The notes below the pieces were generated by a model. It saw nothing but the letters and a program-made list of their open reading frames with translations, had not been told where the DNA came from and did not search any database. This document shows positions 1 to 64,000 of a DNA stretch of 64,000 nucleotides, in pieces (the first letter of the stretch is position 1; each line of letters begins with the position of its first letter). The position numbers and the translations under genes were made by a program. This stretch comes from Gemmobacter lanyuensis (lineage in GTDB: Bacteria > Pseudomonadota > Alphaproteobacteria > Rhodobacterales > Rhodobacteraceae), in NCBI RefSeq assembly GCF_014652355.1, contig NZ_BMYQ01000001.1, forward strand, positions 122,180-186,179, written 5' to 3'.

Positions 1-139
1 GCAGCAGGGTGGATTTGCCGCACCCCGACGGGCCGACGAAGACCACGAATTCGCCATCGTTGATGGTCAGGTCCAGCGGGGGAATGACGGTCACGTCGCC
101 AAAGACTTTCGTGACCGAGGAAAGGGTGATTTGTCCCAT
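1..139 (-). CDS. smoK: Polyol ABC transporter ATP-binding subunit (N-terminal part only)
   Basis: Only the first 46 codons lie in the window. The start is the ATG at 139, giving [16 protein letters not shown]. The Walker A motif GPSGCGKST follows at about residues 36-44, which fixes it as an ABC ATPase. Proteins of this CUT1 type (MalK/UgpC/SmoK) dimerise at the inner membrane and power sugar or polyol import. It follows the permease gene by 8 bases in the same direction, so it is the last visible gene of the transporter operon. The smoK name is inferred from the order regulator, binding protein, two permeases, ATPase known for the Rhodobacter sphaeroides polyol operon; the substrate is not provable from this fragment. 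Confidence 0.85.
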
Positions 140-147
140 GAGTTACC

Positions 148-978
148 TCACTTCACCGCGCCGAAGGTCAGGCCGCGGACGAGTTGTTTCTGACTGAACC
201 AGCCAAGGATCAGGATGGGGGCGATGGCCATGGTGCTCGCCGCCGAGAGTTTGGCGTAGAACAGGCCTTCGGGTGACGAATAGCTGGCGATGAACTGGGT
301 CAGCGGCGCCGCCTGCGAGGTGGTGAGCTGCAGCGTCCAGAAGGCCTCGTTCCAGGCGAGGATGATATTGAGCAGCAGCGTCGAGGCGATGCCCGGCACG
401 GCCATCGGGGTGAGGATGTAAAGGATCTCGGCCTTGAGACCGGCCCCGTCCATCCGCGCGGCCTCAAGGATCTCACCGGGGATTTCCTTGAAATAGGTGT
501 AGAGCATCCAGATCACGATCGGCAGGTTGATCATGGTCAGCACGCCCACGAGGCCGATGCGGCTGTCGAGCAGGCCGAAATCGCGGAACATCAGATACAT
601 CGGCACCAGAACGCCCACGGCGGGCATCATCTTGGTCGACAGCATCCACATCAGCAGATCCTTGGTGCGCTTGCCCGGCACGAAGGCCATGGCCCAGGCC
701 GCCGGGATCGCGATGGCCAGCGCTACCAGCGTCGAGCCGACCGAGAGGATGACCGAGTTCCAGAAATGCAGCGCGTAGTTCGACCGTTCCTGCACCTCGT
801 GATAGCTGTCGAGCGTCCAGGCGCTGGTCAACACGGCCAGCGGCGCCTTGATGGCATCGCCTTCGGATTTGAAGCCCAGAATGATGATCCAGAGGATCGG
901 GAAGAAGATCAGGAACCCCACGGCCCAGGCGGCGGCGGTGACAATGCCCTTGCGGGTGGCAGACACTTTGCGGGACAT
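148..978 (-). CDS. smoG: Polyol/sugar ABC transporter permease (MalG-like)
   Basis: A 276-residue inner-membrane permease of the binding-protein-dependent CUT1 family. The sequence shows about six hydrophobic segments, starting with AVGFLIFFPILWIIILGF near residue 18. The EAA loop motif that docks onto the ATPase is visible as EAARMDGAG in the second half. It is the second permease of the set: it starts 3 bases after the stop of the upstream permease and ends 8 bases before the ATPase start, which indicates translational coupling. The product would form the translocation channel with the smoF-like subunit. Sorbitol/mannitol specificity is inferred from synteny, not from the sequence. Confidence 0.85.
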   Translation of the reverse strand: MSRKVSATRKGIVTAAAWAVGFLIFFPILWIIILGFKSEGDAIKAPLAVLTSAWTLDSYHEVQERSNYALHFWNSVILSVGSTLVALAIAIPAAWAMAFVPGKRTKDLLMWMLSTKMMPAVGVLVPMYLMFRDFGLLDSRIGLVGVLTMINLPIVIWMLYTYFKEIPGEILEAARMDGAGLKAEILYILTPMAVPGIASTLLLNIILAWNEAFWTLQLTTSQAAPLTQFIASYSSPEGLFYAKLSAASTMAIAPILILGWFSQKQLVRGLTFGAVK

Positions 979-981
979 GTC

Positions 982-1854
982 TCAGGCCTCCAGGTTCTTG
1001 CCGATCATCCGCATCAGGAAGATCGCAACGATATTGGCGAGGATGACGGCGATGATGCCCCCGGCCGACCCGCCGCCCACGTCGAAGTTCAGCAGCGACT
1101 GTGCATAGACGAGGTAAGGCAGGTTGGTGGACGCCGTGCCCGGTCCGCCGTTCGTGGTGACAAGGATTTCGGCAAAGACCGACAGCAGGAAGATCGTCTG
1201 GATCAGGATGACCACCGTGATCGAGCGCGTCAGATGCGGCAGCGTCAGATAGATGAAACGGTTGATCCAGTTCGCGCCGTCCATCTCGGCCGCTTCCATC
1301 TGTTCGCGGTCCAGGCTTTGCAGCGCGGTCAGCAGGATCAGCGTGGCGAAGGGCAGCCAGCTCCAGGCGACGATCACGATGATCGAGGCCAGTGGCGCAT
1401 GGGACAGGAAATCAAAGGGCTGAAGCCCGAAGAACTTGGCGATATGGGCGAACATGCCGTTCACGGGGTTCATGAACATGTTCTTCCACACCAGCGCCGA
1501 AACGGTCGGCATGACGAAGAAGGGCGCAATCACCATGACCCGCACGATGCCCTGACCGAAGAAGGGCTGATCAAGCAGAAGTGCCAGCGCGATACCGCCC
1601 ACCACTGTGATGATCAGAACGCCCACGACCAGCGTCAGGGTATTCCACAGCGCATCCCAGAAGGCGGCCTGTTTGAGGAAATAGGTGTAATTGCTGAAGC
1701 CTGCCCAGCTTTCCATGCCGGGATTGAGCAGGTTGTAGCGCAGGAAGCTGAAGTAGACTGTCATCGCCAGCGGCACGATCATCCACAGGAAAAGCAGGAT
1801 GACGGCGGGAGAGACCATGAGGCGCGCAGCCGTCCGGGAGTGTTCGGTTGCCAT
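982..1854 (-). CDS. smoF: Polyol/sugar ABC transporter permease (MalF-like)
   Basis: A permease of about 290 residues with hydrophobic segments beginning at VSPAVILLFLWMIVPLAM and an EAA-type motif (EAAEMDGAN), so it is the partner of the following permease. The reading frame is open further upstream, but the Arg/Pro-rich extension looks untranslated; the ATG at 1854 (MATEHSRTAA) gives a normal N-terminus for this family. It lies 81 bases downstream of the solute-binding protein gene in the same direction. CUT1 systems use two different permeases, one ATPase dimer and a periplasmic binding protein, and all four are present here. Confidence 0.85.
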   Translation of the reverse strand: MATEHSRTAARLMVSPAVILLFLWMIVPLAMTVYFSFLRYNLLNPGMESWAGFSNYTYFLKQAAFWDALWNTLTLVVGVLIITVVGGIALALLLDQPFFGQGIVRVMVIAPFFVMPTVSALVWKNMFMNPVNGMFAHIAKFFGLQPFDFLSHAPLASIIVIVAWSWLPFATLILLTALQSLDREQMEAAEMDGANWINRFIYLTLPHLTRSITVVILIQTIFLLSVFAEILVTTNGGPGTASTNLPYLVYAQSLLNFDVGGGSAGGIIAVILANIVAIFLMRMIGKNLEA

Positions 1855-1935
1855 GGCGGGTCCTGATTGTGAGGGGAGCGGGAAAAGACGGCGGGGCCGG
1901 GGGTTGGGAACCCGGCCCCGCACTGGGAGGAACGA

Positions 1936-3249
1936 TTACTTGATGTAACCGGCCCGGGTCATTTCGTCGGTGGTGAGCTGCTGTGCCGCAGCCAGCGCAT
2001 CGTCAAGCGAGGTCGTACCGGCAAGGGCAGCCGAGAACTGCTGACCGACGGCGGTGCCGATGCCCTGGAATTCCGGGATCGCCACGAATTGCACGCCGAC
2101 ATAGGGAACCGGGTCAACCGTGGGGGCGGTCGGGTCGGCCGAGTTGATGCTGTCGAGCGTCATCTTGGCGAACGGCACCTTCTGGTATTCCGGGTTTTCA
2201 TAGAGCGAGGTGCGGGTGCCCGGGGGCACGTTCGCCCAGCCCTCTTTCGACGCCACGACCTCAAGATATTCCTTCGAGGTTGCCCAGGCGACAAAGGCCT
2301 TGGCGGCATCGGCCTTCTGCGTGCCTGCCGGAATGCCCAGCGACCAGGCCCAGAGCCAGTTGCCGCGCTTGCCCTTGCCGGTGTCGGGGGCCAGCGCGAA
2401 GCCGACCTTGTCGGCCACGGTCGAATCCTTGGGGTTGGTCACGAACGAGGCGGCGACGGTGGCATCGATCCACATGCCGCATTTGCCCTGCTGGAACAGT
2501 GCCAGGTTTTCGTTGAAGCCGTTGTTCGAGGCGCCGGGCGGGCCGTAGTTGGTCATCAGGTCCAGATAGTCGGTGAGGGTGGCTTTCCAGGCCTCGCCGT
2601 CAAACTGGGGTTTCCAGTCCATGTCGAACCATTTGGCGCCATAGCTGTTGGCCATTGCCGACAGGAAGGCCATGTTCTCGCCCCAGCCGGCCTTGCCGCG
2701 CAGGCAGATGCCGTAGACTTCGTTCGACTTGTCGGTCATCGCCTTGGCGGCGGCCTTGATGTCGTCCCAGGTGGGGGCGTCGGGCATGGTCAGGCCCGCC
2801 TTCTCCATCAGGTCCTTGCGATACATGACCATGGAGCTTTCGCCGTAGAAGGGCGCGGCATAGAGTTCGCCGTCCACGGTCAGACCGCCGCGGATGGCGG
2901 GCAGCAGGTCGTCCACGTCGTATTCGGCGGGCAGGTCATTGAGCGACACGAGCCAGCCCTGCTTGCCCCAGATCGGAACTTCGTAGGTGCCGATGGTCAG
3001 CACGTCGAACTGGCCACCCTTGGTGGCGATGTCGGTGGTCACTTTCTGGCGCAGAACGTTCTCTTCCAGCGTCACCCACTCGACCTTGATGTCGGGGTGT
3101 TTGGCATAGAAGTCGTCCATCAGACCCTGCATGCGGATCATGTCGCCGTTGTTCACGGTCGCCACGGTGATGGTGGTTTCTGCCATGGCGGCCCCGCCAA
3201 GGGTCAGCGCCACGGTCGCGCCCAGTACGGCGCGGAGAGACAGATTCAT
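1936..3249 (-). CDS. smoE: Periplasmic polyol-binding protein of the ABC transporter
   Basis: A 437-residue extracellular solute-binding protein (family 1, maltose-binding type). From the ATG at 3249 it has a clear signal peptide (MNLSLRAVLGATVALTLGG, cut after AMA), and the mature part starts ETTITVATV. A strong ribosome-binding site (GGGAGGAAT) lies 6 bases before this ATG; the longer open frame upstream lacks such a site and would bury the signal peptide. It would capture the polyol in the periplasm and deliver it to the permeases. A large inverted repeat sits 23-57 bases upstream, so it probably has its own regulated promoter in addition to read-through from the regulator gene. Confidence 0.88.
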   Translation of the reverse strand: MNLSLRAVLGATVALTLGGAAMAETTITVATVNNGDMIRMQGLMDDFYAKHPDIKVEWVTLEENVLRQKVTTDIATKGGQFDVLTIGTYEVPIWGKQGWLVSLNDLPAEYDVDDLLPAIRGGLTVDGELYAAPFYGESSMVMYRKDLMEKAGLTMPDAPTWDDIKAAAKAMTDKSNEVYGICLRGKAGWGENMAFLSAMANSYGAKWFDMDWKPQFDGEAWKATLTDYLDLMTNYGPPGASNNGFNENLALFQQGKCGMWIDATVAASFVTNPKDSTVADKVGFALAPDTGKGKRGNWLWAWSLGIPAGTQKADAAKAFVAWATSKEYLEVVASKEGWANVPPGTRTSLYENPEYQKVPFAKMTLDSINSADPTAPTVDPVPYVGVQFVAIPEFQGIGTAVGQQFSAALAGTTSLDDALAAAQQLTTDEMTRAGYIK

Positions 3250-3271
3250 CAGTATTCCTCCCTGACTGCGA

Positions 3272-3306
3272 ATGAGCATTTCATCGCATGATGGGTAAAT
3301 GCTCAT
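3272..3306. promoter_or_regulatory. Nested inverted repeat, candidate operator of the SorC-type regulator
   Basis: Perfect 10-bp arms ATGAGCATTT (3272-3281) and AAATGCTCAT (3297-3306) are separated by 15 bases that contain a second dyad, CATC-GCAT-GATG. It lies in the 105-bp gap between the regulator gene and smoE, next to a TTGACG-like -35 hexamer (complement at 3321-3326). SorC-family regulators are known to bind palindromes beside the genes they control; assignment to the neighbouring regulator is inference. Confidence 0.6.
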
Positions 3307-3354
3307 ATCTGGGAGTGAGTCGTCAATCCCCCAGATTCGCTGCAACCGCGAAGG

Positions 3355-4311
3355 TCAGGCGAGCTTCAGGACCGCTTCGGCCGTGGGGATGTCAGTCACC
3401 AATCCGTTGATAATATTCGATTTTAGCGCACCGCGAATCGCCCGAACCTTGGTTGCGCCCGCAGCAATGCCAATGGCAGGACGGGCAAGCCCCGGTTCCA
3501 CCCGTACCCCGCCTGTCCGCAGGTTCAGACCGAAATCGAGGTAATTGCCGTCCGAATCAAAGACCCAACCCGCGATCTCTCCGGCGGCACCGGCGGCCTG
3601 CATCTCGGCCAGTTCGGCGTGGGAGACAAAGCCGTCGGTCTGCAGCGGCGCGTCATCCGACATCTGCCCGACGCCGACAAAGATCACATCTGCCGCGCGG
3701 GCCAGTTCCAGCACGCGCTGCACCGGCCCCAGCGCGTGAAAGGCCGCGCGTTCGGCCACGGTGGGCGAAATCACCGGGACGGGCATGGGATAGTGGGGGG
3801 CGCGGACCTTGTCGGCAATGCGCATGACCACGTCGAAGAAACTGGCCGAGCCATCGGGGGCGATATTGCCGATCAGGGAAACCAGCCGGTGCTGCGGGGC
3901 ATCAATCGGGTTCATCCCCTCGACCAGCCCGCGCAGCGCCCGCCCGGTGCCCAAGCCGATCACCATCGGATCGGGCATCCGCAGAAAGCGCTCCAGCTCG
4001 GCCGCGGCGGCCGATCCGATGGCCAGAACCGGGTCTGCCCCGGCGCCAAGCCCCGGCACCACGCGGCAGCGCGTCAGGCCGAACCGGTCGCGCAGCGCGG
4101 CTTCGAGATCCATGCAGGCGCCGATCCGGTGATTGAGCCGCACCTGAATCAGGCCATCGGCCATCGCCCGGCTGACCAGCCGCTGCGCGCGCTGCCGGCT
4201 GACCCCCATCTCGGCCGCGATCTGATCCTGCGTCATGCCCCCGACGTAATAGAGCCAGCCCGCCCGGGCAGCTTCATCCTGAAGGGTGGGTTCGGGGTCA
4301 AAACGGCTCAT
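3355..4311 (-). CDS. smoC: SorC-family transcriptional regulator of polyol genes
   Basis: 318 residues. An N-terminal helix-turn-helix is visible at about residues 25-55 (MTQDQIAAEMGVSRQRAQRL), followed by the sugar-phosphate-binding domain typical of SorC/DeoR-like regulators (GLGTGRALRGLVEGM, then IFVGVGQMSDD). The gene overlaps the HAD phosphatase gene by 4 bases (ATGA), so the two are translationally coupled, and it is followed by the transporter genes. The Rhodobacter sphaeroides polyol operon has a regulator of this kind (SmoC) in the same position. It most likely senses a phosphorylated polyol derivative and controls smoEFGK through the inverted repeat upstream of smoE. Confidence 0.8.
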   Translation of the reverse strand: MSRFDPEPTLQDEAARAGWLYYVGGMTQDQIAAEMGVSRQRAQRLVSRAMADGLIQVRLNHRIGACMDLEAALRDRFGLTRCRVVPGLGAGADPVLAIGSAAAAELERFLRMPDPMVIGLGTGRALRGLVEGMNPIDAPQHRLVSLIGNIAPDGSASFFDVVMRIADKVRAPHYPMPVPVISPTVAERAAFHALGPVQRVLELARAADVIFVGVGQMSDDAPLQTDGFVSHAELAEMQAAGAAGEIAGWVFDSDGNYLDFGLNLRTGGVRVEPGLARPAIGIAAGATKVRAIRGALKSNIINGLVTDIPTAEAVLKLA

Positions 4312-4985
4312 GATCGGCCTCTGAAATCAGGGTGCAAGGCAAGGAAACTGCTAAAGTCGTGAAAGTGGCGCTCAGGGCGAGCGTCTTCCGGTTCGGGCAA
4401 CCAGCCGCCGGCCATGTGGCTGCCACCGGTAAAGCGCCAGACGGCCATGCCTGCCGCACGGGCGGCGCGGATGCCGGTCAGGCTGTCTTCGATCACCAGG
4501 CAGCGGTCGGGCGCCACGCCGCAGGCCGCCGCCGCATGCAGGAAAAGGTCTGGCGCAGGTTTGCCCCGCGCCACCATCGAGGCGGTGAAGAGCCGCGGCC
4601 CGACCAGATCGCCCAGCCCCACCAGCTGCAAGGACATCTCGGCGCGTTTGGGGCTGGAGGACGTGGCCACGCAACGCGGAAGTGCCAGCCCGTCCAGCGC
4701 CGCCCGCACCCCGGGCATGACCTGCAGCTCGGTCTCAAAGGCGGCAAGCAGCCGCGCGCGGTAGCGGTCTTCGAAATCGGGCGGCAGATCCAGCCCAAAT
4801 TCGGTGCGGATCGTCTGCATCACCGTGGGGTAGCTGCGCCCGAGGAAGTGGCGCGCGACATAATCGAGGTCGATATGCACGCCCAGCCGATCCAGCTCGC
4901 GGATCAGCATCCGGGCAGAGATGATCTCGCTGTCGATCAGCACCCCGTCACAGTCGAAGATCACAAGGTCAAAGCTTTGGGTCAT
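4308..4985 (-). CDS. HAD-superfamily phosphatase (beta-phosphoglucomutase-like)
   Basis: 225 residues from the ATG at 4985 (MTQSFDLVIFDCDGVL). HAD motif I is FDCDGVLID at about residues 9-17, motif II is VATSSS, and motif IV is VIEDSLTGIRAA. These are the marks of subfamily IA phosphatases/mutases acting on small phosphorylated sugars. It heads the polyol operon and overlaps the regulator gene, so it may dephosphorylate a polyol phosphate that would otherwise accumulate or act as a signal. Its ribosome-binding site lies inside a 9-bp inverted repeat (4986-5020), described separately. Confidence 0.82.
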   Translation of the reverse strand: MTQSFDLVIFDCDGVLIDSEIISARMLIRELDRLGVHIDLDYVARHFLGRSYPTVMQTIRTEFGLDLPPDFEDRYRARLLAAFETELQVMPGVRAALDGLALPRCVATSSSPKRAEMSLQLVGLGDLVGPRLFTASMVARGKPAPDLFLHAAAACGVAPDRCLVIEDSLTGIRAARAAGMAVWRFTGGSHMAGGWLPEPEDARPERHFHDFSSFLALHPDFRGRS

Positions 4986-5020
4986 GTTTCCCCCTTTAGC
5001 GGCAAGGCACGGGGGGAAAC
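4986..5020 (-). promoter_or_regulatory. Inverted repeat covering the Shine-Dalgarno site of the HAD gene
   Basis: GTTTCCCCC (4986-4994) and GGGGGAAAC (5012-5020) are perfect 9-bp arms with a 17-base loop. On the transcript the 3' arm is the purine-rich GGGGGAAAC that directly abuts the start codon, so the fold would hide the ribosome-binding site. It lies between the dnaB stop and the HAD start. There is no T-run, so it is not an ordinary intrinsic terminator. Confidence 0.55.
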
Positions 5021-5054
5021 AAGAAAACTCGCCGCTGCGCTGCGGCATCGGGCG

Positions 5055-6560
5055 TCAGAAGGCGTCGCCGCCGCTCGCCTCTTGCCAGGGGCGCACAAGG
5101 TTGCCGAAGCGGGTGAACTTGCCCTCGAAGGACAGCTCGACCGAGCCGATGGGCCCGTGACGCTGCTTGCCGATGATGACCTCGGCCTTGCCATGCACCT
5201 GCTCCATGATCGCCTGCCAGGCGGCCATCTTCTCCAGCTCGTGATCGCCCGGCTTTTCCCGTTCCTTATAATATTCGTCGCGATAGACGAACATCACAAC
5301 GTCGGCGTCCTGTTCGATCGAGCCCGATTCGCGCAGGTCCGACAGTTGCGGGCGCTTGTCCTCGCGGCTTTCGACCGTCCGGCTGAGCTGCGACAGTGCG
5401 ATGACGGGGATGTTCAGCTCTTTGGCGATGGCCTTGAGGCCTTGGGTGATCTCTGAGACCTCTTGCACGCGGTTCGTCTCGCCTCGGCCGGTGCCTTTCA
5501 GCAGCTGAAGATAGTCCACCATCAGCACGTCAAGGCCGTGGGTGCGTTTCAGGCGTCGCGCCCGCGCGGCCACCTGACTGATCGGCAGGGCGGGGGTGTC
5601 ATCGATGTAAAGAGGGCAGCTTTCCAGCGATTTCGCGGCTTCCACAAAGCGGCGGAATTCGTTTTCGGTCATGTCCCCGCGGCGGATCTGTTCCGAGGGC
5701 ACCTCGGAGGCTTCGGAGAGGATCCGCGCGGCAAGCTGTTCGGCGCTCATCTCGAGGCTGAAGAACCCGACACAGCCGCCTTCCACCGCCCCTTCGCCGC
5801 CATCGGGCAGACGGCCGCGGCGATAGGCCTTGGCCACGTTGAAGGCGATGTTGGTGGCGAGCGAGGTTTTCCCCATCGAGGGACGACCGGCCAGGATAAT
5901 GAGGTCCGAGGGGTGCAGCCCCCCCAGCTTCTTGTCGAGGTCCACCAGCCCGGTCGAGATCCCGGCCAGACCGCCGCCCCGCTGATAGGCGGCATTGGCG
6001 CTGTTCACGGCCTCGGTCACGGCCTTGAGGAAGGATTGGAAGCCGCGTTCGGCCACCCCCTGTTCGCCGAGTTTGTAAAGGCGCTGTTCCGCCTCGGTGA
6101 TCTGTTCGCGCGGCTCGGAGGACACCTCGACCCGCGTGGCCTTGGCGGCAATATCGCGCCCCAGCGCGATCAGTTCGCGCCGTACCGCCAGATCATAGAT
6201 CATCTGGGCATAGTCGCGCGCGGCAAAGGCGGAAATCGCGGCCCCGGCCAGACGCACCAGATAGGCGGGTCCGCCGAGTTCGCGCAGACCGGCGTCATCT
6301 TCCAGAAAGGCCTTCAGCGTGACGGGCGAGGCCAGCGCGTTCTTCTGGATGCGCGCGGCGGCAATTTCAAAGATGCGCTGGTGGACGGGGTCAAAGAAAT
6401 GCTCGGCGCGCACAAGGGCCGCGATGCGGTCATAGACATCGTTGTTCGTCAGGATTGCGCCCAGCAGCTGCTGTTCGGCCTCGATGTTATGGGGCAGCGC
6501 CTCGGTCCCGGGGGCGGTTGCGGTGGGCAGATCGCTGCGGATCTTTGCGACTTCGTTCAT
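5055..6560 (-). CDS. dnaB: Replicative DNA helicase DnaB
   Basis: About 501 residues from the ATG at 6560 (MNEVAKIRSDLP). The N-terminal DnaB domain begins at PHNIEAEQQLLGAIL; the RecA-like ATPase domain carries the Walker A motif GRPSMGKTS, Walker B LMVDYLQLL and the arginine-finger region around QLSRTVESR. DnaB unwinds DNA at the replication fork as a hexamer. The open frame extends 27 codons further upstream, but those codons read like non-coding sequence. The upstream gap holds DnaA-box-like sequences and a strong hairpin. Length and motifs are normal for the family. Confidence 0.95.
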   Translation of the reverse strand: MNEVAKIRSDLPTATAPGTEALPHNIEAEQQLLGAILTNNDVYDRIAALVRAEHFFDPVHQRIFEIAAARIQKNALASPVTLKAFLEDDAGLRELGGPAYLVRLAGAAISAFAARDYAQMIYDLAVRRELIALGRDIAAKATRVEVSSEPREQITEAEQRLYKLGEQGVAERGFQSFLKAVTEAVNSANAAYQRGGGLAGISTGLVDLDKKLGGLHPSDLIILAGRPSMGKTSLATNIAFNVAKAYRRGRLPDGGEGAVEGGCVGFFSLEMSAEQLAARILSEASEVPSEQIRRGDMTENEFRRFVEAAKSLESCPLYIDDTPALPISQVAARARRLKRTHGLDVLMVDYLQLLKGTGRGETNRVQEVSEITQGLKAIAKELNIPVIALSQLSRTVESREDKRPQLSDLRESGSIEQDADVVMFVYRDEYYKEREKPGDHELEKMAAWQAIMEQVHGKAEVIIGKQRHGPIGSVELSFEGKFTRFGNLVRPWQEASGGDAF

Positions 6561-6646
6561 GTCCAGCCTCATCCCCCGGTTCTTGGACGTTGCCTTTAGC
6601 CTGCCTGTCCGATCGGGGGCAATCGGGGCAAGTCTGTGCATCAGTC

Positions 6647-6655
6647 TGGGGATAA
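6647..6655 (-). promoter_or_regulatory. DnaA-box-like site (TTATCCCCA)
   Basis: The minus-strand sequence TTATCCCCA differs by one base from the DnaA box TTATCCACA. It lies about 90 bases upstream of the dnaB start, and a perfect box lies 135 bases further upstream of it. Confidence 0.4.
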
Positions 6656-6754
6656 ATCCGCGTCGCCCGGTCAGCCCCGCCAGTAATGGCAGAGGGGGCA
6701 GGGCGGCCCACCAGATCTTGAAGGCACAGCAACAGTGTTATCACGATATGCGAT

Positions 6755-6780
6755 TCGGCGCAGGAGTTGTCCTGCGCCGA
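6755..6780. repeat. Perfect 11-bp inverted repeat upstream of dnaB
   Basis: TCGGCGCAGGA (6755-6765) and TCCTGCGCCGA (6770-6780) flank a GTTG loop. Neither strand has a following T-run, so it is not a typical terminator. It lies between dnaB and pyrE and is immediately followed by DnaA-box-like sequence. Confidence 0.6.
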
Positions 6781-6789
6781 TCCACAGCC

Positions 6790-6798
6790 TTATCCACA
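6790..6798 (+). promoter_or_regulatory. Perfect DnaA box TTATCCACA
   Basis: TTATCCACA matches the DnaA R-box consensus exactly. A related ATCCACA lies at 6780-6786. The site is in the 280-bp gap upstream of dnaB and just downstream of pyrE. It suggests DnaA-linked control of dnaB; there is no sign of a full origin (no box array, no AT-rich unwinding stretch). Confidence 0.55.
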
Positions 6799-6840
6799 GG
6801 TGTCTAACAGAGCGGCGGTTTTCCGCCCGCCTGCCGGGGC

Positions 6841-7518
6841 TTAGCCCTTGCGGGCTTCCTGCCAGGCGCGGGGATCATTGAGGAAGGCCTCGACCCCGGC
6901 CAGCGTCTCTTCGTCGAAGGCGCCCTGGGCGCGGGCCTCGGCCAGCACGTCCCACCAGGTGCAGAGATAATGCAGCTTCACGCCATGGGCGCCCAGCTTT
7001 TCCTCGGTGTCCTTGAAGATGCCGTAGTAGAAGATCACCGCCGTGTGACCGCAGGTCGCGCCGGTTTCGCGGATCGCATCCACGAAGGAGAGTTTCGACC
7101 CGCCGTCGGTGGTCAGGTCTTCCACCAGCAGCACGCGCTGGCCTTCGGTCATCGCGCCTTCAATGCGGGCATTGCGGCCATAGCCCTTGGGTTTTTTGCG
7201 GACATAGGTCATCGGCAGGGCCAGACGTTCCGCCACCAGCGCGGCAAAGGGGATGCCCGCGGTTTCGCCCCCGGCGATATTGTCAAAAGCCTCGAACCCC
7301 GCTTCGCGCATCACGGTGACCGAGAGGAAATCCATCAGCGCCGAACGGATGCGCGGATAAGAGATCAGCTTGCGGCAGTCGATATAGGTGGGCGAGGGCA
7401 GGCCCGAGGCAAGCGTGAAGGGTTCGCGCGCATTGAAATGCACCGCCTTGATTTCCAGCAGGGCGCGGGCGGTCAGGCGGGCGATTTCCTCTTTCGACGG
7501 AAAGGCGGTCGGGATCAT
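6841..7518 (-). CDS. pyrE: Orotate phosphoribosyltransferase
   Basis: 225 residues from the ATG at 7518 ([12 protein letters not shown]). It joins orotate to PRPP to make orotidine monophosphate in pyrimidine synthesis. The PRPP-binding motif is [14 protein letters not shown] near residue 125, and [12 protein letters not shown] is the catalytic-loop region. It follows pyrC in the same direction with a gap of 72 bases, so the two form a pyrimidine operon. A longer open frame upstream contains a low-complexity leader that is unlikely to be translated. Confidence 0.95.
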
Positions 7519-7590
7519 GCGGGGTATCCTTTGCGGCAGCAGCAGGTGCGGGCGGCCCGGCAACCATGGCCGGGCGCCCGAAGGCAGGGT

Positions 7591-8634
7591 TCAGGCTTCG
7601 ACCGCCCAGTAAAGCGGGTAGCCGGGGTTGAAGACGGTGACGGGGCCGGCCTCGGTCAGGATCTTGTCCGGATAGGCATGGGGCGTCTCATGCTTGACCA
7701 GACGGATCGTCGCCTCATTCACCGGCAGGCGGTAGAAGGCGGGACCATTGCGCGAGGTGAAGGCCTCCAGCCGGTCCAGCGCGCCTTCCTCTTCGAAGAC
7801 ATGGGCCAGACAGGACATGGTATTGGTCGCGGTGAAACAGCCCGCGCAGCCGCAGGAATGTTCCTTCAGGGCATCCACATGCGGGGCGCTGTCGGTGCCA
7901 AGGAAGAAGCACCCCTCGCCACTGGTCGCGGCGGCCCGCAGCGCCAGACGGTGCTTTTCGCGCTTGGCGACAGGCAGGCAGTAGTAATGCGGCTTGATCC
8001 CGCCCACCAGCATGTGGTTGCGGTTGATGATCAGGTGGTGGGTCGTGATCGTGGCGCCCAGATCGGGGCCGCCCGCACGGGCATAGGCCACGCCTTCTTC
8101 GGTGGTGATATGTTCCATCACCACGCGCAGGCCGGGCGTCTTGCGGCGCAGCGGGTCCAGCACGGTATCGATGAACACGGCCTCGCGGTCGAAGATGTCG
8201 ACCTCATGGGTGGTGACTTCGCCATGCACGCACATCGGAAGCCCGATTTCGGCCATGGTTTCCAGCACGGCGCGGACCTTTTCGAAATCGCGCACGCCCG
8301 AATGGCTGTTGGTGGTGGCCCCGGCCGGATAAAGCTTGACCGCCTTCACCAGACCGCTTTCGGCCGCCGCGCGCACATCGGCGGGGTCGGTGTCCTCGGT
8401 CAGATAGAGCGTCATCAGCGGCTCGAAGCTCGCGCCTTCGGGCATCGCCGCCAGAATGCGGTCGCGGTAGGCCGCGGCCTGCGCCCCGGTCACGACCGGC
8501 GGCACGAGGTTCGGCATCACGATCGCGCGGGCGAAATGGCGCGCGGTTTCGGGCAGGACACCCTGCAGCATCGCGCCATCGCGCAGGTGCAGGTGCCAAT
8601 CGTCGGGGCGGCGGAGCGTGAGGGTCTGGGTCAT
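7591..8634 (-). CDS. pyrC: Dihydroorotase
   Basis: 347 residues, the usual length of the type II (PyrC) enzyme. It closes carbamoyl aspartate to dihydroorotate. The metal-binding HLHLRDG motif is at about residues 14-20, the carboxylated-lysine region at [15 protein letters not shown], and later zinc ligands at CVHGEV and VMEHITT. It is the first gene of a pyrC-pyrE unit and diverges from the GFA-like gene across about 100 bases. Confidence 0.95.
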
Positions 8635-8736
8635 GCCCTGCGGTTAGCGAAAGGACACGGATTCTTCCAGCGGATTTTCCTGTGGCGGGCAGGGTCCGGG
8701 GGCGGTTAGGCTGGGTAAAACAACCGGAGGTTTCGG

Positions 8737-9090
8737 ATGCGCTTTCACGGGGGATGCCAATGCGGCACGGTGCGCTTCACGGTCGAGGCGAGCCTCGATC
8801 ACCCGATCGTCTGCAATTGCTCGCGCTGTCAGAGGCTCGGCTCGGTGCTGGTCTTTGCGCCTCGTGCGGGCTTTGATCTGGAAGCGGGCGAGGGCGCGCT
8901 GACCGAGTTCCTGTTCAACCGCATGGCCATCCGGCATCTGTTCTGCAAGACCTGCGGGATCGAAAGCTTTGCCTATGGCGCCATGCCCGATGGAACCGAA
9001 ATGGTCGCGGTCAATGTGAACTGCCTTGAGGGGGTGGACCCCCGCGCCATTGCCGCCACCGCCCAAGCCGTCGATGGGAGGTCGTTCTGA
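8737..9090 (+). CDS. GFA-family zinc protein (CENP-V/GFA domain)
   Basis: 117 residues. The spaced cysteines CQCGTV, CNCSRC and CKTCGIES are the zinc-binding pattern of the GFA (glutathione-dependent formaldehyde-activating) fold. Family members bind small thiol adducts or have unknown roles, so the substrate cannot be named from sequence. Its stop codon is directly followed by the next ATG, so the two genes are probably co-transcribed. Start is the ATG at 8737, following GGAGGTTTCGG. Confidence 0.8.
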   Translation: MRFHGGCQCGTVRFTVEASLDHPIVCNCSRCQRLGSVLVFAPRAGFDLEAGEGALTEFLFNRMAIRHLFCKTCGIESFAYGAMPDGTEMVAVNVNCLEGVDPRAIAATAQAVDGRSF

Positions 9091-9480
9091 ATGCGGGCCC
9101 TTTTTCTTGCCGTTTGCCTGCTGGTGCCCGCCCCCCTTTGGGCGCAGGTCGATTGCGCCAATGCGGTGGCGCAGATGGAAATGACCTATTGTGCCGAACA
9201 AGATTGGAAGGCCGCCGATGCCGATCTGAATGCGGCCTATGGTGCCGCGCGCGACATGATGCGCGGGATTGACGCCGATCTGCCGGCTTCGGAACGCGGG
9301 GCGGAACAGAACCTGAAAGAGGCGCAGCGCGCCTGGATCACCTTCCGGGACAAGGCCTGTGCCGCCGAGGGATATACCATGCACGGCGGTTCGGCCGAAC
9401 CGATGGTGGTTTATGGATGCATGGCCAATCTGACGGCCGAGCGGGCACGGGGGTTGTGGTCGCTGACAGGCGGCGAATGA
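9091..9480 (+). CDS. Secreted LprI/DUF1311-type protein
   Basis: 129 residues with a signal peptide (MRALFLAVCLLVPAPLWA) and the cysteine-containing LprI-type domain: CANAVAQMEMTYCAEQDW, then QRAWITFRDKAC and a final VYGCMANLT. Related periplasmic proteins include inhibitors of host lysozyme. It begins immediately after the stop of the GFA-family gene. The biological target is unknown here. Confidence 0.8.
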   Translation: MRALFLAVCLLVPAPLWAQVDCANAVAQMEMTYCAEQDWKAADADLNAAYGAARDMMRGIDADLPASERGAEQNLKEAQRAWITFRDKACAAEGYTMHGGSAEPMVVYGCMANLTAERARGLWSLTGGE

Positions 9481-9484
9481 CGCC

Positions 9485-10432
9485 TCAGCTTTCGCTCCGG
9501 CTGGCAAGCTGGGCCTCAAGCTCGGCCTGCCGTCGCCGGAATCGCGGGGCTGAAACACGCGCATTGACCGACCGGCAGATCGAGATGGCGCGGGCGATCC
9601 TGCCCTCGCCCTCGACATGGCCAAGGATGTTCTTGAGGTAGGGACCAAAGACCCGCCGCCGCCGCCACAGGCGGTGAAACTCCAGCGCAGTCATCCGGCC
9701 TTCGCAGGCGGTACGCAGCAGGGGCGGCAGAACGCCCATCGCGTTCAGCGCCTGTTCCATGCGGTCGCCCAGGAATGGGGTCCGCAGCTTTGTCACGAAG
9801 GGTTTGGTGAACAGCGCGGCATGCATGGCATCTTCGGTCACGCGCGGATCGTAGATCACGAAAACCTCGCCCGCGCCCTCGACCATGTCGGGGGCATAGC
9901 CGAAGCGGTCGGTAAAGTTCAGCCGCCGCTGCGCCAGATCGCGCCGGTCCCATCCCGCGACGGCGGGGTCAAGCGTCGCGCGGGGCGCCAGCGCCACAAC
10001 GGTGGCACCGGGCGCGCAGACAGAATAGGCGCAGGCGGCATAGCCCGCCATGCCCGCACCGTAAAAGACCACATGGTCGAAATCTTCAAAGAAGGCGTCA
10101 TCGACCAGACGGTCGAAATAGCGGTAAATCGCAGGATCGCGATACCAGGTCTCACCCTCGGCAATCAGACAGAGCTGGGACCAGCCCTTTTCCTCGGCGA
10201 TGGAAAGGCCGAAGGGCATCTGATTGGGGCGGGCGCGGATCGCATCGAGGCTTTCGAACGTGACCAGAAGCGTCGCCCCTTCATCCGCGAAAAAGGCGTG
10301 GTGGCGGGCGCCGAGCGGTTCAAAATACCCCTCTTCGGCGCAAATTTCGTCCATCCGCGCCAGCCAGCTGGCACGGTCGGTGGCCATCGACGCATCATAG
10401 CGCGCGGGCCTGGCTTGGACTGGGTCTGCCAT
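9485..10432 (-). CDS. Alpha/beta-hydrolase-like protein lacking the nucleophile serine
   Basis: 315 residues. It is clearly a paralogue of the C-terminal domain encoded at 15090-17309: both share VTF(E/D)(S/N)LD, (E/Q)KGWS, TWYRDP and VVFYGA. The fusion protein has a normal nucleophile elbow, GASMGGYAACAF, but this protein reads GAGMAGYAACAY, so the expected catalytic serine is glycine. It may therefore be a non-enzymatic binding or scaffold protein. Proteins like this have sometimes been given enzyme names in databases without evidence. Start is the ATG at 10432, preceded by AGGACC; an internal ATG at 10387 is possible. A near-perfect sigma-54 promoter lies 36-51 bases upstream. Confidence 0.75.
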   Translation of the reverse strand: MADPVQARPARYDASMATDRASWLARMDEICAEEGYFEPLGARHHAFFADEGATLLVTFESLDAIRARPNQMPFGLSIAEEKGWSQLCLIAEGETWYRDPAIYRYFDRLVDDAFFEDFDHVVFYGAGMAGYAACAYSVCAPGATVVALAPRATLDPAVAGWDRRDLAQRRLNFTDRFGYAPDMVEGAGEVFVIYDPRVTEDAMHAALFTKPFVTKLRTPFLGDRMEQALNAMGVLPPLLRTACEGRMTALEFHRLWRRRRVFGPYLKNILGHVEGEGRIARAISICRSVNARVSAPRFRRRQAELEAQLASRSES

Positions 10433-10467
10433 TGTGGTCCTGCAAGAGCAAAGTTTTCAAAACATAT

Positions 10468-10483
10468 AGCAAGTGACATGCCA
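10468..10483 (-). promoter_or_regulatory. Sigma-54 (-24/-12) promoter
   Basis: The minus strand reads TGGCATGTCACTTGCT, which differs from the RpoN consensus TGGCACG-N4-TTGCW at one base only and has exact GG-to-GC spacing. The predicted start of transcription is near 10457, giving a 25-base leader before the ATG at 10432. It should drive the hydrolase-like gene. Confidence 0.72.
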
Positions 10484-10573
10484 GTGTCGCGTGTCGAAAG
10501 CAGGCAGACAAGGGGGCAGCCTTGGGGCAGCCCTGAAACAGTGGGTATCGATTGTTTCCCGCAGGCCGTGGTT

Positions 10574-11605
10574 TCAGCCGGGCGAGGGTCGCCCTTGCGC
10601 CCAGATCTGCCGTGCCTCTTCGGCCGTCAGCACGCGGCTGGGGGGCGTCAGCATCAGCCGCCCAAAAAGGGCGCGGACCTCTTCCTCTTGCATCAGGGTC
10701 TGGAACCGGGCGCGCCGCCAGTCCCGCGCGGCGGCCAGCAGCCCGGCCAGCACCGGATCGGCCAGCAGGGCCGCCCGTTCCGCGCCGCTGTCGAGCTGCA
10801 GGATGGAGCGATCCTCGCAGGCGCTGAAATTGCGTTCGACCCAATAGCCCATGTCGAACCCCGCCGCCGCCCTATTGGCGCGGCCCCGGGCGCATTTGAG
10901 GATATAGTCCTCCATCGACCCCAGCGCATAATGATTGAGCTGCACAAGGCCATAGGGATCGCGCCCCAGATCGGAAAAGACCCGGCTGGTCAGATAGGCG
11001 CCACCAAGGGGGGTGCCGCTGCCATCGACCCAGCGCGCATCGGGCAGGCGGCTCTGGTCGGGCGCACGGGGGCGATGGACCCCAAGACGCCCATAGGTGC
11101 CATCATTGCGAAAGAGCGTCTTGAACATCAGCGCACGCCAAGGCCAATGCAGCACCGCGGGCGCGCAGCGGGTGAAGGTTTCCGTCACCGGGCGGTCATT
11201 AGCCCCGATCACCCCTGCATTGCCGAACATCCGCCAGGTCAGCGGAATGGCCGTGGCGCCCGGCAGCGCCGCCAGCAGATCGGGCAGGCGGCGGGCGCCA
11301 GTGTGGATGTTCACATATTCATCGACATCCAGAAACATCACCCAATCGGCCACAACCAGCAGCGGGTGATCGTCAGCCCGGCGGAGCGCGGCCCATTGCG
11401 GCCCCTTGGGCCAGGGTCCGGGGTTCGGCAGATGGGTCAGCAGGCCCAGATCCTGCATCCGGTCAAGCATCCGGTCCGTGCCATCGCGGCAATCATTGGA
11501 AAAGACCAGAAAGTCGGTAAAGCCCACGGCCCGGTGGTGGGCAAGCCAATCCAGCAGCCCCGCCCCTTCATCCTTCACACAGGTGATGGCCAGAAAGCGG
11601 GTCAT
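10574..11605 (-). CDS. Glycosyltransferase, GT2-like (Glyco_tranf_2_4 type)
   Basis: 343 residues from the ATG at 11605 (MTRFLAITCVKDEGAG). The GT-A fold is visible: an N-terminal nucleotide-binding strand, the region HRAVGFTDFLVFSNDCRDGT, and the acidic metal motif FLDVDEYVN at about residue 95. Later blocks MFKTLFRN, VHRPRAP and QLNHYAL are shared with the two neighbouring glycosyltransferases. It overlaps the upstream gene by 4 bases (ATGA). The family transfers sugars to surface polysaccharide or protein acceptors; donor and acceptor cannot be read here. A longer upstream frame overlaps the neighbour and is unlikely. Confidence 0.82.
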   Translation of the reverse strand: MTRFLAITCVKDEGAGLLDWLAHHRAVGFTDFLVFSNDCRDGTDRMLDRMQDLGLLTHLPNPGPWPKGPQWAALRRADDHPLLVVADWVMFLDVDEYVNIHTGARRLPDLLAALPGATAIPLTWRMFGNAGVIGANDRPVTETFTRCAPAVLHWPWRALMFKTLFRNDGTYGRLGVHRPRAPDQSRLPDARWVDGSGTPLGGAYLTSRVFSDLGRDPYGLVQLNHYALGSMEDYILKCARGRANRAAAGFDMGYWVERNFSACEDRSILQLDSGAERAALLADPVLAGLLAAARDWRRARFQTLMQEEEVRALFGRLMLTPPSRVLTAEEARQIWAQGRPSPG

Positions 11606-12525
11606 GCGGCCTCGGGATTGGCGCGCACATCGACCGCCCGTGTCCGATGCCACCGGATCGCCCGCTGATGCAGCGTGTTCAGGCGGCGATCTTCCAGCAA
11701 CAGCCCCAGCCACAGATCGACCTCTTCGTCGTAGCGACGGATCAGATCGCAGGCTTCGCCGTCCCGGTTATCAAGCCGATCATCAACATCGGTGCCGTGG
11801 TGCCGCTTTTCCGTGCCACTCGCCGTCTTGACCGGCAAGCCGTCTGGCGACCGGATGGCATAGTGGTTGACCTGCGCGTGGCGGTAATCTGCCGGACCCT
11901 GCGGTTGCGCCGATCCGTCCCGGAAGGCAATCCCACCGGGCAGTTCAACCCGGATGTCGCGCGATGGATCCGCCTGCGGGGGCGGCGCGGCCAGGCCCGG
12001 CGGCAAGAGGTGCGGCAAACGTGTGGCCCGGACCAGCGATCTCTGCGTCTGATGCTGCAGCCCCGAGGTGGCATCAGCCAAGGTGACCTGCCCGGTGATC
12101 GGGCCTTCGCCGGCGTCCTTTCCGGTCCTGCCGATGGGACGCAAGGACACGGAAATGGCGTCGACGTCAGGGCTTGCCGCCGCGACCAGTGCCCGGACCG
12201 ATCCGTCGCCAAGGCGCGTGGCAAGGAATTCGTCTGCCCCACAGAGATAGATCCAGTCCGCGCGCTGAACCTCATCATAGGTCATGGCCTGCCGCAGTGC
12301 GCGGCGCTGGATCGACTGGCCGGGGCGATAGCGCGTCTCATGCGCCCGCACGAGGCCGAGCTTTTGCAGCCGCACCACCATCTCGGTGGTCGTGTCTTCG
12401 CAATCATTGGTGCAGATCACCAGATGGTCAAAGCCGAGCGCCTTGTGATGCGCCACCCATTCCAGCAGGAAGGGGCCTTCGTTCTTCATCGTGGTGATGA
12501 CGGTAAAGATATCGGTCTGGGGCAT
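11602..12525 (-). CDS. Divergent GT2-like glycosyltransferase with altered acidic motif
   Basis: 307 residues from the ATG at 12525 (MPQTDIFTVITTMKNEG). The start of the domain is standard (HHKALGFDHLVICTNDCED), but the metal-binding motif reads CGADEFLA instead of the DVDEF/DVDEY of both neighbours, so the first aspartate is missing. The middle region is rich in Pro and Arg and poorly conserved, while VNHYAIRS realigns with QLNHYAL. This suggests a diverged, perhaps inactive or re-specified, copy. It sits between two related genes, overlaps the downstream one by 4 bases, and starts 25 bases after the upstream stop, so the three form one operon. Confidence 0.75.
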   Translation of the reverse strand: MPQTDIFTVITTMKNEGPFLLEWVAHHKALGFDHLVICTNDCEDTTTEMVVRLQKLGLVRAHETRYRPGQSIQRRALRQAMTYDEVQRADWIYLCGADEFLATRLGDGSVRALVAAASPDVDAISVSLRPIGRTGKDAGEGPITGQVTLADATSGLQHQTQRSLVRATRLPHLLPPGLAAPPPQADPSRDIRVELPGGIAFRDGSAQPQGPADYRHAQVNHYAIRSPDGLPVKTASGTEKRHHGTDVDDRLDNRDGEACDLIRRYDEEVDLWLGLLLEDRRLNTLHQRAIRWHRTRAVDVRANPEAA

Positions 12526-12550
12526 GCGGGCTTGTGTCCGGGTGCTGGGG

Positions 12551-14884
12551 TCAGTGTTCCGCCTCGCCGTGGAATTCCACGGTGAAGAAGAAATCGGCCG
12601 GCAGATCATCCAATGGCAGGTCTTCCGGGATTACCCCCGGCCCGGCGCTGAAGACCGCAGATCCGAAATGTTGCTGCAGACGGCAGAGCTTTTCCATGCG
12701 CGGGCCGGTCAGCTCGGCATAGAAGTTCTGATAGTTCTGCGTGGCCATCAGCTCGGTGATCTTGGCGCGGTGGCAGGCGACGGAATGGTCATGGGCGGCG
12801 CGAATGTCAGGGTCGGCCATCAAACGGTCAAACTCGGCCTGCGCTGCGGGGATCATGCGCTGGATGGACCGGTCCTCATCGAGGTTATGGTTCATGCGGA
12901 ACCAGTAGTTCAGCCCCTGATCCCGATCGACATGGTTCACCCGGCCTCGGTCGCGCTTGACCAGAAAGCTTTCCGCGCTGCGTACGGCATAATGGTTCAG
13001 CTGCGCCCAGTCATAGCCATAGGTTTCAGTGGTCGAGCGCCAGGCATTGCGGAAGGATTCCTTCGGCATGGGCTTGCCCGACCCATTCAGCCAGCGCACC
13101 TCGCTCCAGAGATCGGGCTTCAGCCCCTTGGGACGGTGGACGCCGAATTTCTTGTAGATGTCGATATTGCGGAACAGGGTCTTGAAACCCCAGGCTTGGT
13201 GGGGTTTGCGGACCAGCTCGGGCGCGCAGCGGGTGAATTGGTCGATGAGGAAGCGGTCCTCATAGCCATGCACCTCGGAATTCCCGAACAGCCGCCAGGT
13301 GAGAGAGATCATGTTGGCGGTGCCCATGGCGGTGTAGAGCGCCTTCAGCGTCCCGTCGCCCACCTTCACATTGATGAATTCATCTACATCCATGCAGATG
13401 CCCCAGCCGCAATTCTGCATCACCGGTTCGGTTTCGGCGGCCTGCAATGCGGCATGCTGGGGTTTCAACTCGCCCCCCGGCTTCCAAGGGTTGGGGCGGT
13501 GCTGCACGATGCCCTTGGCGGTCAGCATCTCGAGCATGGTGTCCGTGCCGTCGGTGCAGTCATTGGTGTAGATGAGAAAGTCATCCACCCCGATGGCCCG
13601 ATGATAGGCCAGCCATTCCAGAATGAAGGGGCCTTCGTTCTTCATGGTGGTAATGATGGCCGTGCGCCCGCCATCGACGGCCAGCGGCGCCGCCGCGCGG
13701 GGTTTCGAGACCGGCGGGCGGATCGGTTTGTGGCCCAGCAGCCCCCCGGACAGCGCCAGCAGCGCTTCATCCTCGATCAGCGATGATTTGGGGGCCAGCT
13801 CGCCCGAGCTGCGCCCCGGCACCCGGATCGCCATGGCGCGCAGGAAGGGGACGACGCCGTCCTCATCCGGTTTGACATAGGCGACACGGGCCATGCGCCA
13901 GCTGTTTTCCAGCCCCGCCTTGCCCGGCGCCACGCCCCAGCGGGCGATGCCCCGGCGGCCATCGAACTGTCGGCAGACGTGATCGCCAAAGGCGGCTTCG
14001 CGCCCCGGACGCACCCGCCACGGATAGATGCGGTGGCCCACCAGCATCACCACGCCATGCCGGGCCGTCTCGCAAAGGTCAAAGGCGCTGGGCGCCCCTT
14101 CGGCACGGGGGGCAAGGATATCTGTCACATCGAGCGTGAGGACTGCCCGCGCCTCGGCCAGAAAGCGCCATTTCGCCAGTTCCAGCAGGCTGCCTTCCCC
14201 CAGCGGGCTACGCCAGGGGTCGGGGGCGGGGGGCTCCATCCGGTCTTTGCCGGGGGCGTCGGGGGCCAGAAAGACGTGGTTCTCCGGGCCGAGGTCGGGC
14301 TTGCCCACCGGCACGGGGACATCGACCACCACCACCTTCAGATCCGCATCCCCCAGCGCCTGCGCCAGATCGGTGACAAAGGTCTGTGGCGCCTCGCCGG
14401 GCAGGCGATTGAAGATCAGCGCTCCTTGCAGCCCGTGGTGGCGCGCGTGATAGCGTAGCCCCTCGGCCACCTGTTCGGGCGTTTCTTCCAGACGAAAGCC
14501 CAATGTCACGTTGAGGTCACGGAACAGCTGCGTTTCAACATCACACGCCGGAACCTCGAGGCTGCGCCCCCCGGTCAGGGCCAGCCGGTCAGGCCCGTCG
14601 CCCGTGCGATCGGCCACCACGAGGAGCGAGCCGCCCAGCGGTCGTACCTCTTGGGGCAAGAGACACCCCGGCCCGCCATCGGGAAGCACGGCGGCTGCAT
14701 CGGCCCCCGCTGCAAAGAACAGATGCAGCCGCCTGTCCGACGCGACCGCATCAAGAAGGACTGGCAGGCCGTCTGCGTCCGTCGGCCGGGCAAGAAGGCG
14801 GCGATGCAGCACCTGCGCTACGGCCATTCCCGTCTGCGATTTGCGCGGCGGCTTGCCTTTTTGCTCCGGTTGATCCTTCGGCAT
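12551..14884 (-). CDS. Large glycosyltransferase with C-terminal GT2-like domain and degenerate N-terminal half
   Basis: 777 residues from the ATG at 14884, chosen because AAAGGA precedes it; the open frame extends 43 codons further but without a ribosome site. The C-terminal half (about residues 410-777) is a complete GT2-like domain with TTMKNEGPF, FLIYTNDCTDGTD, MDVDEFINV, FKTLFRN and QLNHYAVRS. The N-terminal half has no clear family match, but it has a similar rhythm (YHARHHGLQGALIFN, then VLTLDVTDIL), as if it were a decayed second copy. It heads the three-gene glycosyltransferase operon and diverges from the fusion gene at 15090. Confidence 0.78.
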   Translation of the reverse strand: MPKDQPEQKGKPPRKSQTGMAVAQVLHRRLLARPTDADGLPVLLDAVASDRRLHLFFAAGADAAAVLPDGGPGCLLPQEVRPLGGSLLVVADRTGDGPDRLALTGGRSLEVPACDVETQLFRDLNVTLGFRLEETPEQVAEGLRYHARHHGLQGALIFNRLPGEAPQTFVTDLAQALGDADLKVVVVDVPVPVGKPDLGPENHVFLAPDAPGKDRMEPPAPDPWRSPLGEGSLLELAKWRFLAEARAVLTLDVTDILAPRAEGAPSAFDLCETARHGVVMLVGHRIYPWRVRPGREAAFGDHVCRQFDGRRGIARWGVAPGKAGLENSWRMARVAYVKPDEDGVVPFLRAMAIRVPGRSSGELAPKSSLIEDEALLALSGGLLGHKPIRPPVSKPRAAAPLAVDGGRTAIITTMKNEGPFILEWLAYHRAIGVDDFLIYTNDCTDGTDTMLEMLTAKGIVQHRPNPWKPGGELKPQHAALQAAETEPVMQNCGWGICMDVDEFINVKVGDGTLKALYTAMGTANMISLTWRLFGNSEVHGYEDRFLIDQFTRCAPELVRKPHQAWGFKTLFRNIDIYKKFGVHRPKGLKPDLWSEVRWLNGSGKPMPKESFRNAWRSTTETYGYDWAQLNHYAVRSAESFLVKRDRGRVNHVDRDQGLNYWFRMNHNLDEDRSIQRMIPAAQAEFDRLMADPDIRAAHDHSVACHRAKITELMATQNYQNFYAELTGPRMEKLCRLQQHFGSAVFSAGPGVIPEDLPLDDLPADFFFTVEFHGEAEH

Positions 14885-14947
14885 GCCTGCCCAATCCTTT
14901 GCCGTCAAATCCTGGCCCTTGGTATGACCCCGGGAAACAGATGCCAT

Positions 14948-14963
14948 CATCGTTAACACGATG
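14948..14963. promoter_or_regulatory. 16-bp inverted repeat in divergent glycosyltransferase promoter region
   Basis: CATCGT (14948-14953) and ACGATG (14958-14963) flank TAAC. It lies in the 205-bp gap between the two divergent transcription units of the island, so it may be a shared operator. No regulator gene is adjacent. Confidence 0.4.
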
Positions 14964-15089
14964 GCAACAATAGGGCAAAGACCCGGCCATTCGTCTGTCC
15001 GGGTGATTGGCAAAATGTGCTTTATCCGTCAGAGTGTTCCGAAAGATGGATCAAGCGGGTCGCTATGGCCCGGACGACGGGCGGGTGTC

Positions 15090-17309
15090 ATGGCAAGAGT
15101 GCGCGAGGTTGGAACGCTCTGGATCGGGGGGGCGCTGAGCTGGATGGAGCAGCTCTGCCTCAAATCCTTCGTCGATGCAGGGCAGAAGATCACGCTCTTT
15201 TCCTACGAGGACATCCCCAATGTCCCTGAAGGCGTCATCCGCCGCGACGGGCGCGAGATCCTCGATACCGACAATTTCCTGAAATACGAAAAGAAGAACA
15301 GCTTCGCGCTGTTTGCCGATCTGTTCCGCCTGCACATGATCCGCAAATGCCCCGGCATGATCTGGGTCGATACCGATGTCTATTGCCAGGCACCGATGAC
15401 CTACGAGTCCGACTATGTTCTGGGGTTCGAGCTTCCGGGCTCCAAGCGGGTGAACAATGCCGTTCTGGGCCTGCCCGCCGACAGCGATGTGCTGCGCGCG
15501 ATGCTGGACTTTACCGAAGACCAGTTTCCCAACCCCGAATTCATGCGCCCCGAGGAGCGCGAGGCGCTTGAAGCCGCTGCGATGGCCGGTGATCCCGTGC
15601 ATGTGACGCAGATGCCCTGGGGCGTCTGGGGGCCGCTGATGGTCACCCATTTCATTCATCGTTTCGGGCTGATCGATCAGGTGCAGCCGCTGCAGGCCTT
15701 TTACCCGGTCCCATTCCCGCGTCGGCGCGAATTCCTGCGCCGGGCCGAAGTGGCGGATATGTCGATCACCAAAGCCACGACGGCGCTGCATGTCTGGGCC
15801 TCGAACAAGAAAGAGCTGGGCACCCGTCATGGCGGGCTGCCTGCACCCGGAAGCTGGTTCGACCGTGCCTGCCGCAAACATGGCATCCGCCCCGGTGCGG
15901 CCCCCATCCTTGCCCGCGGCAACCGCCAGTTCGAGGCAACGCTGCTGGAGCGGATCGATCTTGAGGACGTGTCCGTCTTTGCCGATGTGACCGGCGCCTC
16001 GCCCATGCTGGGGCTTTTCGCGCATGAGCGCTGGGGCTGTGATGTCCTGCTGGTCGATCTGGACAAGCGTGGCGGCTTTGCCAAATCGCCGTCGCGCTGG
16101 CTGCGGAAGTACCGGGAATACCTGCTGGATCAGGGCGTGGCGCCGGAAAAGATCCGCGAAGCCCGCAGCGTCGCCGATCTTGAAGGCTGCGAGGTGATCG
16201 CCAATCTGTCGGGCTTTGGCGATACGCTCAAGATCGCGCATCTTGAGCCGGTTTTGGACAATTGCCTGACCGCCTCGACGATCCTGCTTGCCGATGTGCG
16301 CAAGGGCTCGGGTGCCTTTCCCTTCCTCAACCGCTATGGCGAATGCGAAATCCTGTCGAACCGCAGGCTCGATGATCAGTCGGTGCATCGGGTGATGTTC
16401 CGTGCGACCCGCGTCACTGCCCGCGAAAAGGGCGCAGGCAATGCCGCCGATTGGGCCGGGATCGCAGCAGGGCTTGCGGGCGAAGAGGGCTGGTATCGCG
16501 CCAATAGCGACCACTCCTTCCTTTTCGTGCCGCGGGATGCCGACACGCTGGTCGTGACCTTCGACAACCTCGATATCGCGATGGAAAAGCGCGAGGACCG
16601 CCGTCCCTGGGGCTTTTCCTTCATCGAAAAGCAGGGCTGGTCCATGCTGGGCGTCATGGCGAATGGCTGGACCTGGTATCGTGACCCCTGGGTTTGGGAT
16701 CAGTTCGACGATCTGGCGCAAAGCGGCTTCTTCAAGGGCTTCCGCCGCGTGGTCTTTTATGGCGCCTCCATGGGTGGCTATGCCGCCTGCGCCTTCAGCG
16801 CGGCCCATCCGGGCTGCGAGGTGCTGGCCATCAGCCCGCAATCCACGCTCGACAAGACGCTCGTCCCCTGGGAGACGCGCTATGTCATCGCCTGGGGGCG
16901 CGATTTTTCGGGGCGCTATGGCGATGCGGCGCTGGTGTCGGCGGCGGCGGCCAAGGTCACGCTGCTTTATGATCCCTATGAGGCGCTCGATTCCGCCCAT
17001 GTGGCGCGGTTCGAAAACCCCAATGTGCTGAAGCTGCGCGCGCCGCTTCTGGGCCATCGCCTCGGGTCCAGTCTGCAGCAGATGGGGGTGCTGTCGCCGA
17101 TCACGCTGGGCGCCCTGAACGGCACCCTGACCGAGGTGGATTTCTATCGCACCCTGCGCGCCCGCAAGAGCTTTGGCCGCTACCAGAAAGAGCTGTTCAA
17201 GAAGGCCATGGCCCGCGGTCGCCCCGATCTGGCCCGACGTGTCGGCCGCTTCGTGCTGACGCGCGGCGCGAACCGCTACATCCGCAAGGAAATGGCCACC
17301 CTCGCCTGA
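15090..17309 (+). CDS. Fusion protein: DXD glycosyltransferase plus alpha/beta-hydrolase-like domain
   Basis: 739 residues from the ATG at 15090 (MARVREVG). The N-terminal ~250 residues resemble sugar-binding-region glycosyltransferases (GT32/Gly_transf_sug): LWIGGALSWMEQLCLKSF, then FADLFRLHMI and the DXD motif WVDTDVYC. A middle region of about 150 residues looks like a Rossmann-type domain (DVLLVDLDKRGG) without clear catalytic motifs. The C-terminal ~270 residues carry the nucleophile elbow GASMGGYAACAF of an alpha/beta hydrolase. The same hydrolase domain, without the serine, is encoded separately at 9485. The pairing suggests transfer of a sugar followed by acyl or ester trimming; that is inference. 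Confidence 0.75.
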   Translation: MARVREVGTLWIGGALSWMEQLCLKSFVDAGQKITLFSYEDIPNVPEGVIRRDGREILDTDNFLKYEKKNSFALFADLFRLHMIRKCPGMIWVDTDVYCQAPMTYESDYVLGFELPGSKRVNNAVLGLPADSDVLRAMLDFTEDQFPNPEFMRPEEREALEAAAMAGDPVHVTQMPWGVWGPLMVTHFIHRFGLIDQVQPLQAFYPVPFPRRREFLRRAEVADMSITKATTALHVWASNKKELGTRHGGLPAPGSWFDRACRKHGIRPGAAPILARGNRQFEATLLERIDLEDVSVFADVTGASPMLGLFAHERWGCDVLLVDLDKRGGFAKSPSRWLRKYREYLLDQGVAPEKIREARSVADLEGCEVIANLSGFGDTLKIAHLEPVLDNCLTASTILLADVRKGSGAFPFLNRYGECEILSNRRLDDQSVHRVMFRATRVTAREKGAGNAADWAGIAAGLAGEEGWYRANSDHSFLFVPRDADTLVVTFDNLDIAMEKREDRRPWGFSFIEKQGWSMLGVMANGWTWYRDPWVWDQFDDLAQSGFFKGFRRVVFYGASMGGYAACAFSAAHPGCEVLAISPQSTLDKTLVPWETRYVIAWGRDFSGRYGDAALVSAAAAKVTLLYDPYEALDSAHVARFENPNVLKLRAPLLGHRLGSSLQQMGVLSPITLGALNGTLTEVDFYRTLRARKSFGRYQKELFKKAMARGRPDLARRVGRFVLTRGANRYIRKEMATLA

Positions 17310-17394
17310 CCCCTCCAAAGGTCTTGGGGGTGGTCTTGGCCCTTGACCGCGACCGGCCGCCCCTGTCAGCATCCCCCAAAGCTGAGGAGCAGCC

Positions 17395-18321
17395 GTGACC
17401 GAGATCCCGCCCCCCGGAGTGCCGCAATCCATCGATGCGGTGGAACAGATGCTTGCCGCCGAAGGCTATGTCGCGGCGCGCGCGCTTTCGACCGTGGTCT
17501 TTCTGGCCCTACGCCTTGGCCGGCCGCTGTTTCTGGAAGGTGAGGCCGGGGTGGGCAAGACCGAAATCGCCAAGGTGATCGCCCGCGCGCTCGGGCGGCG
17601 CCTGATCCGGCTGCAATGCTATGAGGGGCTGGATGCGGCCTCGGCCGTGGCGGAATGGAACTTCGCCGCGCAGATGGTGGCGATCCGCACCGCCGAAGCG
17701 GCCGGAGGCGCGGACCGCGATCTTCTGAAGACCGAACTGTTCACCGAAGACTTCCTGATCGAACGCCCGCTTCTGGCCGCCATGCGCCCGCAACCCGGCG
17801 GTCCCCCCGTCCTGCTGATCGACGAACTCGATCGCACCGATGAACCCTTCGAGGCCTATCTGCTCGAGGCCCTCTCGGATTTCCAGGTCACCATCCCCGA
17901 ACTTGGCACCGTACGCGCGCCCAGCCCGCCCATCGTCATCCTGACCTCCAACCGCACACGCGAGGTGCATGATGCCCTCAAGCGCCGCTGCCTCTATCAC
18001 TGGGTCGATTACCCCACCGCGGAACGGGAACAGCAAATCCTCACCGCCCGCTGCCCCGAGGCGCAAGAGGCGCTGTCGCGCGAAATCGTGGCCTTTGTCC
18101 AGAAACTCCGCACCGAGGATCTTTTCAAGAAGCCCGGCGTCGCCGAAACCATCGACTGGGCGAAATGCCTGCTTGCGCTGGATGTGATCTCCCTCACCCC
18201 CGAGGTCATCGCCGATACGCTGGGCGCCATCCTCAAATATCAGGACGATATTCAGAAACTGCAGGGCTCGGCCGCAAAACGCCTGCTCGATGACATTCGC
18301 AAGGATCTGGCCCCCGCATGA
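17395..18321 (+). CDS. MoxR-family AAA+ ATPase (CoxD-like)
   Basis: 308 residues from a GTG at 17395 preceded by TGAGGAG. Walker A is GEAGVGKTE at about residues 48-56, Walker B LLIDELDRTD, and sensor 1 ILTSNRTREV. MoxR ATPases act as chaperones for cofactor insertion or complex assembly together with a von Willebrand factor A protein, and such a protein is encoded 75 bases downstream. The pair matches CoxD/CoxE of carbon monoxide dehydrogenase clusters, but no molybdenum hydroxylase genes are visible nearby, so the client is unknown. Confidence 0.85.
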   Translation: MTEIPPPGVPQSIDAVEQMLAAEGYVAARALSTVVFLALRLGRPLFLEGEAGVGKTEIAKVIARALGRRLIRLQCYEGLDAASAVAEWNFAAQMVAIRTAEAAGGADRDLLKTELFTEDFLIERPLLAAMRPQPGGPPVLLIDELDRTDEPFEAYLLEALSDFQVTIPELGTVRAPSPPIVILTSNRTREVHDALKRRCLYHWVDYPTAEREQQILTARCPEAQEALSREIVAFVQKLRTEDLFKKPGVAETIDWAKCLLALDVISLTPEVIADTLGAILKYQDDIQKLQGSAAKRLLDDIRKDLAPA

Positions 18322-18330
18322 CCCTGCTCC

Positions 18331-18387
18331 CCTTTCATCTTGGTCAAAATATCCCACGGGGGGTGCGGGGGGCGTGAAGCCCCCCGC
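18331..18387 (-). repeat. Intergenic repeat, copy A (tail plus hairpin)
   Basis: Read on the minus strand it contains GGGATATTT, four variable bases, then CAAGATGAAAGG, preceded by a 9-bp hairpin GCGGGGGGC/GCCCCCCGC (18365-18387). Copies in the same design lie at 25997-26061 and 31732-31785. This copy separates the moxR and VWA genes. Confidence 0.6.
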
Positions 18388-18395
18388 GTGCACCG

Positions 18396-19658
18396 ATGGC
18401 CACCTATGCCGACCTCGCGCTTCCTGATGATGGCAAGCTTTCGCGCAATATCCTGTGGTTCGCCCGGGCGCTGCGGAAGGCGGGGCTGCCCATCGGGCCG
18501 GGCCGGGTGATCGATGCCATCACCGCGGTGCAGGCGGTAGGATTTACCGAACGGCGCGATTTCTACTGGACGCTGCATGCCTGCTTTGTCAGCCGCCCCG
18601 AACATCGCGCGGTCTTTGCGCAGGTCTTCCGGCTCTATTGGCGCGATCCGCGTTACATGGAGCAGATGATGTCGCTCATGCTGCCCGCCATTCGCGGCGT
18701 GCAAGAGGAACGTCGCGCCGAGGCCGCCGAAAAGCGCGCGGCCGAGGCGCTGCTTGACGGTGCAAACCGCGACCTGCCGCAGGCCCCCGAGGCCCCGTCA
18801 GACGATGATCAGGTCGAGATCGACGCCTCGGCCACCATGGCGCGGGAAGAGCGGCTGAAAACGCTCGATTTCGAACAGATGTCGGTGGCCGAGATTGCCG
18901 CGGCAAAGCGGATGCTGGCCAAATTGCAGCTTCCTGTCCGCCCGCTGCCATCGCGCCGGCAGGTTCCGGCATTGACGGGGCGGGCTATCGACCCCCGCGC
19001 CACGCTGCGCGCGGCCCTGCGGCAGGGCGGCGAGATCACGTCACTGGCGCACCGTCGCCCCGCCACGCGCTGGCCCAATCTGGTGGTGCTGTGCGACATT
19101 TCGGGGTCGATGTCGCAGTATTCGCGCATGGTGCTGCATTTCCTGCATGCCGTAGCCAACCGCAAGGGGCAGGGCTGGGCGCGGGTGCATGGGTTCACCT
19201 TCGGCACGCGGCTGACCAATATCACCCGCCACCTGCGCCAGCGCGATGTCGATGCCGCGCTGCGCGCCGCGGGGGCCGAGGCGCAGGATTGGTCGGGCGG
19301 CACCCGAATTGGCGCCTGCCTGCACAACTTCAACCGGGATTGGTCGCGCCGCGTGCTGGGGCAGGGGGCGGTGGTGCTGTTGATTACCGATGGCCTTGAC
19401 CGGGATGACAGCGGCCAGCTTGCGCGCGAGATGGAGCGGCTCCACCTCTCGGCCCGCCGCCTGATCTGGCTGAATCCGCTGCTGCGCTGGGAAGGGTTTG
19501 CCCCGCGGGCCACCGGCATCCGGGCGATGATGCCCCATGTCGATGCCTTTCGCGCGGGCCATTCCATCGCCTCGCTGGAATCGCTTGCGGCGGCCATTTC
19601 CGACCCGGCCGATGCGGGCGAAAAGGCCCGGATGCTGGCCTTGCTGGCAGGATCGTGA
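18396..19658 (+). CDS. VWA-domain protein (CoxE-like)
   Basis: 420 residues. The C-terminal half is a von Willebrand factor A domain with the metal-site motif CDISGSMS (DxSxS) and a later TDGLDRDD. The N-terminal half is helical and charged (RAEAAEKRAAEALLDG). CoxE-type proteins work with a MoxR ATPase, presumably the product of the upstream gene, to remodel or load a partner enzyme. Start is the ATG at 18396; the hairpin of a repeat element lies just before it and there is no clear Shine-Dalgarno sequence, so expression may depend on coupling. Confidence 0.85.
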   Translation: MATYADLALPDDGKLSRNILWFARALRKAGLPIGPGRVIDAITAVQAVGFTERRDFYWTLHACFVSRPEHRAVFAQVFRLYWRDPRYMEQMMSLMLPAIRGVQEERRAEAAEKRAAEALLDGANRDLPQAPEAPSDDDQVEIDASATMAREERLKTLDFEQMSVAEIAAAKRMLAKLQLPVRPLPSRRQVPALTGRAIDPRATLRAALRQGGEITSLAHRRPATRWPNLVVLCDISGSMSQYSRMVLHFLHAVANRKGQGWARVHGFTFGTRLTNITRHLRQRDVDAALRAAGAEAQDWSGGTRIGACLHNFNRDWSRRVLGQGAVVLLITDGLDRDDSGQLAREMERLHLSARRLIWLNPLLRWEGFAPRATGIRAMMPHVDAFRAGHSIASLESLAAAISDPADAGEKARMLALLAGS

Positions 19659-19676
19659 CTGTTCGTGAACGAACAG
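19659..19676. promoter_or_regulatory. Perfect 18-bp palindrome upstream of yceI
   Basis: CTGTTCGTGAACGAACAG has perfect 8-bp arms around GA. It lies 100 bases before the yceI start, directly after the VWA gene stop. Nearby are repeated TGTGCA-type words (19701-19735). It looks like an operator; it is not a terminator, as the loop is too short and there is no T-run. Confidence 0.5.
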
Positions 19677-19776
19677 AGTCTGTTCAGATTCAGTGAATTG
19701 TGTGCAGATCAGCCCCTGTGCAAATTGTGCACATGCAGCATGGCTGCGCTGAAACAGCTCACGACGGAGTATCATT

Positions 19777-20352
19777 GTGATCCGCCTTTCCACCCTTTCC
19801 CTGATTGCTGCCCTTTCCGCCGCCCCGGCCTTCGCCGCGCCCGAGGCCTATGTGCTGGACCCCAGCCACAGCCAGATCGTGTTCAGCTATAACCACCTTG
19901 GTTTCTCGACCGGCTATGGCATGTTCTCGGGCTTCGAAGGCAAGATCGCCTTCGACCAGGCTGAACCGGCCAATTCGTCGGTGGAAGTGTCCTTCCCGGT
20001 GAAAACCATGCTGACCGGCTGGCAGGCGCGTTTTGATCACTTCATGTCGCCCGATTTCTTCGGCGCCAATGCAGACAGCGACGTGACCTTCAAATCGACC
20101 GGGATCGAAGTGACCGGCGAAAAGACCGCCAAGATTTCGGGTGATCTGACGCTGAACGGCGTGACCAAGCCGGTCGTGCTGGATGCCACCCTGACCCAGA
20201 CCGGCGAACACCCGATGGAGAAAAAGCCGTGGGCTGGTTTCACCGGGACCACTGTGCTGAAGCGTTCGGACTTCAACCTTGGCATGTTCGCGCCCTATGT
20301 CAGCGACGAAGTGAATGTCCAGATCTCGATCGAGGCATCCAAAGCAGAGTGA
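19777..20352 (+). CDS. YceI-family periplasmic protein
   Basis: 191 residues from a GTG at 19777, with a signal peptide (MIRLSTLSLIAALSAAPAFA) followed by the YceI beta-barrel domain: YVLDPSHSQIVFSYNHLGFS, then a glycine-rich core and SDEVNVQISIEA at the end. YceI proteins bind isoprenoid or quinone-like lipids in the periplasm. A second YceI domain, fused to a cytochrome b561, is encoded 1.6 kb away. A strong terminator follows 22 bases after the stop. Confidence 0.9.
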   Translation: MIRLSTLSLIAALSAAPAFAAPEAYVLDPSHSQIVFSYNHLGFSTGYGMFSGFEGKIAFDQAEPANSSVEVSFPVKTMLTGWQARFDHFMSPDFFGANADSDVTFKSTGIEVTGEKTAKISGDLTLNGVTKPVVLDATLTQTGEHPMEKKPWAGFTGTTVLKRSDFNLGMFAPYVSDEVNVQISIEASKAE

Positions 20353-20374
20353 TTTTTGCCCAAGGGCAAGAGAG

Positions 20375-20400
20375 AGGGCCGGGTTTTCCCGGCCCTTTTT
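20375..20400 (+). terminator. Intrinsic terminator after yceI
   Basis: AGGGCCGGG and CCCGGCCCT flank a TTTT loop and are followed by TTTT. It ends the yceI transcript before the convergent chemotaxis receptor gene. Confidence 0.85.
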
Positions 20401-20429
20401 CGTTTGGGGCGGCGTTATGCCCTGTCGCG

Positions 20430-21818
20430 TTACGCCTTGTAGGCCAGCCGCAACCCGCCCCAATGCCGCCCCTGCACGAAGATCGGGGCCGAGACATCCT
20501 TCATCATCACGAATTGCCCGTTGCCCATGTCGCGCCGATAGGCCTGCAGCAGGAAGGGGCGGGTGCTTTGCCCGGCGCCCAAGCCGACGCGGTCGTTGAA
20601 GATGCGGCGATTGCGGCAGTTGGCGGCATTCCAGACGGGGTCATTGGGGCGCTGGGGCTGGCTGAATTTCAGGTTGTGGGTGGGCAGATAGCCGTTGCGA
20701 TCCACGCAGGCGGCAAAGACCACGCGGGGCGACAGTTCCAGCAGCGGTTCCTGATGGGCGGGCAGCAAGCGATCGGTGATCGCGGTCATGCGCGACATGA
20801 CCTGCGCCGGGTCGCTGCCCGGCACGGGGCGGTAATCGGTATCGAACAGATCGTCGATGCCGATCATCCCGGCGGTCAATGCCTGTTCGAAGGCTGCGGA
20901 AATGGCTGCAGCGGTTGATTTCACCGCGGTGACATAGGGTGTATCGACCGTGGTAACGCCCAGCCTTGCACAGAGGCCGATCAGGTTTTCGCCCTTGCCC
21001 AGAACGCCATAAAGTTCCTGTCGCAGGTCGCTGAGCCGGGTGGAGCTGTCGGCCACGCCTTCGCTGATCCCGGCAATCCCGGTGCGGAACTGCGTCAACG
21101 CCTGGCCGCTGCGGCTGGCGGCCTCGGCAATCGCGTGCTGGCGCGTCACCACATCATCCACCGCCCCCGCGATCCGCAGCATCACGGCATCCACCCCTTC
21201 CGACCTTTGCCGCAAGGCACCTGCACGGTCGCGGGCACCTTCCGATGCGCTGATCAGTGCCCCGGTCTGTTCCGCAAGGCCGCCCAGAGTGGTCTGGATC
21301 TCTTCTGATGCATCCTGCGTCTGGTTCGACAGGGCCTTGATCTCGCGCGCGACCACCATGAAGCCTGCACCGGCCCGGCCCGCCCGTGTGGCCTCGATCG
21401 CGGCATTGATGGCCAGGATGTTTGTCGTGCGGGCGATCGAGAGGATATCGCTGATCACCCGGTTCACGCGCTCGAGCGCGGTCTGGAGCGCGTCGATGCG
21501 TTGCCCGATGGCCGCCACCTCACCCGAAAGGGTCTGGATCCCGTCGGTGATCGTGGCCACTTCGCGCTGGCCATCGCCCACGCAATCGCGGGCGCGCCCG
21601 GTGGCGGCTAGTGCCTCGCTGGCCGAGGTGTTCACAGTGGAGTTCGCTTCGGCCATGCGGGCGACTTCGGCGCCGAGATCTGCAAAAACGCGCGCTTGAC
21701 GGGCAAGCGCGCTATCCAGATCGTCGACATGGCCATTGGCTTCCGCCAGGGAAAGGCAAAGACCGCCCGCATCGGCAGAGATCTGCTGGAACGTCTCGGT
21801 GCGGTCTGTTGCATTCAT
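20430..21818 (-). CDS. Soluble methyl-accepting chemotaxis protein
   Basis: 462 residues with no membrane segment. The conserved signalling tip is INAAIEATRAGRAGAGFMVV followed by AREIKALSNQT, flanked by heptad-rich helices (residues ~20-270) for binding CheA/CheW and methylation. A C-terminal domain of about 180 residues (LFDTDYRPVPG, VVFAACVDRNGYLPTHN) has the look of a small sensor module. The order helix bundle first, sensor last, is typical of cytoplasmic receptors in Rhodobacter. It is transcribed convergently with yceI and probably reads a cytoplasmic or redox signal. Confidence 0.85.
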   Translation of the reverse strand: MNATDRTETFQQISADAGGLCLSLAEANGHVDDLDSALARQARVFADLGAEVARMAEANSTVNTSASEALAATGRARDCVGDGQREVATITDGIQTLSGEVAAIGQRIDALQTALERVNRVISDILSIARTTNILAINAAIEATRAGRAGAGFMVVAREIKALSNQTQDASEEIQTTLGGLAEQTGALISASEGARDRAGALRQRSEGVDAVMLRIAGAVDDVVTRQHAIAEAASRSGQALTQFRTGIAGISEGVADSSTRLSDLRQELYGVLGKGENLIGLCARLGVTTVDTPYVTAVKSTAAAISAAFEQALTAGMIGIDDLFDTDYRPVPGSDPAQVMSRMTAITDRLLPAHQEPLLELSPRVVFAACVDRNGYLPTHNLKFSQPQRPNDPVWNAANCRNRRIFNDRVGLGAGQSTRPFLLQAYRRDMGNGQFVMMKDVSAPIFVQGRHWGGLRLAYKA

Positions 21819-21982
21819 GGTCGGGCGTCTCTGATGCAGCGGGGGCTTTCACAGAGGATAGACGGCTGGCGCGGTCGGAAAAGACGCCCGCCCGACAGTT
21901 GGATACAGCCTTTCGCATGGTTCCGGGCTGTTCATCCGCCGCGCGAAGGTGCGCGGCGGCGTTCTACTGACAAGTTTTCCGG

Positions 21983-23206
21983 TCAGGGCTGTCGAATCGC
22001 GGTCAGCGTGATCGTCACGCCGACCTGGAACCCGACAGTTGATTCGTCGCCATAGCTTGCGCCCATGCCGAAGGCGCGGCGGTCGAGAACGGTGCTGCCG
22101 GACATTTCTGCGCGGTCGCCCGACAGGGTCAGGGTGAAGGGCAGGCTGACGGGCTGTGCGCTGCCGCGCAACGTCAGGGTGCCTTTCGCCTCATACCCGG
22201 TGGTGGCGGGCAGGATGTCGGCTTCGAACACCGCGGTCTTGTGGGTGGCGGTGTCAAAGAACTCGGGCCCCTTGGCTTGATCGGTGACAGACCCAAGCGT
22301 CAGGCTTGCCGTGTCGATGGTCACGGTGACATGGCCGTTTCGCCCGTCAACCGGGGTTTCGTTGAACTGGATATCGGCCTGCCAGCTGCCGAAGCTGCCG
22401 CCTACATCCGCGCCCATCTGTTTGACGGTAAATCCAAGCGTGCCGCTTTCCACGACCCAGTTGGCATCGGCTGCAGCAGGGGCCGGGGCAGGCGCTGGGG
22501 CCGTCGCAACGGGGGCGGGCGCAATGGGGGCGGGCGCTGCGGGGGGCGGCGCCGTCAGCGACACGGCCGCGGCAGCCCCCACCACATAGATGCCAAGGGC
22601 GGCCAGCGCCGGGGTCAGCGGATGGCGGCCGGCCTGTCCGGCCTCATGCCCGCGGGCCATGCGGGCCAGCGTGGCGTCGCGGTCAATCAGCGCATGTTTC
22701 AGCGCCCCGGCGACATGCAGCACGATCGAGGCGATCAGCACCTTGCCAAAGAGCCAATGCACCGCCGTGGCAGCCGTGGCCACGGTTTCGGATTTCGGCA
22801 CGAAGGGCAGGGTCTGTCCAAAGGGCCAGAGGATCGGGGCAAAGCCTTCGACCGCGGCATGATGCACCCAGCCCGACAGCGGTACCACCAGCATGGCAAG
22901 GTAGAGCGACCAATGGATCAGCTCGGCCAGCAGGGTTTCCAGCTTGCGCTCGGGGTGGAGCGGGGCGGGGCGGGTTTGCGTCAGCGCCCAGAGGATGCGC
23001 GCCGCCGCCACGAAGAAGGCGGCAATGCCGATGGTCTTGTGCAGAGAAAAGACCTGCGCCTTGGCGGCCAGCGCGGCCGAACTGTCATAGGGCAGGGATT
23101 CGGCATAAAGGCCAAGTGCGATGGACGACAGAATAAGCAACGCGGTCAGCCAGTGCAGGCTGCGCGCGACAGACCCGTAACGGGTGGCGGAATTGGAAAT
23201 GGACAT
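21983..23206 (-). CDS. Cytochrome b561-YceI fusion protein
   Basis: 407 residues from the ATG at 23206. Residues ~1-190 form a four-helix cytochrome b561 with histidines placed as heme ligands (RSLHWLTALL, LHKTIG, LIHWSLYL, VLHVAGALKHAL). A Pro/Ala linker (APAPIAPAPVATAPAPAP) follows. The C-terminal ~180 residues are a YceI domain (WVVESGTLGFTVKQMG to ESTVGFQVG). Cytochrome b561 carries electrons from the quinol pool, and YceI can bind quinone-like lipids, so the fusion couples a membrane redox unit to a periplasmic lipid-binding barrel. The separate YceI gene lies 1.6 kb downstream. Confidence 0.88.
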   Translation of the reverse strand: MSISNSATRYGSVARSLHWLTALLILSSIALGLYAESLPYDSSAALAAKAQVFSLHKTIGIAAFFVAAARILWALTQTRPAPLHPERKLETLLAELIHWSLYLAMLVVPLSGWVHHAAVEGFAPILWPFGQTLPFVPKSETVATAATAVHWLFGKVLIASIVLHVAGALKHALIDRDATLARMARGHEAGQAGRHPLTPALAALGIYVVGAAAAVSLTAPPPAAPAPIAPAPVATAPAPAPAPAAADANWVVESGTLGFTVKQMGADVGGSFGSWQADIQFNETPVDGRNGHVTVTIDTASLTLGSVTDQAKGPEFFDTATHKTAVFEADILPATTGYEAKGTLTLRGSAQPVSLPFTLTLSGDRAEMSGSTVLDRRAFGMGASYGDESTVGFQVGVTITLTAIRQP

Positions 23207-23324
23207 GGGCGTCTCCTGACTCTGGCGCGTTAGGTAGCAAAGCGCGGCAGATCGTGGGAGGGGCCGGGGGCGCACAGCCCCTGTGCATCGTGGCAGTGCT
23301 GTCGATGGATTTCAGAAAACCCTT

Positions 23325-24821
23325 TCAGATCAGATCGATAACGGGCATCCCGATGTCTTGCGTGAAGGTCACGATCACGAGAGCCGCGCCCGCCCCGTTG
23401 CCATCTGCATCAAAGGACAGCACGTGCTGGGCCGGATCATAGATCCAGCGGTCGCTGCCGTCCTGCGGGGCGCCAGTGACGATATCGCTGGCCGATACGC
23501 GCCCGGTGGCCCGGCCATAGCCGAAATCCCAACCTTCGAATTGCAGGTGATCTTCGTCCGCCGTGAAGTCGGTGATCGTGTCGCCCGCTTCGCTCCGGTG
23601 GAGCCAGATGAAGCCATCGGCGCCGCTGCCACCGCTGAGGAGATCGGCCCCCACCCCGCCGATAAGGCTGTCCGCGCCCGCGCCCGCCTGCAGCGTATCG
23701 GCCCCGGCGCCGCCATCCAGCAGATCGTTGCCTGACGGGGCCGAAAGGTCTTGCAGCAGGTCATAACCTGCACCGCCATAGAGGCTGTCATCCCCCGCCC
23801 CGCCATCCAGCGTGTCACTGCCCGCTTTGCCCGCCAGCAGATCGGTGCCCAGCCCGCCATGCAGTGTGTCCTGTCCGGCCCCGGCCAAGAGGGAATCGTT
23901 TCCTGCGCCGCCCTCGGCAAACATCTGCCCCGAGAGCTGGGTGGTCAGATCGTCATCAATCAGGTCATCGCCGTCGCCGCCCAGCAGGGTATCGCGGCCG
24001 AACCCCGAAAGCAGGGTATCGTCGCCGTCGCCACCCAGAAGGCGGTCATGGCCATTGCCCCCCGACAGGTGATCATTGTCCAGACCGCCCGAGAGTGTGT
24101 CGTTCCCCTGACCGCCATTCAGGCTGTCATCCCCGAGATTGCCCAGGACGGTGCTGTGGCTGAAGCGGCTGGTCGACTGATCGGTAAAGGCATCATTGCC
24201 ATCGCCCAGATCAACCGGACCTGACAGGGTGCCGCTGCTGGTGATCCGGTCATTGCCGCCGCGCATCTCGAGCCGCCCGGTCAGGGTGCCGGTGTTGGTG
24301 ACAAGATCAATTCCGTCGCAGCCATAGATGCCAATGGCCCCGTTGATCCGGCCACTGTTCGCCAGGCGCAGCGTGCCAAGGCCGAAGGGCGCGTAGATGC
24401 CGTAATTCACGCCGGAAATCTGACCGCTGTTCTGGATGACGGTGGTGCCTTCATCGCGGATCAGCGCCCAGATCCCGGCATTGGCGCCGTGGATCCGCCC
24501 GGCGCTGGTCATGGTGGTGCCGATGCCATCCAGCACGACACCGTTGGAATGGCTGTAAAGCCCGCGTCCGCCCGCCGTGATCACGGCTGTTGCACCGATG
24601 ATGACGTTGCATGTTTCCGCCGTGCCGAGCATCTTGAGCCCGTCATCTTCGCCATGCAGGGTGCCATGGACGGTGAAGGTGTGGCGCCCCTCCCAGCAGG
24701 CGACGCCGTTGGCCACGTTGGAAAAGACCGTGACCCCTGCCGCGACGAAGATATCGTCATTCTGGAAGAGCAGGTAGCCGTCAGCCTCACCGTTGACGCT
24801 TGTGGCGGTAATCAGGGCCAT
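23325..24821 (-). CDS. RTX calcium-binding secreted protein
   Basis: 498 residues from the ATG at 24821 (MALITATSVNGEAD). The first half has short repeating strands (NSGQISG, NSGRINGA, NTGTLTGR) like a beta-helix. From about residue 215 it has many RTX nonapeptides of the form GGxGxDxLx (GGNGHDRLLGGDGDDTLL). No N-terminal signal peptide is present, consistent with type I secretion through a C-terminal signal. No type I secretion genes are nearby. A longer upstream frame would run through AT-rich promoter DNA and is unlikely. Confidence 0.82.
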   Translation of the reverse strand: MALITATSVNGEADGYLLFQNDDIFVAAGVTVFSNVANGVACWEGRHTFTVHGTLHGEDDGLKMLGTAETCNVIIGATAVITAGGRGLYSHSNGVVLDGIGTTMTSAGRIHGANAGIWALIRDEGTTVIQNSGQISGVNYGIYAPFGLGTLRLANSGRINGAIGIYGCDGIDLVTNTGTLTGRLEMRGGNDRITSSGTLSGPVDLGDGNDAFTDQSTSRFSHSTVLGNLGDDSLNGGQGNDTLSGGLDNDHLSGGNGHDRLLGGDGDDTLLSGFGRDTLLGGDGDDLIDDDLTTQLSGQMFAEGGAGNDSLLAGAGQDTLHGGLGTDLLAGKAGSDTLDGGAGDDSLYGGAGYDLLQDLSAPSGNDLLDGGAGADTLQAGAGADSLIGGVGADLLSGGSGADGFIWLHRSEAGDTITDFTADEDHLQFEGWDFGYGRATGRVSASDIVTGAPQDGSDRWIYDPAQHVLSFDADGNGAGAALVIVTFTQDIGMPVIDLI

Positions 24822-25039
24822 GGCTGCAGTTTTCCGTTCGATTGTATATGAATTGTAAACTATTGAAATATATCGTAATTCTGGCGGCCTGTCACCTGTG
24901 CTTCGGCCGAATGTGGTAAAAATATGGCGCCCCTGTGGCGGAGCAAGGGTCAAGTGCCTGTGGTGGGCTGGTTTTTTCGCAAAGATTGCGCCTGCGCCCG
25001 CTTCCGGCTAATCCGGGGAAAACGAGTTCTGGAGGACGC

Positions 25040-25969
25040 ATGAGCCGCGCATTCGTATTTCCCGGTCAGGGGGCACAGACCATCGGCATGGGCCGGGCCC
25101 TGGCCGAAGCCTATCCGGCCGCCAAGGCCGTCTTCGACGAGGTCGACGAGGCGCTGGGGGAAAAGCTGTCGGCGCTGATCTGGGAGGGCGACATTGCGGC
25201 GCTCACGCTTACGCAGAATGCCCAGCCCGCGCTGATGGCGACGTCGATCGCCGCGCTGCGCGCTCTGGAAGCCGAGGGGCTGGGGATCGAGGCGGCAAGC
25301 TTTGTCGCGGGCCATTCGCTGGGGGAATATTCCGCGCTCTGTGCGGCGAAATCGCTGCGCCTGTCGGATACGGCACGTCTGCTGCGCGTGCGGGGCCAGG
25401 CGATGCAAGAGGCCGTGCCGGTGGGCGTGGGCGCGATGGCCGCGCTGCTGGGCCTTGATTTTGACACCGCGACCGAGGTTGCGGCCGAGGCCGCGCAGGG
25501 CGAGGTCTGTCAGGCTGCCAATGACAATGACCCCGCGCAGGTGGTGGTTTCGGGCCACAAGGCCGCGGTGGAGCGGGCGGTCGAGATTGCCAAGGCGCGC
25601 GGCGCCAAGCGCGCGCTGATGCTGCCGGTGAGTGCGCCCTTCCACTGCGCGCTGATGCAGCCTGCCGCCCATGTGATGGCCGAGGCGCTGGCGGCGGTGA
25701 ACATCGAAAACCCGGTGGTGCCGGTGGTGGTGAATGTGCGGGCCGAGGCCGTGTCCGAGGCCAACCGCATCCGCGACCTGCTGGTGGCGCAGGTCACCGG
25801 ATCGGTGCGCTGGCGGGAAAGCGTGCTCTGGATGGAGCAGGCCGGTGTGACCGAGTTCTGGGAGATCGGCGCGGGCAAGGCGCTGTCGGGCATGATCAAG
25901 CGCATCGCCAAGGGCGCCGAGACCCGCGCGGTGGGCACGCCCGAGGATGTGCTGGCTGCCAAGGGCTGA
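25040..25969 (+). CDS. fabD: Malonyl-CoA-ACP transacylase
   Basis: 309 residues from the ATG at 25040, with GGAGG 4 bases before it. It moves malonyl groups onto acyl carrier protein for fatty acid synthesis. The nucleophile motif GHSLGEYSA is at about residues 88-96, FPGQGAQ is at the N-terminus, and the catalytic histidine region is SAPFHCALM. It opens a fatty-acid cluster with fabG, acpP and fabF in the same direction. Confidence 0.95.
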   Translation: MSRAFVFPGQGAQTIGMGRALAEAYPAAKAVFDEVDEALGEKLSALIWEGDIAALTLTQNAQPALMATSIAALRALEAEGLGIEAASFVAGHSLGEYSALCAAKSLRLSDTARLLRVRGQAMQEAVPVGVGAMAALLGLDFDTATEVAAEAAQGEVCQAANDNDPAQVVVSGHKAAVERAVEIAKARGAKRALMLPVSAPFHCALMQPAAHVMAEALAAVNIENPVVPVVVNVRAEAVSEANRIRDLLVAQVTGSVRWRESVLWMEQAGVTEFWEIGAGKALSGMIKRIAKGAETRAVGTPEDVLAAKG

Positions 25970-25996
25970 TCGCCCCGCGCGGGAGGCGAGGGGAGC

Positions 25997-26061
25997 GGGG
26001 GGCTATCTGCCCCCCAAGGCCTGCGGCCTTTCCCCCCGAGGATATTTCAAGACAGAAAATG
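25997..26061 (+). repeat. Intergenic repeat, copy B (two hairpins plus tail)
   Basis: GGGGGGC/GCCCCCC (25997-26015) and AAGGCC/GGCCTT (26016-26030) form two hairpins, followed by CCCCCCGAGGATATTT and a degenerate tail CAAGACAGAAAATG. It fills the fabD-fabG gap. The order hairpin, then GATATTT, then A-rich tail matches copies A and C. Confidence 0.5.
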
Positions 26062-26095
26062 CACTGGCCGCGGGCCATGCGGGGAAGGGACTGCG

Positions 26096-26833
26096 ATGTT
26101 TGATCTGAGCGGGAAGAATGCATTGGTGACGGGCGCCTCGGGCGGCATCGGCGGGGATATCGCGCGGGCGCTGCACAAAGCGGGGGCGGTGGTGACGCTG
26201 TCGGGCACGCGGCTGGCGCCGCTGGAGGCGCTGGCGGAGGAGTTGGGCGAGCGCGCCCATGTGGTGACCTGTGATCTGTCGGATGCGGCGAGTGTCGAGG
26301 CGCTGCCCAAGGCCGCGGCCGAAAAAATGGGATCGGTCGATGTGCTGGTGAACAATGCCGGGATCACGCGCGACAATCTGTTCATGCGGATGTCGGATGA
26401 GGAATGGCAGTCGGTTTTGGATGTGAACCTGACGTCGACCTTCCGGCTGTGCCGGGGCGTTTTGCGCGGCATGATGAAGGCGCGCTGGGGGCGGATCGTC
26501 AATATCTCGTCCGTGGTGGGGGCGACGGGCAATCCGGGGCAGGGCAACTATGCGGCCTCGAAGGCGGGCATGGTGGGCATGTCCAAGTCGCTGGCCGCGG
26601 AAGTGGCGAGCCGGGGAATCACCGTCAATTGCGTGGCGCCGGGTTTCATCACCACCGCGATGACCGACAAGCTGAATGACGAGCAGAAGGCGCGCATCCT
26701 GACGCAGGTGCCGGCGGGGCGGATGGGAACCTCGGGCGAGATTGCGGCGGCGGTGCTGTATCTGGCAAGTGCCGAGGCGGGCTATGTGACCGGCACCACG
26801 CTGCATGTGAACGGCGGCATGGCGATGATCTGA
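26096..26833 (+). CDS. fabG: 3-oxoacyl-ACP reductase
   Basis: 245 residues, the usual length. It is a short-chain dehydrogenase: the NADPH motif GASGGIGGD is at about residues 13-21, NNAG at 84-87, and the catalytic serine-tyrosine-lysine set is NISSVVG then YAASKAG. It reduces 3-oxoacyl-ACP in each elongation round. GGGAAGGGA precedes the ATG at 26096. Its neighbours fabD, acpP and fabF confirm the fatty-acid role. Confidence 0.95.
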   Translation: MFDLSGKNALVTGASGGIGGDIARALHKAGAVVTLSGTRLAPLEALAEELGERAHVVTCDLSDAASVEALPKAAAEKMGSVDVLVNNAGITRDNLFMRMSDEEWQSVLDVNLTSTFRLCRGVLRGMMKARWGRIVNISSVVGATGNPGQGNYAASKAGMVGMSKSLAAEVASRGITVNCVAPGFITTAMTDKLNDEQKARILTQVPAGRMGTSGEIAAAVLYLASAEAGYVTGTTLHVNGGMAMI

Positions 26834-26867
26834 CGCGGGCGGCGGCAGGCTGGGCCATGGAAAGGGT

Positions 26868-26896
26868 TTGCCAAGCCTGTGCCTGCTTGCTATAGC
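26868..26896 (+). promoter_or_regulatory. Sigma-70-type promoter of acpP
   Basis: TTGCCA (26868-26873), a 17-base spacer and TATAGC (26891-26896). The predicted start is near 26903, leaving a leader of about 120 bases before acpP. High acyl carrier protein demand fits a separate promoter here. Confidence 0.6.
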
Positions 26897-27025
26897 GCCA
26901 ACGGAACCACTGAGGCCGAAAAGGCTTTGGTGCCCTGCCGAACGCGGGGGAAACAGCCTCGGGGCGGACCCCCGTGGCAGGGACACCAGACCGGGGGCAA
27001 CCCCGCAACGTAATGAGGAAGTGAC

Positions 27026-27259
27026 ATGAGCGACATCGCGGATCGCGTGAAGAAGATCGTCGTCGAGCATCTCGGCGTCGAAGAGGACAAGGTGACCGAG
27101 AGCGCCTCGTTCATCGACGATCTGGGCGCGGACAGCCTCGACACCGTCGAGCTGGTGATGGCCTTCGAAGAAGAGTTCGGCATCGAGATCCCGGACGACG
27201 CGGCCGAAACCATCCAGACCTTCGGCGACGCGGTCAAGTTCATCTCGGGCGCTGTGTAA
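27026..27259 (+). CDS. acpP: Acyl carrier protein
   Basis: 77 residues, acidic, with the phosphopantetheine attachment site [10 protein letters not shown] (Ser 37 region). It carries growing acyl chains as thioesters. GAGGAAG precedes the ATG. It has its own promoter upstream and a terminator downstream, so it can be made in excess over the flanking fab enzymes. Confidence 0.97.
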
Positions 27260-27290
27260 GACAACGCCATCGAAGATGGATCTTCGCGGA

Positions 27291-27316
27291 AAGGCACCCC
27301 TTGCGGGTGCCTTTTT
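27291..27316 (+). terminator. Intrinsic terminator between acpP and fabF
   Basis: AAGGCACCC and GGGTGCCTT flank CTTGC and are followed by TTT. It would end most acpP transcripts, with some read-through into fabF. Confidence 0.85.
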
Positions 27317-27446
27317 GCTTGGGGCCGGCGGGTTTTCGGCCGGGGCCATCCGACAAGAGCCTGCGATTGTTGCCTATCGGGTGCGGCCCGTGTATCACGT
27401 CGGGGCAATTCTGCCCCTTGCGGGCGTTCACGAGAAGGAAGCACCG

Positions 27447-28709
27447 ATGCGTCGCGTTGTTGTCACGGGTCTGGGGATGGTCACGCCGCTGGCTTGCGGA
27501 GTGGAAGAGACCTGGAGCCGACTGCTGGCGGGACAATCCGGGGCGGGGCCGATCACGCGGTTCGATGCGTCGAATGTGGTCACGCAATACGCCTGTGAAA
27601 TTCCGTTCGGCGACGGGTCGGACGGCACCTTCAACCCCGATGACTGGATGGATGCCAAGGACCGTCGCAAGGTGGATGACTTCATCCTCTACGGCATGGC
27701 GGCGGCGGTTCAGGCGGTGAAGGATGCGGGCTGGCAGCCCGAGGACGAGGAATCGCGCCTGCGGACCGGGGTGATGATCGGTTCGGGCATCGGGGGGTTG
27801 ACCTCGATTGCGGAAACCGCGGTGCTGATCAAGGAAAAGGGGCCGAAGCGCGTGTCGCCCTTCTTCATCCCCGGCGCGCTGATCAACCTGATTTCGGGCC
27901 AGGTGAGCATCCGCTTCGGCTTCAAGGGGCCGAACCATGCGGTGGTGACGGCCTGTTCGACGGGCGCCCATGCCATTGGCGATGCGGCGCGGCTGATCAT
28001 GCTGGGCGATGCGGATGTGATGGTGGCGGGCGGCGCCGAAAGCCCGATCAGCGAAATCGGGATCGCCGGGTTCAACGCCTGCAAGGCGCTGTCCACCAAG
28101 CGCGCCGATGACCCGACCAAGGCGAGCCGTCCCTATGACGCGGACCGTGACGGCTTTGTCATGGGTGAGGGCGCCGGGGTTGTGGTGCTTGAGGAATACG
28201 AACACGCCAAGGCGCGCGGCGCCAAGATCTATGCCGAGGTGCTGGGCTATGGTCTGTCGGGCGATGCCTATCACATCACCGCCCCGTCGGAAGATGGCGA
28301 TGGCGGCTTCCGCAGCATGAGCGCGGCGCTGGCGCGGGCTGGAATCACCCCCGCGCAGGTGGATTACATCAACGCGCATGGCACCTCGACCATGGCCGAC
28401 ACGATCGAGCTGGGCGCGGTGGAGCGTCTGATGGGCGATGCTGCGACCAAGGCCACGATGTCCTCGACCAAGTCGAGCATCGGCCACCTGCTGGGCGCGG
28501 CTGGTGCGGTGGAGGCGATCTTCTGCGTGCTGGCGATCCGGGACCAGATTGCCCCGCCCACCATCAACCTGGATAACCCCGCCGTGCAGCCGAAGCTGGA
28601 TCTGGCCCCGAATGCGGCCGTGAAGCGCAAGATCGACGTGGCGCTGTCGAATTCCTTCGGGTTTGGCGGCACCAATGCGAGCCTCGTGCTGGGCAAGGTG
28701 CGCGACTGA
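27447..28709 (+). CDS. fabF: 3-oxoacyl-ACP synthase II
   Basis: 420 residues from the ATG at 27447 (MRRVVVTGLGMVTPLACG), with AAGGAAG upstream. It condenses malonyl-ACP with acyl-ACP. The catalytic triad is visible as TACSTGAHA (Cys), NAHGTST (His) and SSIGHLLGAAGA (His). The open frame reaches further back across the acpP terminator, which rules out the longer form. Its stop overlaps the mltG start by one base (TGATG). Confidence 0.95.
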   Translation: MRRVVVTGLGMVTPLACGVEETWSRLLAGQSGAGPITRFDASNVVTQYACEIPFGDGSDGTFNPDDWMDAKDRRKVDDFILYGMAAAVQAVKDAGWQPEDEESRLRTGVMIGSGIGGLTSIAETAVLIKEKGPKRVSPFFIPGALINLISGQVSIRFGFKGPNHAVVTACSTGAHAIGDAARLIMLGDADVMVAGGAESPISEIGIAGFNACKALSTKRADDPTKASRPYDADRDGFVMGEGAGVVVLEEYEHAKARGAKIYAEVLGYGLSGDAYHITAPSEDGDGGFRSMSAALARAGITPAQVDYINAHGTSTMADTIELGAVERLMGDAATKATMSSTKSSIGHLLGAAGAVEAIFCVLAIRDQIAPPTINLDNPAVQPKLDLAPNAAVKRKIDVALSNSFGFGGTNASLVLGKVRD

Positions 28710-29869
28710 TGTGGCGGTCGGTCGCCTCGAACGCGCTGACGCTGTTCATCTTTGTGTTGATCGGGCTGGCGGGTTTGCTGGCCTGGGGGCGGCAGGAATA
28801 TCTGGGCAATGGTCCGCTGACGCAGGCCGTTTGCGTCCGGGTGGAGCGCGGCGCCTCGTTGAGTGCGGTGAGCCGCAACCTGCAGGAGCAGGGGGCGATC
28901 AGCGATGCGCGGATCTTCCGCATCGGGGCGAATTATTCGGGCAAAGCGCAGGGCCTCAAATTCGGGTCCTACCTAGTGCCGGAACAGGCCTCTATGGCGC
29001 AGATCCTTGATCTGCTGACGCAGGGCGGGGCTTCGACCTGCGGGCGTGAGGTGAATTACCGCATCGGCGTGGCCAAGGCCGAGATCGTGCTGCGTGAGCT
29101 GGACCCGGCGAACAACCGCTATGTCGAGGTGGTCAAGTTCGATCCTGCCGCCGAAGCTGCGCCGCAGCCCTATGTCGATGCCGCGCTGGAGGGGGATCTG
29201 CGCTGGCAGATCACGCTGGCGGAAGGCGTGACGAGCTGGATGGTGGTAGAAAGCCTGAAGCGGGCCGAATTCCTTGACGGCACCGTGGACGCCGTGCCGC
29301 CGGAGGGCAGCCTGGCCCCCGACGGCTATGTGGTCGAAAAAGGCATGTCGCGGGCCGAGCTGCTGGCCGAGATGCAGGCCAAGCAGAGCGCCACGCTGGC
29401 CGAACTTTGGGCGTCGCGCGCCGAGGGGCTGCCTTATGACACGCCGGAAGAGGCGCTGATCATGGCCTCGATCGTCGAGAAGGAAACCGGCATCGCGGAA
29501 GAGCGCAAGCGGGTGGCCAGTGTCTTCATCAACCGTCTGAACCAGAGCATGCGCCTACAGACCGATCCGACCGTGATCTATGGCCTCACCAAGGGTGAGG
29601 GGGTTCTGGGGCGTGGCCTGCGGCAGAGCGAGCTGCGCCGGGCAACCCCTTACAATACCTATCTGATTGACGGATTGCCGCCGACGCCCATCGCAAACCC
29701 CGGCCGCCTGTCGATCGAGGCGGCGCTGAACCCCGAAACCACGGATTTCCTGTATTTCGTGGCGGATGGCACGGGGGGGCATGTCTTTGCCAAGACCCTG
29801 GCGGAACATAACGCCAATGTCGCCAAATGGCGGGCGATCGAGGCGCAGCAGACCACGCCGCAGCCGTAA
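28709..29869 (+). CDS. mltG: Endolytic murein transglycosylase MltG
   Basis: 386 residues with one N-terminal membrane segment (ALTLFIFVLIGLAGLLAW, about residues 7-24) and a YceG-like catalytic domain. The diagnostic catalytic segment is ASIVEKETGIAEERKRVASV, followed by DPTVIYGL and the terminal region NPGRLSIEAALNP. It cuts nascent peptidoglycan strands at the inner membrane. Translation is coupled to fabF by a one-base overlap. A terminator follows, isolating it from the GTA genes. Confidence 0.93.
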   Translation: MWRSVASNALTLFIFVLIGLAGLLAWGRQEYLGNGPLTQAVCVRVERGASLSAVSRNLQEQGAISDARIFRIGANYSGKAQGLKFGSYLVPEQASMAQILDLLTQGGASTCGREVNYRIGVAKAEIVLRELDPANNRYVEVVKFDPAAEAAPQPYVDAALEGDLRWQITLAEGVTSWMVVESLKRAEFLDGTVDAVPPEGSLAPDGYVVEKGMSRAELLAEMQAKQSATLAELWASRAEGLPYDTPEEALIMASIVEKETGIAEERKRVASVFINRLNQSMRLQTDPTVIYGLTKGEGVLGRGLRQSELRRATPYNTYLIDGLPPTPIANPGRLSIEAALNPETTDFLYFVADGTGGHVFAKTLAEHNANVAKWRAIEAQQTTPQP

Positions 29870-29872
29870 GGA

Positions 29873-29899
29873 AAGGGGAAGCGAGAGCTTCCCCTTTTT
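29873..29899 (+). terminator. Intrinsic terminator after mltG
   Basis: AGGGGAAGC-GAGA-GCTTCCCC followed by TTTTT. It closes the fab-mltG unit before the GTA promoter. Confidence 0.85.
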
Positions 29900-29973
29900 G
29901 CGTTCAGACCGGGTGTTGCGCAGATCCGGCAGGCAGCGCTCTTTCCGTTAAGATATTGAATATAATAAATTAT

Positions 29974-30002
29974 TTGACATTCAGTCCCGATGTGGCTAGA
30001 GA
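29974..30002 (+). promoter_or_regulatory. Promoter of the gene transfer agent cluster
   Basis: TTGACA (29974-29979), exactly 17 bases, then TAGAGA (29997-30002). Just upstream (29947-29973) is a markedly AT-rich stretch, unusual in this genome, suited to an UP element or activator site. Transcription would start near 30009. In Rhodobacter capsulatus the GTA promoter is activated by GafA; whether that protein binds here is unknown. Confidence 0.65.
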
Positions 30003-30028
30003 TGGTGTCGGGCTAGATGAAAAGTGAG

Positions 30029-30066
30029 AGCGACGGATCGGGGTGGCACCCGGCTCGTCGCTTTTT
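30029..30066 (+). terminator. Terminator-like hairpin in the GTA leader
   Basis: Stem AGCGACGG..TCGGG pairs with CCCGG..TCGTCGCT (one mismatch, two G-U pairs, six-base loop 30043-30048), directly followed by TTTTT (30062-30066). It lies after the predicted transcription start and before g1, so it would stop transcripts at about 58 bases or act as an attenuator. Confidence 0.65.
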
Positions 30067-30109
30067 GCATTTCACTCGTGCGGAGGCATGAGAGGCGGGC
30101 GGCAACAGG

Positions 30110-30439
30110 ATGGGAATTGAATTCTCCGTCGGGGAACACGGGCCGGAGGCTTTGCTGAAGGCATCGGAAGATCTGTATCGAGAGGTGGCGCTGGAATTGG
30201 CCGAAGCATCCCGCAGGGTGCGGGACGGCGAATTCGGTGAGGTCAAGGCGGCGATGCAAGCCGCCCGCGACCTGCGCGCCGCCTTTCAGTTGGTCATGGA
30301 TGAGAGGACACGGGTTGACAAACTCCGCAAGCAGGTTGCCGGGGTCGCAGGAGGCGCCGGAGAATTGGATTTCGCCGCGGCAAGGTCTGAAATCGGGCGC
30401 CGCCTGGCTCGCCTCCGTGACGCAGGACACGGTGGATGA
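30110..30439 (+). CDS. GTA g1, small terminase subunit-like protein
   Basis: 109 residues, mostly charged helices (EDLYREVALELAEASRRVRD, then SEIGRRLARLRDAG), in the position of GTA gene g1. In Rhodobacter capsulatus this product is the small terminase that assists packaging. The ribosome-binding site before the ATG at 30110 is poor: the strong CGGAGG at 30081 is too far away and instead precedes an ATG at 30088 that opens an 11-codon frame ending at 30120. The 3' end overlaps the terminase large subunit gene in another frame. Confidence 0.7.
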   Translation: MGIEFSVGEHGPEALLKASEDLYREVALELAEASRRVRDGEFGEVKAAMQAARDLRAAFQLVMDERTRVDKLRKQVAGVAGGAGELDFAAARSEIGRRLARLRDAGHGG

Positions 30440-31730
30440 GTTTCTGAACGGTCTGAGCGATGCGGCGCTGCTGGCGCTGCCCTGGATGTTCGAGTTTTGG
30501 GCACTGCCGCATCAGCTCCCGCCGGAGGGGGCTTGGAAAAGCTGGGTCATCATGGGCGGGCGCGGGGCGGGCAAGACGCGGGCGGGCGCCGAATGGGTGC
30601 GGTCCATGGTCGAGGGGGCTGGCCCCACCGATCCGGGGCGGGCCACGCGGGTGGCGCTGGTCGGGGAAACCATCGATCAGGTGCGCGAGGTGATGATCTT
30701 TGGCGACAGCGGCATTCTGGCCTGTTCGCCCCCCGACCGCCGCCCGCAATGGGAGGCCACGCGTAAGCGGCTGGTCTGGCCGAATGGCGCGGTGGCGCAG
30801 GTCTTTTCGGCACATGAGCCCGAAAGCCTGCGCGGGCCGCAATTCGATGCGGCCTGGGTCGATGAGCTGGCCAAGTGGAAGAAGGCCGAGGAAACCTGGG
30901 ATCAGCTGCAGTTCGCGCTGCGGCTGGGGCCGAACCCGCAGCAGGTGGTGACGACGACGCCAAAGAATGTGGCGGTCCTGAAGTCGATCCTGCGGAACCC
31001 GTCCACCGTGGTGACCCATGCGCCGACCGATGCGAACCGCGCCTATCTGGCGTCCTCGTTCCTGGAGGAGGTGAAGGCGCGCTATGGCGGCACGCGTCTG
31101 GGCCAGCAAGAGCTGGAGGGGACGCTGCTGGAGGATGCGGAGGGCGCGCTTTGGACCACGGCCATGCTGGAGCGTGGCCGGGTCGACCAGGTGCCCCCCC
31201 TGAGCCGGGTGATCGTGGCGGTGGACCCGCCCGTCACGGGCCATGGCCGGTCGGACGAATGCGGCATCGTGGTCGTGGGCGCGGTGACCGAGGGGCCGGT
31301 GCAGGACTGGCAGGCCTATGTGCTGGAGGATGCGAGCGTGCAGGGGGCCTCGCCCGATGCCTGGGCGCGGGCGGCGGTGGCGGCGATGGAGCGTCACGGC
31401 GCCGAACGTCTGGTGGCCGAGGTGAACCAGGGCGGCGATCTGGTGCAAAGCGTGATCCGCCAGGTGGACCCGCTGATCCCGTTCCGGGCGGTGCGGGCGA
31501 GCAAAGGCAAGGTCGCGCGGGCCGAACCGATTGCGGCGCTTTATGAGCAGGGGCGGGTCAGTCATCTGCGTGGTCTGGCCCGGCTGGAGGACCAGATGTG
31601 CCGCATGACCCTGCGTGGCTATGAGGGCCGGGGGTCGCCCGACCGGGTTGATGCGCTGGTCTGGGCGCTGACGGCGCTGATGGTGGAGCCGGGGCGGGCG
31701 TTGCGCCGCCCGCAGGTGCGGCTCTTGTAG
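30417..31730 (+). CDS. GTA g2, terminase large subunit
   Basis: About 437 residues if it starts at the GTG at 30417 (MTQDTVDEFLNGL); an ATG at 30300 in the same frame would give 476 residues but overlaps g1 by 140 bases with peptide that looks unselected. The packaging ATPase shows Walker A GGRGAGKTRAG and Walker B AAWVDELAKW; the RNase-H-like nuclease domain begins VIVAVDPPVTG. It cuts and pumps DNA into the capsid. In GTAs this enzyme packages random host DNA rather than its own genes. Confidence 0.9.
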   Translation: MTQDTVDEFLNGLSDAALLALPWMFEFWALPHQLPPEGAWKSWVIMGGRGAGKTRAGAEWVRSMVEGAGPTDPGRATRVALVGETIDQVREVMIFGDSGILACSPPDRRPQWEATRKRLVWPNGAVAQVFSAHEPESLRGPQFDAAWVDELAKWKKAEETWDQLQFALRLGPNPQQVVTTTPKNVAVLKSILRNPSTVVTHAPTDANRAYLASSFLEEVKARYGGTRLGQQELEGTLLEDAEGALWTTAMLERGRVDQVPPLSRVIVAVDPPVTGHGRSDECGIVVVGAVTEGPVQDWQAYVLEDASVQGASPDAWARAAVAAMERHGAERLVAEVNQGGDLVQSVIRQVDPLIPFRAVRASKGKVARAEPIAALYEQGRVSHLRGLARLEDQMCRMTLRGYEGRGSPDRVDALVWALTALMVEPGRALRRPQVRLL

Positions 31731-31731
31731 G

Positions 31732-31785
31732 TCCGGCCTGCGGCCGGATGCCTCCGGCGGGGATATTTGGGCCAAGATGAAAAGG
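31732..31785 (+). repeat. Intergenic repeat, copy C (hairpin plus tail)
   Basis: TCCGGCC/GGCCGGA hairpin (31732-31748), then CCTCCGGCGGGGATATTT, four bases and CAAGATGAAAAGG. It is the cleanest match to copy A and lies between the terminase and portal genes. Confidence 0.6.
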
Positions 31786-31857
31786 ATCAAACCGAGACGA
31801 GGCTACCCCTGATGCGGTGGCCGGGGCAGCGCTTTGCCCGGGATCAAGGAGAGCGGA

Positions 31858-33033
31858 ATGGTGTTCGATTTCCTGCGGCGCGCCGAAAAGGCGGCGCCGG
31901 AGCAGAAGGCCTCGGTAACGGGGCGGGTGGTGGCCTTTGGCAATGCGGGCCGTGTGGCCTGGAGCGCGCGGGACACGGTGAGCCTGGTGAAACACGGGTT
32001 TCAGGGCAATCCGGTGGGCTTTCGGGCGGTCAAGCTGATTGCCGAGGCGGCGGCGGCGCTGCCCTTGATCCTGCAGGATGCCGAGCGGCGCTATGAGGTG
32101 CATCCGATGCTGGATCTGATCCGGCAGCCGAACCCGGCGCAGGGGCGGGCAGATCTTTTCGAGGCGCTTTATGCGCAGATCCTGCTTTCGGGGAACGGTT
32201 ATCTGGAGGCGGTGCCGGGCCTCGGTGATCTGCCGGCCGAGCTGCATGTGTTGCGCAGCGACCGGATGAGCCTTGTGCCGGGGGCCGATGGTTGGCCGGT
32301 GGCCTATGACTATACGGTCGGCGGGCGGAAACATCGGTTCGATATGTCGGGCGGTGCGGCGCCGATCTGCCATATCCGCAGCTTTCATCCGCAGGATGAT
32401 CATTATGGCCTGTCCCCGCTGCAGGCGGCTGCGGTGGCGATCGATGTGCATTCCAGTGCTTCGGCCTGGTCGAAGGCCCTGTTGGACAATGCGGCGCGGC
32501 CTTCGGGGGCGATCGTCTATCGCGGCCCCGAGGGTGCGGGCACGCTGAGCCAGGATCAATATGACCGGCTGGTGGATGAGTTGGAGAGCAACCATCAGGG
32601 CGCGCGCAATGCCGGGCGGCCAATGTTGCTGGAAGGTGGTCTTGACTGGAAGCCGATGGGGTTCAGCCCCTCGGACATGGAGTTTCACGAAACCAAGCTA
32701 TCGGCTGCGCGCGAGATCGCCATCGCCTTTGGTGTGCCGCCGATGCTGATCGGGATTCCGGGCGATGCCACCTATGCCAATTATCAGGAGGCGAACCGGG
32801 CTTTCTATCGCCTGACGGTACTGCCGCTGGTGTCGAAGGTCATGGCCTCGGTTTCGCATTGGTTGGAACGGCTGTCGGGGATGTCGGCCGAGCTGAAACC
32901 CGATCTGGATCAGGTGCCCGCGCTGGCGGCCGAGCGTGACCAGCAATGGGCGCGGGTGGGGGCGGCGGATTTCCTGACCCAGGCTGAAAAGCGTGCCCTG
33001 CTGGGTCTGCCGCGTCTTGCGGAGGAGGAATGA
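31858..33033 (+). CDS. GTA g3, HK97-type portal protein
   Basis: 391 residues from the ATG at 31858 (MVFDFLRRAEKAAPEQ), with AAGGAG 6 bases before it; an upstream in-frame ATG at 31834 has no such site. Portal features: WSARDTVSLVKHGFQGNPVG near the N-terminus, then LEAVPGLGDLPAELHVL, and YANYQEANRAFYRLTVLPL in the crown/wing region. The portal ring is the DNA gate of the head. Its stop overlaps g3.5 by 4 bases. Confidence 0.93.
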   Translation: MVFDFLRRAEKAAPEQKASVTGRVVAFGNAGRVAWSARDTVSLVKHGFQGNPVGFRAVKLIAEAAAALPLILQDAERRYEVHPMLDLIRQPNPAQGRADLFEALYAQILLSGNGYLEAVPGLGDLPAELHVLRSDRMSLVPGADGWPVAYDYTVGGRKHRFDMSGGAAPICHIRSFHPQDDHYGLSPLQAAAVAIDVHSSASAWSKALLDNAARPSGAIVYRGPEGAGTLSQDQYDRLVDELESNHQGARNAGRPMLLEGGLDWKPMGFSPSDMEFHETKLSAAREIAIAFGVPPMLIGIPGDATYANYQEANRAFYRLTVLPLVSKVMASVSHWLERLSGMSAELKPDLDQVPALAAERDQQWARVGAADFLTQAEKRALLGLPRLAEEE

Positions 33034-33278
33034 GCACGCGGGACCGCAGTTCCGGCGGGTCGCGCTTTCTCTATGACAGTTTTGAGGCGGCCCATGCCCG
33101 GATCGAAGCGAATGAGCGGGTCGCCGAGGAACGCTGGAACGGCCTGGAGTACCGGTTGGGCCAGATCGAGGGCACGCTGGAGCGGTTGGAAAAGCGCATC
33201 TGGCTGGGCGTGTACGGGGTTGCGGCCTTTCTGCTGGCGCAGGGGGCCGAGGCGGTGCTGAAAGCGGCGATGAGGTAG
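33030..33278 (+). CDS. GTA g3.5, small protein with coiled coil and membrane-like C-terminus
   Basis: 82 residues: a charged helix (HARIEANERVAEERWNGLEY, then IEGTLERLEKRI) followed by a hydrophobic segment (GVYGVAAFLLAQGAEAV). It starts within the portal stop (ATGA) and stands where RcGTA has its small g3.5 gene, of unknown function. The helix-plus-hydrophobic layout is also seen in small phage accessory proteins. Confidence 0.8.
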   Translation: MSTRDRSSGGSRFLYDSFEAAHARIEANERVAEERWNGLEYRLGQIEGTLERLEKRIWLGVYGVAAFLLAQGAEAVLKAAMR

Positions 33279-33280
33279 GC

Positions 33281-33862
33281 ATGGGATATGTTCACGGATA
33301 TGGCGCCCCCGAACGCAAGTTCGCCGGGCCCGAGGGCGGCGCAGGCCCGGCGCTGCAGCTGCAGGACGGGCAGGTGATCGAGGGCTATGCAAGCCTCTTC
33401 GGCAAACGGGATCAGGGGGGCGATGTGGTAATGCGCGGGGCCTATGCCGGGTCGCTTGCGCGGTTGAAGGCGTCGGGGCGTCGGGTGCGGATGCTCTGGC
33501 AGCACGATCCCATGCAGCCCATCGGCATCTGGGAAGAGGTGCGCGAGGATGCGACAGGCCTTTGGGTCAAGGGCCGCATCCTGACCGAAGTGGAAAAGGG
33601 GCGCGAGGCCGCGGCTCTGGTGGCGGCGGGGGCGATGGACGGGCTGTCCATCGGCTATCGCACCCTGCGGGCGGACCGCGACGCCAAAGGCGGGCGGCAG
33701 CTTGCGGAACTGGAACTGTGGGAAGTGTCGCTGGTGACATTTCCCATGCTGCCCGAGGCACGGGTTTCGGCCAAGTCCGAAACCGGGCAGGACACCTGGC
33801 GGCGGCTGGCGCAGGTCATCGACCATGCGCGCCTGACCGGGCCCGGGCGTTCGTCGGCCTGA
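33281..33862 (+). CDS. GTA g4, prohead protease
   Basis: 193 residues. Typical HK97-family prohead protease blocks are visible: IEGYASLFGKRDQGGDVVMR near residue 28, MLWQHDPMQPIG (catalytic histidine), and DGLSIGYRT (catalytic serine). It trims the capsid N-terminal domain during head maturation. It begins 2 bases after g3.5 and precedes the capsid gene, the usual order. Confidence 0.93.
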   Translation: MGYVHGYGAPERKFAGPEGGAGPALQLQDGQVIEGYASLFGKRDQGGDVVMRGAYAGSLARLKASGRRVRMLWQHDPMQPIGIWEEVREDATGLWVKGRILTEVEKGREAAALVAAGAMDGLSIGYRTLRADRDAKGGRQLAELELWEVSLVTFPMLPEARVSAKSETGQDTWRRLAQVIDHARLTGPGRSSA

Positions 33863-33888
33863 CGATTTCAAAGAGCGGGGAAAAGACC

Positions 33889-35100
33889 ATGACCGAGCGT
33901 GACTCTCGGACCGGGGAAGGCTTGTCCGGACTTATGCGGATGGAGGGGCCGGACCCGGCGGCGGATGCAGTGACCGCCATGTCGGGGTTCCTAAGGGAAA
34001 TCAATTCCTTCCGGGAAGAAGTTAAATCTGCGTTGCAACATCAGGAAGAGCGACTGACCATGCTGGATCGGAAAACCATGACCTTTGGGCGCCCTGCGCT
34101 GTCGACCTCGACCGAGGTGGAGGTGCCCCATGTGAAGGCCTTTGACGCTTATCTGCGTTCGGGCGATGACGATGGTCTGCGCGGCCTGGTGCTGGAGGGC
34201 AAGGCCATGTCCACCGCCGTGGCGGCCGATGGCGGCTATCTGGTCGATCCGCGCACCTCGGATACCATCCGTTCGATGCTGGTTTCGACCGCCAGCCTGC
34301 GCGCAGTGGCCAATGTGGTGCAGGTGGATGGGCCGACCTTCGATGTGCTGATCGACCGCAGTGAAGTGGGTTCGGGCTGGGCGACCGAGACCACGTCGCA
34401 GGCCGAAACGGCGACCCCCGCGATCGAGCGCATCTCGATCAAGCTGCACGAACTTTCGGCCATGCCGAAGGCCAGCCAGCGGCTTCTGGATGACAGCGCC
34501 TTTGACGTGGAAGGCTGGCTGGCCACCAAGATCGCGACCCGGTTCATCCGCGCGGAATCGGCGGCCTTCATCAACGGCGACGGCGTGGACAAGCCCAAGG
34601 GCATCCTGCTGCCGCCAAAGGTTGCCAATGCCAGCTGGACCTGGGGGAACCTCGGCTATGTGCCGACGGGCGCGGCCTCGGATTTCGCCACCACCAATGC
34701 GGCGGATTGCATCATCTCGCTGGTTTATGCGCTGGGGGCGGATTATCGCGCCAATGCATCGTTCCTCATGAACTCGAAAACCGCGGGCGCGGTGCGCAAG
34801 ATGAAGGATGCCGATGGGCGCTTCATGTGGTCGGATGGTCTGGCGGCGGGGGAACCTGCGCGTCTGATGGGCTATCCGGTGCTGATCTGCGAGGACATGC
34901 CCGATATCGCGGCCAATGCCTATCCGATTGCCTTTGGCGACTTCGCCTCGGGCTATACCATCGCGGAACGCCCCGATCTGCGCGTGCTGCGCGACCCGTT
35001 CTCGGCCAAGCCGCATGTGCTGTTCTATGCCTCGAAGCGCGTGGGCGGGGACATCAGTGACTATGCGGCGATCAAGCTGTTGAAGATCGCTACGGCCTGA
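33889..35100 (+). CDS. GTA g5, HK97-type major capsid protein
   Basis: 403 residues from the ATG at 33889 (MTERDSRTGEGLSG). An N-terminal helical delta domain (REINSFREEVKSALQHQEER) is followed by the HK97-fold shell domain: VPHVKAFDAYLRSGDD, then MSTAVAADGGYLVDPRTSD and the end YAAIKLLKIATA. The protease product of g4 should remove roughly the first 100 residues. Two strong hairpins follow the stop, which may shape the high expression this gene needs. Confidence 0.95.
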   Translation: MTERDSRTGEGLSGLMRMEGPDPAADAVTAMSGFLREINSFREEVKSALQHQEERLTMLDRKTMTFGRPALSTSTEVEVPHVKAFDAYLRSGDDDGLRGLVLEGKAMSTAVAADGGYLVDPRTSDTIRSMLVSTASLRAVANVVQVDGPTFDVLIDRSEVGSGWATETTSQAETATPAIERISIKLHELSAMPKASQRLLDDSAFDVEGWLATKIATRFIRAESAAFINGDGVDKPKGILLPPKVANASWTWGNLGYVPTGAASDFATTNAADCIISLVYALGADYRANASFLMNSKTAGAVRKMKDADGRFMWSDGLAAGEPARLMGYPVLICEDMPDIAANAYPIAFGDFASGYTIAERPDLRVLRDPFSAKPHVLFYASKRVGGDISDYAAIKLLKIATA

Positions 35101-35113
35101 CCTGACACCGGAT

Positions 35114-35210
35114 GGCCGGGGTCCGCCTGACCCCGGCCTGTGGACGCGCGCCTGCAATGCGCCTTCTAGCTGCTCCCCCCTCCGTCCGAGTGGCGCAGGG
35201 CGCGCGTCCA
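35114..35210 (+). repeat. Two hairpins between GTA g5 and g6
   Basis: First hairpin: GGCCGGGGTC (35114-35123) and GACCCCGGCC (35129-35138), a perfect 10-bp stem. Second: TGGACGCGCGCC (35141-35152) and GGCGCGCGTCCA (35199-35210), a perfect 12-bp stem with a 46-base loop that can be extended by three pairs past one bulge. There is no T-run. They occupy the largest gap in the GTA operon. Confidence 0.65.
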
Positions 35211-35244
35211 GACCGCGATTGATGGGGGCCCGAGGAACACAGAC

Positions 35245-35841
35245 ATGATGTTGACCGAACAGACGACGGTGCCGCAATCGGCGCTGCCGCTTCAGGCCTT
35301 TCGCGAACATCTGCGCCTTGGCACCGGCTTTGGCGATGATGGCCTGCAAAGCGGGCTGATCGAAAGCCATCTGCGGGCGGCCATGGCCGCGATCGAGGGG
35401 CGGATCGGCAAGGCGCTGCTGACCCGCAGCTTCAAGTTGGTCCTTCCGGACTGGCGCGATGCGTCGGCGCAGGCCCTGCCGCTGGCGCCGGTGACTGCGG
35501 TGCAGAGTGTGACGGTGGTCGATGCGCAGGGCGGGACAACGGTGGTGGTGCCGGCGCGCTACAAGCTGCAGGTTGATGCCCACAGGCCGCGTCTGGTGGC
35601 GGTGGGGATGCGGCTGCCCACGGTGCCGACCGATGGCCAGGTCGAGATCGTTTTTACAGCCGGGTTCGGCGCGACCTGGGCGGCGCTGCCGGCGGATCTG
35701 GCGCAGGCGGTGATGCTTTTGGCCGCGACCCAGTATGAGACGCGCCATGACGGAGGCCCGCAACCCGGGCTGCCCCACGGGGTCCAGGCGCTGATCGAAC
35801 GCTGGCGCAATGTGCGCGTGCTGGGGGGGCTTGGCGCATGA
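35245..35841 (+). CDS. GTA g6, head-tail connector (gp6-like)
   Basis: 198 residues. The N-terminal part (LQAFREHLRLGTGFGDDGL, then HLRAAMAAIEGRIGKALLTR) is typical of gp6-like adaptors, which form a ring under the portal. GAGGA precedes the ATG pair at 35245/35248. It overlaps g7 by 4 bases. Position and length match GTA g6. Confidence 0.85.
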   Translation: MMLTEQTTVPQSALPLQAFREHLRLGTGFGDDGLQSGLIESHLRAAMAAIEGRIGKALLTRSFKLVLPDWRDASAQALPLAPVTAVQSVTVVDAQGGTTVVVPARYKLQVDAHRPRLVAVGMRLPTVPTDGQVEIVFTAGFGATWAALPADLAQAVMLLAATQYETRHDGGPQPGLPHGVQALIERWRNVRVLGGLGA

Positions 35842-36176
35842 TCGCCCCCTGCCTGAACCGCGCGCTGACGCTTGAGACCCGCGTCCGCCTGCCCGATGGC
35901 GCCGGGGGCTTTTCAGACAGCTGGCAGGCCCTGGGTCAGCTTTGGGCCGAGATGCGGGCCGGGGCGGGCCGCAATGCCGCGGGCGAGGAGGTGAGCCTTT
36001 CATCCACCCTGCACCGGGTCATTCTGCGGGCCGCCCCGCCGGGTGCCACTGCCCGCCCCGTGCCGGGCCAGCGCCTGACGAGCGGCACCCGCCACTTCGT
36101 CATTCTGTCGGTGACCGAAGCGGACCCGGCTGGGCGCTATCTGCTCTGCATCACCAAAGAGGAGTTCCCGACATGA
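35838..36176 (+). CDS. GTA g7, head-tail adaptor/head closure protein
   Basis: 112 residues with the phage head-tail adaptor pattern (LTLETRVRLPDGAGGFSDSW near the start, WAEMRAGAG, then ILSVTEADPAGRYLLC). It closes the filled head and docks the tail. It overlaps both neighbours by 4 bases (ATGA), so translation is coupled through g6-g7-g8. Confidence 0.88.
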   Translation: MIAPCLNRALTLETRVRLPDGAGGFSDSWQALGQLWAEMRAGAGRNAAGEEVSLSSTLHRVILRAAPPGATARPVPGQRLTSGTRHFVILSVTEADPAGRYLLCITKEEFPT

Positions 36177-36565
36177 GCTATGGCTCGGCTGCGGCGTTGC
36201 AGGCCGCCGTGTTCCAGCGCCTCGTCGCGGCCCTGCCGGGGGTTGCGGTGCATGACGCGCTGCCTGCGGGGGCAGGGCTTGGCACCTTCATCCTGCTGGG
36301 CCCCGAAGAGGTGGTCGATGCGTCAGACATCACCGGGCCGGGGGCAGAACACCGCTTTGTTGTCAGCATCCTGTCGGACGCCACCGGGTTCCTGCAGGCC
36401 AAGGAAACCGCCGTGGCCGTTTCGGATGCGCTGGTGGGGGCGCCCTTGACGCTTGGCCGTGGCCGGTTGGTCGGGCTGCGGTTTCTCAAGGCGCAGGCGC
36501 GGCGATTGGATCAGGGCGCGGCGCGGCGGATCGATCTGCGCTTTGCCGCCCGGATCGAGGGGTAA
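36173..36565 (+). CDS. GTA g8, tail terminator-like protein (DUF3168)
   Basis: 130 residues from the ATG at 36173 (MSYGSAAALQAAVFQRL). The pattern YLLGPEE-like (FILLGPEEVVDAS) and HRFVVSILSDATGF match the DUF3168 family of tail-completion proteins. It overlaps g7 by 4 bases and precedes the major tail gene. Confidence 0.87.
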   Translation: MSYGSAAALQAAVFQRLVAALPGVAVHDALPAGAGLGTFILLGPEEVVDASDITGPGAEHRFVVSILSDATGFLQAKETAVAVSDALVGAPLTLGRGRLVGLRFLKAQARRLDQGAARRIDLRFAARIEG

Positions 36566-36637
36566 GCCCCCGAAACTCATCGGCTTTGTGGCGCGGCCCC
36601 TGTGGCCCCGCCTTCATTCCTGCAAACGGAGATCGCC

Positions 36638-37051
36638 ATGGCGGTACAAAACGGCAAGGACCTGCTGGTCAAGATCGACATCAACGGCAGCGGCCAGTTC
36701 GAAACCATCGCGGGGCTTCGCGCCACGCGCATCAGCTTCAACGCCGAGACGGTGGATGTCACCAGCCTCGAAAGCCAGGGCGGCTGGCGCGAGCTGCTGG
36801 CGGGCGCGGGGGTGCGTTCGGCCTCGATCTCGGGCGCCGGGGTTTTTCGCGATGCCAATACCGACGAACGCGCCCGTCAGATCTTTTTCGACGGTGAGGT
36901 GCCGGATTTCCAGGTCGTGATCCCCGGTTTCGGGGTGGTTGAAGGCCCGTTCCAGATCACCGGCATCGAATATGCGGGCAGCCACAACGGCGAGGCGACC
37001 TATGAGCTGACGCTCGCCTCGGCCGGTGTCCTGACGTTCACGGCGCTCTGA
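36638..37051 (+). CDS. GTA g9, major tail tube protein
   Basis: 137 residues from the ATG at 36638 (MAVQNGKDLLVKIDING). Tail tube features: AGLRATRISFNAETVDVTS, then GGWRELLAGAGVRSASISG and VPDFQVVIPGFG. Many copies stack into the tail tube. The frame is open 12 codons further upstream but without a ribosome site. Its stop shares one base with the g10 start. Confidence 0.92.
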   Translation: MAVQNGKDLLVKIDINGSGQFETIAGLRATRISFNAETVDVTSLESQGGWRELLAGAGVRSASISGAGVFRDANTDERARQIFFDGEVPDFQVVIPGFGVVEGPFQITGIEYAGSHNGEATYELTLASAGVLTFTAL

Positions 37052-37371
37052 TGGTGAACCCTTGGGCCGGAGAAGTGGCGCTTCAGATCAACGGGCAGCG
37101 CCATGTGGCCAAGCTGACGTTGGGCACGCTGGCAGAGCTTGAGGGCAGCCTTCAGGGCGAGGGCTTGGTCGATCTGGTCGAGCGGTTCGAGAAAGGCCGC
37201 TTCAGTGCCCGTGATGTGTTGGCGGTGATCCTTGCGGGGTTGCGCGGCGGGGGGTGGCAGGGCTCTGCCGTCGATCTGGCCGGGGCCGAGATCGCCGGAT
37301 CGCCGCTGCAGGCCATGCAATGCGCGGCCGAGCTGCTGGCACGGGCCTTCGCGCTGCCGGGGGGCGAATGA
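37051..37371 (+). CDS. GTA g10, tail assembly chaperone
   Basis: 106 residues (VNPWAGEVALQINGQRHVAK near the start, then LTLGTLAELEGSLQGEGL), matching the GTA-type tail assembly chaperone family. It begins on the last base of g9 and overlaps the next small gene by 4 bases. Chaperones of this type coat the tape measure before tube assembly. Confidence 0.88.
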   Translation: MVNPWAGEVALQINGQRHVAKLTLGTLAELEGSLQGEGLVDLVERFEKGRFSARDVLAVILAGLRGGGWQGSAVDLAGAEIAGSPLQAMQCAAELLARAFALPGGE

Positions 37372-37589
37372 CTGAAGCACCGCGCAGGCTGGATTGGCCG
37401 GGGTTGATGCAGGCCGGGCTGAAGGGGCTGGGCCTGACGCCTGACCGCTTCTGGCGACTGTCGCCGGTGGAACTGCGGATCATGTTGGGGGCCGAGGTGA
37501 CGGCGGCCCCCCTGACGCGGGCACGGCTGCAAGAGCTTGCCCGCGCCTTTCCCGATGTGACGAAAGGGGCATCCGATGGTGCAACGTGA
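37368..37589 (+). CDS. GTA g10.1, small tail assembly protein
   Basis: 73 residues from the ATG at 37368 (MTEAPRRLDWPGLMQAGLKG). The segment GLTPDRFWRLSPVELRIMLG is the signature of the small phage tail assembly chaperone family found between g10 and g11. It overlaps g10 by 4 bases and g11 by 14 bases in another frame; this overlap may reflect programmed or coupled translation. Confidence 0.85.
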   Translation: MTEAPRRLDWPGLMQAGLKGLGLTPDRFWRLSPVELRIMLGAEVTAAPLTRARLQELARAFPDVTKGASDGAT

Positions 37590-38208
37590 AAATCTGGAGG
37601 ATCAGATCGCCGCGCTTGAGGCGACGCTGGGCACGACCGCGGGCGGGATCGCGGCCTTTGATGGAGAATTGGGCCGCCTGCGCGAAAGCCTGACCTTCAC
37701 GGGCGCCGAGGTGGACCGGCTTGCCTCGGGCCTCGGGCGCGGGGTGCGGCGGGCCTTTGACGGCATGGTGTTTGACGGGATGAAGGCCTCGGATGCGCTG
37801 CGCGGTCTCGCGCAGTCGATGGTCGATACCGTCTACAACGTGGCGATGCGCCCGGTCCAATCGGCGGTAGGCGGGGCTTTGGCGCAGGGGCTGAACGGCG
37901 TGATGGGCAGCATCCTGCCCATGACCAAGGGCGGCGGTTTTACCGAGGCGCGCGTTCAGCCCTTTGCCAAGGGCGGCGCCGTCGCCATGGCTGCCCCTGT
38001 GGCGCTGCGCGGCCCCGCGCCCGGCGCGCTGACCGAGGCGCTGGCCCCTGTGGCCCGCGCTGCCGGGGACACGTCCAGCGCGGCAGGGCGCCCTCTCACC
38101 GTGGTGATGAACATTCAGACCCCCGATGTGCAGGGGTTCCAGCGCAGTCAGGCGCAGATCGCGGCGCAGGCTTCGCGGGCGCTGGCCCGCGGGCAGCGCA
38201 ACCGCTGA
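37576..38208 (+). CDS. GTA g11, tape measure protein
   Basis: 210 residues. The protein is short for a tape measure, as in other GTAs, which have short tails. Helical N-terminus (ENLEDQIAALEATLGTT), central FDGMVFDGMKASDALRGLAQ, then a Gly/Ala-rich end. It sets tail length and is ejected with the DNA. The start overlaps the end of g10.1. Confidence 0.87.
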   Translation: MVQRENLEDQIAALEATLGTTAGGIAAFDGELGRLRESLTFTGAEVDRLASGLGRGVRRAFDGMVFDGMKASDALRGLAQSMVDTVYNVAMRPVQSAVGGALAQGLNGVMGSILPMTKGGGFTEARVQPFAKGGAVAMAAPVALRGPAPGALTEALAPVARAAGDTSSAAGRPLTVVMNIQTPDVQGFQRSQAQIAAQASRALARGQRNR

Positions 38209-38223
38209 GGACAGGAGAGGACC

Positions 38224-38856
38224 ATGGGATTTCACGAAATCCGCTTTCCCGCGAACCTGAGCTTCGGCTCGGTCGGCGGGCCGGAACGGCGCACGGAAAT
38301 CGTGATGCTGGCCAATGGATTTGAAGAGCGCAACACGCCTTGGGAACATTCGCGCCGCCGCTATGATGCGGGTGTGGGGATGCGGTCGCTGGATGACATC
38401 GCCGCGCTGATCGCGTTTTTCGAGGCGCGGCGCGGCCAGATGTTCGGCTTTCGCTGGAAGGACTGGTCGGATTACCGTTCCGGCCGCGCCTCGCAGCCGG
38501 TGACGGCCTTTGATCAGGAAATCGCCGTGGGCAATGGGCTGCGGACCGAATTTCAGCTGATCAAGACCTATCGCTCTGGCGGGCAGGCCTATGCCCGGCC
38601 TGTTCAGAAACCCGTGCAGGGCACGGTTCTCGTGGCGCTGGACCGGGATGAAAAGGTCATGGGCCAGGAGGTGACGGTCGATCCGCGCAGCGGCCTGATT
38701 ACCTTCGAAACACCGCCCGCCAAAGGGGCGGTGATCTGGGCGGGCTTTGAATTCGACGTGCCGGTGCGGTTTGATACCGACCGCATCCAGACCTCGGTCG
38801 CGTCGTTTCAGGCGGGGGATGTGCCCAATGTGCCGGTGGTGGAGGTGCGGGTATGA
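38224..38856 (+). CDS. GTA g12, distal tail protein (DUF2460)
   Basis: 210 residues. MGFHEIRFPANLSFGSVGGP at the start, then RRYDAGVGMRSLDDIAALIA and GFRWKDWSDYRSG are diagnostic of the DUF2460 family, the distal tail ring between tube and hub. It overlaps g13 by 4 bases. Confidence 0.93.
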   Translation: MGFHEIRFPANLSFGSVGGPERRTEIVMLANGFEERNTPWEHSRRRYDAGVGMRSLDDIAALIAFFEARRGQMFGFRWKDWSDYRSGRASQPVTAFDQEIAVGNGLRTEFQLIKTYRSGGQAYARPVQKPVQGTVLVALDRDEKVMGQEVTVDPRSGLITFETPPAKGAVIWAGFEFDVPVRFDTDRIQTSVASFQAGDVPNVPVVEVRV

Positions 38857-39740
38857 TGGGCGGGGCGCTTCAGGCGCATCTCGCCACTGGCACCACCACC
38901 ATCTGCCGCGCCTGGGCCTTGATCCGGCGCGATGGTCGTGTGCTGGGCTTTACCGACCATGACCGCGATCTGGCCTTTGAAGGCTACTTCTTTCGCGCCG
39001 ATACCGGCCTGACCGCCCGCGCGCTGCAGCAGACGACCGGGCTTTCGGTGGACAATACCGAGGCGATGGGCGCGCTCAGCGATGCTGCGATCACCGAGGC
39101 GGACATCATCGCAGGCCGCTATGACGGGGCCGAGGTCATCGCCTGGCTGGTCAACTGGGCAGATGTGGGGGAACGGAGCGTGCAATTTCGCGGCACGGTG
39201 GGCGAAATTACCCGCAGCGGCGGCAGCTTCACGGCAGAGTTGCGGGGCTTGGCCGAACGCCTGAACCAACCGCAGGGCCGCGTCTATCAGCGCAGCTGCA
39301 GCGCGGTGCTGGGGGGCGCGGGCTGCGGCTTTGATCTGACTCAGCCGGGCTTTGCCACCCTTGCAACACCCGTCACCGTCGAGGGGCAGCGCCTGTTCCG
39401 GTTTCCCCCGCTGCCCGAATTCGCGGCGCGCTGGTTCGACCGGGGCACGCTGATCGCCAAATCGGGCGCAGCGGCGGGCTTGCGCGGCATCATCAAATCG
39501 GATCGGCTGGATCAGGATGGCCAGCGCGTGATCGAGCTTTGGCAGGATCTGGGCGCGGCTGTCACCCCGCAAGATGAGATGCAGCTTTTGGCTGGCTGCG
39601 ACAGACGGGCCGAAACGTGCCGTGAAAAATTCAACAATTTCCTCAACTTTCGGGGCTTTCCTCATATTCCGGGCGAAGATTGGCTGACTGCCTATCCCAC
39701 TTCGGCCACGGTCAATGATGGTGGGAGCCTGCGGCGATGA
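38853..39740 (+). CDS. GTA g13, tail hub protein (DUF2163)
   Basis: 295 residues. GFTDHDRDLAFEGYFFRADT and YQRSCSAVLGGAGCGFDLTQ fit the DUF2163/BR0599 hub family; the cysteines CDRRAETCREKFNN near the C-terminus are typical iron-sulfur ligands in this family. It overlaps g12 and g14 by 4 bases each. Confidence 0.92.
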   Translation: MMGGALQAHLATGTTTICRAWALIRRDGRVLGFTDHDRDLAFEGYFFRADTGLTARALQQTTGLSVDNTEAMGALSDAAITEADIIAGRYDGAEVIAWLVNWADVGERSVQFRGTVGEITRSGGSFTAELRGLAERLNQPQGRVYQRSCSAVLGGAGCGFDLTQPGFATLATPVTVEGQRLFRFPPLPEFAARWFDRGTLIAKSGAAAGLRGIIKSDRLDQDGQRVIELWQDLGAAVTPQDEMQLLAGCDRRAETCREKFNNFLNFRGFPHIPGEDWLTAYPTSATVNDGGSLRR

Positions 39741-40177
39741 GGGGCGATGCAGCTCTGATCGAGGCGCGGCGCTGGATCGGCACGCCCTATCTGCACCAGG
39801 CCTCAACCCTTGGGGCCGGCACGGATTGTCTGGGCCTTTTGCGCGGGGTCTGGCGCGTGCTCTACGGTGCCGAGCCTGAAGATGTGCCCGCCTATACGCA
39901 GGACTGGGCCGAACCTGCGCGGGCCGAGTTGCTGCTGACTGCCGCGCGGCGCCACCTGATCCCGCGCGCGCTGCCGGACGCCGCGCCCGGCGATGTGCTG
40001 CTGTTCCGGATGCGGGATGCGGGCATTGCCAAACATCTGGGCATTCAGGGCCGCATCGGCCCGGAACCCAGCTTCATCCATGCCTATACCGGGCATGGCG
40101 TCATCGAAAGCCCGCTGAGCGGCCCCTGGGCGCGGCGCATCGTGGCACGATTTGCTTTTCCGGAAGGACAACAGTGA
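39737..40177 (+). CDS. GTA g14, NlpC/P60 cell-wall peptidase
   Basis: 146 residues with the papain-like catalytic cysteine in GAGTDCLGLLRG (about residue 35) and histidine in AKHLGIQG. It is the tail-tip peptidase that opens the recipient cell wall during DNA delivery. Its stop is directly followed by the g15 start. Confidence 0.93.
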   Translation: MRGDAALIEARRWIGTPYLHQASTLGAGTDCLGLLRGVWRVLYGAEPEDVPAYTQDWAEPARAELLLTAARRHLIPRALPDAAPGDVLLFRMRDAGIAKHLGIQGRIGPEPSFIHAYTGHGVIESPLSGPWARRIVARFAFPEGQQ

Positions 40178-43100
40178 ATGGCGACCCTTCTTCTCTCGGC
40201 GGCCGGGTCCGCGCTGGGTGCGGGCTTTGGCGGCACGGTGCTGGGCCTTTCAGGGGCCGTGATCGGGCGGGCCGTGGGGGCAACCCTGGGCCGGGTGATT
40301 GACCAGAAAATCCTGGGCGGGGGCAGCGATGCGGTCGAGATCGGCCGCATCGACCGTTTCCGGCTGATGGGCGCCTCAGACGGCGCTGCGGTGGCGCAGG
40401 TCTTCGGGCGGATGCGCGTGTCCGGTCAGGTGATCTGGGCCACCCGCTTTCAGGAAAGCAGCCGCACCCAAGGCGGCGGCAAGGGCGTTCCGCGCCCTGA
40501 AACCACGACCTACAGCTATTCCATCAGCCTTGCCGTCGCGCTGTGTGCGGGTGAGATCACCGGCATCGGCCGCATCTGGGCTGATGGTGCGGAAATTGCG
40601 CCGGGAACACTGAACCTGCGGGTCTATACCGGCAGCGAAAGCCAGCTGCCCGACCCTCGTATCGAGGCGGTCGAGGGCGCAGATGCCGCCCCCGCCTATC
40701 GCGGCATCGCCTATGTGGTGATCGAGGATCTGGACCTTGGCCGGTTTGGCAACCGCGTGCCGCAACTGTCGTTTGAGGTGATCCGCCCCGCTCAGGGCGC
40801 GCTGGCAGATCAGGTGACGACCTTGCAAGAGGCTGTGCGGGGGGTGGCCCTTATCCCCGGTACCGGGGAATTCGCACTGGCGACGACCCCGGTGCATTAC
40901 GGCGCGGGCGATGATGCCACGCGCAGCGCCAATATGAACTCGGCCCGCGAAACGCCGGATCTGCTCGCCTCGCTGCACAATCTGGAGACTGATCTGCCGA
41001 AATGCGGGTCGGTCTCGCTGGTCGTGTCGTGGTTCGGCAATGATCTGCGCTGCGGGCAGTGTGAGGTGCAGCCCAAGGTCGAACAGCTACAAGAGGAAGG
41101 CCGGGGTCAGGTCTGGCGGGCGGGTGGCATCGACCGCGCCGCCGCGCAGGTCGTGCCGCAGGTGAGCGGTGCCTCAGTCTATGGCGGCACGCCCTCGGAC
41201 GCCTCGGTCATTCAGGCGATCCGCGCGATCCGCGCCTCGGGGCGCGAGGTGATGTTCTATCCCTTCATCCTGATGGAGCAGCTGGCCGGAAACGGGCGTG
41301 CCGACCCCTGGTCGGATGCCGCCGATCAGCCCGATTTGCCCTGGCGCGGGCGCATCACGCTGAACCGCGCGCCGGGGCAGGCAGGCAGCAGCGACCGCAG
41401 CGCGGCGGCGGCGGCCGAGGTTGCGGCGTTCTTTGGAAGCGCCCAGCCGGGGCATTTTGCCACCACGGGCGAAACCGTCACCTATGGTGGTCCGGCGGAA
41501 TGGCGCTATCGCCGTTTCATCCTGCATTATGCCCATCTCTGCGCGGCAGCGGGTGGGGTGGATGCTTTCTGCATCGGCTCCGAAATGGTCGCACTGACGC
41601 AGATCCGCGGCGCGGGGGACAGCTTTCCGGCGGTCGTTGCCCTGCGCCAGCTTGCGGCCGAAGTGCGCGCCATTCTGGGGCCGGGCACCAAGATCTCCTA
41701 CGCGGCCGACTGGTCAGAGTATTTCGGTTATCACGTTGACGGGAATGTCTATTTCCATCTCGATCCGCTGTGGTCCGATCCCAATATCGATTTCATCGGC
41801 ATCGACAATTACATGCCCCTTGCCGACTGGCGCGACGGCGACCGCCATGCCGATGCCGGCTGGGGATCGGTGCATGATCTGGGATATCTCAAGGCCAATA
41901 TCGCCGGGGGCGAGGGGTTCGACTGGTATTACGACAGCGCCGAGGCGGCGGATGCGCAGATCCGCACCCCCATCACCGATGGCGCCCATGATGAACCCTG
42001 GGTCTTTCGCTACAAGGATCTGCGATCGTGGTGGTCGCTTCCCCATCACAACCGCATCAATGGCGAAAGGCTGACCCAGCCCACCGATTGGGTGCCGGGG
42101 TCCAAACCCATTCGCTTTACCGAATATGGCTGCGCGGCCATCGACAAGGGGGCGAACCAGCCCAACAAGTTCCTTGATCCGAAATCGTCGGAATCCATGC
42201 TGCCGCGTTATTCGTCGGGGCGACGGGATGATCTGATGCAGATGCAATATCTGATTGCCATGGCGGAGTTCTGGACCGATCCGGCCCATAACCCGGCCTC
42301 GACGCTTTATTCCGGGCGGATGGTTGATTGGGCGCGCGCGCATGCCTGGGCCTGGGATGCGCGGCCCTTTCCGGCCTTCCCCAGCCGGTCTGACATCTGG
42401 ACGGATGGCGACAATTACGCCCGCGGTCACTGGCTGACCGGGCGGGCCAGCAGCCAGCCCCTGGCCGCCGTGGTGGCCGAGCTTTGCGAACAAGCCGGTC
42501 TGACGCAGATCGATGTCACGGGCCTGCGCGGCGTGGTGCGCGGCTATGTGGCCGAGGATGTCGGCCCCGCTCGGGCGCGGCTGCAATCGCTGATGCTCGC
42601 CTATGGGTTCGATGCGGTTGACCGGGGCGGCATCCTGCAATTCCGCATGCGGACAGGGCGGGCCGTCGCCGTACTTGACCCCGCGCGGCTGGCGCTGGCA
42701 CCGGATCTTTCAGCGGTGACCGAGGCCACGCGCAGCCCCGAGGTCGAACTCGCCGGGCGGGTGATGATCAGCCATTATGAGGCCGCGGGTGACTACGAGA
42801 TGCGTCAGGCCGAAGCGCGTCTGGCCGATAACCAGAACCTTGGTATTGCCCAGACCGACCTTGCCCTCGCCCTGACCGGGTCCGAAGGCGTGACCATCGC
42901 GGAACGCTGGCTGGCCGAGGCGCGGCTGGCGCGGGAAAGCCTGCGCTTTGCCCTGCCGCCCAGCCTGTCGCATATTGGTGCGGGGGACGTGGTGACACAT
43001 GCGGGCACACATTACCGCATTGACCGGGTGGATCAGGCCGAAACCCTGATGGTTGAGGCCCTGCGGACCGACCCTTCCGTCTATCGACCCGGTGATTTCC

Positions 43101-44071
43101 CCGAAGAGCCGGTGGCCCCGCGCGCCTTCGTGCCGCCGCTGCCGGTCTATCCTGTGTTCCTGGACCTGCCGCTTCTGACGGGGGATGAGGCCCCCCATGC
43201 GCCGCATCTGGCGATTTCCGCGCGGCCCTGGCGCGGGCCGGTCACGCTCTGGTCCTCGGATGAAGATGCGGGCTATCGGCCCAACCTGTCTGTCACGGTG
43301 TCGGCCACGGTGGGGCGGACGCTGACCCCGCTTGCCGCCGCCGCGCCGGGGCGGTGGGACCGGGGGCCTGCGCTGCGGGTGCGGCTGGGGTCGGGGGTGC
43401 TGACCTCGGCCGGGCAGCGGGCAGTGCTGAACGGGGCCAATGCCCTTGCGATTGGAAACCCCGACACCGACATCTGGGAGGTGCTGCAATTCGCGCGCGC
43501 CGATCTGGTGGGGCCTCAGACCTATGACCTGTCGCTGCGGCTGCGGGGGCAGGCGGGGACCGATGGCATCATGCCTGCGGTTTGGCCCGTGGGCAGCCAG
43601 ATCGTGCTTCTGGACCGGGCGCTGCAGCAGATTGACCTTGCGGCCTCGGCGCGGGGGCTTGCGCGACACTACCGGGTGGGCCTGTCGGCGCGGGGAACGG
43701 ATGACCCTACGGTCGTGCACGTGGAACGCTCCTTTGCGGGTGTGGGGCTGCGGCCCTATGCGCCGGTGCATCTGCGGATGACGGAGAACGGCGGGGATCT
43801 GACTTTCACCTGGGTGCGCCGTACGCGGATCGATGGCGATAGCTGGCTTTCGCCCGAAGTTCCCCTGGGCGAGGACCGCGAACTTTATCAGATCGAGCTT
43901 TGGCAGGGCGGAACGCGCCTCCGCTCGGTCCAGGTTCCGCAACCCGGCTGGACCTATACCGCGGCCGAGCGTGCGGCGGATGGCGTGGCAGGGACGGTGA
44001 CGGTCGAGGTCGCGCAGGTTTCGGCCCGCTTTGGCGCGGGGCCTGCGGCGCGGCGGGATGTCCTGCTCTGA
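40178..44071 (+). CDS. GTA g15, large tail hub/host-recognition protein
   Basis: 1297 residues. An N-terminal glycine-rich segment is followed by hub domains; around residues 390-700 lies the GTA TIM-barrel domain (HYAHLCAAAGGVDAFCIGSE, YAADWSEYFGYHVDGN, DFIGIDNYMPLADWRD), then phage tail hub-like and C-terminal receptor-binding parts. It forms the megatron-like tail tip in RcGTA. It is the last gene of the cluster and is full length, so the cluster appears functional. Confidence 0.93.
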   Translation: MATLLLSAAGSALGAGFGGTVLGLSGAVIGRAVGATLGRVIDQKILGGGSDAVEIGRIDRFRLMGASDGAAVAQVFGRMRVSGQVIWATRFQESSRTQGGGKGVPRPETTTYSYSISLAVALCAGEITGIGRIWADGAEIAPGTLNLRVYTGSESQLPDPRIEAVEGADAAPAYRGIAYVVIEDLDLGRFGNRVPQLSFEVIRPAQGALADQVTTLQEAVRGVALIPGTGEFALATTPVHYGAGDDATRSANMNSARETPDLLASLHNLETDLPKCGSVSLVVSWFGNDLRCGQCEVQPKVEQLQEEGRGQVWRAGGIDRAAAQVVPQVSGASVYGGTPSDASVIQAIRAIRASGREVMFYPFILMEQLAGNGRADPWSDAADQPDLPWRGRITLNRAPGQAGSSDRSAAAAAEVAAFFGSAQPGHFATTGETVTYGGPAEWRYRRFILHYAHLCAAAGGVDAFCIGSEMVALTQIRGAGDSFPAVVALRQLAAEVRAILGPGTKISYAADWSEYFGYHVDGNVYFHLDPLWSDPNIDFIGIDNYMPLADWRDGDRHADAGWGSVHDLGYLKANIAGGEGFDWYYDSAEAADAQIRTPITDGAHDEPWVFRYKDLRSWWSLPHHNRINGERLTQPTDWVPGSKPIRFTEYGCAAIDKGANQPNKFLDPKSSESMLPRYSSGRRDDLMQMQYLIAMAEFWTDPAHNPASTLYSGRMVDWARAHAWAWDARPFPAFPSRSDIWTDGDNYARGHWLTGRASSQPLAAVVAELCEQAGLTQIDVTGLRGVVRGYVAEDVGPARARLQSLMLAYGFDAVDRGGILQFRMRTGRAVAVLDPARLALAPDLSAVTEATRSPEVELAGRVMISHYEAAGDYEMRQAEARLADNQNLGIAQTDLALALTGSEGVTIAERWLAEARLARESLRFALPPSLSHIGAGDVVTHAGTHYRIDRVDQAETLMVEALRTDPSVYRPGDFPEEPVAPRAFVPPLPVYPVFLDLPLLTGDEAPHAPHLAISARPWRGPVTLWSSDEDAGYRPNLSVTVSATVGRTLTPLAAAAPGRWDRGPALRVRLGSGVLTSAGQRAVLNGANALAIGNPDTDIWEVLQFARADLVGPQTYDLSLRLRGQAGTDGIMPAVWPVGSQIVLLDRALQQIDLAASARGLARHYRVGLSARGTDDPTVVHVERSFAGVGLRPYAPVHLRMTENGGDLTFTWVRRTRIDGDSWLSPEVPLGEDRELYQIELWQGGTRLRSVQVPQPGWTYTAAERAADGVAGTVTVEVAQVSARFGAGPAARRDVLL

Positions 44072-44143
44072 CCCCCGGCGGGGGGCTGGCTGTTTTCCCG
44101 TTTCGCGCTATACTGGGTGCCGAGAAACGATCGGAGATTGGCC

Positions 44144-44956
44144 ATGGCCGAGACGAAACAGAAGGTAGCCCCCCTCGATCCCGTCTGGTCCCGCGTCTGT
44201 GACGAGGCGGTCGCCGCCATTGCGGTCGAACCGCTTCTGGGCGGGCTGGTCCATTCCAGCCTGCTGCACCACCCGACGATGGAACGCGCGCTGGCCTATC
44301 GCTTTTCGCTGAAACTCGCCTCGGGTGAGATGAGCGAACAGATCCTGCGCGAGATCGCGGATGAAGCCTATCAATCCGACCCGCTGCTGGGGCAATCGGC
44401 GCGGGCCGATCTGATGGCGGTCTATGACCGTGATCCCGCCTGCCACCGCTATCTGCAGCCCATCCTGTTCTTCAAGGGCTATCAGGCGGTGCAGGCCTAC
44501 CGTGTGGGCCACTGGCTTTGGGGGCAGGGGCGGCACGATCTGTCTTACTTCGTGCAGATGCGCGTGTCCGAGGTGTTTGGCGTCGATATTCACCCCGCTG
44601 CCCGTCTGGGCAAGGGCATCATGATCGACCACGCCCATTCCATCGTGATCGGGGAAACCGCGGTCGTGGGCGATAATGTCTCGATGCTGCATTCCGTCAC
44701 GCTGGGCGGCACTGGCAAGGAAGATGGCGACCGTCATCCGAAGATCGAGGATGGCGTGCTGATCGGCGCCGGGGCCAAGGTGCTGGGCAATATCCGCATC
44801 GGCCACTGCTCGCGCATCGCGGCGGGGTCGGTCGTGCTGGCGGATGTTCCGCCCTGCACCACGGTGGCAGGCGTTCCCGCCAAGGTGGTGGGCGAGGCGG
44901 GCTGTTCCCAGCCCGCGCTGACGATGGATCAGCGCCTCAAGAACTGCCAATACTGA
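44144..44956 (+). CDS. cysE: Serine O-acetyltransferase
   Basis: 270 residues from the ATG at 44144 (MAETKQKVAPLD), with CGGAG upstream. It acetylates serine as the first step to cysteine. The N-terminal SATase domain (about residues 15-130) is followed by a left-handed beta-helix with hexapeptide repeats (IDHAHSIVIGETAVVGDN, VLIGAGAKVLGNIRIG) and the catalytic histidine in HSVTLGGTG. It follows the GTA cluster in the same direction, as in other Rhodobacter genomes, but is not part of it. Confidence 0.95.
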   Translation: MAETKQKVAPLDPVWSRVCDEAVAAIAVEPLLGGLVHSSLLHHPTMERALAYRFSLKLASGEMSEQILREIADEAYQSDPLLGQSARADLMAVYDRDPACHRYLQPILFFKGYQAVQAYRVGHWLWGQGRHDLSYFVQMRVSEVFGVDIHPAARLGKGIMIDHAHSIVIGETAVVGDNVSMLHSVTLGGTGKEDGDRHPKIEDGVLIGAGAKVLGNIRIGHCSRIAAGSVVLADVPPCTTVAGVPAKVVGEAGCSQPALTMDQRLKNCQY

Positions 44957-44970
44957 TGATCCAGAACAGC

Positions 44971-45002
44971 AAAAAGCCCCGGAGTTTCCTCCGGGGCTTT
45001 TT
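44971..45002. terminator. Bidirectional terminator between cysE and pdhC
   Basis: AAAAAGCCCCGGAG and CTCCGGGGCTTTTT form a perfect stem with a TTTC loop, giving T-runs on both strands. It serves both convergent genes. Confidence 0.9.
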
Positions 45003-45017
45003 CGTTTGTCGCAGGGC

Positions 45018-46322
45018 TCAGGCCAGCATGAGCATCGGGTTTTCGAGGTTCTCGATGATCGCCTTCAGGAACTCGGCCCCCAGCGCACCATCGATCACCC
45101 GGTGATCGACCGAGAGCGTCATCGACATCATCGTGGCGACCTTGATCTCGCCATCCTTGCCGACGACGGGCTTCTTCACCCCGGCGCCCACGGCCAGGAT
45201 CGACCCATGCGGCGGGTTGATCACGGCGTCAAAGTTCTCGACCCCCATCATCCCAAGGTTCGAAATCGCAAAGCTGCCGCCCTGATATTCATGCGGGGCC
45301 AGCTTCTTGGTCTTGGCGCGGGTGGCCAGGTCCTTCATCTCGGCCGACAGGGCCGAGAGCGATTTCTTGTCGGCATCGCGCAGCACGGGGGTGAACAGGC
45401 CACCCTCGACCGCCACGGCCACCGCAACGTCCGAGGGTTTGAGCTTCAGCATCCGGTCGCCGGCCCAGACCGCATTGGCATTGGGCACGGCTTGCAGCGC
45501 CAGCGCGCAGGCCTTGATGATGAAGTCATTGACCGACAGCTTCACGCCACGCCCTTCGAGCGATTTGTTCAGCTGTTCGCGGAAGGCCATCAGCGTATCC
45601 AGCTGTACCTCGCGGCGCAGGTAGAAATGCGGGATGGTCTGCTTGGCTTCGGTCAGACGGGCCGCGATGGTGCGGCGCATGCCGTCGAGCGGCACTTCCT
45701 CATAGGCGCGGTCGGCATACATCTTCAGCACGGCATCCGACGACGGGCCTTGCGCAACCGCCGCTGGGGCGGGGGCCGCAGCAGCGACCGGCGCGGCGAC
45801 AGCGGCTGCCGGGGTCGCGGCCTTGGGTGCAGCAACCGCACCCTCGACATCGGCCTTCACGATCCGCCCATGCGGACCCGAACCCTTGACCGAGGTCAGG
45901 TCCAGACCCTTGTCCGCCGCGATGCGCCGTGCGAGCGGCGAGGCAAAGACCCGCGCGCCGCCCGCCATGGGCGCCGCCGGGGCCGCAGCCACCGGCGCAG
46001 CCGCCGGTGCCGCCGCCACAGGGGCCGCAGCAGGTGCAGCCGCAGCCGCAGGGGCCGCAACGGTGGCGTCGGCGCTGTCGCCCTCTTCCAGCAGGACCGC
46101 GATCGGGGTGTTCACCTTCACCGCCGCCGTGCCTTCGGCTACCAGCAGCTTGCCGATCACGCCTTCATCGACGGCCTCGAACTCCATCGTGGCCTTGTCG
46201 GTCTCGATCTCGGCGATCACCTGACCGGATTTCACCGTGTCGCCCTCTTTCACCAGCCATTTGGCCAGCGTGCCTTCCTCCATCGTGGGGGAAAGCGCAG
46301 GCATCAGTACTTCTACAGCCAT
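45018..46322 (-). CDS. pdhC: Pyruvate dehydrogenase E2, dihydrolipoamide acetyltransferase
   Basis: 434 residues. One N-terminal lipoyl domain carries the lipoyl-lysine motif [12 protein letters not shown] (Lys at about 43). An Ala/Pro linker follows, then the E1/E3-binding domain ([20 protein letters not shown]) and the catalytic domain, with the active-site motif [13 protein letters not shown]. It passes acetyl groups to CoA. It is the last gene of pdhABC; the E3 gene is not next to it. The lipoyl domain is nearly identical to that in pdhB. Confidence 0.95.
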
Positions 46323-46332
46323 GTCCCTGACC

Positions 46333-47694
46333 TCAGCGATAGCAGACGGATTTCACGGCTTCGACCACTTCCGCAGTCGTCACCAGGGCGAGCTTTTCAA
46401 GGTTCGCGGCATAGGGCATCGGCACGTCCTTGCCCGTGCACGTCACCACCGGCGCATCGAGATAGTCGAAGGCGCGCTGCATGATGGTCGAGGCGAGGTG
46501 ATCGCCAATGGACCCCACGGGGAAGCCCTCTTCCACGGTGACGCAACGGTTGGTCTTCATCACGCTGGCCAGCACGGTGTCATAGTCGATCGGGCGAAGG
46601 GTGCGCAGGTCGATGACTTCGGCGCTGATCCCGTCGGCAGCCAGCTTGTCGGCCGCTTCCAGCGCATAGGTCATGCCGATCCCGAAGGAGACGATGGTCA
46701 CATCGGTGCCTTCGCGCCAGATGCGGGCCTTGCCGAAGGGGATGGTGAAGTCGTCCAGTGCCGGAACCTCGAACGAGCGGCCATACAGGATCTCGTTTTC
46801 AAGGAAGATCACCGGGTTCGGATCGCGGATCGCCTGTTTCAGCAGGCCCTTCGCGTCAGCCGCCGAATAGGGCATCACCACCTTCAGACCGGGGATCGCG
46901 GCATACCAGGCGGCATAGTCCTGGCTGTGCTGCGCGCCGACCCGGGCGGCGGCACCATTGGCGCCGCGGAACACGATCGGGCAGCCCAGCTGACCGCCCG
47001 ACATGTAATTCGTCTTGGCGGCCGAGTTGATCAGATGGTCGATCGCCTGCATGGCGAAGTTGAAGGTCATGAATTCGACGATCGGCTGCAGACCGCCCCA
47101 GGCAGCCCCCACGGCCAGACCGGCAAAACCATGCTCGGTGATCGGCGTGTCGATCACGCGCTTGGCGCCGAATTCATCCAGAAGGCCCTGGCTGATCTTG
47201 TAGGCGCCCTGATATTCGCCGACCTCTTCCCCCATGAGGAAGACGCCCGGATTGGCGCGCATCTCTTCGGCCATGGCCTCGCGCAGGGCCTCGCGCACGG
47301 TCATGGTTTTCATCGGCGTGCCTTCCGGCCAATCGGCCGAGGCTTTGGACACCACCGCCACCGGGGCGACCGGGGCCGCAGCGACAGGTGCCGCCGCCAC
47401 AGGGGCCGCAGCAGCGGGCGCCGCCGGGGCAGGGGCCGCATCGGCGCTTTCGCCCTCTTCGACCAGAACGGCGATGGGGGTGTTCACCTTCACGCTGGGG
47501 GTGCCTTCGGCGACCAGCAGCTTGCCGACGATGCCTTCATCGACGGCCTCGAATTCCATCGTGGCCTTGTCGGTCTCGATCTCGGCGATGATCTGGCCGG
47601 ATTTGACGGTATCGCCCTCTTTCACCAGCCATTTGGCCAGCGTGCCTTCCTCCATCGTGGGGGAGAGCGCGGGCATCAGAACTTGCGTAGCCAT
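46333..47694 (-). CDS. pdhB: Pyruvate dehydrogenase E1 beta subunit with an N-terminal lipoyl domain
   Basis: 453 residues. The first ~80 residues are a lipoyl domain ([12 protein letters not shown]), then an Ala/Pro linker of about 40 residues, then a normal E1 beta domain ([46 protein letters not shown]). A lipoyl domain on E1 beta is known in alphaproteobacteria. The lipoyl coding DNA shares long identical runs with the one in pdhC. It lies 14 bases after pdhA and 10 bases before pdhC. Confidence 0.95.
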
Positions 47695-47708
47695 TCGTCG
47701 TGTCTCCC

Positions 47709-48698
47709 TCAGGCGTAGATGTCGGTCCAGAGCTCGCTCAGCGGCGGCTCGGGGCTGTCTTTCGAGAATTCGGCGGCCTCGTTCACGATGGCCTTGATGT
47801 CCTTGTCGATGGCCTTCAGCTCGTCATCGCTGGCAAGGCCGCCCTGCAGCAGCAGGTCGCGGACATGTTCGATGGCGTCCTTTTCAGACTTCATCTTTTC
47901 CACTTCCTCGCGGGTGCGATACTTAGCCGGGTCCGACATGGAGTGGCCGCGGTAGCGGTAGGTCATCATTTCGAGGATGTAGGGGCCATCGCCCGCGCGG
48001 CAGGCGGCAATCGCCTTTTCGCCCGCGGCCTTCACGGCCAGCACATCCATGCCATCGACCGCTTCGCCCTTGATGCCATAGGCCGCGCCGCGTTCCCAAA
48101 GCGAGGGCGACTTGGTCGAGCGTTTGACGCTGGTGCCCATCGCATACTGGTTGTTTTCGATCACGAAGACCACCGGCAGGTTCCACAGCTGGGCCATGTT
48201 GTAGGTCTCATAGACCTGGCCCTGGTTTGCTGCGCCATCGCCGAAATAGGTGAAGGTCACATTGTCATTGCCGTTATATTTGTCGGCAAAGGCCAGACCC
48301 GCCCCCAGCGGCACCTGCGCGCCGACGATGCCATGCCCGCCGTAGAAGTGCTTCTCGCGTGAGAACATGTGCATCGAGCCGCCCTTCCCCTTGGAATAGC
48401 CGCCGATGCGCCCGGTCAGTTCCGCCATCACGCCCTTGGGGTCCATGCCGCAGGCCAGCATATGGCCGTGGTCACGGTAGCTGGTGATGCGCTTGTCGCC
48501 CTCTTTCGTCGCGGCCTCAAGGCCAACGACGACGGCTTCCTGACCGATGTAGAGGTGGCAGAAGCCCCCGATCAGACCCATCCCGTAGAGCTGCCCGGCC
48601 TTTTCCTCAAAACGGCGGATGAGCAGCATCTCGCGGTAGTATTTCAGAAGTTCCTCTTTCGAGACATTGGGTCTCTCCGGTGCCTTCTTGGTGGCCAT
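47709..48698 (-). CDS. pdhA: Pyruvate dehydrogenase E1 alpha subunit
   Basis: 329 residues from the ATG at 48698 ([17 protein letters not shown]), with GGGAGGGAG before it. The thiamine diphosphate motif runs from [20 protein letters not shown] to VFVIENN, and the phosphorylation-loop-like [15 protein letters not shown] is present. With E1 beta it decarboxylates pyruvate and loads the lipoyl groups. It opens the pdhABC operon downstream of the ftsB-like gene. Confidence 0.95.
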
Positions 48699-48853
48699 AC
48701 GGCTCCCTCCCATGGTGGCGGAATAGTTCAGCGTTAAACTATCTCTACTTTATCGGAGAAATAAGGCCGCACGCAAGCATTACCGTCGCCGCGCCGCAGC
48801 ATGGCGGCGGGCTTTGGCGCGGCTGTCAGGGAAACACGTGGCGGAGCAGCCGG

Positions 48854-49156
48854 TCAGCGGATCACGATCTCATCGGCGCGGATATAGCCCAGCACGTCAC
48901 GGACCTGTTCATCCAGCAGATCGAGATCGAGATAGGCGTCCGACAGGCGATGGGTGCGGTTCTGCAATTCGGCCAATTCGGCCTTCAGGCGGTCACGCTC
49001 GGCCGCCAGTTGATCGGCCTCGGCGTTGATCTGCACGCGGCGGAAAACCCCGTAATCGCCTTGCACGGCGGCGAAGGTGAAATAGCCCCCCAGCGCCACG
49101 GCCAGCGCGAAGATCATCAGATTGCCGACGGAAAAGCGGTGGGTCTGCGCGGTCAT
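48854..49156 (-). CDS. ftsB: FtsB/DivIC-type septum formation protein
   Basis: 100 residues: one N-terminal membrane segment (LMIFALAVALGGYFTFAAV, about residues 13-31) and a coiled coil (EADQLAAERDRLKAELAELQ). This is the layout of FtsB/DivIC, a bitopic divisome protein. It lies upstream of pdhA in many alphaproteobacteria. The chosen ATG at 49156 has GAGG before it; a GTG one codon earlier is also possible. Confidence 0.8.
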   Translation of the reverse strand: MTAQTHRFSVGNLMIFALAVALGGYFTFAAVQGDYGVFRRVQINAEADQLAAERDRLKAELAELQNRTHRLSDAYLDLDLLDEQVRDVLGYIRADEIVIR

Positions 49157-49281
49157 CACTTGCCTCGTTCAGCCGCATCTCATTGGGCGGACGCGGTTCT
49201 GGAACTATGCCACAGGGCTGCTGCCTTGGGAATCCGCAAAATGGTCTGCCGCGCGCGCTGGTCCGATCAGGGCCACTGCTT

Positions 49282-49310
49282 TTGGTGCATTTGACCGGTA
49301 TCAATACAAT
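49282..49310 (+). promoter_or_regulatory. Possible promoter of the RTX gene at 49414
   Basis: TTGGTG (49282-49287), 17 bases, then TACAAT (49305-49310). The -10 is good and the -35 weak. It is the best candidate in the 257-bp gap, leaving a leader of about 100 bases. Confidence 0.35.
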
Positions 49311-49413
49311 CCGGTTCAACATTTCCTATGTTTTGACCCGAGTCGCATGAAGGTTTGGCAAAAGTCAGCCGTTAAGGGGGGGGCGGTCCGGCACGGACCT
49401 GCAGGAGAACACA

Positions 49414-50304
49414 ATGGCCCGCTTCGTCACCACACAAAACATTCGCCGCGGCTTCGATCTGGAAGGCGGGCTTGACGATGCCTTGGGCGGGATGGTGCGC
49501 GATGCGGGCGGGCGGGCGACCTATGGCTGGGGCGGTCTGCAGGTCGTTCTGGCAGGCAGCTACACGCTCGACCCGGCCGGGCGCGCCAGTGGGACCGTGA
49601 CCCAGGTGACAGTCCTTGGCCGGGTGCGCGTGGACGGAGAGTTGACGCGCCTGCCGATCGCCCAGATCAGCAATTTCACGGCGGATGCTGCTGATCTTGT
49701 GGCCGATCTGCGGCAGGCGACGGGGCAGACGCTGGCCAGTGCCCTGCTTGCCGGGAATGACTCGATGGTGGGGTCGGGCTGGCGCGACCATCTGCTGGGT
49801 CTGGCAGGCAATGACACGCTGGTGGGCGGCGGCGGTGCCGATAGCCTGAATGGCGGGGGTGGCCGCGATCATCTGCTGGGCGGGGCGGGGGCGGACCTCG
49901 TGCTGGGGGGCGATGGCAATGACCAGCTGCAGGGCGATTATGGCCGGGATACGCTGACCGGGGGAGCGGGGAATGATTACCTGCTGGGCGGGCTTCAGGA
50001 TGATCTGCTGGAAGGCGGCGCGGGCGCCGACCGCCACCGGGGGGGCGAGGGGACCGATGTCTTCATCTTTCGCGGGTCGCATGGTCCCGATGTCGTGGGG
50101 GACTTCACGCTGGACGATCTGCTTGTCCTCGGGCCGGAATATTGGGCGGGACATCTGACTGCGGGCGAGCTGCTTGAGGATCATGCCACGCAGATGATGA
50201 ACGGGGTCATGCTGCAAACCGGCACCAATTCGATCTTCATTCTGGGGTGGGAAGATATCGACACCCTTGGCGGGCGTTTGCGGTCGGTGGACCAGCTACT
50301 CTGA
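49414..50304 (+). CDS. RTX calcium-binding protein
   Basis: 296 residues, starting at the ATG at 49414 after AGGAGA. The N-terminal third (NIRRGFDLEGGLDDALGGMV) is of unknown type. From about residue 125 there are RTX nonapeptides (GNDTLVGGGGADSLNGGGG and following), then a C-terminal segment that could be the type I secretion signal. It has no N-terminal signal peptide. It resembles the RTX gene at 23325 only in the repeats. Confidence 0.85.
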   Translation: MARFVTTQNIRRGFDLEGGLDDALGGMVRDAGGRATYGWGGLQVVLAGSYTLDPAGRASGTVTQVTVLGRVRVDGELTRLPIAQISNFTADAADLVADLRQATGQTLASALLAGNDSMVGSGWRDHLLGLAGNDTLVGGGGADSLNGGGGRDHLLGGAGADLVLGGDGNDQLQGDYGRDTLTGGAGNDYLLGGLQDDLLEGGAGADRHRGGEGTDVFIFRGSHGPDVVGDFTLDDLLVLGPEYWAGHLTAGELLEDHATQMMNGVMLQTGTNSIFILGWEDIDTLGGRLRSVDQLL

Positions 50305-50311
50305 CCCGATG

Positions 50312-50342
50312 AAAAAGGCCCGCATCCGGGGATGCGGGCCTT
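50312..50342 (-). terminator. Terminator of pgk (convergent with RTX gene)
   Basis: AAGGCCCGCATC and GATGCGGGCCTT form the stem. On the minus strand it is followed by TTTTT, so it best fits the end of pgk; it may also slow the RTX transcript. Confidence 0.85.
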
Positions 50343-50348
50343 GCAGGA

Positions 50349-51539
50349 TCAGCCGTTCAGCGCGGCCACGCCGGGCAGTTCCTTGCCCTCCATCCATTCG
50401 AGGAAGGCGCCCCCGGCGGTAGAGATGAAGCTGAAATCATCGGCCGCCCCGGCCTTGTTCAGCGCGGCAACCGTATCGCCGCCGCCCGCGACCGAAACCA
50501 GCGTCCCGGCCTTGGTGGCCGCCGCCGCCGCACGCGCCGCCGCATTGGTGGCGGCATCGAAAGGCTCAAGCTCGAAGGCGCCAAGGGGGCCGTTCCAGAT
50601 CAGGGTCTTGGCCTGGGCAAACACCGCCTCGATGGCGGCCACCGAGCGCGGGCCGGCATCCAGGATCATCGCATCCGCCGGGCAGGCGTTGGCCGCCACG
50701 GTTTCATGCGCGGCATGGGCCTTGAAGTCGCGCGCCACAACCACATCCACCGGCAGGTGAATGGTGCAGCCCGCCGCCGCGGCCTTGGCCAGAATTTCGC
50801 GCGCGGTATCGGCCATGTCGCGTTCCGCCAGCGATTTGCCAACCTCGATCCCCTGGGCCACGAGGAAGGTATTGGCCATGCCGCCGCCGATCACCAGGTG
50901 GTCGACCTTGGTCACAAGGTTCCCCAGCAGATCAAGCTTGGTCGAAACCTTGGCGCCGCCCACGACGGCCACCACCGGACGCACCGGCGTGCCAAGGGCG
51001 GCTTCCAGCGCCTTCAGCTCGGCCGCCATCAGACGACCCGCGGCGGAGGGCAGCAGATGCGCCAGACCTGCGGTCGAGGCATGGGCGCGGTGCGCGGCGG
51101 AAAAGGCGTCATTCACAAAGACATCGCCAAGGGCCGCCATCTCGCGCGCCAAGGCTTCGTCGTTCTTTTCCTCGCCCGCATGGAAGCGGGTGTTTTCCAG
51201 CAGCACCACCGCATCGCCCGAGGCCGAGGCGATCGCGGCCTTGGCAGGCTCACCGATGCAGTCGGTGGCAAAGACCACGGGTGAACCCAGCGCCGCCGCC
51301 AGCGCGTCTTTCACATGCCCAAGGCTCATTTCCGGGACGACCTTGCCCTTGGGGCGGTCGAAATGGGCCAGCAGCACCACGCGCCCGCCCTTGGCCTGGA
51401 TGTCCTTTACCGTCGGCACGATCTTTTCGATCCGCGTGGCATCGGTCACCACGCCGTTTTCCATCGGCACGTTGATATCCACGCGCGTCAGGACGGTTTT
51501 GCCCGACAGGTCCATATCGTCGAGAGTTTTCCAAGCCAT
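50349..51539 (-). CDS. pgk: Phosphoglycerate kinase
   Basis: 396 residues from the ATG at 51539 ([17 protein letters not shown]), with GAGGAGG before it. Substrate-binding [11 protein letters not shown] and HFDRPKGK are visible, as are [10 protein letters not shown] and the nucleotide loop [12 protein letters not shown] near the end. It makes ATP from 1,3-bisphosphoglycerate in glycolysis and the reverse in carbon fixation. It stands alone here. Confidence 0.96.
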
Positions 51540-51837
51540 TCGCAGCCTCCTCGCATCAGGTTGCCCCTGTTTCCGCCGAAGCGGCCGCAAGGTCAACGGG
51601 CGATGCGGGGGGCATGTGCGCGCCAGTGTGGCAGGGGGCGAAAATCCCCCGCCGATATACAGATTTCATCCACAGGAATCCCCAAGGGCCTGTAGATAAC
51701 CGGCCCTGACTCTGGCCGCGGAATCCCGAAAATCAGCGCTGCCACCAAGAAAACCGGGATCGATTCCGGGGTGGTGCCCCCTGCGGGGCCATGCAGACCG
51801 GCGCGCCGAAGGGCCGCCCAAGACTTGGGGAACAAGC
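51540..51837. other. Gene-free 298-bp gap between pgk and a small gene
   Basis: No credible reading frame. It must hold the pgk promoter on the minus strand and the leader of the small gene at 51838. Several self-complementary stretches occur, for example GGGGG/CCCCC at 51634-51650 and CCGG-N8-CCGG near 51754-51769, but no known RNA family is recognisable. Confidence 0.4.
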
Positions 51838-52089
51838 GTGGAACTGATCGTCGGAAACAAGCGGGTGATCCCCACGGCCATGACCCCCATCCCCGGCGGG
51901 GTCGAGGCGCAATTGGCGGGCGAGGCGCTGCTGTCTGTGCTGGAGGCCACCTTCCACGGCGGCGCCACCATCGAGGTGCTGGGCGGGGATCTGGATCGCC
52001 GTCCGATGGATGTGGCCGAAATCCGCATGGAAGGCGCCAGCACCACCGTCACGCTTGTCTGCTCGGGCGCGGCGCTGCGCCTGAACTGA
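51838..52089 (+). CDS. Small hypothetical protein
   Basis: 83 residues from a GTG at 51838 with GGGGAA upstream. No family recognised. The peptide starts MELIVGNKRVIPTAMTPI and looks like a small beta-rich soluble protein (TIEVLGGDL, TTVTLVCSG). Overlapping frames on the other strand are Arg/Ser-rich shadows. It may be real because the frame has typical third-position GC bias and is followed by a hairpin terminator shared with the next convergent gene. Confidence 0.5.
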   Translation: MELIVGNKRVIPTAMTPIPGGVEAQLAGEALLSVLEATFHGGATIEVLGGDLDRRPMDVAEIRMEGASTTVTLVCSGAALRLN

Positions 52090-52142
52090 GACGGCACGCC
52101 CCTGCGGCGTGCCTCGCCGCGGTCGCAGCGCCGAAATGCAAA

Positions 52143-52170
52143 ACGGCGCGGAGATCCCGCGCCGTCGTCA
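52143..52170. terminator. Hairpin between convergent small genes
   Basis: ACGGCGCGG (52143-52151) and CCGCGCCGT (52157-52165) form a perfect 9-bp stem; T-rich sequence follows at a short distance on the plus strand, and TTTT follows on the minus strand. It likely ends both small transcripts. Confidence 0.6.
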
Positions 52171-52190
52171 TTTTCTGGAAACCTTTGGGA

Positions 52191-52400
52191 TCAGCCGAAC
52201 AGGCGGGTCCGCTTTACTGCCTCGCGGCGGAACAGGCCGCGCGGCACAGCGATCTGCTGGCGGGCGCGGTCAATCTGTTCCATGCGGCGGGCGAAGACTG
52301 CGTCATGGTCGGGTGCAGCGGCGCCGAGACCCAGGCCATCACGCATGGCGACCACGATTTCCTCGGCGGCGGTGGTCTTGCTGAAATCGGTGTGCATCAT
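52191..52400 (-). CDS. Small hypothetical protein with an FNR-type box upstream
   Basis: 69 residues (two adjacent ATG codons at 52400 and 52397). No family recognised; the peptide is soluble, helical and Arg-rich at the end (RRMEQIDRARQQIAVPRG). A weak AAAGGGA precedes the start. The frame is supported by codon bias and by a perfect FNR-type palindrome about 120 bases upstream with a GATAAT -10 between them, so it may be an oxygen-regulated small protein. Confidence 0.55.
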   Translation of the reverse strand: MMHTDFSKTTAAEEIVVAMRDGLGLGAAAPDHDAVFARRMEQIDRARQQIAVPRGLFRREAVKRTRLFG

Positions 52401-52481
52401 GGCTGTGTCCCTTTCGAACCAGCGTCGCCATCCTTGCGGCGCCCTTGTTTCCCTTATGCCATCCTTTGCGCGGGTGGGTCA

Positions 52482-52487
52482 ATTATC
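52482..52487 (-). promoter_or_regulatory. Candidate -10 element of the small gene
   Basis: The minus strand reads GATAAT (five of six matches to TATAAT), 27 bases after the FNR box and about 80 bases before the start codon. The distance places the box centre near -46 rather than the classical -41.5. Confidence 0.4.
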
Positions 52488-52514
52488 CCAATGAAAACCT
52501 AAACTTAGTAGATT

Positions 52515-52528
52515 TTGATCCCGATCAA
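52515..52528. promoter_or_regulatory. Perfect FNR/FnrL box
   Basis: TTGATCCCGATCAA matches the FNR-family consensus TTGAT-N4-ATCAA exactly. It lies between the fleQ stop and the 69-residue gene, in AT-rich DNA, so the small gene is the only plausible target. Confidence 0.7.
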
Positions 52529-52587
52529 AGTATTGGTTATTACATACTTTGGAATTGAATGCCCCGACCTGGGTTTGGGTTGGCGGG

Positions 52588-53700
52588 TCAGATCGCTGCG
52601 GCGGCGATGCCGTATTTCTTCATCTTCTCGATCAGCGTGGTCCGACGCAGGCGCAGCGCTTCTGCCGCGCGGGTCACGCAGCCTGCGGTCTGCCCCAGGG
52701 CGGCCTCGATCAGAGATACTTCGATATCGCGCAGATAGATCCGCAGATCCAGGTCCACCCCCTTCGACAGCGCCGCATCAAAGCTGCTGGCGTCGCCGGC
52801 AGGGCTGGGCGCTTCGGGCCATTCGCAGCGGTTCTCTTCCGCCAGCGGGGGCTGCATCTGGATCAGGTTACGTTCCACTTCGCGCGCGGTGACGGTCTGC
52901 CCGCCGAAGAAGGCAAAGGCACGTTGCACGATCGAGCGCAGCTCGCGGATGTTGCCGGGCCAGTCACGCGCTGCCAGCGCCCGCAGGGCCGAGGTATCGA
53001 ATTCAGGGGCGGGAAAGCCGGGGGTCTGCTTGCGCTGATCCTCGACCAACCGCTCCAGGATCACAGGCAGGTCGCCCGGACGTTCCGACAGGGCCGGAAC
53101 ATCCAGCGGAAAGGCCGACAGGCGATAGAACAGGTCAGCGCGGAAGGTGCCTGCCGTCACCATGGCCTCCAGCCCGCGGTGAGTGGCCGCCACGACGCGG
53201 AAATCCACCGATACGGTGCCATTGCCGCCCACGCGGCGGATCTGGCGGCTTTCCAGCACGCGCAGCAGCTTGGCCTGCATGGCCAGCGGCATATCGCCGA
53301 TCTCATCCAGAAACAGCGTGCCGCCCGCCGCCAGTTCGATCAGGCCCGTCCGGCTGCGCTCGGCGCCGGTGAAGGCGCCTTTCTCATGCCCGAAAAGCTC
53401 CCCCTCCAGAAGTTCGGCCGGAATGGCGGCGCAGTTGACGGCAACAAATTCGCCCCGGCGCCCCGACAGGCGATGCAGCGCTTCGGCCACCAGTTCCTTG
53501 CCCGAACCGGAGGGGCCGATCACAAGGGCAGGCGCATCACAAGGCGCGACGAATTCGACAAGCTGCTTCAGCCGTTGCATCCTTGGCGCATTGCCGGGGA
53601 TCAGGCGATCAATCAGCCGACCGCACAGCGCCTGTTCCACAGAGCCCGGCAGCGGCACAACGGTTGTTACGGCCTCTTGAAACATCCAATGGGTTGTCAT
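52588..53700 (-). CDS. fleQ: Flagellar sigma-54-dependent activator FleQ
   Basis: 370 residues. No receiver domain; a short N-terminal region leads into an AAA+ domain with Walker A GPSGSGKE (about 62-69), the sigma-54 contact motif GAFTGA (108-113) and [10 protein letters not shown]. The C-terminus has a Fis-type helix-turn-helix ([20 protein letters not shown]). AAGGAG precedes the ATG. In Rhodobacter sphaeroides FleQ is the top activator of the Fla1 flagellum. The partner FleT-like gene is 6.6 kb away; together they should activate flagellar promoters. Could also be named FlbD-like, but the gene context favours FleQ. Confidence 0.8.
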
Positions 53701-54151
53701 GCTCCGGCTCCTTCCAGATCGTCTGTCTGGATATTTTAGGGGAACCGGCCCTACATCAATTTTGTGTTAGTATCTTTTGATCTGTCTTTGGGTGATGCCC
53801 ATGTCCTTTGTGTGGTTCCTGTTTACCCATTCGGATGGGTTTGCGGCGGGTATTGCTGCGCCGCAGCTATTTCTGCGCTGCGGAAAGGCGGCATGGAGCA
53901 GCCCTGCGCCGAAAAAGCAACCAACGCGGGAATCGGGCGGAATGGATTCAAATCCCTGATCTTGCCGCGACGTTGCATGAGGCAAGCTTGCGCTGCGCCG
54001 TTCATTGGACACAGCGGGCATAGTGTCGCAGCCAGATTGCACGACGGGCGGGGCAGGTGGAAAAAACAAAGGCCCGCACGATGGCGGGCCGTAAGCGCTG
54101 TTACAGGGGAGGGGGTCGGACCAATTCATCCCGATCCGGGCCAAAACGGCG
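53701..54151. other. 451-bp gene-free stretch upstream of fleQ
   Basis: No convincing frame; the long open frames here have Arg/Pro-rich, unselected translations. It must contain the fleQ promoter on the minus strand (AT-rich at 53738-53790, including GATACT and TAAAAT-like hexamers). A small perfect dyad ACCCAT-TCGG-ATGGGT lies at 53825-53840. A terminator for the small gene at 54152 is at 54061-54090. Confidence 0.4.
54061..54090 (-). terminator. Terminator of the 45-residue membrane protein gene
   Basis: On the minus strand GGCCCGC and GCGGGCC form the stem, followed by TTTGTTTTTT. It lies about 60 bases after the small gene. Confidence 0.8.
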
Positions 54152-54289
54152 TCAGCCGAAAACCATATAGCCCAAAACGACCCAGACGGATGTACCACCC
54201 AAAATGGCCGGAACCAGCCACCAGCCCGCCGGGAATTCAAAAGTCAGCTTCAGGCTGGCTGTTTGACGGACACGCGTCATCGCGGACAT
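54152..54289 (-). CDS. Small single-span membrane protein
   Basis: 45 residues from the ATG at 54289 (MSAMTRVRQTASLKLTFEF), chosen because GAGGAG precedes it. The C-terminal half is one hydrophobic span (WWLVPAILGGTSVWVVLGYM) with a positively charged N-terminal region inside the cell. No family recognised. It stands alone between fleQ and the response regulator, with its own terminator, so it is probably real and may serve the flagellum or envelope. Confidence 0.6.
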   Translation of the reverse strand: MSAMTRVRQTASLKLTFEFPAGWWLVPAILGGTSVWVVLGYMVFG

Positions 54290-54466
54290 GGCAATCTCCT
54301 CAAGACTATCCTTGTGGCCACTATGGTCTACGTCCCGGCGCGCCACCATGCGAGCAGAAGGTGATCGGCATTTGTCCTAAGTTTGCGTCATATCCTTTCG
54401 GATGCCGCAAATGGCAACGGCCCGGGACAGGCCCGGGCCGCGCAGGGCAAAATCGCTCGGCGTCGG

Positions 54467-55123
54467 TCAGACGAGGCCCAGATCCCGCGCCATGATCACC
54501 GCCTGGGTGCGGTTCTGGGCGCCCAGTTTGCGGCAAATCGCGGTTACATGCATCTTCACCGTCGGCTCGGCCAGTTGCAGTTCGTTCGCAATCTCTTTGT
54601 TCTGCTTGCCTTCGGCGAGATAGGACAGGACGGTCATTTCCTTGTCCGACAGGTTCCCGTTACGCACATTGCGCGATGCGGCCTGGGCGCTGCCGCGCAT
54701 CAGCTCGAGCGGCATATACTGCTCGCCCGAATGCATGAAGCGGATGGCATTCGCAAGGCTGCGGGCCGCCGTGGTCTTCAGGACAATCCCGGACGAGCCG
54801 GCATTCATGATTTCATCAAGCATCCGCGGCGTCGGCGTGCCGGTGATGATGGCCACCGGATTGCCGCCATTCTGCTTGATGGCGCGTTTCAGGCCGATGA
54901 CGCCATTCATGCCCGGCATGTTGAGATCCAGAAGCACCACATCGAAGGGGCCCTCTGCCACGATGATATCCACCGCTTCGTCAAGGGATTTGGCGGTGGT
55001 CACCTCCATCCCTGCCGCGCGGGTCAGGTACATCGCGAACATGTCGAGGACCATTTCATGGTCGTCGGCGATCAGGACGCGCAGCGTGACCTTTTCGTCG
55101 ATCTCCGTCCTCCCCTGCATCAT
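54467..55123 (-). CDS. LuxR/NarL-type response regulator
   Basis: 218 residues (ATG pair at 55123/55120). The receiver domain has the acidic pair ADDHE, the phosphorylation site VVLLDLNMPGM (Asp at about 67) and the lysine KTTAA. The C-terminal LuxR helix-turn-helix is LSDKEMTVLSYLAEGKQNKE then ELQLAEPTVKMHVTAICRKL. It is divergent from the periplasmic protein and the hybrid kinase at 55380-58576, its likely partners, with a 14-bp palindrome between them. A flagellar role is suggested only by location. Confidence 0.88.
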   Translation of the reverse strand: MMQGRTEIDEKVTLRVLIADDHEMVLDMFAMYLTRAAGMEVTTAKSLDEAVDIIVAEGPFDVVLLDLNMPGMNGVIGLKRAIKQNGGNPVAIITGTPTPRMLDEIMNAGSSGIVLKTTAARSLANAIRFMHSGEQYMPLELMRGSAQAASRNVRNGNLSDKEMTVLSYLAEGKQNKEIANELQLAEPTVKMHVTAICRKLGAQNRTQAVIMARDLGLV

Positions 55124-55281
55124 TTGAACTGTCCCCGCATAACTTTCAGTGAGCCGAATTGCATAACGTCAGGTTTGTCGCCATACCCGGGCGTTGCGAT
55201 CATCATTTCGCTAATTTTATCGATCCGTCCAGACCTTACAGCCCGATCACCCGTATTGGTTGCAACGGAACGTATGTAAAC

Positions 55282-55295
55282 CATACCATGGTATG
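55282..55295. promoter_or_regulatory. Perfect 14-bp palindrome in the divergent regulator/sensor promoter region
   Basis: CATACCATGGTATG reads the same on both strands. It is flanked by two GTATGTA-type words (GTATGTAAAC, GTATGTATAC). LuxR/NarL regulators bind inverted repeats with TAC/GTA halves, so the adjacent regulator is the natural candidate. Confidence 0.6.
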
Positions 55296-55379
55296 TATAC
55301 CCCATCCAAATAGAAGATAGCCACTATCCTCATATTTGCTACGGTCAACACGTTAGACAGTCTTTTGGAGGGTTCCGCC

Positions 55380-55868
55380 TTGCGCCATTTTCTTTCCGCG
55401 GTCTTCGCAGCCGCTGTTGCAGCGACCCTGACCATCGGTTCTGCTGCCGCCGAAACCGGCGAAACCGTGCTGACGCTGACCGGGCCGGGGCTGCCCGACG
55501 GGGGCGTCACCTATGACATGGCCGCGCTCGAGGCCATGCCGCAGGTCAAATTCACCACAACCACCGTCTGGACCGATGCCGCGCAGGAATTTTCGGGGGT
55601 GCCGTTGAAGGCGCTGCTGGATGCGGCGGGGGTTGATGGCAGTCTGATCCGTGCGACCGCGCTGAATGATTACGCGGTGGAAATTCCGCGTGACAGCCTT
55701 GAGGACGGGGCGCCCATCCTCGCCACGCGGATCAACGGGGAACATTTCTCGCGTCGTGACAAGGGGCCCCTTTGGGTCGTATATCCCTATGACTCGGCTG
55801 AACGTTTTCGGAATGAATTGATCTTCGGTCGCAGCGTCTGGCAGCTGAACCGCGTTTCGGTGGAATAA
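55380..55868 (+). CDS. Periplasmic sulfite-oxidase-fold protein without the molybdenum cysteine
   Basis: 162 residues from a TTG at 55380, the only start with a good ribosome site (GGAGG, 8 bases before). Signal peptide MRHFLSAVFAAAVAATLTIG, then a molybdopterin-oxidoreductase-like domain (FSGVPLKALLDAAGV, LWVVYPYDSAE). The mature protein has no cysteine at all, so it cannot hold molybdenum as YedY/SuoX enzymes do. It directly precedes the hybrid kinase gene, so a role as periplasmic sensor partner is likely. Confidence 0.75.
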   Translation: MRHFLSAVFAAAVAATLTIGSAAAETGETVLTLTGPGLPDGGVTYDMAALEAMPQVKFTTTTVWTDAAQEFSGVPLKALLDAAGVDGSLIRATALNDYAVEIPRDSLEDGAPILATRINGEHFSRRDKGPLWVVYPYDSAERFRNELIFGRSVWQLNRVSVE

Positions 55869-55942
55869 GAGGTCGGGCATAGCGGACAGCAAGAGGTTTC
55901 AGGACGATCGTGTGCGCGATGCGCTATGCCCATGAGGAAGGA

Positions 55943-58576
55943 ATGAAGCTGCAGTCGCATCAGCGGCTGCGGGTTTACGGCTCCTTGTTGATCCTCGCGA
56001 TTGTGGCGCTTGTGTCGCTTTCGGTGTTTCTTGAAATCGATCGTCAGCTGGACCGCAGCGCTACGGCCGAATCCGATAACCGGACCTGGGTTCTGGCGCA
56101 GCTTGAGGTAGACCTTCTGCGATATGAGCGTTCGCTCTATGCCGCGCAGGCCGATCAGTCCAAGCCCCGGCTGGACGATGTCCGGCTGGCCTTTGATATC
56201 CTCTACAGCCGCGTTGATCTGGTCGGCCGGGCGCCCACGCTCGACAGCCTGCCGCTGCGCCAGTCGAAAGGGTGGCTGGAACTTTCGGGGCCGGGCGGCC
56301 TGATCGAAACAACGGTCCCGGTCATCGACTCCGCGGATAGTGAGCTTCAGGCAGGCATCCCGGAGCTGATTGCGCGGATGCCGCCCGTCACGCGCGACGT
56401 GCGTCAGGCCGTGGTCGAGTCGCTGGCCAAGTCGATGGACAGTGGCGATGAAGCGCGGCACGACCTGCGCAACTCGCTGCGCGCCTTCACCATGGCGCTG
56501 ATCATCATCATGGTGGTGATGGCGCTGCTTCTCTTGGCGATCTATTTCCAGGGCCGCACGCAATCCCGCCATGCCAAGATGCTGGAACTGGCGGTTCACA
56601 ACCTGCGGACTATGATCGATTCATCGCAGGATGCGGTTCTGATGATCGACGCCGATCAGAATGTGACCGGATCCAACCGTGCGGGCGAGGTGATGCTGGG
56701 CTTGACCTTCAGCCGCCGCGCGCCGGTCCGCCTGGCCGACATGCTGTCGGACGATGAGGGGGGCGAGCTGACCGCAGGCACCCGCCGCCGGATGACATGC
56801 CGTCGGGCTGATGGATCAAAATTCCCGGTCGAAGCAACGTTGGCCCGTGCCCGCACGGCAACTGGCCAGAGCTTTTCGATCGCCTTCCTGCGCGACATGT
56901 CGGAACAGCTGGAACATGAACGCAGCCTGGCCGAGGCGCGCAACGCCGCCATGCAGGGGGATGAGGCCAAGGCCCGCTTCCTTGCCGTGATGAGCCACGA
57001 GATGCGGACCCCGCTGAACGGGCTTCTTTCGGCAACCGAGCTTCTGACCAGCACCACCGATCTGGATGATGAACAACAATGGCTGGTCAGCATCATCCGC
57101 ACCTGTGGCCAATCCACGCTGGAACAGGTGAACAATGTGCTTGAACTGACCCGGCTTGCCGCGTCGGACGGGCAGGAATATCCGGTCACGGATGTGGCGC
57201 TGGGTCCGACACTGCGCGCCCTTGTCCAGCAATTCCAGCCCGAGGCGCTGCGCCGGGGCAGCTCGGTCGATCTGATCGGGCCGGATGAAGGGTCTGCGCC
57301 CATCGTCAAGCTTGCACAACCGCTGCTGCGGCGCGTGCTGGTCAACCTTCTGTCCAATGCGGTGAAGTTTACCGAACATGGCCGCATCACGCTGGAACTC
57401 AGCACGGCGCCGACATCGGACCCGAACCGCGTCGCGCTCCGCATCGCCGTGCGTGATACCGGTATCGGCATTGCCGAGGCCGATCTTGAACGGATCTTCC
57501 GCAATTTCGAGACGCTCGACAGCTCTTATTCCCGCATGCAAGAGGGCAGCGGCCTGGGCCTCGGCATCGCCAAGCTGGCCGCCGAAGCCATGGGCGGGCA
57601 TTTCGAGGTCGCAAGCCGACCGGGGGAGGGCAGCTGCTTCACGCTGGTGATGGAGGCCGAGGTCGCCGCTGCCCCCACACGCCCCGCCGTGCCCGAACGC
57701 ATCGCGCGCGGGGGGGCGGGCGAGCGACCGCTGCATATTCTGATCGCGGAAGACAATCAGGTGAACCGCATCCTTCTGGTGCGGCAGCTGGAACGCTATG
57801 GCCATGTCGTGACGGCGGTCTGCGACGGGCAAGAGGCGCTTGAAACCGGTCTGGCGCAGCCTTTCGACATCGTGCTGATGGACGTCTCAATGCCGCGGAT
57901 GGATGGCCTGACCGCAAGCCGCCTGCTGCGCGAGCGGGGCCTGCCCAAGACGGTGCCGATTTTCGCCGTGACCGCGCAGGCCCAACCCGACCGTGTGCAT
58001 CAGTTCAAGGCCGCCGGGATGACCGAGGTCGTCACCAAACCCGTCAATATTGATGCGCTGAACCGTCTGATGCAGCAACGCGTCGGCCCGGTCAGCCCAA
58101 TGCAGGAGCTGCGCATGCCCGCACCGCCCCCTCGGGCGTCTGAACCCGCGCCTGAAACCGCGGCCGCACCCGCCGCACCTTCGGCCTCGGCGCCCGCGCA
58201 TCTTGCCACGGCCGAGCCGATCCCCAAATCCGACAAGCCGCTGCTGGATGATCGTATCCTTGCCGAACTCGAAGAGGATATGGGACGCGATTTCATCGGT
58301 ATGATGGCCGATCGTTTCAGCGCCGACATGTCTTCGGCCCTGGGTGAGGCGCAGGCCGCACTGGAAGGCGCCGACCACGGAGAGCTTGCCCGTGTCGCCC
58401 ATCGTAGCGCCGGGGCGGCAGCGGTGCTTGGGCTTGCGGCCCTGGCGGATGAGCTTCGTGCGCTGGAGCGTGCGGCCCCGACCGAAGGCAATGGGACGCT
58501 CAGCGCGCGCTGTGCCCGCATCCGTGACCTCAGCGGCCAGAGCGAGGCGCGGCTGCGCGCGGCCCTTGTGGACTGA
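55943..58576 (+). CDS. Hybrid histidine kinase with receiver and Hpt domains
   Basis: 877 residues from the ATG at 55943, with AGGAAGGA before it. Order: membrane span 1 (about 11-31), periplasmic region of about 150 residues, span 2 (about 183-203), PAS-like domain (about 215-330), HisKA with the phosphorylated His 352 (MSHEMRTPLNG), ATPase domain (NLLSNAVKFT, DTGIGI, GLGLGIAKL), receiver (Asp 647 in LMDVSMPRMDG), Ala/Pro linker, Hpt (His 820 in VAHRSAGAA). It can run a four-step phosphorelay, probably to the divergent LuxR-type regulator. The upstream periplasmic protein likely feeds its sensor region. Confidence 0.9.
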   Translation: MKLQSHQRLRVYGSLLILAIVALVSLSVFLEIDRQLDRSATAESDNRTWVLAQLEVDLLRYERSLYAAQADQSKPRLDDVRLAFDILYSRVDLVGRAPTLDSLPLRQSKGWLELSGPGGLIETTVPVIDSADSELQAGIPELIARMPPVTRDVRQAVVESLAKSMDSGDEARHDLRNSLRAFTMALIIIMVVMALLLLAIYFQGRTQSRHAKMLELAVHNLRTMIDSSQDAVLMIDADQNVTGSNRAGEVMLGLTFSRRAPVRLADMLSDDEGGELTAGTRRRMTCRRADGSKFPVEATLARARTATGQSFSIAFLRDMSEQLEHERSLAEARNAAMQGDEAKARFLAVMSHEMRTPLNGLLSATELLTSTTDLDDEQQWLVSIIRTCGQSTLEQVNNVLELTRLAASDGQEYPVTDVALGPTLRALVQQFQPEALRRGSSVDLIGPDEGSAPIVKLAQPLLRRVLVNLLSNAVKFTEHGRITLELSTAPTSDPNRVALRIAVRDTGIGIAEADLERIFRNFETLDSSYSRMQEGSGLGLGIAKLAAEAMGGHFEVASRPGEGSCFTLVMEAEVAAAPTRPAVPERIARGGAGERPLHILIAEDNQVNRILLVRQLERYGHVVTAVCDGQEALETGLAQPFDIVLMDVSMPRMDGLTASRLLRERGLPKTVPIFAVTAQAQPDRVHQFKAAGMTEVVTKPVNIDALNRLMQQRVGPVSPMQELRMPAPPPRASEPAPETAAAPAAPSASAPAHLATAEPIPKSDKPLLDDRILAELEEDMGRDFIGMMADRFSADMSSALGEAQAALEGADHGELARVAHRSAGAAAVLGLAALADELRALERAAPTEGNGTLSARCARIRDLSGQSEARLRAALVD

Positions 58577-58601
58577 GCGGGTTTTTCGTCCGTGACCAAC
58601 A

Positions 58602-58630
58602 AAGGCCGGGGCATGCGTCCCGGCCTTTTC
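58602..58630 (+). terminator. Terminator between the kinase and sltF genes
   Basis: AAGGCCGGG (58602-58610) and CCCGGCCTT (58619-58627), then TTC and more T. It ends the kinase transcript; it may also act for convergent sltF. Confidence 0.85.
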
Positions 58631-58632
58631 TT

Positions 58633-59508
58633 TCAGGGTTGCAGGGCCAGCAGATCGCGCATGGCGGCGATGTCATCCCACTGCTGCTGCATACGCGGGG
58701 ACAGGTCTGTCTGATCAAGCAGGGCGGGAATGCCCTCATCTTCCCAGCGCGGTTCGCCGCGCGGGCGGGTCAGCGACGCGGCCAATCCGGTGATCGGATC
58801 GGTCGCGGGCGGGGGCGGAGCTTCGCCTTCGGGCGCGGTGCCTGTGGTCAGGCCCACCGCCGCGCTGGCCACAAGCGGCGCACCCGGCAAAAGCAGGATG
58901 CCAGTGACGCTGCCGGTGATGCGCGCACGCGGGGCCGCCTCAGCAAGGGTGGGGTCCAGTGCCGCATAATCCAGTGGCGGGCCGGCGTCGACCTCGCCCA
59001 TGGCGGCAAGAACCTTGTCCCGATAGGCCGCGCCGCGATCCGGGTCTTGCGAGTGATAGGCCGCCGTCGCCGCTTCCCAGGACCCGAGGCTTTCATAAAG
59101 TTTGCGCAGGAACAGCGCCGCATACCGCGTGTTCGTGGGCGGATCGATCATTGCGGCGGTGCTGGGGAAGGCGGCCGAATGCCAGCGATGATTGAGCTGC
59201 ATGCACCCGACATCGATATTGGTGACACCCTGGATCAACGCCTGATCCAGATAGGCCAGCGCCTCTTCCTGCGTTTCGAAGAACATGCCCTTGCCGCCCT
59301 GGTTCAGCGTCCAGGGCCAGCCGCGCGTGCCGCCGTCGCCGGTTGCCCGTCCCGCCTCGACCCGCGAAATCGCGGGCAGAAGACCATCGGGCAGTCCTTC
59401 TGCCGCACCTGCGGCGGCGGCCAGCTGTTCACAGTCCACCGCAAGCGCGGCCGCCCCCCCGGGATGGAGGGCCAGCAACAGAAGCGGAAAAAGGATGCGC
59501 GGGATCAT
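58633..59508 (-). CDS. sltF: Flagellar-type lytic transglycosylase (SltF-like)
   Basis: 291 residues with a signal peptide (MIPRILFPLLLLALHPGGAA) and an SLT domain: the catalytic glutamate in AISRVEAGRATGDGG, then GCMQLNHRWH and YESLGSWEAATAAYHSQ. A low-complexity C-terminal third follows. In Rhodobacter sphaeroides SltF is the muramidase that lets the flagellar rod cross the cell wall and works with FlgJ. The location next to fliS and fleT supports this. The gene follows fliS by 54 bases. Confidence 0.78.
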   Translation of the reverse strand: MIPRILFPLLLLALHPGGAAALAVDCEQLAAAAGAAEGLPDGLLPAISRVEAGRATGDGGTRGWPWTLNQGGKGMFFETQEEALAYLDQALIQGVTNIDVGCMQLNHRWHSAAFPSTAAMIDPPTNTRYAALFLRKLYESLGSWEAATAAYHSQDPDRGAAYRDKVLAAMGEVDAGPPLDYAALDPTLAEAAPRARITGSVTGILLLPGAPLVASAAVGLTTGTAPEGEAPPPPATDPITGLAASLTRPRGEPRWEDEGIPALLDQTDLSPRMQQQWDDIAAMRDLLALQP

Positions 59509-59562
59509 GCCCCTGTTTTGGCAAGTTCCGTGCCACGCAGGGGCCGCGTCGGGGACGGGCGG

Positions 59563-59955
59563 TCAGGCGGCCGCGGGGTTGGGGGCAATCTGCGCCCAGG
59601 CCGAGATAATGCCCCCGATCAGCTGCGCGCAGCGGCCAAGATCCGCACCGTCCTCACGGCGGAAGGTCGCCAGAAGTTGCTGGCGGCAATGCTCATAGAC
59701 CTTGAAGAGGTTGTCCGAAATCTCGCCCCCTTTTTCGAAATCGAGGCTTGATTGCAGGACATAAATCGCCGTCAGCGCCCGCGTCAGATGCAGGTCTGGC
59801 ATGGGGCGGTCATCGGCCATGGCTGCGGCCACCACCTGCAGCGCCCGCTCCAGCTCGCGCAGCGTGAACAGAACAATGCCGTGCGGATCCTCGGGGACCG
59901 TGGTCGCACCGCTGTTTGCCCGGCGGTATTGGGAACGGGCATCGAGGAAGGTCAT
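59563..59955 (-). CDS. fliS: Flagellin export chaperone FliS
   Basis: 130 residues. The four-helix pattern is recognisable: SQYRRANSGATTVPEDPHGI, LRELERALQVVAAAM, ALTAIYVLQSSLDFEKGGEI, then NLFKVYEHCRQQLLATFR. FliS binds flagellin in the cytoplasm before export. It lies upstream of sltF in the same direction. A weak sigma-54 element lies upstream. Similarity is of the pattern type, so the name is probable, not certain. Confidence 0.75.
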   Translation of the reverse strand: MTFLDARSQYRRANSGATTVPEDPHGIVLFTLRELERALQVVAAAMADDRPMPDLHLTRALTAIYVLQSSLDFEKGGEISDNLFKVYEHCRQQLLATFRREDGADLGRCAQLIGGIISAWAQIAPNPAAA

Positions 59956-60019
59956 GGCTCACCCTTTGAGACGTTGTCGGCCTGTTGCTTGGAAAACGGA
60001 TGTCCATCGCGGATGTTTA

Positions 60020-60034
60020 GCCCGCCCTGTGCCG
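60020..60034 (-). promoter_or_regulatory. Weak sigma-54-like element for fliS-sltF
   Basis: The minus strand reads CGGCACAGGGCGGGC. GG and GC are correctly spaced and CGGCAC matches five of six, but the -12 half GGGC is poor. Confidence 0.35.
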
Positions 60035-60043
60035 GGTTTCCGG

Positions 60044-60068
60044 CAGTGGGCACTGTCGATATTTCGAC
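60044..60068. promoter_or_regulatory. Two adjacent dyads between fliS and fleT
   Basis: CAGTG-GG-CACTG (60044-60055) is followed, sharing one base, by GTCGA-TATT-TCGAC (60055-60068). They lie between two divergent flagellar promoters, fitting activator sites such as for FleQ; identity of the binding protein is unknown. Confidence 0.45.
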
Positions 60069-60297
60069 ACATCCAATGGGTGCGTCAGATTGGTGACGTA
60101 TTTTCGGACATCCCTTCGGATGCATCATCTTGGCCCAAGGTTTGGGCCTGATCCGAAGCGCAGCACGCCCATGCCGAAGATCGGGGCCGTCTGGCAGAAG
60201 GTCCATGGGATCGTGCGAAAGCATAACGCCAAGAAAAACAGGGATTTTAGGGCAAGGGCGCAAAAAAATGCGTTCGGCCAGAACGGGCCTGCGGCGC

Positions 60298-60312
60298 TGG
60301 CATGCTTCCTGC
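60298..60312 (+). promoter_or_regulatory. Sigma-54 promoter of the fleT-fliEFG operon
   Basis: TGGCATG, five bases, TGC: GG and GC have the correct spacing and the -24 part matches at all but one base. It lies 33 bases before the fleT start, leaving room for a transcription start near 60323 and a ribosome site at 60332. Confidence 0.62.
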
Positions 60313-60345
60313 CTTGTACCTTGCACAAGCATGGGAGAGCCAGAC

Positions 60346-61485
60346 ATGACCGCGATCCAGATCATCCCGACCGATTTCCGCGCCGCCCCGGCGTTGATGC
60401 TGCTCTTGCAGCGTCGTCGTGCCGCCCTTGTGGCCCAGGCCCCCGGCGCGAAGGCCGATGTTCTGGTGGTTTCGGCGCAGCGCGAGGCGGCGCTTGGCGG
60501 GTCCAAGGGTCTGGCCGAGCTTGCCCGTGGCGCCGGGGCCAGGACGCTGGTCGTCGTGGCGGAAGATGCGGCAACCTTTGCGCTGCAACCCGAAATGGGG
60601 GGGCGGCTGTTGCGCGTGGCTTTGCCTGCGGCGCCGGCCCATCTGCCACCGCTTCTACAATCCGACCTTCTGGCGCTGGCCGATGTGGTCGGGGGGCTCG
60701 TGTCGCCGATGGTGGCGGGCGATGCCGCGACCGGCACCCTGATCGACCTGGCCAGCCGTGTGGCACGGTCGGATGTGACGGTCTTCATCAATGGTCCCAC
60801 CGGGTCCGGCAAAGAGGTGCTGGCGCGGTTCATCCATGCCGCCTCGCGCCGCGCTGCGGGCCCGTTCATCGCCATCAACTGTGCCGCGATCCCCGAAACC
60901 ATGCTTGAGGCCACGCTTTTCGGCCATGAGAAAGGCGCCTTCACAGGGGCGGCCAATGCCAACAAGGGCCTGATCCGCGCGGCCGATGGTGGCACGCTGC
61001 TGCTTGACGAAATCTCGGAAATGCCGCTGGCGCTTCAGTCGAAACTGCTGCGGGTGCTGCAGGAACGCGCCGTGACGCCGGTGGGCGGGCAGGGCGAGGT
61101 GCCGGTCGATATCCGCGTCATCGCCACGTCGAACCGTGACATGCCCGCGGAAGTTGCCGCCAACCGGTTCCGCGAAGACCTTTATTACCGGCTCAATGTG
61201 TTTCCGCTGGCCACCCGCGCGCTGGCCGACCGTCCCGAAGATATTGCCCCCATCGCCGTCGCCCTGCTGCGCCGCCATGCGCGCGGCATCGCCCTGCCGC
61301 GTCTGACACCCGAAGCCCTGTCCGCGCTTGAGGCGCATCGCTGGCCCGGCAACGTCCGCGAGCTGGAAAATGTGATTCAACGCGCGCTCGTTCTCTGTGA
61401 CGGCACGCATATTGCTCCCGAAGACGTGCTGATCGACGCGGGCAGCTGCCTGATGCCGCGGCAGATGCTCCAGCAAGCCGTTTGA
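60346..61485 (+). CDS. fleT: Sigma-54 activator FleT without DNA-binding domain
   Basis: 379 residues from the ATG at 60346 (MTAIQIIPTDFRAAPAL), with GGGAG 8 bases before; the longer open frame is Arg/Ser-rich and unlikely. An N-terminal region of about 130 residues precedes the AAA+ domain: Walker A GPTGSGKE (about 150), GAFTGA, TLLLDEISEM, and RWPGNVRELENVIQRA. It ends at SCLMPRQMLQQAV without a helix-turn-helix. FleT of Rhodobacter sphaeroides also lacks this and acts through FleQ. It is followed directly by fliE. Confidence 0.82.
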   Translation: MTAIQIIPTDFRAAPALMLLLQRRRAALVAQAPGAKADVLVVSAQREAALGGSKGLAELARGAGARTLVVVAEDAATFALQPEMGGRLLRVALPAAPAHLPPLLQSDLLALADVVGGLVSPMVAGDAATGTLIDLASRVARSDVTVFINGPTGSGKEVLARFIHAASRRAAGPFIAINCAAIPETMLEATLFGHEKGAFTGAANANKGLIRAADGGTLLLDEISEMPLALQSKLLRVLQERAVTPVGGQGEVPVDIRVIATSNRDMPAEVAANRFREDLYYRLNVFPLATRALADRPEDIAPIAVALLRRHARGIALPRLTPEALSALEAHRWPGNVRELENVIQRALVLCDGTHIAPEDVLIDAGSCLMPRQMLQQAV

Positions 61486-61498
61486 AGTGAGTGATACG

Positions 61499-61825
61499 AT
61501 GACCATCTCTGCGACGGGGTTCACCCCCCTTTTGCCAAGCCTGCAGGCAACCAGCCTGAACACTTCGGTTCCGGCCCTCATGTCCCAATCCCCGGCCGAT
61601 CCGCAGCCGGGGTTCATGGAACGGCTGGGTGACGCCCTGAATGGCGTGGCCCGGGCCCAGAATACTGCCCAAGCCTCGGCCACCGCCTATGAATTGGGGG
61701 AAACCCAGGATCTGGCCTCGGTGATGATCGACCAGCAGGTCGCATCGCTGGGTTTCCAGCTGTCGCTCAATGTTCGCAACAAGGCCCTGACCGCCTATCG
61801 CGATATCATGAACATGTCGGTCTGA
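61499..61825 (+). CDS. fliE: Flagellar hook-basal body protein FliE
   Basis: 108 residues. The ATG at 61499 has AAGTGAG before it; a GTG at 61487 is in frame. The C-terminal half is typical (ELGETQDLASVMIDQQVASL, then LNVRNKALTAYRDIMNMSV), where FliE joins the MS ring to the rod. Between fleT and fliF, the classic order. Confidence 0.93.
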   Translation: MTISATGFTPLLPSLQATSLNTSVPALMSQSPADPQPGFMERLGDALNGVARAQNTAQASATAYELGETQDLASVMIDQQVASLGFQLSLNVRNKALTAYRDIMNMSV

Positions 61826-61841
61826 ACGCGAGTCCAACCTC

Positions 61842-63605
61842 ATGGCCCTGCCTCCCTCCGTCAGCTCCCAAGCCCCAGTCCCCGTCTTGGTCGGGCGCAT
61901 GCGGGGCGCCTTTTCCGGCGTCGAACGCTTTGCTGCGCAGCCTGCGGTGCGGCGGTCGCTGCCCGCGATCCTTGTCGTCGGTGTCACGGTCCTGGCGCTG
62001 GCGGTGTGGTTTTCCCTGCGCGAGGCCCCGCGCGTAGCGCTTTATCCCGGCATCGCCGAGGCCGAGAAGGCCCGCATGATCGAATCCCTGACGGGCGCGG
62101 GCATCCCCGCTGCGATCAGCGCCTCGACCGGCGAGGTCGAGGTGGATCAGGCCGACTATTACAAGGCCCGCATGGCCCTTGCGGCCGAAGGGTTGCCCGA
62201 AACGCTGCCCGATGCTGAAACCGCGCTTGGGGCCTTGCAGCTTGGCACCTCGCGCCCGGTCGAGGCGACGCGGCTGCGTCAAGCGCAGGAACTGGAGCTT
62301 GCCCGCTCGATCACTGAAATCGCCGGCGTGGATTCGGCGCGGGTGCATCTGGCGCTGCCCGAACGCACGGCCTTTCTGCGCGATACCCAACCCCCGCGCG
62401 CCTCGGTCTTTCTGCAGCTGGAACAGGGGCGCGCGCTGGCCTCGGGCCAGGTCGATGCCATCGTGAACCTTGTCGCCTCGGCCATTCCGGGGCTGCCGCG
62501 CGAAAGCGTGTCGGTGGTGGATCAGCGGGGACAGCTTCTGTCGCGGGTAGGCGATGATCCGGCGCTGGCGCTGACGGACCGGCAGATGCAGCAGCGGGTG
62601 CAGCTGGAAGATCTGTATCGCACCCGCATCGAACAGCTGCTGACCCCCATCACGGGGCTGGGCAACATGTCGGTCCAGGTGTCGCTGGACATGGATTTCA
62701 CCCGCTCCGAAATCCGGGAAGAGCGGATGGATCCCCAGGGATCGGTCCTGCGCAGCGAACAGGTGGAGAACAGCGAAACCCGCAATTCCCCCGCCCGCGG
62801 CATTCCGGGCCAGGTGTCGAATACCCCCCCGGCCGAGGCGACGCCCGCAGCCGGTTCTCCGCCAACGGCCGAAGGCAATACCGCGCCCCCCAAGGATGAT
62901 GCCAATGCGCCGACCAATTCTACATCCGGCACCACCCGCAACTATGAGGTCAGCCGCCGCTTTGAAACGATCCAGCCCGCGACTGGCCGTATCACCCGCA
63001 TCAATGCCGCCATTCTGGTGCGCGCCGTGCCTGCGCCCGCGCCCGCCGACGGAAGCGAGCCGCCCGCCGATGCCCCGTTGATCCCCCCGGCGCAGATTGC
63101 GGACATGGAACGTCTGGTGCAAAGCGCGATCGGCTTTGACGACAAGCGCGGCGACAGCATTACCATCATGGCCCAGCCTTTCCTGGACCCTGCCGAAGAG
63201 GTCTTGCCCACCGCCACCGCAGATAGCGGCTGGTTGGGTGATGCGATCCGTCAGGGCAGCCTGATCCTGATCCTGGGCATTGTGGCCCTTGGTATCGTCC
63301 GCCCCTTGCTGATGCGGTTGACCGCGCCGACCGAGGCCGCCCCCGCCGGCATGGCCAATGCTCTGACCGATGGCAGCACTGCAACCGCGCAGCTTGAAGC
63401 GCCGTCCGCCCCGCCGGAAGACACGCCCGAACATCTTGAGGCGCAGGCCATGGCCCGCCGCATCGGGCTGGCGCGTCAGGCGCTCAGCGCCGGATCGCGG
63501 GACGAGAAATTCGCGATCCTGCGCCAGCTGGCCGAGGAGGATCCCGTCCGCATCGCAACCGTGCTGCGGCGGATGATGAAGGACGAAATCGAGAAGGTGG
63601 TCTGA
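61842..63605 (+). CDS. fliF: Flagellar MS-ring protein FliF
   Basis: 587 residues with two membrane segments (LPAILVVGVTVLALAVWFSL at about 43-62; LILILGIVALGIVRPLLM in the C-terminal quarter). Ring-building motifs DSARVHLALPERTAF and ARASVFLQLEQG-like (PRASVFLQLEQGRALASGQV) are visible, and the C-terminus (FAILRQLAEEDPVRIATVLR) binds FliG. It forms the base ring of the flagellum in the inner membrane. It lies 16 bases after fliE. Confidence 0.95.
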   Translation: MALPPSVSSQAPVPVLVGRMRGAFSGVERFAAQPAVRRSLPAILVVGVTVLALAVWFSLREAPRVALYPGIAEAEKARMIESLTGAGIPAAISASTGEVEVDQADYYKARMALAAEGLPETLPDAETALGALQLGTSRPVEATRLRQAQELELARSITEIAGVDSARVHLALPERTAFLRDTQPPRASVFLQLEQGRALASGQVDAIVNLVASAIPGLPRESVSVVDQRGQLLSRVGDDPALALTDRQMQQRVQLEDLYRTRIEQLLTPITGLGNMSVQVSLDMDFTRSEIREERMDPQGSVLRSEQVENSETRNSPARGIPGQVSNTPPAEATPAAGSPPTAEGNTAPPKDDANAPTNSTSGTTRNYEVSRRFETIQPATGRITRINAAILVRAVPAPAPADGSEPPADAPLIPPAQIADMERLVQSAIGFDDKRGDSITIMAQPFLDPAEEVLPTATADSGWLGDAIRQGSLILILGIVALGIVRPLLMRLTAPTEAAPAGMANALTDGSTATAQLEAPSAPPEDTPEHLEAQAMARRIGLARQALSAGSRDEKFAILRQLAEEDPVRIATVLRRMMKDEIEKVV

Positions 63606-63606
63606 G

Positions 63607-64000
63607 ATGTCTGGCATGGTTGCCCCGCGCAGCGAAGAAGCCGCAATCCTGATGATGCTTTTCGGTGAGGAGGCCGCCGCCATGGTGATGCGCCACCTCA
63701 GCCCGATCGAGGTGCAACATCTTGGCACCGCCATGTATGGCGTGCGCGAGGTGGGCCAGACCCGCCTGGATGAGATCGTGGACAATTTCCTGTCTCTCAT
63801 GTCGCGGGAAACCGGCGTGGGGCAGGGTGCCTCGGCCTATATCCAGTCGGTGATGACCCAGGCGCTGGGGCAGGACAAGGCGCAGTCGGTGATCAGCCGC
63901 ATCAATCCGCGGTCCACCGAACGGCCCATCGAACTTCTCGACTGGATGGATGCCCGCTCGATTGCAGAGCTGATCGAGGATGAACATCCCCAGATCATGG
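63607..64000 (+). CDS. fliG: Flagellar motor switch protein FliG (N-terminal part)
   Basis: The first 131 codons are in the window, from the ATG at 63607, one base after the fliF stop. The start (SEEAAILMMLFGEEAAAMVM) and FLSLMSRETGVGQGAS fit the FliG N-terminal domain that binds FliF. ELLDWMDARSIAELIEDEHP begins the middle domain. It runs off the end of the window. Confidence 0.93.
   Translation, partial: MSGMVAPRSEEAAILMMLFGEEAAAMVMRHLSPIEVQHLGTAMYGVREVGQTRLDEIVDNFLSLMSRETGVGQGASAYIQSVMTQALGQDKAQSVISRINPRSTERPIELLDWMDARSIAELIEDEHPQIM

Follow-up and report, generated by a model that had tools for sequence, protein, structure and literature searches.

A putative promoter-proximal terminator conserved in the GTA leader of Rhodobacteraceae and its possible bypass by GafA

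The GTA cluster of Gemmobacter lanyuensis is preceded by a short leader in which a promoter is followed almost at once by a strong hairpin with a U-tract. This element occurs once in the genome, stands at the same position in most sampled genera of the family, has a covarying stem and is statistically linked to gafA. Our favoured reading, which we consider probable, is that transcription of the GTA operon meets an early checkpoint in the leader, where an intrinsic terminator would block basal transcription and GafA, loaded at the promoter, would allow its bypass. Termination at the hairpin, a role of GafA as antiterminator and binding of IHF upstream of the promoter are the predicted parts of this scheme.

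Results

Layout of the leader

The window analysed here is the 64,000-nt stretch of contig NZ_BMYQ01000001.1 from position 122,180 to 186,179 (forward strand), and the coordinates in Table 1 are counted from its first nucleotide. Its cluster is headed by overlapping g1 and g2 genes for TerS and TerL, as in an RcGTA-type GTA, although g1 itself has no Pfam match. Among named sequences, those most similar to g1 are from Gemmobacter. A preliminary description of this DNA had noted a TTGACA-17-TAGAGA promoter, then a strong hairpin and TTTTT ahead of the first GTA gene; both are present, with the hairpin about 17 nt past the predicted start. Folding of 30026-30068 gives -24.9 kcal/mol (z -4.30; as good in 2/200 shuffles), and the wider stretch 30009-30070 has a z of -2.43 (as good in 5/200). 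GC-rich and directly followed by its U-tract, the hairpin has the structure of an intrinsic terminator. Since the mltG gene upstream owns a terminator of its own, the leader hairpin is not that of mltG. A consensus scan of the window listed neither the leader promoter nor the leader hairpin, because its promoter pattern requires T as the last base of the -10 element and its terminator pattern allows no internal loop. A 10-codon ORF (30088-30120, + strand) opens within the 3' arm of the second hairpin and runs, out of frame, into the start of g1; many relatives share its ATG, for which the stem of that hairpin accounts.

Table 1 Features in and around the GTA leader, in window coordinates
Feature	Position	Strand	Basis
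mltG/yceG	28709-29869	+	Pfam YceG domain
Intrinsic terminator of mltG	29870-29899	+	fold -21.1 kcal/mol, z -5.33
IHF-like site TAAGATATTGAAT in AT-rich block	29949-29961	+	8/9 informative positions of YAANNNNTTGATW
-35 element TTGACA	29974-29979	+	sequence; alignment of relatives
Promoter spacer, 17 nt	29980-29996	+	conserved CG.ACGgTC in relatives; window copy degenerate
-10 element TAGAGA, no T at -7	29997-30002	+	sequence; aligned GTA promoters
Predicted start (30009/30010) and initially transcribed element	30009-30025	+	consensus CAWGCTRGAAGAARTGGGC in relatives
Lower stem, 5' arm UGAAA	30018-30022	+	pairs with 30070-30074
Terminator: hairpin 30026-30065 and U-tract 30062-30066	30026-30066	+	fold, covariation, leader counts
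Lower stem, 3' arm UUUCA, beyond the U-tract	30070-30074	+	pairs with 30018-30022
Second hairpin CUCGUGC-GGAG-GCAUGAG	30075-30092	+	fold; covariation
g1 (TerS)	30110-30439	+	homologues adjoin TerL in relatives
g2, large terminase	30417-31730 (putative start)	+	Pfam Terminase_6N and Terminase_6C

The terminator is conserved across the family

We sought g1 in 198 genomes of the family, one per genus, and in 11 genomes of the same genus, and obtained 119 and 10 matches, respectively. Loci were taken from 90 of the 119 family genomes, from the same-genus genomes and from seven named loci. These 107 loci were reduced to 100 non-redundant ones for counting by dropping L001 (a copy of the window), L092 (whose g1 match was lost) and L002-L006 (the same genomes as L040, L044, L047, L041 and L046). 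A hairpin finder, run on the 110 nt before g1 with a threshold of -15 kcal/mol or lower, detected a terminator in 82 of the 100 leaders, with a median energy of -23.6 kcal/mol and a median end 45 nt before g1. Among 1000 dinucleotide shuffles 4.2% reached this threshold, and five control stretches taken from the same loci gave 5, 13, 2, 3 and 6 of 100. The leader terminator is not a product of chance.

Eighteen loci had no counted terminator. In L027 and L078 one lies further upstream, the start codon having been wrongly chosen; in L060 it is weaker; and in L045, L047, L056 and L087 it is degenerate or lost. Within the genus itself, L045 has no hairpin with a U-tract, and those of L044 and L047 are weak. 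Eleven of the 100 GTA loci have neither the promoter motif nor the leader terminator, with TerL intact (L065, L069, L071, L075, L080, L083, L086, L091, L101, L102 and L106).

The hairpin was also assessed by an anchoring blind to it, in which loci were aligned on the motif that opens the transcript. This motif scores above 5.4 in 84 of 100 loci, the highest reverse-strand score being 5.3, and directly after it the fold has a z below -1.65 in 77 of 84 loci, as against 6, 9, 12 and 5 of 84 at four control offsets. The window's own copy of the initially transcribed element is weak, scoring 12.7 where many relatives exceed 25.

Covariation of the terminator stem and further RNA structure

In a structure-blind MAFFT alignment of 84 leaders, the ten pairs of the terminator stem, chosen after viewing the same alignment, are formed in 90.2% of cells, with 65 double-change cells against 19.6 ± 3.4 in shuffles (0/500 as high); slid registers reach at most 28 double-change cells and 57% pairing. 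In 30 further loci found by a covariance model, the stem is paired in 84.5% of cells (expected 77.6 ± 1.4). The check that the preliminary description had proposed, conservation of the hairpin, is borne out both by the occurrence of the terminator in the leaders and by the covariation of its stem.

Two more structures lie downstream of or around the terminator. In the first, a lower stem, GAARUG of the initial transcript pairs with CAUUUC past the U-tract. It is paired in 88.1% of cells, with 13 double-change cells against 5.0 ± 1.9 in shuffles; slid registers -3 and -2 give 19 and 14, above the true register, at far lower pairing. C16 goes with G92 in 5/8 (Fisher 0.0011, kinship not corrected). 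For the second hairpin (CUCGUGC/GCAUGAG), pairing stands at 84.9% of cells and 17 cells have changed on both sides, as against 4.4 ± 2.0 in shuffles; registers -1 and +1 give 17 and 21 such cells at 31% and 26% pairing. In the 30 further loci, pairing is 78.1% against 75.3 ± 1.6 for the lower stem, a small excess, and 69.7% against 65.2 ± 1.9 for the second hairpin. For both structures the covariation is thus less clear than for the terminator stem, and they are the more tentative part of the predicted fold. The stretch 30010-30093 as a whole folds at -39.6 kcal/mol (z -4.01).

These structures bear on another reading, in which the hairpin stabilises the GTA mRNA at its 5' end or controls its translation, with little termination and an incidental U-run. 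The 3' arm of the lower stem is made only after the U-tract, so this stem cannot serve termination, and the pairing of the first transcribed bases beyond the U-tract, the association of C16 with G92 and the second hairpin that follows all speak for this reading. In most leaders, however, a U-run follows the stem, and the stem base keeps A/G-U pairs with it; the case for the lower stem is in turn reduced by its slid registers and by its small pairing excess in the further loci. We therefore regard such a role as unlikely, and a terminator as the better account of the hairpin.

The element occurs once in the window's own genome, at the GTA

Searched with the covariance model, the window's own genome gives a match of E 1.5e-11 at the GTA, the next-best place having an E of 0.048; the leader element occurs once in this genome. 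In 87 of the 100 loci the model has a match that lies in the leader before the GTA terminase, on the right strand; it also matches 123 of the 198 family genomes (one per genus), many of the 123 having helped to build it. Thirty of these 123 genomes had no g1 match; 27 of them have TerL downstream of the leader and one has g1. The match in G108 has neither TerL nor g1 within the 472 nt to the contig end. In the single-contig genome G141, a leader match is present and TerL is absent genome-wide.

This distribution bears on the possibility that the locus makes a functional small RNA of about 57 nt, with the GTA operon reached by read-through or from another start. A promoter, a short transcribed stretch and a terminator are indeed all present. 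Against this, both arms of the stem vary freely with compensation, which is more in keeping with a structure than with a base-pairing seed, the element stands before the GTA terminase in 87/100 loci, and our literature search found no small RNA of such kind at a GTA leader. This option appears quite improbable to us, and under termination with antitermination the short RNA of about 57 nt is expected to be a by-product.

A class-wide search of 289 genomes with stricter filters (E <= 0.001) returned three matches, namely the window's own genome, one of the same family and G264; the 289 include at least four genomes of the same family, among them G229, which has TerL and no match. The one match outside the family, in G264, is not at its GTA. 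This match and the second of the matches in G110 were dismissed as chance, there being no TerL or g1 in the 2.7 kb retrieved for each.

Two individual loci deserve mention. In G141 the leader (L167, 601-701) stands between mltG-like and cysE-like genes, a likeness judged by eye, and DUF6456/gafA is kept; judging from this arrangement, the GTA cluster was likely deleted and its leader left behind. L008, from a MAG labelled Sphingomonadales, carries the leader, and its TerL nests within the Rhodobacter family tree, which marks the sequence as mislabelled or transferred.

Promoter anatomy

Of the 87 leaders with a model match, 83 have TTGAC at a distance of 26-36 nt upstream of the conserved initial element, and the spacing is 31 or 32 nt in 80 of these 83. 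When the 83 leaders are aligned at TTGAC, the spacer carries a conserved CG.ACGgTC, the -10 element is TAnA and lacks T at -7, and a conserved CA marks the predicted start. The -7 position is usually A or C, and a T there is described as absent from most Alphaproteobacteria promoters (PMC8407463). The predicted start has a median position of -97 from g1 and lies within -125 to -76 in 81/83 leaders; in R. capsulatus, the GTA start and GafA binding were mapped to 76-125 bp before g1 (PMC6363796). This agreement places the hairpin downstream of the start and hence, as far as the start is predicted correctly, downstream of the regulated promoter.

The same geometry speaks to a third alternative, in which the hairpin is an insulator against transcription arriving from mltG. 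That gene does lie upstream on the same strand, but it is already closed by the terminator at 29870-29899, and the hairpin sits downstream of the GTA promoter and in register with it, which makes insulation very improbable. In site, the spacer element CG.ACGgTC of relatives corresponds to the Caulobacter GafZ-binding element, and it resembles GCGCCCG by eye.

The preliminary description had also singled out an AT-rich block just upstream of the -35 element. We scored this region against YAANNNNTTGATW, which we take to be the IHF consensus. Sites with at least 8/9 positions occur in 37 of the 83 promoters, compared with a null of 3.5% and with 2, 4, 2 and 1 of 83 in four control stretches, and 30 of the 37 begin 25-29 nt upstream of TTGAC, the window's AT-rich block among them. 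The block is indeed present and is best read as an IHF-like site, at which IHF would bind. As a separate observation, CtrA-like repeats ([TG]TAAN-N6-[TG][TA]AAN) occur within 110 nt upstream of the -35 element in 27/83 leaders and in 1/83 of a control stretch. In sixteen of these leaders the repeat begins 52-57 nt upstream, as at about 56 nt from TTGAC in L010, L020, L021, L024 and L057, and in six it begins at 26 nt and runs into the IHF-like site. CtrA or the N-terminal part of GafA may bind these repeats; CtrA of R. capsulatus is reported not to bind the GTA promoter of that species.

The leader and gafA

The window's own genome encodes a single DUF6456 protein, recognised by PF20057 (G000:C1:619714-620121), a domain that we take to be the mark of GafA and GafZ. 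Among 14 control genomes, the sole PF20057 match is that of Caulobacter. The own gafA gene (L108:1465-2607, - strand) encodes 380 amino acids with an N-terminal HTH and DUF6456, the R. capsulatus protein having an implied length of 382 (PMC9638019). Its promoter carries TTAAC-N6-GTAAC at 68 nt from the start codon, a CtrA-type site that has also been reported from the gafA promoter of R. capsulatus (PMC6363796). A homologue of an antiterminator is thus encoded elsewhere in the genome, with a CtrA site at its gene.

Across the 198 family genomes, 120 have both leader and DUF6456, 3 the leader only, 58 DUF6456 only and 17 neither, so that the leader accompanies DUF6456 in 120/178 genomes and is found in 3/20 lacking it (Fisher 7.5e-6). 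DUF6456 is also more diverged where the leader is missing (median -log10 E of 54.2, against 61.4 with the leader), and its median falls to 51.4 in the 11 GTA genomes that have TerL and no leader. A TerL tree with 94 rows requires 7 changes of the leader label, 5 or more of which fall on branches with good support (the bootstrap had not settled). The paired test, for which 30 rows of the tree were entered and the threshold was chosen afterwards, gave five independent pairs, about 4.8 in the same direction and 0 in the opposite one, with p 0.0625, the best value possible with five pairs. The data are consistent with a link between leader and GafA, the weight of which is limited by kinship. The eleven leaderless loci, with their more diverged DUF6456, possibly represent another mode of GTA control that has arisen several times.

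Discussion

Of the options raised by the preliminary description, which had proposed control by attenuation or antitermination, antitermination is the best supported: conservation, covariation, the gafA link and a published case in Caulobacter all favour it, and here we infer it from them. The other half of that proposal, an attenuator in which a leader peptide, riboswitch or alternative fold alone decides termination, matches the order promoter-terminator-gene but is extremely improbable, since only about 17 nt precede the stem, too short a leader, the best structure without the 3' arm reaches only -5.5 kcal/mol, no start codon is conserved before the stem (ATG stands at the predicted start in 28/83 leaders and other triplets elsewhere, for which reason a leaderless peptide was also rejected), and the window has 0 Rfam matches at the gathering score and hence no known leader RNA family. 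With a stem that begins so soon after the start and so weak a fold before its 3' arm, there is no room for RNA sensing ahead of termination, so control must come with the polymerase, as a promoter-loaded antiterminator does.

In the checkpoint that we propose, RNA would start near 30010 from a sigma-70 promoter, with probable help from IHF and from GafA's N-terminal half. Unmodified RNA polymerase would halt about 57 nt on, at 30026-30066, so that basal or stray initiation yields only a short RNA. The C-terminal half of GafA (DUF6456, homologous to Caulobacter GafZ) would load onto polymerase at the promoter, and polymerase modified in this way would pass the terminator into g1 and the cluster of about 14 kb. 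That the terminator is kept across most sampled genera of the family suggests that GTA production needs a read-through factor. Several observations sit less easily with this scheme: the spacer and initial-transcript elements of the window are poor copies although its terminator is strong, which makes GafA loading less certain here than in relatives; 11/100 GTA loci lack the leader; DUF6456 is present in 58/75 family genomes without a leader match; the known Caulobacter terminator follows the first gene instead of standing in the leader; and contact with the omega subunit is known for GafA but not for GafZ.

The closest parallel is the Caulobacter crescentus system of PgtaT, GafY-GafZ, IHF and terGTA (Tran and Le 2024, PMC11150451). 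It shares with the leader described here a GTA operon, an IHF-like site upstream of the -35 element, a conserved element in the -35/-10 spacer, a DUF6456 protein and a terminator barring the cluster, and its order is GafY site, IHF site, -35, GafZ site, -10. In Caulobacter, GafZ enables read-through of terGTA and rrnB T1, and the 2024 paper raises the possibility that GafA does likewise (PMC11150451). GafA is described as homologous to a fusion of the activator GafY and the antiterminator GafZ. Caulobacter terGTA comprises three repeats of 150 bp that follow the first gene and lie behind an untranslated region of 229 nt (PMC11150451), whereas here there is one compact hairpin about 17 nt after the start, and GafA is one fused protein. 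Antitermination itself is demonstrated in Caulobacter (PMC11150451) and predicted here.

With R. capsulatus, the leader shares its position before g1, a start 76-125 bp upstream of that gene and a CtrA-controlled gafA; the mechanism described there is activation through the omega subunit (PMC6363796, PMC9638019). In the text of these two papers on the RcGTA promoter, the words 'terminator' and 'hairpin' have 0 occurrences, and our searches of the openly available literature yielded no account of a terminator in the leader of an RcGTA-type cluster. A family-wide terminator directly after the start would give the idea of GafA antitermination its missing target and a simple test. If true, it would explain why stray initiation at the GTA promoter spares cells, and early termination with promoter-loaded antitermination would be shared GTA control in two alphaproteobacterial families. 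Judging by its title, work on Bartonella BaGTA (Korotaev et al. 2025) places a GTA of a different type under antitermination as well. The preliminary description had suggested that a leaky terminator would fit GTA expression in a small share of cells. In Rhodobacter and Caulobacter, however, this share is described as being set at an earlier regulatory step than the leader, by CtrA/GtaR acting on gafA and by RogA acting on gafYZ, respectively, which makes a lock on basal transcription the likelier role of the terminator.

In lambda, the pR'/tR'/Q arrangement has a terminator soon after the promoter, a short terminated RNA and an antiterminator loaded at a promoter element, and Q-type antitermination involves a -10-like pause element in the initial transcript. 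An early terminator, a short RNA and promoter-loaded antitermination would be the features shared with lambda Q and with Pseudomonas AlpA (as presented in PMC11150451). We claim no homology to either, and we could not establish that the GTA leaders conserve a -10-like pause element: their initial element, T(G/A)GAA, has G at 0.60 and A at 0.37 at the position where a -10 element needs A.

The put RNA of phage HK022 consists of two neighbouring stem-loops, which open a transcript that has to pass terminators. Two adjacent stem-loops are likewise predicted for the GTA transcript, although here the first stem-loop is itself the terminator. Since the initial bases pair past the U-tract and the second hairpin is conserved, the read-through RNA may be under selection too. 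An extension of the checkpoint, which we think distinctly unlikely, is that this RNA forms a compact two-stem put-/nut-like anchor that stays with GafA-modified polymerase and renders it termination-proof over the 14-kb cluster; were this so, the stop signal would become part of the anti-stop signal. In relatives, the first bases of the transcript, from +1 to about +8 (CAWGCTRGA), are conserved and lie in none of the stems.
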